From: a virus
DNA length: 25,249 nt
Virus record (IMG/VR): IMGVR_UViG_3300032086_002034
Coordinates: 1 to 25,249 of that record
Reading direction: 5' to 3' (one strand)
Part shown: positions 1-25,249 of the stretch, piece after piece
Layout: the number at the start of each line of letters is the position of its first letter
Position numbering within the stretch: position 1 is the first letter of the stretch
Notes under the pieces: generated by a model
What the model saw: only the letters and a program-made list of their open reading frames with translations
What the model was told of the DNA's origin: nothing
Database searches by the model: none
Position numbers and translations under genes: made by a program

Positions 1-111
1 TACGAAGTAATTGACTTGGACGATTTTGCAAATGCAATCGAAGAAATATACTGGGAGTTCAAAGTAAACTCAAAACCTAACTTAAAAAGTAAATCAAATG
101 AAATTAACTAA
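1..111 (+). CDS. Partial hypothetical protein (C-terminal end only)
   Basis: An open frame enters from the left edge and codes 36 residues (YEVIDLDDFANAIEEIYWEF and onward) before a TAA stop. The start lies outside the window. The visible part is acidic then basic, with no recognisable domain. It overlaps the next small ORF by 14 nt, as is usual for this gene-dense region. Function unknown. Confidence 0.5.
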   Translation, partial: YEVIDLDDFANAIEEIYWEFKVNSKPNLKSKSNEIN

Positions 112-247
112 AAACCAAATCGGATTAATAATTGAACATATGTACTGGAATCTCCTAAATGTAACGGAAGATTGGACAATAAATATGACGGAATACGAAG
201 ATGATATTAAACTTTATAAAAAATTAAGGGACTATGCAAGTAAGTAA
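98..247 (+). CDS. Hypothetical 49-aa protein
   Basis: A 49-codon ORF begins with ATG inside the end of the preceding frame and stops just before the next gene (TAAtATG). The product starts MKLTKNQIGLIIEHMYWNLL, has many charged and aromatic residues, and is predicted soluble and helical. I do not recognise the family. Support comes from the tight packing with both neighbours rather than from homology. Confidence 0.5.
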   Translation: MKLTKNQIGLIIEHMYWNLLNVTEDWTINMTEYEDDIKLYKKLRDYASK

Positions 248-248
248 T

Positions 249-470
249 ATGAAAGAACTACTGGAATATGTAGCAAATAAAAAGAAAAAACAAGCTCATG
301 ACCATTATGAAATGGCAAAAGTATTCGGTCAATGTAGAGGTATGGGCAATCGTAGATACAAAGTACCACAAAAATCTACATACAGAAAAGGTAAATCATA
401 TGCTTATAAAGGTAGATGGGCTTATTACTCTGTAAACCCAACAGGACATTACAAACTAAATACGAACTAA
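249..470 (+). CDS. Hypothetical basic protein (~73 aa)
   Basis: The product begins MKELLEYVANKKKKQAHDHY and its second half is rich in Lys, Arg, Tyr and Gly, suggesting nucleic-acid contact (inference). I chose the ATG at 249 because it follows the previous stop directly; an in-frame ATG at 234 would give 78 aa and a 14-nt overlap. The last codons (YKLNTN) lie inside the first copy of the two-box repeat, so coding and regulatory sequence share bases. No known family recognised. Confidence 0.6.
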   Translation: MKELLEYVANKKKKQAHDHYEMAKVFGQCRGMGNRRYKVPQKSTYRKGKSYAYKGRWAYYSVNPTGHYKLNTN

Positions 471-487
471 TACGGATAATATATATG
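453..487 (+). promoter_or_regulatory. Two-box repeated element, copy 1 (putative promoter/operator)
   Basis: CTAAATACGA (456-465) is followed after exactly 9 nt by GATAATATA (475-483), ending at the start codon of the next gene. Three other copies share both boxes and the same spacing (979-1017, 1829-1868, 3607-3644). Box order, spacing and placement before gene starts suggest a promoter read by a phage-modified polymerase or a binding site for an early regulator. The function is inferred. Confidence 0.6.
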
Positions 488-694
488 AATATGAAATTTA
501 AAGATTACACACCTGAACAAATAAAAGCTAAACTAAATGAAGTTATAGAATTCGAAGCTAAATACGGTTCAAATACTACAACTCAAGCTTGGCGAAAATG
601 GTGTGAATCGATCGATTACCGTAAACGAGAATGGCAATTCAGACAAAGTGTTGCCGAATATGCGAAGTATAATGCTCATAAAGCTTTACTATGA
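485..694 (+). CDS. Hypothetical 69-aa protein
   Basis: Starts at ATG 485 (MNMKFKDYTPEQIKAKLNEV) or ATG 491, directly after the two-box element. An upstream in-frame ATG at 416 lies inside the preceding gene and is unlikely. The sequence is helical and charged, with a 'TPEQIKAKLNEVIEFEAKYG' stretch, and predicted soluble. No domain recognised. The following gene starts four nt before its end (ATGA), which suggests translational coupling. Confidence 0.6.
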   Translation: MNMKFKDYTPEQIKAKLNEVIEFEAKYGSNTTTQAWRKWCESIDYRKREWQFRQSVAEYAKYNAHKALL

Positions 695-813
695 ATAAAA
701 GAAAATTTAATCACAAACCTATATTTACCTTTACTAAGGCTGAAATACAAAGAATTGAAGACTTATATTGGGATAGGTATAATAAAAATACAAAGATATT
801 ATGGCAAAGATGA
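691..813 (+). CDS. Hypothetical 40-aa protein
   Basis: A short ORF with ATGA overlap at its start and overlap with the next gene at its end. The product (MNKRKFNHKPIFTFTKAEIQ and onward) is basic, with a helical 'KAEIQRIEDLYWDRY' segment. Support is the perfect nesting between two neighbours on the same strand. Function unknown. Confidence 0.5.
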   Translation: MNKRKFNHKPIFTFTKAEIQRIEDLYWDRYNKNTKILWQR

Positions 814-998
814 AAGAATTATCAGGTATTGTAAGTACAATAGCCGAAGGAACAAAGAAAGCAATATATAATGATATTGATTGGGAAATTGCAGAATATA
901 ATGCTGAAGGTGACGAATACAATGCTTTACATTCGTACCTCATGGAACAAGTGATAACTAAAATGTATAAAGATTTACAAACTAAATACGACGCTTAA
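801..998 (+). CDS. Hypothetical 65-aa protein
   Basis: The product (MAKMKELSGIVSTIAEGTKK...) is an acidic helical protein. A second in-frame ATG at 810 forms an ATGA overlap with the preceding stop and is an equally good start. The C-terminal codons LQTKYDA fall within the second two-box element. No recognisable family. Confidence 0.6.
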   Translation: MAKMKELSGIVSTIAEGTKKAIYNDIDWEIAEYNAEGDEYNALHSYLMEQVITKMYKDLQTKYDA

Positions 999-1017
999 TG
1001 GATAATATAAACGTATG
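979..1017 (+). promoter_or_regulatory. Two-box repeated element, copy 2
   Basis: CTAAATACGA (982-991), 9 nt, GATAATATAA (1001-1010), then ACGT and the ATG at 1015. Both boxes match the other copies exactly. The left box again overlaps the 3' end of the upstream gene. Putative promoter or operator for the zinc-ribbon-like gene and the RNA region downstream. Confidence 0.6.
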
Positions 1018-1206
1018 AAAAAATGTAAATGTAATAATATAATACCAATCGGCCGAGTAAAATTAGGTTATAATACCTGCATTAATTGCTCAACCGTACA
1101 ACAATACAGCTATGTACCAATCATTGCAAACAAACAAATGCTCGAAGTACAAGTTGTCAGCCAATCTCTAAGTGCCGCGGTACATAAAGCTTGGCGAAGA
1201 AAGTGA
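1015..1206 (+). CDS. Small zinc-ribbon-like protein (63 aa)
   Basis: The N-terminal half carries CKC at residues 4-6 and CINC near residues 22-25, joined by 'PIGRVKLGYNTC'. This is the spacing expected of a short treble-clef or zinc-ribbon knuckle such as DksA/TraR-type or phage C4 fingers. The C-terminal half (AAVHKAWRRK at the end) is basic, consistent with binding nucleic acid. It follows a two-box element and precedes the structured RNA region. The zinc site is seen; the DNA- or RNA-binding role is inferred. Confidence 0.6.
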   Translation: MKKCKCNNIIPIGRVKLGYNTCINCSTVQQYSYVPIIANKQMLEVQVVSQSLSAAVHKAWRRK

Positions 1207-1479
1207 GGTAGTCTGGAAGGACGAGTAGCTTAATTAGGTGTATGTGGTGCCGAATATCGACGGATATGAGCGAGCGTACGGAAGTGTATTACACACATAA
1301 GTGAATTGCCAAAAGACAGTATAAACAGATAAAAGAGCGAGCGCTGATAAATCATTGCTCTTCATTCCAGTTCTGTCCACCTCACACTTGGGCGTGATAT
1401 GGATTGCGAGACAGTATCTTAGCCGATATACGGGCAAGACAGTATCTCAAACGCAGGTTCGATTCCTGCCACGTCCACT
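1207..1479 (+). other. Non-coding structured stretch with tRNA-like parts
   Basis: About 270 bases without a credible CDS, in a region where genes otherwise abut. GTGAGGT (1203-1209) pairs perfectly with ACCTCAC (1379-1385). A hairpin of eight pairs joins 1333-1340 to 1355-1362. GGACGAGTAGCTTAATTAGG (1219-1238) looks like a tRNA 5' half, with T8, A9, A14 and G18G19 in place. A T-arm and acceptor strand close the region at 1453-1476. AGACAGTAT occurs three times (1314, 1409, 1437). This may be an interrupted tRNA, a decayed tRNA cluster or a dedicated structured RNA. Confidence 0.5.
1390..1477 (+). tRNA. tRNA-like gene, possibly degenerate class II (Leu, TAG)
   Basis: GGGCGTG (1390-1396) pairs with CACGTCC (1470-1476) over seven positions with one G-T. 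The T-arm GCAGG/TTCGATT/CCTGC (1453-1469) is canonical. A five-pair stem (1414-1418 with 1425-1429) encloses TTAGCC, where TAG would be a Leu anticodon. The 88-nt length suits a long-variable-arm tRNA. Against it: position 8 is A, G19 is C, and the anticodon loop has six bases. No CCA is encoded. The 3' half could instead pair with GGACGAG at 1219 (six of seven pairs). A working tRNA is unproven. Confidence 0.4.
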
Positions 1480-1635
1480 ATGAAACAACCAGATGCGAAG
1501 AAACATTTTTATGTGTCTATTCTGAAGAGTACAGTAAGAATAGTCGGGTATGCGCTGATACCTTTCAACATCACAGCAGCGGTAAGTACATTAATAATCT
1601 CCGAAGCTATCGGAATAATTGAAGAAACAGTATGA
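1480..1635 (+). CDS. Small membrane protein (51 aa)
   Basis: ATG at 1480, three nt after the end of the tRNA-like element, opens a 51-codon ORF whose TGA overlaps the next ATG (ATGA at 1632). The N-terminus is basic (MKQPDAKKHFYVSILKSTVR). It is followed by one or two hydrophobic stretches (IVGYALIPFNITAAVSTLII), and the end is acidic (EAIGIIEETV). Probably a membrane protein with its basic end in the cytoplasm; holin-like or host-modifying roles are only guesses. Confidence 0.55.
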   Translation: MKQPDAKKHFYVSILKSTVRIVGYALIPFNITAAVSTLIISEAIGIIEETV

Positions 1636-1835
1636 TACCAAAAAATATGTATATGTGGGTACTAGATTTCGAAGATGGAACAGTACACAAGTATGATGTC
1701 TCAGAAGTATTTTGGGATGATGATTATCAACATGAAGATTTTCTATCCGATAATTACCACAACGCAAGTAATTGTGAATGGATGTTAACCGAAGCATTTG
1801 ACTATAACGGTGTAGATAATCCAATTACAAGCTAA
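1632..1835 (+). CDS. Hypothetical acidic protein (67 aa)
   Basis: Overlaps the preceding membrane ORF by ATGA. The product (MIPKNMYMWVLDFEDGTVHK...) is strongly acidic, with 'VFWDDDYQHEDF' and 'ASNCEWMLTEAFDYNG', and is predicted soluble with a beta-rich N-terminus. Small acidic early phage proteins often bind host enzymes, but nothing specific is recognisable here. Its end touches the third two-box element. Confidence 0.6.
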   Translation: MIPKNMYMWVLDFEDGTVHKYDVSEVFWDDDYQHEDFLSDNYHNASNCEWMLTEAFDYNGVDNPITS

Positions 1836-1868
1836 ATACGAATTAACTTAGATAATATAAACGATATG
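1829..1868 (+). promoter_or_regulatory. Two-box repeated element, copy 3
   Basis: CTAAATACGA (1832-1841), 9 nt, GATAATATAA (1851-1860), then ACGAT and the ATG at 1866. The boxes and spacing match the other copies, while the 9-nt spacer (ATTAACTTA) differs, as expected if only the boxes are read by a protein. Most of this copy is intergenic, so coding constraint does not explain its conservation. Confidence 0.65.
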
Positions 1869-2096
1869 ACTAATTTATACAAACTATTAAAACCAAAATT
1901 CAAAAAAGCTTTGAATTCAAACTGCAGAAAGTATGACTCTGCTCAAAGAGTTAAATACCTTCTAATGTCTAAAGCATCATGGAATGAGCTAACAATTACT
2001 GAAGCTAAAAATTTATTTCTATGGTCTGACGTAAGCAATAATCAACTCACTGTTTACGATTTATTATATGGCGAAAATATTATAAAACAACAATAA
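1866..2096 (+). CDS. Hypothetical basic protein (76 aa)
   Basis: Starts MTNLYKLLKPKFKKALNSNC directly after the third two-box element. It is basic in the first third and mixed hydrophobic/charged after, predicted helical and soluble. The stop overlaps the next start by one nt (TAATG). No family recognised. Confidence 0.6.
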   Translation: MTNLYKLLKPKFKKALNSNCRKYDSAQRVKYLLMSKASWNELTITEAKNLFLWSDVSNNQLTVYDLLYGENIIKQQ

Positions 2097-2335
2097 TGAA
2101 ATATACTGACGCAACCAAAGAAGCCGCTGCTATACACATCTGGTCAAAACTGAAATCGATCGATTGGAAAATAGATGATTTGCAGTACGAAATCGATATT
2201 AAAAAATGGTATCCGATTATTAAACCTGAAATGAATCAAGACATTCTTGACGGTAAATTACAGGAAAAAACAATGTTACAATACATTGCTTCCTTAATAG
2301 AAAAAGATTATAAAATAAAAATAGATTTAATTTAA
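2096..2335 (+). CDS. Hypothetical 79-aa protein
   Basis: MKYTDATKEAAAIHIWSKLK opens a Lys/Ile-rich helical protein that overlaps the previous stop by one nt. No catalytic motif, Cys cluster or membrane segment is visible. It sits within the uniform run of small early genes and is probably co-transcribed with them. Confidence 0.6.
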   Translation: MKYTDATKEAAAIHIWSKLKSIDWKIDDLQYEIDIKKWYPIIKPEMNQDILDGKLQEKTMLQYIASLIEKDYKIKIDLI

Positions 2336-2337
2336 TT

Positions 2338-2547
2338 ATGGCAAGAAATATGAGCTATTGTGCAGCCGAAAATACCCGAGACTGCATGGAACAATTACTT
2401 AACTTAATAGAAACGGGTGACAAAAATGATGTGTTTGATGAGCAACCACCTCATAATTACGAAGCTAGAGCAATTGAAGACATTGCTTACTTAGCCGAAG
2501 AACTAGCTAGGGCATGTAACCATTTAATTGATACTCATGGCAACTAG
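2338..2547 (+). CDS. Hypothetical 69-aa protein
   Basis: The leader TTTAATTATGG lacks a Shine-Dalgarno site. The product (MARNMSYCAAENTRDCMEQL...) is acidic, with a long predicted helix around 'ARAIEDIAYLAEELARACNH'. It overlaps the next gene by 11 nt. Function not recognisable. Confidence 0.6.
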   Translation: MARNMSYCAAENTRDCMEQLLNLIETGDKNDVFDEQPPHNYEARAIEDIAYLAEELARACNHLIDTHGN

Positions 2548-3031
2548 AAATATGACAATGGTAATACCTCTTGATAGGTATAAAAAAGGCTATTGTAATC
2601 CTGCAAACTATGAAGACTATAGCTGTGTAAATATGTATTTACATCACGATGGTTATCCTGAATGGCAAGGTGTGCAATTAGCTAACTGGCTGAAAACCAA
2701 TAACTTTGCTGACGAAACAAGAGCTGCAGCGAAATTAGTGCATGACCATTATTACGACAGTTGTTATTTGCATGATAATTTTGATGACGTTGACCACCAA
2801 TATACTTATATGGTATTTGTCGGTACACTTCAAAACAGAATTGCATGCTATAATAGGTATAACCACGATGTAGTATTTGATATGACACCTGATGAAATAC
2901 TTGAAAAGTATGAAGACAAAACGTTAGAGTATACTGATTTTGCTAATGACGAAACTAGATTTAAGCAAGGTACTAATGAAGACGTAAAATACCACGCAAA
3001 TAAATTATTAACATTATTACAAAAATTTTAA
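2537..3031 (+). CDS. Hypothetical phage protein (164 aa)
   Basis: I use the ATG at 2537 (MATRNMTMVIPLDRYKKGYC); a TTG nine bases upstream is less likely. The protein is rich in Asp, His and Tyr, with 'HHDGYPEWQGVQLANWL' near the start and several 'HDHYYD'-type clusters. The arrangement resembles uncharacterised conserved phage proteins I have seen, but no named domain can be assigned. It may bind metal through the His/Asp clusters (inference). Confidence 0.65.
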   Translation: MATRNMTMVIPLDRYKKGYCNPANYEDYSCVNMYLHHDGYPEWQGVQLANWLKTNNFADETRAAAKLVHDHYYDSCYLHDNFDDVDHQYTYMVFVGTLQNRIACYNRYNHDVVFDMTPDEILEKYEDKTLEYTDFANDETRFKQGTNEDVKYHANKLLTLLQKF

Positions 3032-3032
3032 A

Positions 3033-3266
3033 ATGGAAAAACCAAAATGGTTCGACGGTGCATGGTACACCGAAGGCGACAAAGTAACAAATCCATTTAG
3101 TGGCGAAAGCTATGAACTAAATGGTGCAGAGTTGAGTATGTATGATTTTATTATGGGTGCTCAAATGTTCGGCAATATGTCGGATAAAATGATTGACGAC
3201 GTGCAAAAAGCATTGAGTTGGTTTAGAAAAAATAACCCTAAAGCCTATATGGTATTATTAGATTAA
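3033..3266 (+). CDS. Hypothetical 77-aa protein
   Basis: MEKPKWFDGAWYTEGDKVTN opens a protein with the phrase 'WYTEGDKVTNPFSGESYELN', a beta-hairpin-like N-terminus, and a helical C-terminus ending 'KAYMVLLD'. Small conserved proteins of this pattern occur in marine phages; their role is unknown. It begins two nt after the previous stop. Confidence 0.65.
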   Translation: MEKPKWFDGAWYTEGDKVTNPFSGESYELNGAELSMYDFIMGAQMFGNMSDKMIDDVQKALSWFRKNNPKAYMVLLD

Positions 3267-3268
3267 TT

Positions 3269-3613
3269 ATGGAAAATACAAACATGAACAAAGTGCTCGG
3301 TTATTACGGAGCAGAAATATTTACAGAATGGACAGAAGATGCAACTTACTGCATGGAAACTGTTTACACAGCAGATGACTACGACGTGTTCTGGTGTCAT
3401 CCTAAAGATGAAGCATTACCTATATTTGAAGACATATATTACTATGCTGAAAATACAGTTAGTGCATTTGAAGATGCTTTGAAGGCAGGTGAATCAATTT
3501 ATATTGACGAACATTTATATAACGAAATAGATGTTGAAGATATTATTGATGAGATAGCTGAGGCTATGGACCCTGAAGAAGTTGATGGCGAATTATTAGA
3601 TACTACAAACTAA
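3269..3613 (+). CDS. Hypothetical acidic protein (114 aa)
   Basis: Starts MENTNMNKVLGYYGAEIFTE; a second ATG at residue 6 is possible. It is very acidic, particularly the last 40 residues (DVEDIIDEIAEAMDPEEVDG), so it might act as a DNA mimic or bind a basic partner (inference). No domain recognised. Its stop lies within the left box of the fourth two-box element. Confidence 0.6.
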   Translation: MENTNMNKVLGYYGAEIFTEWTEDATYCMETVYTADDYDVFWCHPKDEALPIFEDIYYYAENTVSAFEDALKAGESIYIDEHLYNEIDVEDIIDEIAEAMDPEEVDGELLDTTN

Positions 3614-3644
3614 ATACGAATGGACTTGGATAATATAAGCGATG
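3607..3644 (+). promoter_or_regulatory. Two-box repeated element, copy 4
   Basis: CTAAATACGA (3610-3619), 9 nt, GATAATATAA (3629-3638), then GCGATG. Here the right box lies inside the first codons of the following gene (M-D-L-D-N-I-S), so a promoter here would give a transcript starting within that ORF or serve the ligase gene further on. This is the last copy I found in the window. Confidence 0.55.
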
Positions 3645-3913
3645 AACAATATAAAGCATTGTACAACCGCATAAAAACCGATTTGTATAATGAATTTATT
3701 AATCCTGAAACAGCTACTTATGGTGCTGATGTCTTACGACAACAGGAAGCTAAAGAAGATATATACTCTGATATAGTTTCTGAAAAAGAAATTATATGGG
3801 ACGAAATAAAACAATTGCAAAGTGTTATGAAAAAATATGAAGATGATGAAGAATATGAACACGCTGCATTTATGAAAAAAAGAATTGATAACCTTAAAAA
3901 ACGATTAAAATGA
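3620..3913 (+). CDS. Coiled-coil protein with a UVR-like motif (97 aa)
   Basis: MDLDNISDEQYKALYNRIKT begins an acidic, almost wholly helical protein. The C-terminal part (DDEEYEHAAFMKKRIDNLKK) matches the UVR motif pattern seen in UvrB, UvrC and McsA, a helical hairpin for protein-protein contact. The stop overlaps the ligase start by 4 nt (ATGA), implying translational coupling. A partner role in repair is inference. Confidence 0.6.
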   Translation: MDLDNISDEQYKALYNRIKTDLYNEFINPETATYGADVLRQQEAKEDIYSDIVSEKEIIWDEIKQLQSVMKKYEDDEEYEHAAFMKKRIDNLKKRLK

Positions 3914-4752
3914 GAAAAGCAATGCTTGCCCACAAATTTGATATTGATAGAGTTGATTACTCTCAACCTGTTTATATCCAGCCGAAGCTTGACGGCGTTA
4001 GATGTTTATTCACCGCTAATGGTGCATACTCTAGAAACGAAAAGCAATTTATGAATGTCAGACATATTGAAATGGCACTCAAACCATTTTTCGATCAATA
4101 CCCGGACGTAGTACTCGACGGCGAGTTATACAACCACAAACTAAAAAATGATTTCGAAAAAATTATATCACTAGTTAGAAAACAAAAACCTAGTGACGAA
4201 GACAGACGTAATGCACAGCACCTAGTGCAATTTCATGTTTACGATTATTTTTCAATGGATACTAATTATGAAAAGTATTCACACAGACTAAATAATCTTG
4301 AACATACACAACAATTGTACGGTCCTTGTGTCAAATATGTACAAACATACAGAGTACATAAACACGAAGAAGCTTTGAACATGCATACCGACGCATTCCT
4401 TGCTGATGGTTACGAGGGTTCAATACTCAGACTTGATGGTCTATACAAACACGGTAGATCATATGACTTAATGAAATTCAAAGACTTCTCAGATGCTGAA
4501 GCTACCATTGTTAACTACGAGGAAGGCAAGGGCAAGCGATATGGCACACTTGGTAAGTTTATAATGCAAGATGATGACGGCAACATATTTGGTTGTCCTC
4601 CCGGTAAAGGTTATAATCATACTGACTTGAAACATATGTTGAAAAATATACATCAATATATGGGTCAACGTGCTACATTTACGTACTTCCAACGAACTAA
4701 CGCTGGTAGCTACAGACATCCACTATTTAAATGTATTAGAAATTATGAATGA
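3910..4752 (+). CDS. ATP-dependent DNA ligase
   Basis: Seals nicks in double-stranded DNA during phage replication and repair through an enzyme-AMP intermediate. Motif I is PKLDGVR with the adenylated Lys at residue 26, motif III is VLDGELY (Glu72), motif IV is EGSILR (Glu169), and motif V is LMKFKDF near residues 187-193. An OB-fold follows from about 195, with 'GTLGKFIMQDDDGN'. At 280 residues it is a compact viral-type ligase like T7 gp1.3, lacking the extra domains of cellular enzymes. It lies in the early/middle plus-strand block with other replication genes. The start is fixed by the ATGA overlap with the upstream gene. Confidence 0.93.
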   Translation: MRKAMLAHKFDIDRVDYSQPVYIQPKLDGVRCLFTANGAYSRNEKQFMNVRHIEMALKPFFDQYPDVVLDGELYNHKLKNDFEKIISLVRKQKPSDEDRRNAQHLVQFHVYDYFSMDTNYEKYSHRLNNLEHTQQLYGPCVKYVQTYRVHKHEEALNMHTDAFLADGYEGSILRLDGLYKHGRSYDLMKFKDFSDAEATIVNYEEGKGKRYGTLGKFIMQDDDGNIFGCPPGKGYNHTDLKHMLKNIHQYMGQRATFTYFQRTNAGSYRHPLFKCIRNYE

Positions 4753-4873
4753 TTCATTAGCAAATAGATATTTTGGTATAATACAAAAACAAATTAAAGA
4801 TGAGCAAACTTATTTGGCAACTATACAACGACAATATGATAAGCGAAGAAGTCGCAAACATATTACTAGATAA
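4745..4873 (+). CDS. Hypothetical 42-aa protein
   Basis: ATG at 4745 overlaps the end of the ligase gene by 8 nt, a better start than the upstream in-frame ATG buried in the ligase. The product (MNDSLANRYFGIIQKQIKDE...) is short, helical and ends in a basic tail (KRRSRKHITR). It overlaps the next ORF out of frame by 74 nt, so one of the two may be spurious. Confidence 0.5.
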   Translation: MNDSLANRYFGIIQKQIKDEQTYLATIQRQYDKRRSRKHITR

Positions 4874-4910
4874 ACATTATAACAGATTAAATAACAAAAG
4901 ATATGAGTAA
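4800..4910 (+). CDS. Hypothetical 36-aa protein
   Basis: ATG at 4800 gives MSKLIWQLYNDNMISEEVAN and a further 16 residues, ending 8 nt into the next gene. The amino-acid pattern (amphipathic helix, 'ISEEVANILLDKHYNRL') is protein-like. It is largely nested with the 4745 ORF in another frame; choosing between them needs homologues. Confidence 0.45.
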   Translation: MSKLIWQLYNDNMISEEVANILLDKHYNRLNNKRYE

Positions 4911-5076
4911 TTACGAAGCAACAGGAATCGCTGAAGGTTGGATAGATGCTGACAGCGAGGACCAAGTCATTGAGGCTTGGCAACATTTACACGACACTGG
5001 CTTAGCATATTCATTGCAAGGTTGGTTTGGCAGAACAGCAAGAGATTTAATAGAACAAGGAATAATAAATAAATAA
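4903..5076 (+). CDS. Conserved small phage protein (57 aa)
   Basis: MSNYEATGIAEGWIDADSED starts a small acidic protein containing 'EAWQHLHDTGLAYSLQGWFG' then RTARDLIEQG. This pattern (helix, D-T-G-L-A, L-Q-G-W-F-G-R) recurs in many tailed phages, including marine ones, as an uncharacterised family. Role unknown. It overlaps the preceding ORF by 8 nt and precedes the next by three bases. Confidence 0.75.
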   Translation: MSNYEATGIAEGWIDADSEDQVIEAWQHLHDTGLAYSLQGWFGRTARDLIEQGIINK

Positions 5077-5079
5077 GAT

Positions 5080-5277
5080 ATGAATAAACCTAAAGACGAA
5101 ATTATTGAAAGAGTAATACAAAAATTTATAAAACGATCTGAAGTCGGTTTTAAAAAATACGGTGTTACACTCAAAGATGACTATCAATCTTTTGATACAT
5201 GGTTATCGCATGTACAAGAAGAATTAATGGACGCTGTTAATTATATTGAAAAAATTAAGCACGAATTAAACGGATGA
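5080..5277 (+). CDS. Conserved small helical phage protein (65 aa)
   Basis: MNKPKDEIIERVIQKFIKRS leads to 'VGFKKYGVTL' and 'WLSHVQEELMDAVNYIEKIK'. The segment EExxDAxNY recalls the helix pair of all-alpha NTP pyrophosphohydrolases (MazG/dUTPase type), but the protein has only one such helix set and may just be a fragmentary relative. Similar short proteins are common in phages. Four-nt ATGA overlap with the next ORF. Confidence 0.65.
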   Translation: MNKPKDEIIERVIQKFIKRSEVGFKKYGVTLKDDYQSFDTWLSHVQEELMDAVNYIEKIKHELNG

Positions 5278-5351
5278 ATAGTATTTTAATTATAACTTTT
5301 ATTTGCGCTATATTCGCAATGAGAGCATTATACGACGAATTATTTAAATGA
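5274..5351 (+). CDS. Membrane micro-protein (25 aa)
   Basis: ATG at 5274 and TGA at 5349-5351 each form an ATGA overlap with a neighbour. The product begins MNSILIITFICAIFAM, a single hydrophobic segment, and ends RALYDELFK. The double ATGA coupling is the main evidence that this tiny frame is translated. Possible roles: a membrane-anchored regulator, or a translational bridge between the flanking genes. Confidence 0.45.
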   Translation: MNSILIITFICAIFAMRALYDELFK

Positions 5352-5890
5352 ATATATTTTACTTACACGAACACCCTCAGTTGGCGGCATCATATGTGTA
5401 CGACAAGCATAAAGTGAAGATGATCCTTGAATCAGCGCAGATGTTATGCACGGCACACCATGTGTTTGGCAATGGTCATAATGTACCATATAAGCAAGCA
5501 CATTTAAATCATCCGTCAACTATCTGGGTGCGAGAAAGTACTCATCACTATTATTGGCTATATGAACATATGTTAGCTTTAGGTAATGAGTATACCAAAC
5601 GTTATGGCAAAAAGCATTTGACAATTACTAAGTGTGAAGAGCCTTTGCTTTATGCACCTAATGACATGCCGACGTTGCCGTATAAACATCCACCTCAGTG
5701 TATGCCTGATGAATATAAACGACCGCATGCTATACACGGTTACTGGAACTATTATATAAATGACAAATATAAAGTATGTAATAAAAATGAAGTACCTTAC
5801 AAAACCCCTCCGCTCCGCGTTATGGACGATTACTTTAATGGCGTTGGTAGCGACAATATCATCTACTATGACGATGATAAACGTAACTAA
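5348..5890 (+). CDS. Pyr_excise-like conserved phage protein (putative DNA glycosylase family)
   Basis: The N-terminus MNIFYLHEHPQLAASYVYDK followed by HKVKMILESAQMLCTAHHVF is the pattern of a phage family often grouped with pyrimidine dimer DNA glycosylases (Pfam Pyr_excise). Further conserved parts are 'HLNHPSTIWVRES', 'YYWLYEHMLALGNEYTKRYG' and 'PPQCMPDEY'. At 180 residues it is close to the family's usual size. A DNA repair or base-processing role is plausible but unproven, and I cannot identify the catalytic residue. It is coupled to the preceding micro-protein by ATGA. Confidence 0.65.
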   Translation: MNIFYLHEHPQLAASYVYDKHKVKMILESAQMLCTAHHVFGNGHNVPYKQAHLNHPSTIWVRESTHHYYWLYEHMLALGNEYTKRYGKKHLTITKCEEPLLYAPNDMPTLPYKHPPQCMPDEYKRPHAIHGYWNYYINDKYKVCNKNEVPYKTPPLRVMDDYFNGVGSDNIIYYDDDKRN

Positions 5891-6074
5891 CCTGCCTGCA
5901 GATCAATATGAGTATATGCAGATGCAGAATAGATGGGCCAATTGGCCGGAAAAAGATTGCTATAATGCAATTGAAGTTGAATTAATTTTAAATGGACCAC
6001 AACATGAGTACAACAAGGAAGCATATCCTACATCAGATTTCAGTAAATTTGTTTGGATTACGAGACAAAATTAA
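5874..6074 (+). CDS. Hypothetical 66-aa protein
   Basis: I use the ATG at 5874 (MINVTNLPADQYEYMQMQNR), with 5868 as an alternative; upstream in-frame starts lie deep in the preceding gene. Acidic, with several Trp and Tyr residues (RWANWPEKDCYNAIEVEL). No known domain. Overlaps the preceding gene by 17 nt and contains the next ORF's start out of frame. Confidence 0.55.
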   Translation: MINVTNLPADQYEYMQMQNRWANWPEKDCYNAIEVELILNGPQHEYNKEAYPTSDFSKFVWITRQN

Positions 6075-6123
6075 AAAAGCTAGAAAACCATATAAGCCAA
6101 AGGCGACGAAAGCTAATAAATAA
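6004..6123 (+). CDS. Hypothetical basic 39-aa protein
   Basis: ATG at 6004 opens MSTTRKHILHQISVNLFGLR, ending with a strongly basic tail (KKARKPYKPKATKANK). It overlaps the 66-aa gene by 71 nt in another frame but fills the remaining space to the next gene. The Lys/Arg-rich tail is protein-like but could also be chance in AT-rich DNA. Confidence 0.35.
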   Translation: MSTTRKHILHQISVNLFGLRDKIKKARKPYKPKATKANK

Positions 6124-6140
6124 TAATTAGTAGACAGCTA

Positions 6141-6758
6141 ATGTCACAAAGAAATTTTAAATATCTACATGATAATAGAATTATATACGGGAGAACTCCA
6201 ATCACGGATGTGCCTACCGAATCAACTGATATATATGATTATTATGAAAACGGTACATACGAGTGTTATGCTTTATTCAGAAGTAAAGCAAAGATCACTA
6301 CATTTAAAAGTTTAAAATGGCATTTTTTAGTTATTCAACACCTTAACACTGAGTTAAATTTAAAACAACTTAGAAAAGTTTTTGAATATATAGCTAATAT
6401 TAAAAATAATTTCGTTACCTTTACAATGTCTCGTGGTGCATTTGACAAATTAGTTAATGATGTATTTGCAACAGATGCAGAACGTCCACCTCGTAATCGT
6501 ATACGTAAAGTTATATTTAAACCAAATAAGATTCTCACATTGTCTGAAAAACTTTCAATTGTGGGCCAACTGATTGGTAAAAGTAAAATGGTTACACAGG
6601 ATATGATTTATGACGCTATGTTAAGCATTAACGAAGACAAACAAACCATAACATATAAAAAGCTTGCTGAGCATTTTGATTGTTCTACACGAACTATTTA
6701 CAGAAATATTGGCAACCAACTTAAACTTGAAAAAGAATTATTGAATAAAGAACTATGA
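6141..6758 (+). CDS. HTH DNA-binding protein (putative regulator or replication accessory)
   Basis: A 205-residue basic protein. The last third carries a clear helix-turn-helix: 'TITYKKLAEHFDCSTRTIYR', about residues 172-191, with the TxRTIYR recognition-helix pattern of HTH_23/MerR-like or replication-initiator winged helices. The first two thirds (MSQRNFKYLHDNRIIYGRTP...) are of unknown fold. It ends in an ATGA overlap with the sigma factor gene, so the two are probably made together and may control phage transcription jointly. A replication role cannot be excluded. Confidence 0.65.
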   Translation: MSQRNFKYLHDNRIIYGRTPITDVPTESTDIYDYYENGTYECYALFRSKAKITTFKSLKWHFLVIQHLNTELNLKQLRKVFEYIANIKNNFVTFTMSRGAFDKLVNDVFATDAERPPRNRIRKVIFKPNKILTLSEKLSIVGQLIGKSKMVTQDMIYDAMLSINEDKQTITYKKLAEHFDCSTRTIYRNIGNQLKLEKELLNKEL

Positions 6759-7519
6759 GAAAATTTAATATTCAGAACTACGTAAGATATAAAGAAGACG
6801 TAGAACGAACAATCAAAGCAGTTAGAAAACCAGTTGACGGTGATTATACTAAGTTAACTAATGATGAGATTACTAAAAACTTTTTACCGTTAGTTATTAC
6901 TTTGGCAATGAAACAATCAACATCTGATCAAGCATCAGGTGTATTAAGTATTCTTGATTTATTTCAAGAAGGTAATGCTGGATTAGTTGCTGCAGTAAAC
7001 AAATTGGATAGAGCGCTTTTAGCTGAGTCTGACGACCAGGAAAAAACTATTAAGTCATTTCTATCAAAAAGAATTAAAGGAGCAATACGAAGAGCCGTAG
7101 ATATAAACAGAGGCGACATACGCATTCCTGAGCATAAGCTAAATGAAATACGTAGAAATCCTAAAGATGAAAAAATGGTTTCAATGTTTTTCAATAGCGT
7201 GTTCAGTAGTATTGATGATAAACCTGCTGATGATGAAAATATGGCTTATCAAGTTATCGATAAGTCTGAACCATATAACATTGCTTTACTTAATGCATAC
7301 CTATTATCATTGATGAAACAACACTGTACACCAACACAATATGATGTATTAAGATTAAGCTTTGGATTAGACTGTGATAAACATTCTGCAAATGAAATTG
7401 CAGACAAATTAGGGATCAGTGTAAGCACTGCTCACGTACGTATTTCACAGATAAAACGGGATGCTATACAAGCTCTCGTCGACAACGTAGATAGTACGCA
7501 AGTACTTGATTACCTGTAA
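6755..7519 (+). CDS. Phage RNA polymerase sigma factor (sigma-70 family)
   Basis: Directs host RNA polymerase to phage promoters. Region 2 is visible at about residues 40-116, with the core-binding helix 'LDLFQEGNAGLVAAVNKLD' (68-86) and the -10-reading segment 'FLSKRIKGAIRRAVD'. 'RIPEH' at 123-127 marks the start of region 3. Region 4 spans about 190-243, with an HTH in 'SANEIADKLGISVSTAHVRI'. At 254 aa it lacks region 1.1 and resembles group 3 sigma factors. It is coupled to the HTH gene by ATGA and followed by a hairpin terminator. The four two-box elements are candidate targets (inference). Confidence 0.9.
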   Translation: MRKFNIQNYVRYKEDVERTIKAVRKPVDGDYTKLTNDEITKNFLPLVITLAMKQSTSDQASGVLSILDLFQEGNAGLVAAVNKLDRALLAESDDQEKTIKSFLSKRIKGAIRRAVDINRGDIRIPEHKLNEIRRNPKDEKMVSMFFNSVFSSIDDKPADDENMAYQVIDKSEPYNIALLNAYLLSLMKQHCTPTQYDVLRLSFGLDCDKHSANEIADKLGISVSTAHVRISQIKRDAIQALVDNVDSTQVLDYL

Positions 7520-7522
7520 GTT

Positions 7523-7545
7523 ACGGTAGCAAATACCGTTTAAGT
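7523..7545 (+). terminator. Hairpin, putative intrinsic terminator
   Basis: ACGGTA (7523-7528), loop GCAAA, TACCGT (7534-7539), then TTTAAG. The stem lies just after the sigma factor stop in the 54-nt gap before the recombination genes. The T tract is short, so termination may be partial; an attenuator or mRNA-stability hairpin is the alternative. Confidence 0.5.
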
Positions 7546-7573
7546 TTAATTTAATTTATGTAATTATATTAGT

Positions 7574-8119
7574 ATGACCATAAACCACAAACTAGCAACC
7601 CTACAAACAAAATTTAAATCGAAGAAGAGTAGATTTAATTCATTCGGCAAGTATTACTTTAGGTCAGCCGAAGACATTCTCGAAAGCATAAAACCCTATC
7701 TATTAGAGTTAGGAGTCGCAGTAACGATTAATGAAGAATTAATCGGAACAGAGCCTATGCCTATAATCAAATCAACTGCAAAGTTAATTGATAAAGATGG
7801 TATGGAGCTGGAAGCTGTTGCGATAGTTGGTGTGGATCTCAACCAGAAAGGTATGCAGACTCCGCAACAATTTGGTAGTGCATCGAGTTACGCAAAAAAA
7901 TATGCGCTAGGTAATTTATTATTAATTGATGATACTCAAGACAGTGATGCAACAAATGATCACGGCAAAAAGAGTTCAGCTTTCGCAGCAAAGCCTAAAC
8001 AAGCTTTAGCTGATGTACAAAAAGCAATAGACTATATAAAAGCCGGTGGTAAAATTGATGCAATCAAAGCTAAGTATCAATTAACTTCAGAACAAGAAGA
8101 GAAGTTAACAACACTTTAG
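7574..8119 (+). CDS. erf: ERF-family single-strand annealing recombinase
   Basis: Anneals complementary single strands during phage recombination, with a partner exonuclease. The N-terminal ~130 residues show the ERF pattern: 'KYYFRSAEDILESIKPYL' near the start, a beta-rich middle, and the signature 'GSASSYAKKYALGNLLLIDD' then TQDSD at about 101-125. A linker with 'KKSSAFAAKPK' leads to a small helical C-terminal tail that may contact partners. At 181 aa it is similar to P22 Erf and related proteins. The exonuclease gene starts two nt later, the classical annealase/exonuclease pairing. Confidence 0.9.
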   Translation: MTINHKLATLQTKFKSKKSRFNSFGKYYFRSAEDILESIKPYLLELGVAVTINEELIGTEPMPIIKSTAKLIDKDGMELEAVAIVGVDLNQKGMQTPQQFGSASSYAKKYALGNLLLIDDTQDSDATNDHGKKSSAFAAKPKQALADVQKAIDYIKAGGKIDAIKAKYQLTSEQEEKLTTL

Positions 8120-8120
8120 T

Positions 8121-8852
8121 ATGGACAAACAAAAGGTATTAGAAAAATTAAAGTTAGATGAAAATTATTATGGAGATTTTGGTAAACAATTTCTTAGCAA
8201 TAGTGATATAAAAACTTTATTAACTAATCCTTTAGCCTTGGGACAACAATCAAAACCGAGTCCAGCATTTTTAGTAGGTGGTTATTTCCACACTGCAATA
8301 CTTGAACCTGATAAATTAAAAAAGTATAAGGTAATTGAAAGCAGCACAAGAAATACAAAAACTTATAAAGAAATGTCCGGTGGTGAACTTTGTTTATTAC
8401 AACATGAAGTTGATCAAATAGAATTAATGAAAAATAAAATATTAGAAAACGATGTATGTCGTGGACTAATAAATGGCATTGATGTTGAGTATGAGAAGCC
8501 TGGCTTAGCAGAACTTGAAGGTGCTTTATGGAAAGGTAAAGCTGATATAGTTAACCATGATGAGAAGCTTATAATAGATTTGAAAACAACCAAAGATATA
8601 AACGCTTTCAAGTGGTCTGCTAACCGATTCAATTATGACAGTCAAGCTTATATTTATTCTAAATTATTTGGTTATGAATTTGTATTCATAGTAATTGACA
8701 AAGAAACCCATCAAATTGCGGTTATGGATTGTTCACCTGAATTTTATCAATCAGGTAAAGACAAGGTAGAGAGAGCAGTAGAAGCTTACGATTTATTCTA
8801 CAAAACAGAAGGATTTGACCCTTCACAATTTTTTATTAACTTAACACTTTAA
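8121..8852 (+). CDS. PD-(D/E)XK exonuclease (RecB/RecE-like)
   Basis: Resects DNA ends to give single strands for the upstream ERF protein. The nuclease core is visible: His57 in 'VGGYFHTAIL', Asp142 in 'GKADIV', and the IDLKTT motif with Asp153 and Lys155, then a Q-motif-like 'YDSQAYIYSKLFG'. The length, 243 aa, matches phage PDDEXK_1/RecE-type exonucleases. Placement directly after ERF and before the SSB-like gene makes a complete recombination cassette. Confidence 0.9.
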   Translation: MDKQKVLEKLKLDENYYGDFGKQFLSNSDIKTLLTNPLALGQQSKPSPAFLVGGYFHTAILEPDKLKKYKVIESSTRNTKTYKEMSGGELCLLQHEVDQIELMKNKILENDVCRGLINGIDVEYEKPGLAELEGALWKGKADIVNHDEKLIIDLKTTKDINAFKWSANRFNYDSQAYIYSKLFGYEFVFIVIDKETHQIAVMDCSPEFYQSGKDKVERAVEAYDLFYKTEGFDPSQFFINLTL

Positions 8853-8859
8853 TTTAATT

Positions 8860-9039
8860 ATGGCTAGAAGAAAAGCAACTCAAACAAAAGTATGTACAGT
8901 AACAGGAATGGAAACTAGTACAGACAATTTCTACAAAAATCAAAATCATGTGAAAGCTGTAGACAATTTAAGAAGAACAACTGGCGCTACAAAAGATCAG
9001 TTGCAAAGAATGTTTCAACAAATTAACGCATACGTATAA
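8860..9039 (+). CDS. Conserved small basic protein (59 aa)
   Basis: MARRKATQTKVCTVTGMETS opens a basic protein with 'CTVTGMETSTDNFYKNQNHV' and a helical end (KDQLQRMFQQINAYV). The pattern resembles small uncharacterised proteins encoded near recombination genes in marine phages. It has only one Cys, so there is no zinc finger. Its stop overlaps the SSB-like start (TAATG). Role unknown, perhaps DNA-binding. Confidence 0.65.
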   Translation: MARRKATQTKVCTVTGMETSTDNFYKNQNHVKAVDNLRRTTGATKDQLQRMFQQINAYV

Positions 9040-9353
9040 TGGCAGGAATAATTAAAACAAGTATTAATCTAACGAAGATACCGAAAGACGCAATCATTGA
9101 GGGTGCAAAAGGTAAGTATTTACCAATCACAATCACCGTTAATGATGAAGTCGATCAGTTTGGTAATCACGGACCTGTTGTCGTTTCACAAACGAAAGAG
9201 GAAAGAGAAGCTAAAGCTGAAAAGACTTATCTCGGAAACGTTCAAGTCGTGTGGACTAACGGTGCATTCCCTGAACCTAACAGACAAGATCAACCAGGAC
9301 CAGTGGCTGCAACACCACCACCACCACAACCAGTAGACGATTTACCATTTTAA
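9039..9353 (+). CDS. Putative single-stranded DNA-binding protein
   Basis: The 104-residue product has a beta-rich body (MAGIIKTSINLTKIPKDAII..., 'KYLPITITVNDEVDQFGNHG') like the OB-fold proteins of several phages. A flexible Pro-rich linker (about 85-98) then leads to the terminal residues DDLPF. That tip closely matches the acidic C-terminal tail (DDDIPF) by which bacterial SSB recruits partners. The position between the ERF/exonuclease pair and the primase-helicase supports an SSB role. The body does not match a named SSB family by eye. Confidence 0.75.
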   Translation: MAGIIKTSINLTKIPKDAIIEGAKGKYLPITITVNDEVDQFGNHGPVVVSQTKEEREAKAEKTYLGNVQVVWTNGAFPEPNRQDQPGPVAATPPPPQPVDDLPF

Positions 9354-9364
9354 ACTATTAGTTG

Positions 9365-11086
9365 ATGCAAGTAAACAACACGGAGATTAACGGATTTTTA
9401 ATCGACCAGTTTAACCAACACGATTTGAAAGTAGGTGCAACGCAGGGGATTTGTCCCCTGTGTTCGTCTACACGTAAACCGGAAAATAGAAAGCAACAAT
9501 GTGCTAGCTATGATTGGGAGCGTGGGTTAGGAACTTGCCACAACTGTGACTCAACATTTCAATTACATACTTACCAACGTAAAGGTGGAAGTGATAAAGA
9601 ATATGTCTTACCAGAATATTCTACTGAATCACACAAAGCTGTTGGTGATAAAGTAATTGAATGGTTTAAACAAAGAGGTATAAGTCACGAAACGCTTTTA
9701 GATTTAAATATATCTGAAGGCCCAGAGTTCATGCCACAAACTGGCAAGGTTGAAAATACAATTAAGTTCAACTACATTATAGGCGATCAGCTTATTAATG
9801 TGAAATACAGAGACGGACGAAAGAACTTTAAACTATATAAAGGTGCTGAGAAAGTCTTTTATAATTTAAATAGTATCGTAAATACCGATACATGTGTAAT
9901 TGTTGAAGGTGAAATGGATGTGTTAGCATTCCATGAAGCTGGTATTAAAAATGTAGTATCAGTTCCAAATGGCGCAACACTTAACCACAACAATTTAGAT
10001 TATCTTGATAACTGTATTGATTATTTTACAGACAAAGAAAAAATCATATTAGCTGTTGATCAAGATGATGCAGGTGCTGCATTACAACAAGAATTAATTA
10101 GAAGGCTTGGCGCTGAAGTATGCTACTTAGTAAACTTTGTAGATTGTAAAGATGCAAATGAATATTTACTTAAGTATGGTACAAAAGACTTAGCTGAAGT
10201 AATTAATGAATGTAGACCTGTACCGTTAGAAAATGTTACAACTTTTAAAGACATTGAACATGAAGTTACAGACTTTGTTAAACACGGTTTTAAACCTGGT
10301 TTTCAAATTGGTTTACCTAATTTTGACCGTATCTTTAGTACCTATACTGGGCAGTTTATTACTGTTACTGGTATACCTTCTAGTGGTAAGTCTGACTTCG
10401 TTGACCAAATGTGTGTTGGCTATAATATGAATTATGGCTGGAAGACTGCATTTGCATCACCGGAGAATGCACCAACATATTTGCATGCACATAAGTTAAT
10501 GCGTAAAGTATGGATGGATATGCCAAGGTCTTCTGATATTGGTTCAGATAAATGGAAAGAAGTAGCAGAGCACGTTAATGATAATTTCTTTTTCATTGAC
10601 ATGGAAAGATACACACTTGAATCTGTATTACGTAAAGGTGCTGAGCTAGTTAAACGTAAAGGTATTAAATGTTTGGTTATAGACCCATTTAATAAAGTAC
10701 GAGACGTTGATGCAAAGACTGAAGATGTAAACAGATACACAATGGAGTATCTAACAAAGATTGAAAGCTTTGCAAAGAAGTTTGATGTATTAGTATTTAT
10801 AGTAGCGCATCCAACTAAAATGTATAAAGATAGTAATGGTAAGATTGAAGAACCAACTATGTATAACATTAAAGGTGGTGGCGAATGGTATGATGCATCA
10901 TATCACGGTTTATTAGTACACAGAAATTATGAAGACAAGACTGTTAAAGCAAAAGTTTTAAAAGTTAAGTTTCAGAATCTTGGCGAGAATGGAGCTGAGG
11001 CTCATTTCAAATGGGAACCAAGATCAGGATGTTTTATGCCACACGAAGTGGTTGATTTGAATGAAGAACCAATGCCTTGGGAATAG
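9365..11086 (+). CDS. Bifunctional DNA primase-helicase (T7 gp4-like)
   Basis: Unwinds the replication fork and lays down primers. From the N-terminus: a Zn-binding domain with Cys30, Cys33, Cys58 and Cys61 (CPLC...CHNC); a Toprim primase core with the Glu181 motif 'VIVEGEMDVLAFHEAG' and Asp residues in 'AVDQDDAG' (231-237); and a RecA-like DnaB/T7 helicase from about 300, with Walker A 'GIPSSGKS' (336-343) and Walker B-like 'CLVIDPF'. The length of 573 aa matches T7 gp4 (566). I use the ATG at 9365; a TTG one codon upstream also exists. It implies T7- or mitochondrial-type fork organisation. Confidence 0.93.
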   Translation: MQVNNTEINGFLIDQFNQHDLKVGATQGICPLCSSTRKPENRKQQCASYDWERGLGTCHNCDSTFQLHTYQRKGGSDKEYVLPEYSTESHKAVGDKVIEWFKQRGISHETLLDLNISEGPEFMPQTGKVENTIKFNYIIGDQLINVKYRDGRKNFKLYKGAEKVFYNLNSIVNTDTCVIVEGEMDVLAFHEAGIKNVVSVPNGATLNHNNLDYLDNCIDYFTDKEKIILAVDQDDAGAALQQELIRRLGAEVCYLVNFVDCKDANEYLLKYGTKDLAEVINECRPVPLENVTTFKDIEHEVTDFVKHGFKPGFQIGLPNFDRIFSTYTGQFITVTGIPSSGKSDFVDQMCVGYNMNYGWKTAFASPENAPTYLHAHKLMRKVWMDMPRSSDIGSDKWKEVAEHVNDNFFFIDMERYTLESVLRKGAELVKRKGIKCLVIDPFNKVRDVDAKTEDVNRYTMEYLTKIESFAKKFDVLVFIVAHPTKMYKDSNGKIEEPTMYNIKGGGEWYDASYHGLLVHRNYEDKTVKAKVLKVKFQNLGENGAEAHFKWEPRSGCFMPHEVVDLNEEPMPWE

Positions 11087-11368
11087 ATGCCAAAAAAGAA
11101 AACCAAAAATCCTGCGGATTATTACAACCCAACACAAGAAGATTGGGATGCGTTTTTATATTGTAACAGAAACAATATAAGAATAAGTATTCATCCAATG
11201 GAAAAAGGTATGCACCCTACACAATTCAAAGTGTCAGTAGCTTTAGGACCTTATCAAAAATTTGAAAAGCCTGCGCTGTCACCGAAAGTGTATAGCATTG
11301 AACAAATCATAGAACAGAAATTTAAAGCGTGTAAATATTATTATGAGAAATATAAACGAGGAATATAG
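11087..11368 (+). CDS. Hypothetical 93-aa protein
   Basis: Begins immediately after the primase-helicase stop (TAGATG). MPKKKTKNPADYYNPTQEDW opens a basic protein with 'NNIRISIHPMEKGMHPTQFK' and a helical, Lys/Tyr-rich C-terminus. No family recognised. It overlaps the ThyA-family gene by 26 nt, so it is probably co-translated with it. Confidence 0.65.
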   Translation: MPKKKTKNPADYYNPTQEDWDAFLYCNRNNIRISIHPMEKGMHPTQFKVSVALGPYQKFEKPALSPKVYSIEQIIEQKFKACKYYYEKYKRGI

Positions 11369-12176
11369 AATATTAACATCTGAGATACTTAATAGTGGCA
11401 TACCAAAAGATGATAGAACCGGAGTTGGTACATTATCAAAGTTTGGTTATACTCTTGTTCACGATATGGAATTAGGTTTTCCATTGTTGCATATAAAGAA
11501 AGTTTCTTTTAAAGCAGCTAAGGTTGAGCTTATGTGGATACTACAAGGCAGAACTGATTTAAAGTATTTAGAAGATAATGGCGTTGGATACTGGAGACCA
11601 GATTATGAAAGATCAGGTAGAACTGATGGAACATTAGGTCCTGTATACGGTAAGCAATGGCGTGACTTTAATGGTATTGATCAAATATATGATTTATCAT
11701 TACAGTTACATAATAATCCCGATTCAAGAAGAATGGTTGTATCGGCTTGGAATCCTGCTGATATGAAAGATATGGCTTTGCCACCGTGTCATTACGGCTT
11801 TCAATGTTATGTAAATGATCGTAAGTTAGATTTAATGTGGCAACAAAGATCTGTAGATGTATTCTTAGGTTTGCCTTATGATATAGCTATGTATGGTTTA
11901 TTATTAGAATTATTAGCTAAAGGTCATGGTTTAAAACCTGGTAGATTAATTGGGCAGCTTGGCGATTGTCATTTATATAATAATCATTTGGATGCGGCTA
12001 AAACTATAATGTATAGGGATCCATCAATATATGATTGTCCAACATTAGAGTTAGATACGTCTGGCGTTTATATTAACCACAGAAATCAAATTAATATTCC
12101 AGAGTTGGATATGATGAAATTACACAATTATAAACACATGGGTGAAGTTAAAGCCCCATTAAATGTTGGAAACTAA
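11343..12176 (+). CDS. thyA: Thymidylate synthase family enzyme; Asn-to-Asp at the base-specificity site, likely acts on dCMP
   Basis: A folate-dependent pyrimidine C5-methyltransferase-family enzyme. Family motifs are complete: DDRTGVGTLSKFG (23-35), GPVYGKQWR (99-107), DSRRMVVSAWN (127-137), the nucleophile Cys149 in LPPCHYGFQ, QRSVDVFLG (168-176) and GDCHLYNNH (207-215). At 180, where E. coli ThyA has Asn177 (PFN), this protein has Asp (PYD). Asp there selects cytosine over uracil in T4 dCMP hydroxymethylase, and the same change turned L. casei ThyA into a dCMP methylase. The C-terminus (KAPLNVGN) is longer than the usual KAPVAI closing tail. It could therefore make 5-hydroxymethyl- or 5-methyl-dCMP; ordinary thymidylate synthesis is the alternative. 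Neighbours are RNR and MazG. Confidence 0.88.
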   Translation: MRNINEEYRILTSEILNSGIPKDDRTGVGTLSKFGYTLVHDMELGFPLLHIKKVSFKAAKVELMWILQGRTDLKYLEDNGVGYWRPDYERSGRTDGTLGPVYGKQWRDFNGIDQIYDLSLQLHNNPDSRRMVVSAWNPADMKDMALPPCHYGFQCYVNDRKLDLMWQQRSVDVFLGLPYDIAMYGLLLELLAKGHGLKPGRLIGQLGDCHLYNNHLDAAKTIMYRDPSIYDCPTLELDTSGVYINHRNQINIPELDMMKLHNYKHMGEVKAPLNVGN

Positions 12177-12976
12177 TGACAGAAACTTATTATTTATATC
12201 ACATTCCGGGTAAAAAAATCGGCGTTACGCGTGATCTTAATAGAAGGGTTACGCTAACGCAGGGCTATAAGCCTGGAGAATATGAGGTTCTTGATCAGTC
12301 AGAAGATATAGATTATATATCAAAGAAGGAGATAGAACTTCAACAGTCTTATGGATATAGGAAGGACCACAAACTATATAAAAATTTATTTAAAATGAAA
12401 ATAAACGTAACCCCACAAACTACAACGTTCCCTGTGCCACTTACTAAATTGAAAGGAAGATTGCACGATCAAGTTGGTTTAAACTGGGAAACTGAATTTG
12501 GTAAAATTCATTTATCATCAGAATTAGCTGACTGGATAGCTCTTAATGCTCATACGTCTATGTATAATAGTGAGCGAAGCTATGTATACAATAAAGCGTT
12601 ATGGGAAGCATTTAAAGATATTAATAGCCTAGAAAGCTTAAATGAATATATAGAAGAGCAAAAAGATGAAAGCTTTTTTACATTAATTAGGCAATGGGCT
12701 GATGAAAGAGGTTTGTATAAAAAAGGTGATAGCAAAACACAATATATAAAGCTTCAAGAAGAAGCTGGCGAATTAGCTAAAGCATTATTAAAAAATGATA
12801 AAGCTGAAATACAAGATGCTATCGGAGATATGATTGTTGTGTTAACTAATTTAGCATATATGGAAAACTTAAATGTTGAAGAATGTATTGCTGGAGCATA
12901 TGCTGTAATTAGTAAAAGAACCGGCAAAATGATTAACGGAACATTTGTTAAAGATGAGAAAGAAAAGGACATATAA
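12176..12976 (+). CDS. Fusion: GIY-YIG-like N-terminal domain and MazG nucleotide pyrophosphohydrolase
   Basis: The C-terminal ~100 residues are MazG: 'IRQWADERGLYKKGDSKTQY', the metal-binding EEAGEL (195-200), and a second helix with EIQDAIGDMIVVL (211-223; Glu211, Asp214 and Asp218 as ligands). MazG hydrolyses NTPs or dNTPs to monophosphates. The first ~75 residues, 'YYLYHIPGKKIGVTRDLNRR', look like a divergent GIY-YIG nuclease fold (Y-L-Y, K-I-G, R). A linker of unknown fold joins them. Its start overlaps the ThyA-family stop by one nt, pointing to a shared nucleotide role such as dCTP removal. MazG is clear; the GIY-YIG assignment is tentative. Confidence 0.85.
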   Translation: MTETYYLYHIPGKKIGVTRDLNRRVTLTQGYKPGEYEVLDQSEDIDYISKKEIELQQSYGYRKDHKLYKNLFKMKINVTPQTTTFPVPLTKLKGRLHDQVGLNWETEFGKIHLSSELADWIALNAHTSMYNSERSYVYNKALWEAFKDINSLESLNEYIEEQKDESFFTLIRQWADERGLYKKGDSKTQYIKLQEEAGELAKALLKNDKAEIQDAIGDMIVVLTNLAYMENLNVEECIAGAYAVISKRTGKMINGTFVKDEKEKDI

Positions 12977-13409
12977 AAGAAAAAGAGGTCCTGTAGTTTC
13001 TAAAAAAGTTATACACGATGGAATCACCTTTGCATCTGGCTTAGAAAAGTATATGTATGTTGCTTTGAAAAAAGCAGGTATAAAAGCTACATATGAAGGT
13101 GAAACATTTGTGTTACTTAACGGCTTTCATTTTGAAAATGAATGCTGGGAAAGACAATCAAATAGCAAAGGCTATTTTAAAAATAGAGGAAGTAAAAGAG
13201 TATTACCTATAAAATATACACCAGATTTTATTGGTAAAAACTTTATAATTGAAACTAAAGGTAGACCTAATGAATCTTTTCCTATGAGATGGAAACTGTT
13301 TAAAAAATTAGTTACAGAACAATTTCCAAACTATACGTTGTTTAAACCACAAAATCAAAAAGAATGCGATCGCGTAATAGAAATACTACAGAGTCAGCCA
13401 AACATATAG
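12954..13409 (+). CDS. Endonuclease I, T7 gp3-like Holliday junction resolvase
   Basis: Resolves branched DNA and may help degrade host DNA. After a very basic N-terminus (MRKKRTYKRKRG), the PD-(D/E)XK core matches T7 gp3: 'FASGLEKYMYVALKKAGIKA' carries the early Glu31, 'YTPDFIG' carries Asp91, and 'FIIETKGR' carries Glu100 and Lys102. The final part ('RWKLFKKLVTEQFPNYTLFK') also follows the family. The length, 151 aa, matches T7 gp3 (149). The start at 12954 is preferred to a TTG nine bases upstream; overlaps MazG by 23 nt. Confidence 0.87.
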   Translation: MRKKRTYKRKRGPVVSKKVIHDGITFASGLEKYMYVALKKAGIKATYEGETFVLLNGFHFENECWERQSNSKGYFKNRGSKRVLPIKYTPDFIGKNFIIETKGRPNESFPMRWKLFKKLVTEQFPNYTLFKPQNQKECDRVIEILQSQPNI

Positions 13410-13537
13410 CTAGGCGAAAGTATAAAGAAAGAAAGATCGATACATTTATTAAGTGGTCAATAAACAATAGAGGTTACTTAAGATGGAAAGATTTAGAATT
13501 TATACATAAAAAATATAACGTTAAATGTTATGGCTAA
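13364..13537 (+). CDS. Hypothetical basic protein (57 aa)
   Basis: ATG at 13364, in a different frame within the end of the endonuclease gene, opens MRSRNRNTTESAKHIARRKY, then 'IDTFIKWSINNRGYLRWKDL' and a C-terminal KYNVKCYG. The sequence after the overlap is the only good frame in the region and its stop overlaps the next start by 8 nt. Basic and helical; function unknown. Confidence 0.6.
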   Translation: MRSRNRNTTESAKHIARRKYKERKIDTFIKWSINNRGYLRWKDLEFIHKKYNVKCYG

Positions 13538-13670
13538 AAAAGGAGTTAATATATTTAGCTACGTAAGACCAGCTAAAAAAAGACGAAAAGGTATTCATGC
13601 GAAAACCAAAACGTCAAAATTAAAAACAAGTAAAAATTATGTCAAACAATACAAAGGACAAGGAAGGTAA
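13530..13670 (+). CDS. Small Lys-rich conserved phage protein (46 aa)
   Basis: MAKKGVNIFSYVRPAKKRRK leads to 'GIHAKTKTSKLKTSKNYVKQ' and ends YKGQGR. Short proteins with the same H-A-K-T-K...KNYxKxYxGQGR ending are common in podovirus-like and marine phages, with no known role. About one third of the residues are Lys or Arg, so nucleic-acid or protein binding is likely. Overlaps both neighbours. Confidence 0.7.
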   Translation: MAKKGVNIFSYVRPAKKRRKGIHAKTKTSKLKTSKNYVKQYKGQGR

Positions 13671-13812
13671 AAGAGATTGGTCTATGGCTTTAGGCTTTTA
13701 TCCAGGTATATTATTTGGGATGAGAAGCTATCATGGACCAACACATTCACAGCATGTATTTTATTTACCGTTTGTCGACTTAGCAATCGAAATAGAAAAT
13801 GAGCCTATTTAA
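13639..13812 (+). CDS. Conserved small phage protein (57 aa)
   Basis: MSNNTKDKEGKRDWSMALGF continues 'YPGILFGMRSYHGPTHSQHV' and 'FYLPFVDLAIEIE'. The pattern (short hydrophilic start, G-F-Y-P-G-I-L-F-G-x-R, then F-Y-L-P-F-V-D) occurs in uncharacterised phage proteins next to ribonucleotide reductase genes. The hydrophobic middle may sit at a membrane. It overlaps the NrdB start by 14 nt and the previous ORF by 32 nt. Confidence 0.7.
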   Translation: MSNNTKDKEGKRDWSMALGFYPGILFGMRSYHGPTHSQHVFYLPFVDLAIEIENEPI

Positions 13813-14758
13813 AGAAAGAATACCATATAAACCATTTGAATATCCCGAGTATTATACTGAAGGATGGTTACCACAAGCTCAAGCATTTTGGTTACATACT
13901 GAAATACCAATGAGCGGTGATGTTAAAGACTGGAAAGAAAGATTAACACCAGAAGAAAAACATTTAGTTGGTAATATACTTTTAGGCTTTGCTCAGACAG
14001 AATGTGCAGTGTCAGATTACTGGACACAAAAGGTTGTATCATGGTTTCCTAAGCATGAGATACAGCAGATGGCAATGATGTTTGGTTCACAAGAAACTAT
14101 TCATGCAGTAGCATATAGTTATTTGAATGAAACATTAGGGCTAGAAAACTTCGAGGCATTTTTGCACGAACCAGCAACAGCTGAAAGATTTGAAAACTTA
14201 GTAGCTTATGAAGGTAAAGACCCGATCGGGATTGGTAAAAGCTTGGCAATATTCTCAGCTTTTGCCGAAGGCGTTAGCCTATATTCTGCATTTGCCGTAC
14301 TGTACTCATTCCAAATGCGAAATCTGCTCAAAGGTATTGGGCAACAAATGAAATGGTCAGTACGAGATGAATCTTTACATTCTAAAATGGGATGTAAATT
14401 ATTTAGACATATGTGTGATGAAATTCATAACCTTAAGGATGACGCTAAAGAATCTATATATGCAGCAGCACAATTAATGCACGATGCTGAAATGAAATAT
14501 ATTGATAAGATGTTTGAAAAAGGTGATATTGAAAATCTAAAAGCATATGACCTAAAACAATTTATTAAAAACAGGTTGAATGACAAACTTGAAGAATTGG
14601 GTTATGAATCGCATTTCGAGTATGACGATAAAGCAGTTAAAAATCTTGATTGGTTTTATCATCTTACCGGGGGCCATACCCATACTGATTTTTTCGCTAT
14701 TAGGCCAACGGATTATTCCAAAGCAAATGAAGGAGAAGATTTTGAAGATATATGGTAA
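13799..14758 (+). CDS. nrdB: Ribonucleotide reductase class I small (beta) subunit
   Basis: Houses the dimetal-tyrosyl radical that starts reduction of ribonucleotides by NrdA. The ligand set is visible: Glu68 in 'FAQTECAVSDYW', Glu99 and His102 in 'QETIHAVAYSYL', Glu157 in 'AFAEGVSLYSAF', and Glu191 and His194 in 'RDESLHSKMG'. The radical Tyr is at 106, four residues after His102, as in E. coli NrdB. The first ligand is Glu where E. coli NrdB has Asp. The length, 319 aa, is typical of phage enzymes. It is followed by a membrane protein gene and then nrdA, all overlapping. Confidence 0.94.
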   Translation: MSLFKERIPYKPFEYPEYYTEGWLPQAQAFWLHTEIPMSGDVKDWKERLTPEEKHLVGNILLGFAQTECAVSDYWTQKVVSWFPKHEIQQMAMMFGSQETIHAVAYSYLNETLGLENFEAFLHEPATAERFENLVAYEGKDPIGIGKSLAIFSAFAEGVSLYSAFAVLYSFQMRNLLKGIGQQMKWSVRDESLHSKMGCKLFRHMCDEIHNLKDDAKESIYAAAQLMHDAEMKYIDKMFEKGDIENLKAYDLKQFIKNRLNDKLEELGYESHFEYDDKAVKNLDWFYHLTGGHTHTDFFAIRPTDYSKANEGEDFEDIW

Positions 14759-15003
14759 CAAAAAGAAAAATCTTAAAGTTAATAGCAACAACTAAAAGAC
14801 TGACGCCACTTGAAAAAATGTCTACTCGTATTGGATATATGGGTGCAGGTTTTCTTGTGGCTGCGCAGTGGACAATCGAACCAATGCTATACATTGCAGG
14901 TTTCGTTTGTGTGATGGTACAAACTGCGGCTAGAAAACAATGGAATCTAGTTGCGTTAAATATTAATGGGCTTGTAGCCTGGATAAAACATTTATTAACA
15001 TAA
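14752..15003 (+). CDS. Membrane protein between nrdB and nrdA (83 aa)
   Basis: A basic N-terminus (MVTKRKILKLIATTKRLTPL) is followed by two hydrophobic helices, about residues 30-50 ('MGAGFLVAAQWTIEPML') and 48-60 ('YIAGFVCVMVQTAA'), then 'RKQWNLVALNINGLVAWIKH'. It overlaps nrdB by 7 nt and nrdA by one nt, so it is translated as part of the reductase operon. No named family is certain. A role tied to the reductase is not obvious; it may simply be carried in this slot. Confidence 0.7.
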   Translation: MVTKRKILKLIATTKRLTPLEKMSTRIGYMGAGFLVAAQWTIEPMLYIAGFVCVMVQTAARKQWNLVALNINGLVAWIKHLLT

Positions 15004-16727
15004 TGTGGAATAACGATTGGAAAAAGAATGAGGATTACCCTAGTTGGGGTGATACAGACGTATATAAGAAAACAATTGCTGGCGGTTATCTTGTAGGAGA
15101 TGAATCACCACGTGATGCTTATATGCGTGTAGCTACAACTGTAGCGAAGCGTTTAAATCGTCCAGAACTAGCTGAAACTTTTTTTGAATATATATGGAAG
15201 GGTTGGCTATGTTTAGCGTCTCCTGTGCTATCTAATACTGGTACAGATCGAGGTTTGCCTATATCATGCTTTGGTATTGATGTTGGTGATTCGATATATG
15301 AGATTGGAATGAAAAACTTAGAGATGATGCTACTTGCAAAACACGGCGGTGGAGTTGGCATCGGTGTAAATATGATTAGACCCGCCGGAGCTAAAATTAC
15401 AGGTAATGGAACATCTGACGGCGTTGTGCCTTTTGCTAAAATATACGATTCAACTATACTTGCCACAAATCAAGGATCTGTCCGAAGAGGAGCTGCAAGC
15501 GTTAATATTAATATTGATCATCCCGACTTTGAAGAATGGCTGGAAATACGAGAACCTAAAGGAGACATTAATCGTCAATCGCTCAACCTCCACCAGTGCG
15601 CTGTGGTCGGCGATAAGTTTATGCGAAGACTTGATGCTGGAGATAAAGAAGCGAGGAGGTTATGGGGTAAGCTACTTCAAAAACGTAAAGCAACTGGAGA
15701 ACCTTATATCTTATTTAAAGGAAATACAAACAAAAATAACCCAGACGCTTACAGAAAGCATGGGTTAAAAGTACATATGACAAATATCTGTAGTGAGATT
15801 ACATTGCATACTGATGAGTCTCATTCATTTGTTTGTTGTTTATCATCATTAAATTTAGCCAAGTATGATGAATGGAAAAACACAAATCTAATTTACGATA
15901 GTATATGGTTTTTAGATGGCGTGTTAGAAGAATTTATACAAAAATCAAAAGGTAAAGTTGGATTTCATAATTCTGTAAGATCTGCTGAAAAAGGTAGAGC
16001 ATTAGGATTAGGTGTGCTAGGCTGGCATACATATTTACAAGAACAAGGTTTACCGTTTGAAGGATTATTAGCACAATATGAAACTAGAAGAATATTTTCA
16101 CAAATTAAAATCGAATCTGAAAGAGCTTCCATGGCGCTTGCTGAAACTTTTGGCGAGCCTCTTTGGTGTCGTGGCTCTGGGTATCGTAACACTCATCTTC
16201 GTGCTATTGCACCTACTGTCAGTAATAGCAAACTTTCTGGAAATGTCTCTCCCGGAATTGAGCCGTGGGCTGCGAACGTATTTACAGAGCAGTCTGCAAA
16301 AGGTACATTTATTCGCAAGAACCCTACGCTTAAAAAGGTACTCAGACGACATAAAATCGACACGGAAAAAGTCTGGAACAAAATCTTAAAAGATGGAGGT
16401 TCAGTACAAGGCGTAAAAGAGTTAGATGATGTAATGCTGGGTAAGTATAATGATATACCAGCTAAAGAAGTATTTAAAACATTTAAAGAAATTAATCAAT
16501 TAGAATTAGTTAATCAAGCAGGTATACGTCAACAATATATTGACCAATCTGTTTCTTTAAATTTAGCTTTTCCTTCTGTAGCTACACCAAAATGGATTAA
16601 TAAAGTTCATATGGAAGCTTGGAAGAAAGGTATTAAAACTTTATATTATATGAGAACCGAATCTGTTCTGAGAGGTGATATTGCCGATTCAGCAATGGAT
16701 GAAAACTGTTTAGCATGCGATGGATAA
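15003..16727 (+). CDS. nrdA: Ribonucleotide reductase class I large (alpha) subunit
   Basis: Reduces ribonucleoside diphosphates to deoxy forms for phage DNA synthesis. Active-site parts are present: Cys89 in 'GLPISCFG', Asn261, Cys263 and Glu265 in 'TNICSEITL', the second redox Cys at 278/279 ('FVCCLSSLNL'), the radical-transfer pair Tyr548-Tyr549 in 'TLYYMRT', and the C-terminal shuttle CLACDG (Cys569, Cys572). At 574 residues it lacks the N-terminal ATP-cone of cellular NrdA, so it should escape dATP feedback inhibition, as in other phage enzymes. Its last 8 nt overlap the oxygenase gene. Confidence 0.95.
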   Translation: MWNNDWKKNEDYPSWGDTDVYKKTIAGGYLVGDESPRDAYMRVATTVAKRLNRPELAETFFEYIWKGWLCLASPVLSNTGTDRGLPISCFGIDVGDSIYEIGMKNLEMMLLAKHGGGVGIGVNMIRPAGAKITGNGTSDGVVPFAKIYDSTILATNQGSVRRGAASVNINIDHPDFEEWLEIREPKGDINRQSLNLHQCAVVGDKFMRRLDAGDKEARRLWGKLLQKRKATGEPYILFKGNTNKNNPDAYRKHGLKVHMTNICSEITLHTDESHSFVCCLSSLNLAKYDEWKNTNLIYDSIWFLDGVLEEFIQKSKGKVGFHNSVRSAEKGRALGLGVLGWHTYLQEQGLPFEGLLAQYETRRIFSQIKIESERASMALAETFGEPLWCRGSGYRNTHLRAIAPTVSNSKLSGNVSPGIEPWAANVFTEQSAKGTFIRKNPTLKKVLRRHKIDTEKVWNKILKDGGSVQGVKELDDVMLGKYNDIPAKEVFKTFKEINQLELVNQAGIRQQYIDQSVSLNLAFPSVATPKWINKVHMEAWKKGIKTLYYMRTESVLRGDIADSAMDENCLACDG

Positions 16728-17529
16728 AATAACATTAGAACAAATATTAGAGCCTGTTGGCGTTAAAAACTTTTTTAAAAATTATTGGAATAAAAAACAT
16801 TTAATAATTAGAAGAAATAAATTCAAAGATTTATTTACTTGGGATGATTTTACAAATTGTTTAAATAAATATCCTTATATAAAAGGTTTACAAATTATTG
16901 ATTATACTGATAAAGGAGATGGAAGATGGTGCTTGGATAAAGTTAGAAATAAAAAACTAAATGAACCACTTTTGTCTAAAAAAGAAATATATAATCAATG
17001 GAAACAATTAAATAAAACATTTGTTATACCATTTGCAGAATATGAAAAAGAAAAATTAACTGATATATGTTTTGAGTTTGAAAAATATTTTGGTAGTGGT
17101 CAAGCAAATATATACGCTTCGCCAAAAGAAAATTCAAAATCTTTCCCTGCTCACGCAGATCAAACAGAAAATTTTTTATTTCACACTGAGGGTAAAACTA
17201 AATGGACAATATATAAAGAATTTATACCAAGTAAACCAAATGAAATTTTAGATCAATTTATTCTAGAACCGGGTGATTTATTATATATACCACAATATCA
17301 GTATCATAAAGTAGATACAATAGGGCCAAGAATATTAATTAGTATACATTTTAAAAACAAAAAAAATCAAGCTTTAGATAATTTTAAAATAACAACTATT
17401 GAAAATAACCCGAGAGATAGATGGTATAATTGGAAACCTTATAAAGAAATAAAAATAAAGAAAACATTACAACATCCAAGAATGAAATCAGCAACTTGGA
17501 AAAAACCATATTTTAATAATTTAAAATGA
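16720..17529 (+). CDS. JmjC-like/Cupin_4 Fe(II) 2-oxoglutarate-dependent oxygenase
   Basis: A 269-aa protein with the double-stranded beta-helix iron site: 'FPAHADQTENFLFHTEGKTK' supplies His145 and Asp147, and 'PGDLLYIPQYQYHKV' supplies His196, with 'EGKTKWTIY' as in JmjC and ribosomal oxygenase (RoxA/NO66-type) proteins. Such enzymes hydroxylate amino-acid side chains in proteins; some relatives act on nucleic-acid bases. It overlaps the nrdA stop and the next cupin start, forming one operon with the glycosyltransferases. The very Lys/Asn/Ile-rich composition of this stretch may reflect recent acquisition. The substrate cannot be deduced. Confidence 0.8.
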   Translation: MDKITLEQILEPVGVKNFFKNYWNKKHLIIRRNKFKDLFTWDDFTNCLNKYPYIKGLQIIDYTDKGDGRWCLDKVRNKKLNEPLLSKKEIYNQWKQLNKTFVIPFAEYEKEKLTDICFEFEKYFGSGQANIYASPKENSKSFPAHADQTENFLFHTEGKTKWTIYKEFIPSKPNEILDQFILEPGDLLYIPQYQYHKVDTIGPRILISIHFKNKKNQALDNFKITTIENNPRDRWYNWKPYKEIKIKKTLQHPRMKSATWKKPYFNNLK

Positions 17530-17870
17530 AAGCAGGAAAAATTTGGGGTAAAACAGAAATGATACACAAAAATGGTGTATTAGAATTTCATAGAATAGAA
17601 TACAATAAAGGATTTAAATGTTCAGAACATGAACATAAATTTAAATGGAACGGATTTTTTGTAGAGTCCGGTAAGATGCTCGTTAGAGTTTGGCAAGACG
17701 ATCAAGGCTTAGTTGATGAAACAATATTAGAAGCTGGTGATTTCACTATGGTTAAACCTGGTAAGTTTCATCAGTTTGAAGGATTAGAAGATGGCGTTGC
17801 TTTTGAATTGTATTGGGCTGAATTTAATCACGACGATATTAATAGAAGAACATCAGGTAAAAAAGTATAA
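17526..17870 (+). CDS. Small cupin-domain protein
   Basis: A single-domain cupin of 114 aa. Motif 1 is 'CSEHEHKFKWNGFFVESGKM' (His35, His37), and motif 2 is 'PGKFHQFEGLEDGVAFELYW' (His82). Three His ligands suggest a bound metal. Small cupins in sugar or surface-modification clusters are often isomerases, dioxygenases or sugar-binding proteins. It overlaps the preceding oxygenase gene (ATGA) and is followed by the GT8-like gene, so it may process a sugar used by that enzyme (inference). Confidence 0.8.
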   Translation: MKAGKIWGKTEMIHKNGVLEFHRIEYNKGFKCSEHEHKFKWNGFFVESGKMLVRVWQDDQGLVDETILEAGDFTMVKPGKFHQFEGLEDGVAFELYWAEFNHDDINRRTSGKKV

Positions 17871-17871
17871 A

Positions 17872-18534
17872 ATGAGTTTAAGAATATTTATAGGGCATGA
17901 TTCCCGATATAAAGACGCAACTAAAGTTTGCGAAAAATCAATTAAAGATCATTTTCCAGAAGCAAATATAACTTGGCTAGATAAATCTAAATTAAAAGAA
18001 GCTGGTATATATGGCAGAAAAGACGTAGAAGGAGAATCTACAGAGTTTTCTTTTACAAGATTTTATGTGCCACTTTTATGTAACTATGAAGGTAGAGCTA
18101 TATTTTGCGATAATGATTTTTTATGGAAATGTGATATTAATCAAGCTAAAAGATTTATTAAAGATAAACCATTAGCAGTTGTAAAGCACGATGACTATGA
18201 AGCTGAAGAAAATAAAATGAATGGTATAGTAAATAAATCATATCCAAAAAAGAACTGGTCAAGTTTAATGGTATTTAACAATGCTTGGTTTAAAAATAAA
18301 CTTACTAAAGAATATTTAGATAATGCAAGCCCTGAGCAACTTCATGAATTTCATTTTATACATGAAGATAACATAGCGCCTATACCCAAACAATATAATT
18401 GTTTAGTTAATGTAAAAGGCTATGATATGGACAATGCTAAAGTATTACATTATACAAATGGCGGGCCTTGGTTTGAAAAATATAAAGATGCAAGTTATTC
18501 ACAACTATGGTGGAAAGTATACAACAGCTTGTAA
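17872..18534 (+). CDS. Glycosyltransferase, GT8-like
   Basis: The start at ATG 17872 gives 220 aa (MSLRIFIGHDSRYKDATKVC...). The GT-A fold pattern is clear: 'FSFTRFYVPLL' (59-69), the metal-binding D-N-D in 'AIFCDNDFLW' (76-85), 'NWSSLMVFNN' (128-137), and the closing 'VLHYTNGGPWF' (191-201) that matches the HYT-x-x-x-PW element of GT8 enzymes. It transfers a sugar from a nucleotide-sugar to an unknown acceptor: phage DNA base, virion protein or host glycan. It overlaps the GT29-like gene by 28 nt. Confidence 0.8.
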   Translation: MSLRIFIGHDSRYKDATKVCEKSIKDHFPEANITWLDKSKLKEAGIYGRKDVEGESTEFSFTRFYVPLLCNYEGRAIFCDNDFLWKCDINQAKRFIKDKPLAVVKHDDYEAEENKMNGIVNKSYPKKNWSSLMVFNNAWFKNKLTKEYLDNASPEQLHEFHFIHEDNIAPIPKQYNCLVNVKGYDMDNAKVLHYTNGGPWFEKYKDASYSQLWWKVYNSL

Positions 18535-19313
18535 AAAATAAACGTATTGTATTTGTTGGTAACTCTGTTGAGATTATGAAACATAAGCTCGGCAAAGTTA
18601 TTGACGAATATGATATTGTTGTAAGATTTGGAAGAGCTATTGAAGCAACTCCCTTGCAAGAAGAGTCATTGGGTACTAAATGTGACATATGGATTACTGG
18701 TCAATTTAGAGCACCGGCGTTTAATAATGTTAAAGAAAAATTTAATACAGGTAAATTTAAAAATACTAAAATATTAATTAATAGATGTAGAGGCAATTTA
18801 AAATTAAAAAATTGGGTATTAGAAGATAGGCTACCTAAAGATTTTCCTGATTATACACAAATGTATTCTGACAATGATTTAGTTAGAATAATGAAAGAAT
18901 TTGACAAAGACCTTTTAGGCATAAATGATTATAGACCTAGCGCTGGCTTTATAAGTATTATATGGTTTATAGATAAAATAAAAACCTATAAAAGTATTGA
19001 TCTTATAGGTTTTGATTTTTTTCATAAACAAGCTGATGTATTGCCAAAAGATAAACGTGGTAAATTTAGCAATTGTAATCCGCATAGCTGGCATTTGCCG
19101 GTATATATATTGAATAGACCTGCTCACGATAGAGATATGGAAGAGCAGTATATGAGTTTTTTACACAGAAGAAAGTTAATAAATTGGCATAAATTAAGCA
19201 ATCTAGAAAGACAGAAATTAAAATATACAGGTTGGATGCACAATATGAAAATAATTAAGACTGCGCCAAGATTTTCAACAAGTTCAAAGATCCTACCAAA
19301 AGCTCAGCAATAA
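18507..19313 (+). CDS. GT29-like glycosyltransferase (sialyltransferase-fold)
   Basis: Pattern elements of family GT29 appear in order: 'RIVFVGNSVEI' (13-23) and 'YDIVVRFGRA' (35-44) like sialyl motif L, 'GTKCDIWITG' (56-65), 'YRPSAGFISIIWFI' (142-155) and 'IDLIGFDFF' (164-172), followed by His-rich 'PHSWHLPVY'. Family members move sialic acid from CMP-sialate to a glycan; bacterial and viral relatives may use other nonulosonic acids. The 268-aa protein has no signal peptide or membrane anchor, so it acts in the cytoplasm. It ends the plus-strand block and meets a minus-strand block tail to tail. Confidence 0.75.
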   Translation: MVESIQQLVKNKRIVFVGNSVEIMKHKLGKVIDEYDIVVRFGRAIEATPLQEESLGTKCDIWITGQFRAPAFNNVKEKFNTGKFKNTKILINRCRGNLKLKNWVLEDRLPKDFPDYTQMYSDNDLVRIMKEFDKDLLGINDYRPSAGFISIIWFIDKIKTYKSIDLIGFDFFHKQADVLPKDKRGKFSNCNPHSWHLPVYILNRPAHDRDMEEQYMSFLHRRKLINWHKLSNLERQKLKYTGWMHNMKIIKTAPRFSTSSKILPKAQQ

Positions 19314-19397
19314 CTTCTATTAATATCAATATTATAACTGGTATTAAATATTCCCACCAATCATACTTCCCGTTATTATTAAAATCAAAAAAATCCA
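19255..19397 (-). pseudogene. Small membrane protein ORF, apparently frameshifted
   Basis: On the minus strand ATG at 19397 lies five nt after the methyltransferase stop and reads MDFFD, then in this frame ends after 17 codons. Shifting by one base after Asp5 restores a 40-odd residue reading: FNNNGKYDWWEYLIPVIILI, then a hydrophobic and helical tail, stop at 19255-19257. The restored protein (D-F-x-N-N-G-x-x-D-W-W-E, then a membrane segment) looks like a real small phage membrane protein. The TTTTTTT and GATTT tracts at the break suggest an indel or a sequencing/assembly error. Overlaps the GT29-like gene end by 59 nt. Confidence 0.4.
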
Positions 19398-19401
19398 TAA
19401 T

Positions 19402-19932
19402 TTATTTTTTTACTGCTAAAAACCAAACATAGCCTTGGTTCATTCCTTCTTCTATAAAATTAAATTTATTAGAAAATTTTTCTAACCACCATAAACCTGG
19501 CTTTATTGTTAAATGCAAATTTTGTGTAGTACCTGGAAATGATCCAGTGGCTGCTCTTAAACATATTTTATGATAAGTCCATAAATTGCATTTATCGTAT
19601 ATATGCTGTATAACATTATCAACTTTATCAGTTTCTACGTGTTCCATTACGTCAAATGAAACAACTGCATCACTAATAGGTGGATCTATAGCAAGCTTAG
19701 GTATTCCAGGTTCATACTCGTTAATAACGTATTTTTTATCTGGAAACGTTGCTTCCATTTCTATTCTTAATGCGCTTCTTCCTGCGCCATAATCTAATAA
19801 TGATTTAGCTTGTGATAAAATCATATATTTATTTAATGTATGTGCATTACCACTAGCGGCTCCTCCCCAGGGTCTTTTATTATGGAGATCAGTAATCATT
19901 TGCTGATACTCCTTAGAAATTAAATTTTCCAA
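19402..19932 (-). CDS. SAM-dependent methyltransferase (class I)
   Basis: Rossmann-type methyltransferase of 176 aa. Motif I is 'SLLDYGAGRSAL' (44-55), motif IV is 'AVVSFDVMEHVETDKVDNVI' (89-108), typical of Methyltransf_11/23 enzymes acting on small molecules or sugars rather than DNA (no NPPY or DPPY). The C-terminal part ends 'FNFIEEGMNQGYVWFLAVKK'. It is the last intact gene of the minus-strand block, next to the endolysin region and opposite the glycosyltransferases. Acceptor unknown. Confidence 0.83.
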   Translation of the reverse strand: MENLISKEYQQMITDLHNKRPWGGAASGNAHTLNKYMILSQAKSLLDYGAGRSALRIEMEATFPDKKYVINEYEPGIPKLAIDPPISDAVVSFDVMEHVETDKVDNVIQHIYDKCNLWTYHKICLRAATGSFPGTTQNLHLTIKPGLWWLEKFSNKFNFIEEGMNQGYVWFLAVKK

Positions 19933-19936
19933 CTAT

Positions 19937-20188
19937 TTATTCGTTTACTTTTATTATTGTGTCACCAACGTGTCTATGACTATATTTAATTGTTGGTGAT
20001 AAAAGCGGATGTTCTTGAATTGAGCTGTGTGCGGCGTGAACGCAGTACGGACAATCTTCTGCGAATACCTGATCCATCTTTTCTTTTATTATTGCTGTAT
20101 CAACTTGAATTTGATATGTAGTTGTAATTAACCAACCAGCAACGCCTACTAGTAAAGCACCAGCTAATCCTACTATTTTTTTATCCAT
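19937..20188 (-). CDS. Single-pass membrane protein with CPYC motif (83 aa)
   Basis: MDKKIVGLAGALLVGVAGWL forms an N-terminal membrane helix (about 4-24). The rest is hydrophilic, with a coiled stretch and CPYC (46-49), then a His-rich region ('HAAHSSIQEH', 'KYSHRH'). It starts right after the endolysin stop. Membrane anchor plus position in a lysis cluster fits a holin, spanin-like or accessory role. The Cys pair could bind metal or form a disulfide. No named family. Confidence 0.65.
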   Translation of the reverse strand: MDKKIVGLAGALLVGVAGWLITTTYQIQVDTAIIKEKMDQVFAEDCPYCVHAAHSSIQEHPLLSPTIKYSHRHVGDTIIKVNE

Positions 20189-20189
20189 A

Positions 20190-20651
20190 TTATATAATTT
20201 TATATTTAGTTTTTCCGTCTTCTTTATATGCTTTCAGACATCTTTGTCTGTTAAAATCATGATCAACATAACTAACATGAACCCAATCAGGATTATCGTC
20301 AGTCCCAAATTCCCATATGATTTGATCAAAATCGAGATTGTTTTTAATGTATTCATACATTTCTTTATTTGACATGTAACCGTATGTGTCATCAATGTCA
20401 ATTGCACGTCCTTCGCAATGTTGTGATTTACTTGACCCACCGATCGCTTGATTTAATTCTGGTGATCGATAAAATGAGTTTATAGCTATTGGACCATTTA
20501 CATATTCTCTTAATGGTTCAAATACTTTTTCAGCAAGCAATTCCATATTCTGTAATGCATACGCATCAGGTGTATTATCTATACCTAATCTTTTTGCTGT
20601 CGTGCTATACACACCTTCCTTATAACTGATGTGCTTACTTATTTTATTCAT
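20190..20651 (-). CDS. Endolysin: M15-family zinc peptidase (L,D/D,D-carboxypeptidase type)
   Basis: Cleaves peptidoglycan cross-bridges or stem peptides for lysis. The M15 zinc site is seen in 'SSKSQHCEGRAIDIDD', with His78 and Asp85, and 'PDWVHVSYVD' with His125; 'INSFYRSPELNQAIGG' (58-72) is the substrate-site segment of the family. At 153 aa it is a single catalytic domain without a signal peptide, so it needs a holin to reach the wall. The neighbouring membrane proteins are candidates. It lies in the late minus-strand block. Confidence 0.9.
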   Translation of the reverse strand: MNKISKHISYKEGVYSTTAKRLGIDNTPDAYALQNMELLAEKVFEPLREYVNGPIAINSFYRSPELNQAIGGSSKSQHCEGRAIDIDDTYGYMSNKEMYEYIKNNLDFDQIIWEFGTDDNPDWVHVSYVDHDFNRQRCLKAYKEDGKTKYKII

Positions 20652-20658
20652 ATATTAT

Positions 20659-21000
20659 TTAATTTGATGATGCTCTTCTTACTGGAGCTTTAGCGTTATC
20701 TATCACTTCTTGTACCTTTTCGTAACGCACTTTTAATTTCATTGAAATATCTGCTTGCCATGTAGCTACAGGTCGACCGTCTTTTAATACAATAATAGCA
20801 GGTATAGATCTTACTGCTTGCCTTACGCTTGGTGGTTGATCTTCGTAATTTACTTTTAAAACATCAGCACCATATAATTTATCTAAATCTTTATAATCAT
20901 TTCTGACATTCCAAGGTGTATTTAAATATAATACTGTAATTTTTTGTGAAAATGCGTGAGTGGATAGGAAAAGTAATATTAAAATTAAAATCTTTTTCAT
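20659..21000 (-). CDS. Exported thioredoxin-fold protein lacking the CxxC motif
   Basis: The first ~18 residues (MKKILILILLFLSTHAFS) form a signal peptide with a likely cut before QK. The remaining ~95 residues follow thioredoxin topology: 'ITVLYLNTPWNVRNDYKDLD', then 'GADVLKVNYEDQPPSVRQAV', the cis-Pro loop 'RSIPAIIVLKDGRPVATW', and a last helix. The position of W-C-x-x-C reads TPWNVRN, so redox catalysis is unlikely. It may act as a periplasmic binding or chaperone-like factor, or shield against host factors during lysis. Fold moderately sure, function not. Confidence 0.7.
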   Translation of the reverse strand: MKKILILILLFLSTHAFSQKITVLYLNTPWNVRNDYKDLDKLYGADVLKVNYEDQPPSVRQAVRSIPAIIVLKDGRPVATWQADISMKLKVRYEKVQEVIDNAKAPVRRASSN

Positions 21001-21002
21001 GA

Positions 21003-21284
21003 TTATTTATTTATTATCTCAAATAGTTTTTCGTCTATTTGGTCAAGTTTCTGTGAATTCTTGTCTACCTTTTCATCTATATCTAAAATTGTCGAACGAA
21101 TTAATTCGTCTTTCAAATCGAACTCAGTTCTTGATACAGGTGGTTCCGGTAATTGCTTAGCAAGCTCTATATCAGCCTGTAACGCAAAGTACATTGCAGC
21201 TAATGAGATCGCTCCGCCTACTATTAATCCTATCGTTTTTAAATCAAGTTGTACTTGTGTATTTTCTGATATTTGTTGAGCCAT
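21003..21284 (-). CDS. Membrane-anchored coiled-coil protein (93 aa)
   Basis: MAQQISENTQVQLDLKTIGL leads into a membrane helix ('IGLIVGGAISLAAMYFALQA', about 18-37). A charged C-terminal half then forms a coiled coil (LKDELIRSTILDIDEKVDKN, QKLDQIDEKLFEIIN). A short cytoplasmic end, one helix and an outer coiled coil fit small holins or spanin-type proteins. It sits upstream of the endolysin gene in the same operon. Lysis role inferred from context. Confidence 0.65.
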   Translation of the reverse strand: MAQQISENTQVQLDLKTIGLIVGGAISLAAMYFALQADIELAKQLPEPPVSRTEFDLKDELIRSTILDIDEKVDKNSQKLDQIDEKLFEIINK

Positions 21285-21318
21285 GATGTTAAGTTTGTAT
21301 AATATATGTAATTACCTA

Positions 21319-21594
21319 TTATTTACGTCTTTTAAGATTTTTTACTCTTCTTGGTTTGCCTGCTGGCTGGCCTAATCTTTTCTTTTCTGCAATCTTTTTT
21401 CTTTTTTCTGCAGCAGACATTTCACTTGATGTTTTAGGGGTTTTGCTTGATATTCTTTTGCTTGGTCTACAATATGGCACACCTCTGCCGTCGCCTTTAC
21501 GCCTACCGCATGGTTTACCTGTTCTAACGTCAACCCATTTTTCTTTGAACCAACGTTTTAACGCTAAGCCTTTTTTAGTTTTTCTTACCGCCAT
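21319..21594 (-). CDS. DUF5872-like small basic protein
   Basis: I use the ATG at 21594 (MAVRKTKKGLALKRWFKEKW), seven codons inside a longer frame. The body is 'WVDVRTGKPCGRRKGDGRGV' then PYCRPSKRISSKTPKTS, followed by a Lys/Arg-rich helix. This W-V-D-x...K-P-C-G-R...Y-C-x-P pattern is that of a small family (DUF5872) common in marine viruses and cyanophages. It has two Cys and about one third basic residues, so DNA or capsid binding is likely; the role is unknown. Overlaps the upstream gene by 20 nt. Confidence 0.75.
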   Translation of the reverse strand: MAVRKTKKGLALKRWFKEKWVDVRTGKPCGRRKGDGRGVPYCRPSKRISSKTPKTSSEMSAAEKRKKIAEKKRLGQPAGKPRRVKNLKRRK

Positions 21595-21718
21595 TTTTAA
21601 TTTTTTTATGACCACAACCTTTTTTCATTAAAGCTTTGTGCTCTTTATATGTTGTTACATTATGTACTGAACCATCTTTACAATACATTTTATGAGGTTT
21701 TACTTTTTGATCTGCCAT
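21575..21718 (-). CDS. Small basic Cys/His protein (47 aa)
   Basis: ATG at 21718 overlaps the preceding stop by one nt (TAATG). The product (MADQKVKPHKMYCKDGSVHN, then 'KEHKALMKKGCGHKK') has two Cys and four His in a Lys-rich chain, compatible with a small metal site. Such short proteins accompany DUF5872-type genes in marine phages. Function unknown. Confidence 0.6.
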   Translation of the reverse strand: MADQKVKPHKMYCKDGSVHNVTTYKEHKALMKKGCGHKKIKNGGKKN

Positions 21719-21855
21719 TATTTTTTCTTTGATTTATTTCCCCAGTTAGCAGCACCTACTTTTCTACATTTTGATAATGCGCCTGAAGCATATGCTGATG
21801 GGAATACTTTATACCTTGCTTTTACTTTGTAATAACATGCGTCTTTTTTTGCCAT
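21718..21855 (-). CDS. Small conserved phage protein, DUF6321-like (45 aa)
   Basis: The product MAKKDACYYKVKARYKVFPS continues 'AYASGALSKCRKVGAANWGN' and ends KSKKK. The K-A-R-Y-K-V-F-P-S-A-Y-A-S-G...K-C-R-K-x-G-A-x-x-W-G pattern is a well-kept small phage family, probably binding DNA or structural protein. It begins just downstream of the large late gene and overlaps the next ORF by one nt. Confidence 0.75.
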   Translation of the reverse strand: MAKKDACYYKVKARYKVFPSAYASGALSKCRKVGAANWGNKSKKK

Positions 21856-21857
21856 AA

Positions 21858-24800
21858 TTATCTACGATTAAATGTTCTTGTTCTTCTTTTGAATGTTCTT
21901 GTCCCACGCTTTGGTTTAGGTGCCACTTGAGACGTTGTTTTGGGTTTTTTTCTGCTTGTATTAGGTTGAGGCATTCCTAATTCCCATGATCCCCATCCCA
22001 TTAATAATGCTGTGCTTTGCCACCATTCTGCTTCTTCACTCATTGCGGCTTCTATATTTTGCGCTTTCCTTAATGCCCTATCTAATGGAAAGTTAAATGC
22101 TGCTGAGCTAAGTTGTGCTGTAGCTGATAATGCAGGGTTATTAAGTTTAGGGTCAAATAAATTATCTTTTGTTATATATTTTGCTGAATAACCTGCTCCT
22201 CTTAATTTTGTAAATTTAGAATACAACGGAGGTGAAATTGTTAATGCCTTCCAAGCTGAACTCTGAAAATCAGGATTAGGTTTTTCACTTTGCTTAGCAA
22301 TATCAAGAGCTATGTTTTTTATACCAACTACCGCATTACCGGTTAACCCAGACCCTCTTAATAATGAATCAGCCATACCGTGACCAATATTACTATATCT
22401 TGCCGTTTCTTTTTCATCTGTATCATCTACACCAAACGCTGTTGCAAATAATGCTTTTTGCAATGCGTTGAATATAAAGTTTTGTATAGTACTATAATAT
22501 ATAATCTGTGTTATTTTTTCTTTTTTATCGCCTCTACCAGCAATTAGATCCTGCGCATTTCTTTTTATGATCCTGTTATACTGCATTGGTGTATTAGCAA
22601 ATGCTAACATAAATCTACCTAATCCCCCAGCTTGTTGCTCAGATATTTTATCTGGCCTACTTGATTGCTGTGTTCTTTCAGTAATTTCTTTAAAATCTAA
22701 AAATGCTTTTTCTGCAGCTTCTTTTTCAGACATTCCTTCTTTCTTGTACCTATTTAATCTATTTCTGTACATTGTGGCACCACCGGAAGCAATAGCAAAA
22801 CTATCTGCTATTTTTGTAAATACAAATCCTTTATTAAGTAATAAATTTATTGTACCTTGTACTCCGCCTTTTTCTGCAGCTAATGCTAATTCACTTTCAT
22901 TTATATTAATTTTATTTCCGCCCCTTCTATCTTTTAAATATTCTGAATTAAATATATCTTTAAAGTCTTTCCAATATTGTTTTTGATTTGCAAAAGCTTT
23001 TGCTGCTTGTAACGGATTATTATCCGAAAAATTTATATAGTTTATATTAGATATTGTCTGTAATACTGCTGATCTAGTGTTTAAGAACATAATTGCACCA
23101 ACAGAACCATTAACCCAATCATTCCATTTTTGTACAGTAACATTACCTCCCCATCTTCTATTTTGTCCACTCTTCATTCTGCCTAATGTTTTAGTAACAT
23201 TATCTACCCAATTTTGACCATAAGCTGCTTTTAATTTAAGTAAATTTTCTTTACTAAATATTTGATCAACATTATTTTGCCATACCTCTAAATGTTTTGT
23301 TCTTTTAGTTGTATTTAATAATGCGGCCATATCCATAGCAATATTACTAGATGCCCATGTATCTTTAGGCTTAGCATAGCCATCACCTTTTGTTATTCTA
23401 ATTAATTCATTTGCAAATAAATTTAATTCAGGATTTGAATTAACTTCTTTTACAAGTGATTTTAAATCTGTTTTACTTATACCAGGTATCTCATATCCTA
23501 ATTTATTCCATACTGCAACTCTTACAGCTTGCTCATTAGTATAATCGCCTCCTTTAGTAAACTTTTTTAATGTTTTAGGTACATTACTTAATTGATTTTT
23601 TAAAGCTCTAAAATCATTTGATAATGCAGTTCTTTCTCTTGTAATATTTTCTACAGCTAAATTATATGGTTCATATAATGCTTTTTGATAAAACTCTAAT
23701 TGTTTTTCACCTTGCTTACCCTTAGCTAATGTTTTATGCATTAAGCCTGCAAAATCTTCAGCACCAGCTGGTATAAAATAGTCACCAAAAGATTTTTTAA
23801 CTTTGGCTGCTCTAGCATCTGCTTTTGCTTGATTAAATACTTTTTCAGCGCCAATACCTGTAGACTTTTCTAAATATTGATTAAATTCTGTGCTTAATTC
23901 TCTAGATGCTGCAACTTCAATTTGTTGTTCTTTTATTTTAGCATCCTCAACTTTTGCTTTTTCAAGCGTTTGAACACCTTCTTTAATTTTAGGGTATCTT
24001 TGTTTTACAAATAAATCTATATTTGCTTTTGCTTGTGCAGGTGTTATTTCGCCTTTTAATTGTTCAAATATTAGTTCAGCTTGTTTTTCATAAACAATCT
24101 TGTCATTTTCAAATTTTTTAGGAACTTCAACATTATATTTTTTAGCATGCGTAATTCCCTCTTGTGTTATCTTATTTGCATTTAATTTAACAACCTCATT
24201 ATATAATCTTATATTTGGGCTAGGTACTTCTTTCCAAGATATTTTACCGTCTATAGCTTGTTGTACTTTTTCTGCTAAAAATGGATGTAGCTCCGATTTA
24301 GATTTGTATTTAACACCATTAATAGTGTATGCTGCGTCAACTATGGAATGACTAGATCCTTTAAAGCCGGTTGATAAAGAAAGTTGAAAATAATTTTCAC
24401 CAAGCCAATCAGCCATTTCTTGTTTTGTTTTAGCATTTTTTACTTTTGCATAAACACCAACTAGTTTTGCAAACTGACCGTGTTGTAGTACATGCTCTTC
24501 TAATACTTTTTTAGCGCCTATTTCAATACCTCTAAGTTGTGCCATGTTCCTTGTGCTTGCACCATTAGCGTTTTGATTATATACTACTAAACCTGTAGCT
24601 TGAGGATCAACCTTATACATTTCAGTAATAATATCTAATGCTGTTTTAAAATTCTTTTTAAAAGCACCAATTTCTTTTAAATTTTTATTTAAGTTTTTAG
24701 TTTTTTGGCTTTTAATAACTATAGTCCATTCCGGCGCTTTACTAGTTCCTGGTCGTATATCTAAACCTAATTCTTGTTTTAATTTTCTTAACGCAGCAAC

Positions 24801-25249
24801 TTCTAATGCATTATTTGTTTTTATAGCATCCAATGTAGCTTTATCTAATGCTTTACTAACAAAAAAACTTCCGTCTCGCATTCTTAAAATACTATTACCC
24901 CCTGGCGCAAGATTACTTGGAATTATAAAAAATGAAGCTCCAGGAACATCTCTAACTATTTTATCAAAACTTCTTGCAATTTTTTGAACTGTTTTAGCAT
25001 CTTTAACTAATTCACCTCCAAACTCATTTTTAACCACTTGAAATTGTGTTAAAGGTCTAGAAGCTAATAAATCCGCTTTTCCATCTGCTAATTTTTGAAT
25101 TAAATTTTCAGGATGTTTAGGATTTTTTCTAGCAACATTATTTGTTATAGCTCTACCAATTTCAGCCTGTAAAGATTTTACAAATGTTCTTTGATTTCTG
25201 TTAGGCGCTACACCAATACCTACAAGTTCTTTAAATAGATCCGATACTT
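21858..25249 (-). CDS. Very large late protein (partial), polyvalent/internal virion-type
   Basis: The frame stays open to the right edge: codons upstream of the GTG at 25037 continue (ending FQVV, beginning near VSDLFKELVGIGVAPNRNQR), so at least about 1,129 residues are present and the start lies outside. No enzyme active site is evident. Long Lys-rich helices fill the middle. A conserved C-terminal region reads 'FTKIADSFAIASGGATMYRN', 'ITERTQQSSRPDKISEQQAG' and 'GRFMLAFANTPMQYNRIIKR', like the domains (for example LPD38-type) of giant phage polyvalent or internal virion proteins that enter the cell with DNA. The very basic tail repeats TFKRR/TFNRR. A virion role is inferred from size, position and pattern. 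Confidence 0.75.
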   Translation of the reverse strand, partial: VSDLFKELVGIGVAPNRNQRTFVKSLQAEIGRAITNNVARKNPKHPENLIQKLADGKADLLASRPLTQFQVVKNEFGGELVKDAKTVQKIARSFDKIVRDVPGASFFIIPSNLAPGGNSILRMRDGSFFVSKALDKATLDAIKTNNALEVAALRKLKQELGLDIRPGTSKAPEWTIVIKSQKTKNLNKNLKEIGAFKKNFKTALDIITEMYKVDPQATGLVVYNQNANGASTRNMAQLRGIEIGAKKVLEEHVLQHGQFAKLVGVYAKVKNAKTKQEMADWLGENYFQLSLSTGFKGSSHSIVDAAYTINGVKYKSKSELHPFLAEKVQQAIDGKISWKEVPSPNIRLYNEVVKLNANKITQEGITHAKKYNVEVPKKFENDKIVYEKQAELIFEQLKGEITPAQAKANIDLFVKQRYPKIKEGVQTLEKAKVEDAKIKEQQIEVAASRELSTEFNQYLEKSTGIGAEKVFNQAKADARAAKVKKSFGDYFIPAGAEDFAGLMHKTLAKGKQGEKQLEFYQKALYEPYNLAVENITRERTALSNDFRALKNQLSNVPKTLKKFTKGGDYTNEQAVRVAVWNKLGYEIPGISKTDLKSLVKEVNSNPELNLFANELIRITKGDGYAKPKDTWASSNIAMDMAALLNTTKRTKHLEVWQNNVDQIFSKENLLKLKAAYGQNWVDNVTKTLGRMKSGQNRRWGGNVTVQKWNDWVNGSVGAIMFLNTRSAVLQTISNINYINFSDNNPLQAAKAFANQKQYWKDFKDIFNSEYLKDRRGGNKININESELALAAEKGGVQGTINLLLNKGFVFTKIADSFAIASGGATMYRNRLNRYKKEGMSEKEAAEKAFLDFKEITERTQQSSRPDKISEQQAGGLGRFMLAFANTPMQYNRIIKRNAQDLIAGRGDKKEKITQIIYYSTIQNFIFNALQKALFATAFGVDDTDEKETARYSNIGHGMADSLLRGSGLTGNAVVGIKNIALDIAKQSEKPNPDFQSSAWKALTISPPLYSKFTKLRGAGYSAKYITKDNLFDPKLNNPALSATAQLSSAAFNFPLDRALRKAQNIEAAMSEEAEWWQSTALLMGWGSWELGMPQPNTSRKKPKTTSQVAPKPKRGTRTFKRRTRTFNRR

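Follow-up and report, generated by a model that had tools for sequence, protein, structure and literature searches.

The phages T4 (gp55) and SPO1 encode sigma factors that have promoters of their own, and the middle promoters of T4 combine a MotA box near -30 with a TATAAT-like -10. Many oriented short repeats also precede phage genes, for example the stoperators of mycobacteriophage L5 and the start-associated sequences of the cluster K phages. The late promoters of phage 7-11, GTAAtg-16-aCTA, are read by the host core RNA polymerase with the phage sigma factor SaPh711_gp47, and gp36 of phage phiEco32 is similar (PMC8948821). The consensus of flavobacterial sigma-A promoters consists of a -33 region and TAnnTTTG (PMC9723704). 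In this study, we analysed the window, a stretch of 25,249 nucleotides from the IMG/VR virus record IMGVR_UViG_3300032086_002034, and we believe that the phages very probably use a repeated two-box element in its early gene region as a promoter of their own.

The element resembles the promoters of 7-11 and phiEco32 in being bipartite, repeated before phage genes and accompanied by a phage-encoded sigma factor, which is the presumed reader here; however, theirs are late promoters with short boxes, whereas the element is about 38 bp long, carries an extra box at a predicted -31 to -22 and lies in the early block. With the T4 middle promoters it would share an extra box near -30 and a TATAAT-like -10 if the predicted start is right, but no MotA homologue was identified, the box has another sequence and position, a phage sigma factor is present and TTACAAA would lie at -35. 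The -10 region would be placed as in the sigma-A promoters of flavobacteria, the probable host group, but TAnnTTTG is missing from nearly all copies. Like the L5 stoperators and the cluster K repeats, the copies are numerous, oriented, short and precede phage genes; those are repressor sites or linked to translation, whereas the copies here have a predicted -10 geometry and stand at varying distances from the start codon. A similar block of ERF, exonuclease and primase/helicase genes opposed to the late genes is found in Flavobacterium phage elemoA (Elemovirus), but the first 50 kb of its record gave neither a match to sigma nor a copy of the element. Promoters dedicated to a phage sigma factor are already known, and the element is a variant of this kind by its extra box, its length and its place among the early genes.

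Four exact matches to CTAAATACGA-N9-GATAATATA were found on the + strand of the window (456-483, 982-1009, 1832-1859 and 3610-3637), for which the chance expectation in dinucleotide shuffles was about 0.05, and allowing up to three mismatches gave no further copy in the window. The four copies and the fixed 9-nt spacer (4/4) agree with the first-pass annotation, the coordinates of which were correct to a few bases. The spacer bases vary among copies, as it had also described, with pairwise identities from 0.11 to 0.67. The boxes are 96-100% identical between copies, compared with 20-50% for the 40-nt flanks, where composition alone gives 28%. Because the flanks are hardly more alike than expected by chance and the spacers are unrelated, the copies are not duplicates, and an origin from duplicated ends of neighbouring genes, which the annotation had itself raised against its reading, was excluded. 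Box 1 shares bases with the stop codon or 3' end of the upstream gene in three different reading frames (genes 234-470; 801-998; 1632-1835 and 3269-3613); therefore, protein-coding constraint was also excluded as the cause of the shared pattern, as had been argued. The predicted features are as follows.

449 to 487, + strand: predicted promoter copy 1, TTACAAA-CTAAATACGA-N9-GATAATATA, inferred +1 at G487, 4-nt leader, ATG at 491
975 to 1013, + strand: predicted promoter copy 2, inferred +1 at G1013, ATG at 1015
1825 to 1863, + strand: predicted promoter copy 3, inferred +1 at G1863, ATG at 1866
3603 to 3641, + strand: predicted promoter copy 4, inferred +1 at G3641, longest downstream ORF from ATG 3620, within the spacer
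6141 to 6758, + strand: HTH protein of 205 aa (Pfam HTH_11), stop codon and sigma start codon overlapping in ATGA, possible second reader of the upstream box
6755 to 7519, + strand: sigma-70 family factor with regions 2 and 4 (Pfam Sigma70_r2/r4; PHROG 351), proposed reader

The claim that the copies always precede a start codon held for copies 1-3, where the predicted leaders are 2-4 nt given the inferred start. It needs a correction at copy 4, where the longest ORF opens inside the spacer, upstream of the inferred +1, and this counts against the promoter reading. In at least one relative, L023, the homologue of the copy-4 gene starts just past box 2, unlike the window ORF, and the start at 3620 is possibly a decayed one. 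Homologues of the gene after copy 2 (1015-1206) lie immediately 3' of a motif copy in 49 cases, and those of the gene after copy 3 (1866-2096) follow a motif copy in 38 cases.

The logo of exact copies from many contigs, which was redone with copies selected by one box, gave the extended element TTACAAACTAAATACGA-N7-TR-GATAATATA-N2-YR. When copies were picked by GATAATATA alone, AAYACGA stood at the exact distance in 328/509, and when they were picked by AAYACGA alone, the right box was present in 511/762. The left box reaches upstream to TTACAAA, and the earlier reading had caught only its inner part. In the full left box, TACAAA lies 19 nt upstream of GATAAT, so the earlier annotation was wrong to reject a -35/-10 pair for its short spacing. 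A Y/R step stands exactly 7 nt past GATAAT in the logo. If this step is -1/+1, GATAAT falls at -12 to -7, CTAAATACGA at -31 to -22 and TTACAAA at about -38 to -32, and with this start the element would have the layout of a sigma-type promoter plus a further box at -31 to -22. Position -12 is generally G and is T (TATAAT) in one sub-clade (L146/L188), and genome-specific variants include AAGGTTAACACGA in L238 and, in L227, a left half of the TTCGAA type. The distance from the element to the start codon ranges from 0 to more than 60 nt across copies, which is too variable for a translation signal, and this explanation was rejected. In the relatives, the predicted leader was 0-7 nt in 144/572 copies, of which 69 had a leader of exactly zero. 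In F. psychrophilum, leaderless mRNAs make up only 5.5% (PMC9723704).

In IMG/VR, the exact element was found in at least 119 stretches. Each of the 45 IMG/VR records checked (45/45) had 1-16 copies, nearly all on one strand, and matches to the reversed control were almost absent. Unbiased gapped-word counting also recovered the element, on the + strand only, with nothing comparable on the other strand. The expectation of the first-pass annotation for related phages was confirmed: in many genomes the copies are sense-only and placed before early genes. Among the genomes of 84,980 bacterial and archaeal species, only four exact stretches were found. Two were on Bacteroidetes MAG contigs with several copies each, which look like binned phage, the third was on a contig of a Prochlorococcus single-cell assembly with phage-like genes, and the fourth was on a Flavobacteriales chromosome. 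All phage records are metagenomic and possibly partial. On this sequence evidence, the element marks a large clade of uncultured phages, the hosts of which are probably marine Bacteroidetes, as judged from the similarity of the primase to those of Cellulophaga and Tenacibaculum phages and from the MAG matches. No earlier description of the motif was found among the top-ranked matches in the open-licence literature.

The profile of the sigma factor matched solved SigA/RpoD structures (E 1e-9), and tblastn of the window's sigma factor gave no match in 50,697 phage records. In 120 IMG/VR loci that encode this sigma factor and have at least 4 kb of upstream sequence, the element was found upstream in the sense orientation at 119/120. 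Over 2.47 Mb, there were 732 sense copies, 7 antisense copies and 0 matches to the reversed control, and the copy density was highest 4-9 kb upstream of sigma and near zero downstream. In L269, the lone element-free locus, the HTH gene is truncated and genes upstream lie on the opposite strand; this is probably a rearranged or chimeric contig. Conversely, sigma was present in 34/45 motif records, and in the other 11/45 the motif block reaches the contig end where sigma would be expected. A small control set of sigma-less Bacteroidetes phages (12 records, 253 kb), which comprised Cellulophaga phage phi10:1 and its relatives, Tenacibaculum phage JQ, Flavobacterium phage elemoA and gut clones, contained 0 copies. 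Because sigma, HTH, ERF, exonuclease and primase form a conserved block, the shared gains and losses of element and sigma could come in part from common descent. The sense-only placement before early genes, the -10 geometry, the near-perfect co-occurrence with sigma and the absence from sigma-less phages strongly support the earlier proposal of promoters for a phage-programmed polymerase.

In eleven long records, the early block lies on one strand; small genes with the element come first, followed by HTH, sigma, ERF, exonuclease and primase. The rest of these records, tens of kb that include the late genes, lies mainly on the opposite strand. The late strand encodes a giant virion protein of 2.1-3.3 kaa. 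Another candidate motif, TTAAAA-N14-GTAATAAT, was found before the late genes on the - strand and could be the true sigma target instead. A PWM built for this late motif was discarded, as it drifted towards coding sequence rich in A.

The question is then which protein reads the element. We somewhat favour an early or middle promoter that would be used by the host core RNA polymerase with the phage sigma factor, perhaps together with the HTH protein. Element copies are more alike within than between genomes (0.558 versus 0.499 after permutation, sd 0.004). This suggests that one reader acts in trans on the copies of a genome, although part of the effect may come from base composition. The first-pass annotation had offered operators for the HTH protein as its second reading. 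One part of this stood, as the HTH gene (at least 75% of full length) adjoins sigma at 147/154 sigma loci and the motif variation tracks HTH somewhat better than sigma; the plain operator reading is weakened because a -10 element and a Y/R step sit at the right distance. With HTH at nearly every sigma locus, co-occurrence cannot tell the two proteins apart. In Mantel tests, the motif variation had r of 0.11-0.14 with sigma and 0.26-0.27 with HTH against a flank background of 0.16, and HTH kept a partial r of 0.23-0.26 after conditioning on sigma or ERF. For box 1, ERF and EXO did as well. Sigma was not singled out, and changes in the sigma recognition helix did not simply match changes in the boxes; both count against the sigma reading. 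These values, the position of the upstream box where a MotA-type box would be and the candidate late motif on the - strand fit an alternative in which HTH is the main reader: it would bind CTAAATACGA near -27 in the manner of MotA and recruit the host RNA polymerase, whose own sigma factor would contact GATAAT, and the phage sigma factor would serve other (late) promoters. We consider this unlikely. HTH correlates with the flanks too (0.16), so the signal is partly phylogeny or composition, and in G055 (L227), which carries sigma and a variant element, no HTH gene was detected over 68,850 bp. Neither Pfam nor the fold search matched HTH to MotA; the fold search, from a confident model, gave no significant match, and its weak matches include sigma factors. 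We therefore place the main weight on sigma as the probable reader, with HTH as its likely partner.

Early promoters of the unmodified host polymerase, with a primary or alternative sigma factor, would fit the position of the copies, which precede sigma in the first gene block, and in phage 7-11 the phage sigma serves late promoters while the early ones use host sigma-70 (PMC8948821), as would then hold for the phage sigma here, on the pattern of 7-11 and phiEco32. This is quite improbable in our view. A flavobacterial sigma-A box, TAnnTTTG, was near only 13/639 copies, and a host sigma-A promoter was rejected on this ground; the element is nearly absent from bacterial and archaeal genomes and absent from the sigma-less flavophages, and its copies drift in concert in a genome-specific way. 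On the other hand, because sigma is encoded downstream of the element, something else must start transcription in the first round, and that no host-like promoter was found for this round counts against the sigma reading: TTTG-N17-21-TAnnTTTG was not enriched over the reversed control in the long records. A generic sigma-70 promoter scan was uninformative, with 44 matches versus 44.5 in shuffles. Oriented, stoperator-like repressor operators would account for repeated, asymmetric, oriented and intergenic copies near an HTH gene, but they are very improbable, given a -10 box and a Y/R step spaced as in a promoter, the copies right before start codons (often 0-7 nt upstream) and no lysogeny gene among the window annotations. 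Least credible of all is a virion-borne or unrecognised phage RNA polymerase. The information content of the element is very high for a sigma promoter and the giant late-strand protein could be a candidate, but the geometry is sigma-like, the giant proteins have no consistent DxDxD motif, and in 40 records no msRNAP beta domain was detected, while the positive controls were. A T7-like RNA polymerase (PF00940) was found in 0/40 records by a search without a working positive control; a T7-like promoter was also rejected, as the common TACGA is a chance likeness and the spacing differs.

For the favoured reading, we propose that the phage sigma factor, possibly with the HTH protein, directs the host core polymerase to three recognised parts, namely the -35-like TTACAAA, the extra box CTAAATACGA and the -10 box GATAAT(ATA). 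Initiation would occur at the conserved Y/R step and give very short leaders in the window, and each copy would drive a small set of early genes rightwards. Read-through into the HTH-sigma pair may then lead to self-amplification; in L027 and G053, a copy lies immediately before the sigma gene.

If this is true, these phages would make many near-leaderless early mRNAs. We also suggest, tentatively and with the balance still against it, that the phage sigma factor and the translationally coupled HTH protein jointly read a three-part promoter and form a two-protein specificity unit in a large uncultured group; such a unit, with a near-invariant box between -35 and -10, had no match in the literature searched. 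Little seems to be known about the control of transcription in Bacteroidetes phages, and no relevant paper was among the top-ranked matches in the open-licence literature. The analysis yields a specific promoter sequence, together with a start base that is predicted and one or two proteins that may read it, conserved across more than 100 genomes examined, and the element can be used as a sequence tag by which these phages are recognised and oriented in metagenomes.

The motif TTAAAA-N14-GTAATAAT was found upstream of late genes in a scan of eleven genomes, and we regard it as a candidate late promoter. With exact spacing, it occurred in 7 copies on the - strand versus 0 on the + strand in these eleven genomes. 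Its placement in the long phage genomes was as follows.

TTAAAA-N14-GTAATAAT, - strand, before late genes: G046, G040, G049, G048, G047, G043, G055 and G056

At 21858-25249 (-), the window encodes the C-terminal portion of a very large late protein, and this portion had no match in Pfam or PHROG. The late strand of the relatives encodes proteins of 2.1-3.3 kaa, which may be its full-length counterparts. Two other products are observed here in a phage, namely a JmjC/cupin-like protein (16720-17529) and a protein similar to glycosyltransferase family 29 (sialyltransferase; 18507-19313).

In the early block, at 3610-3660, the longest ORF of the gene at copy 4 of the element begins within the promoter spacer, and its homologue in L023, one of the records compared with the window, starts just downstream of the -10 box. 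In the window, this gene may no longer have its usual start codon.

Widely separated tRNA-like ends, GGACGAGTAGCTTAATTAGG ... GGTTCGATTCCTGCCACGTCCA, lie at 1223-1478. ARAGORN reported no tRNA in this region, and Rfam gave only a weak tRNA match (1390-1477, 21.4 bits). In several relatives, tRNA-like 3' ends are located immediately upstream of an element copy. Directly 3' of the sigma gene, a terminator-like hairpin, ACGGTAGCAAATACCGT, is followed by a T-rich tail (7523-7539, +).

Element copies were also present in cellular assemblies. L124, a phage-like contig of 64 kb within a Prochlorococcus single-cell assembly, has a single copy (3098-3131, -) directly upstream of an ORF (2688-3086); the sigma profile gave only weak, cellular-sigma-like matches in this assembly. 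In L125, a 1.39-Mb contig from a Flavobacteriales chromosome, the element occurs once as an exact match (323-356, +). A TerB-like gene (456-1337) begins approximately 100 nt downstream, with parA/parB nearby; it may represent a host gene under a phage-responsive promoter.
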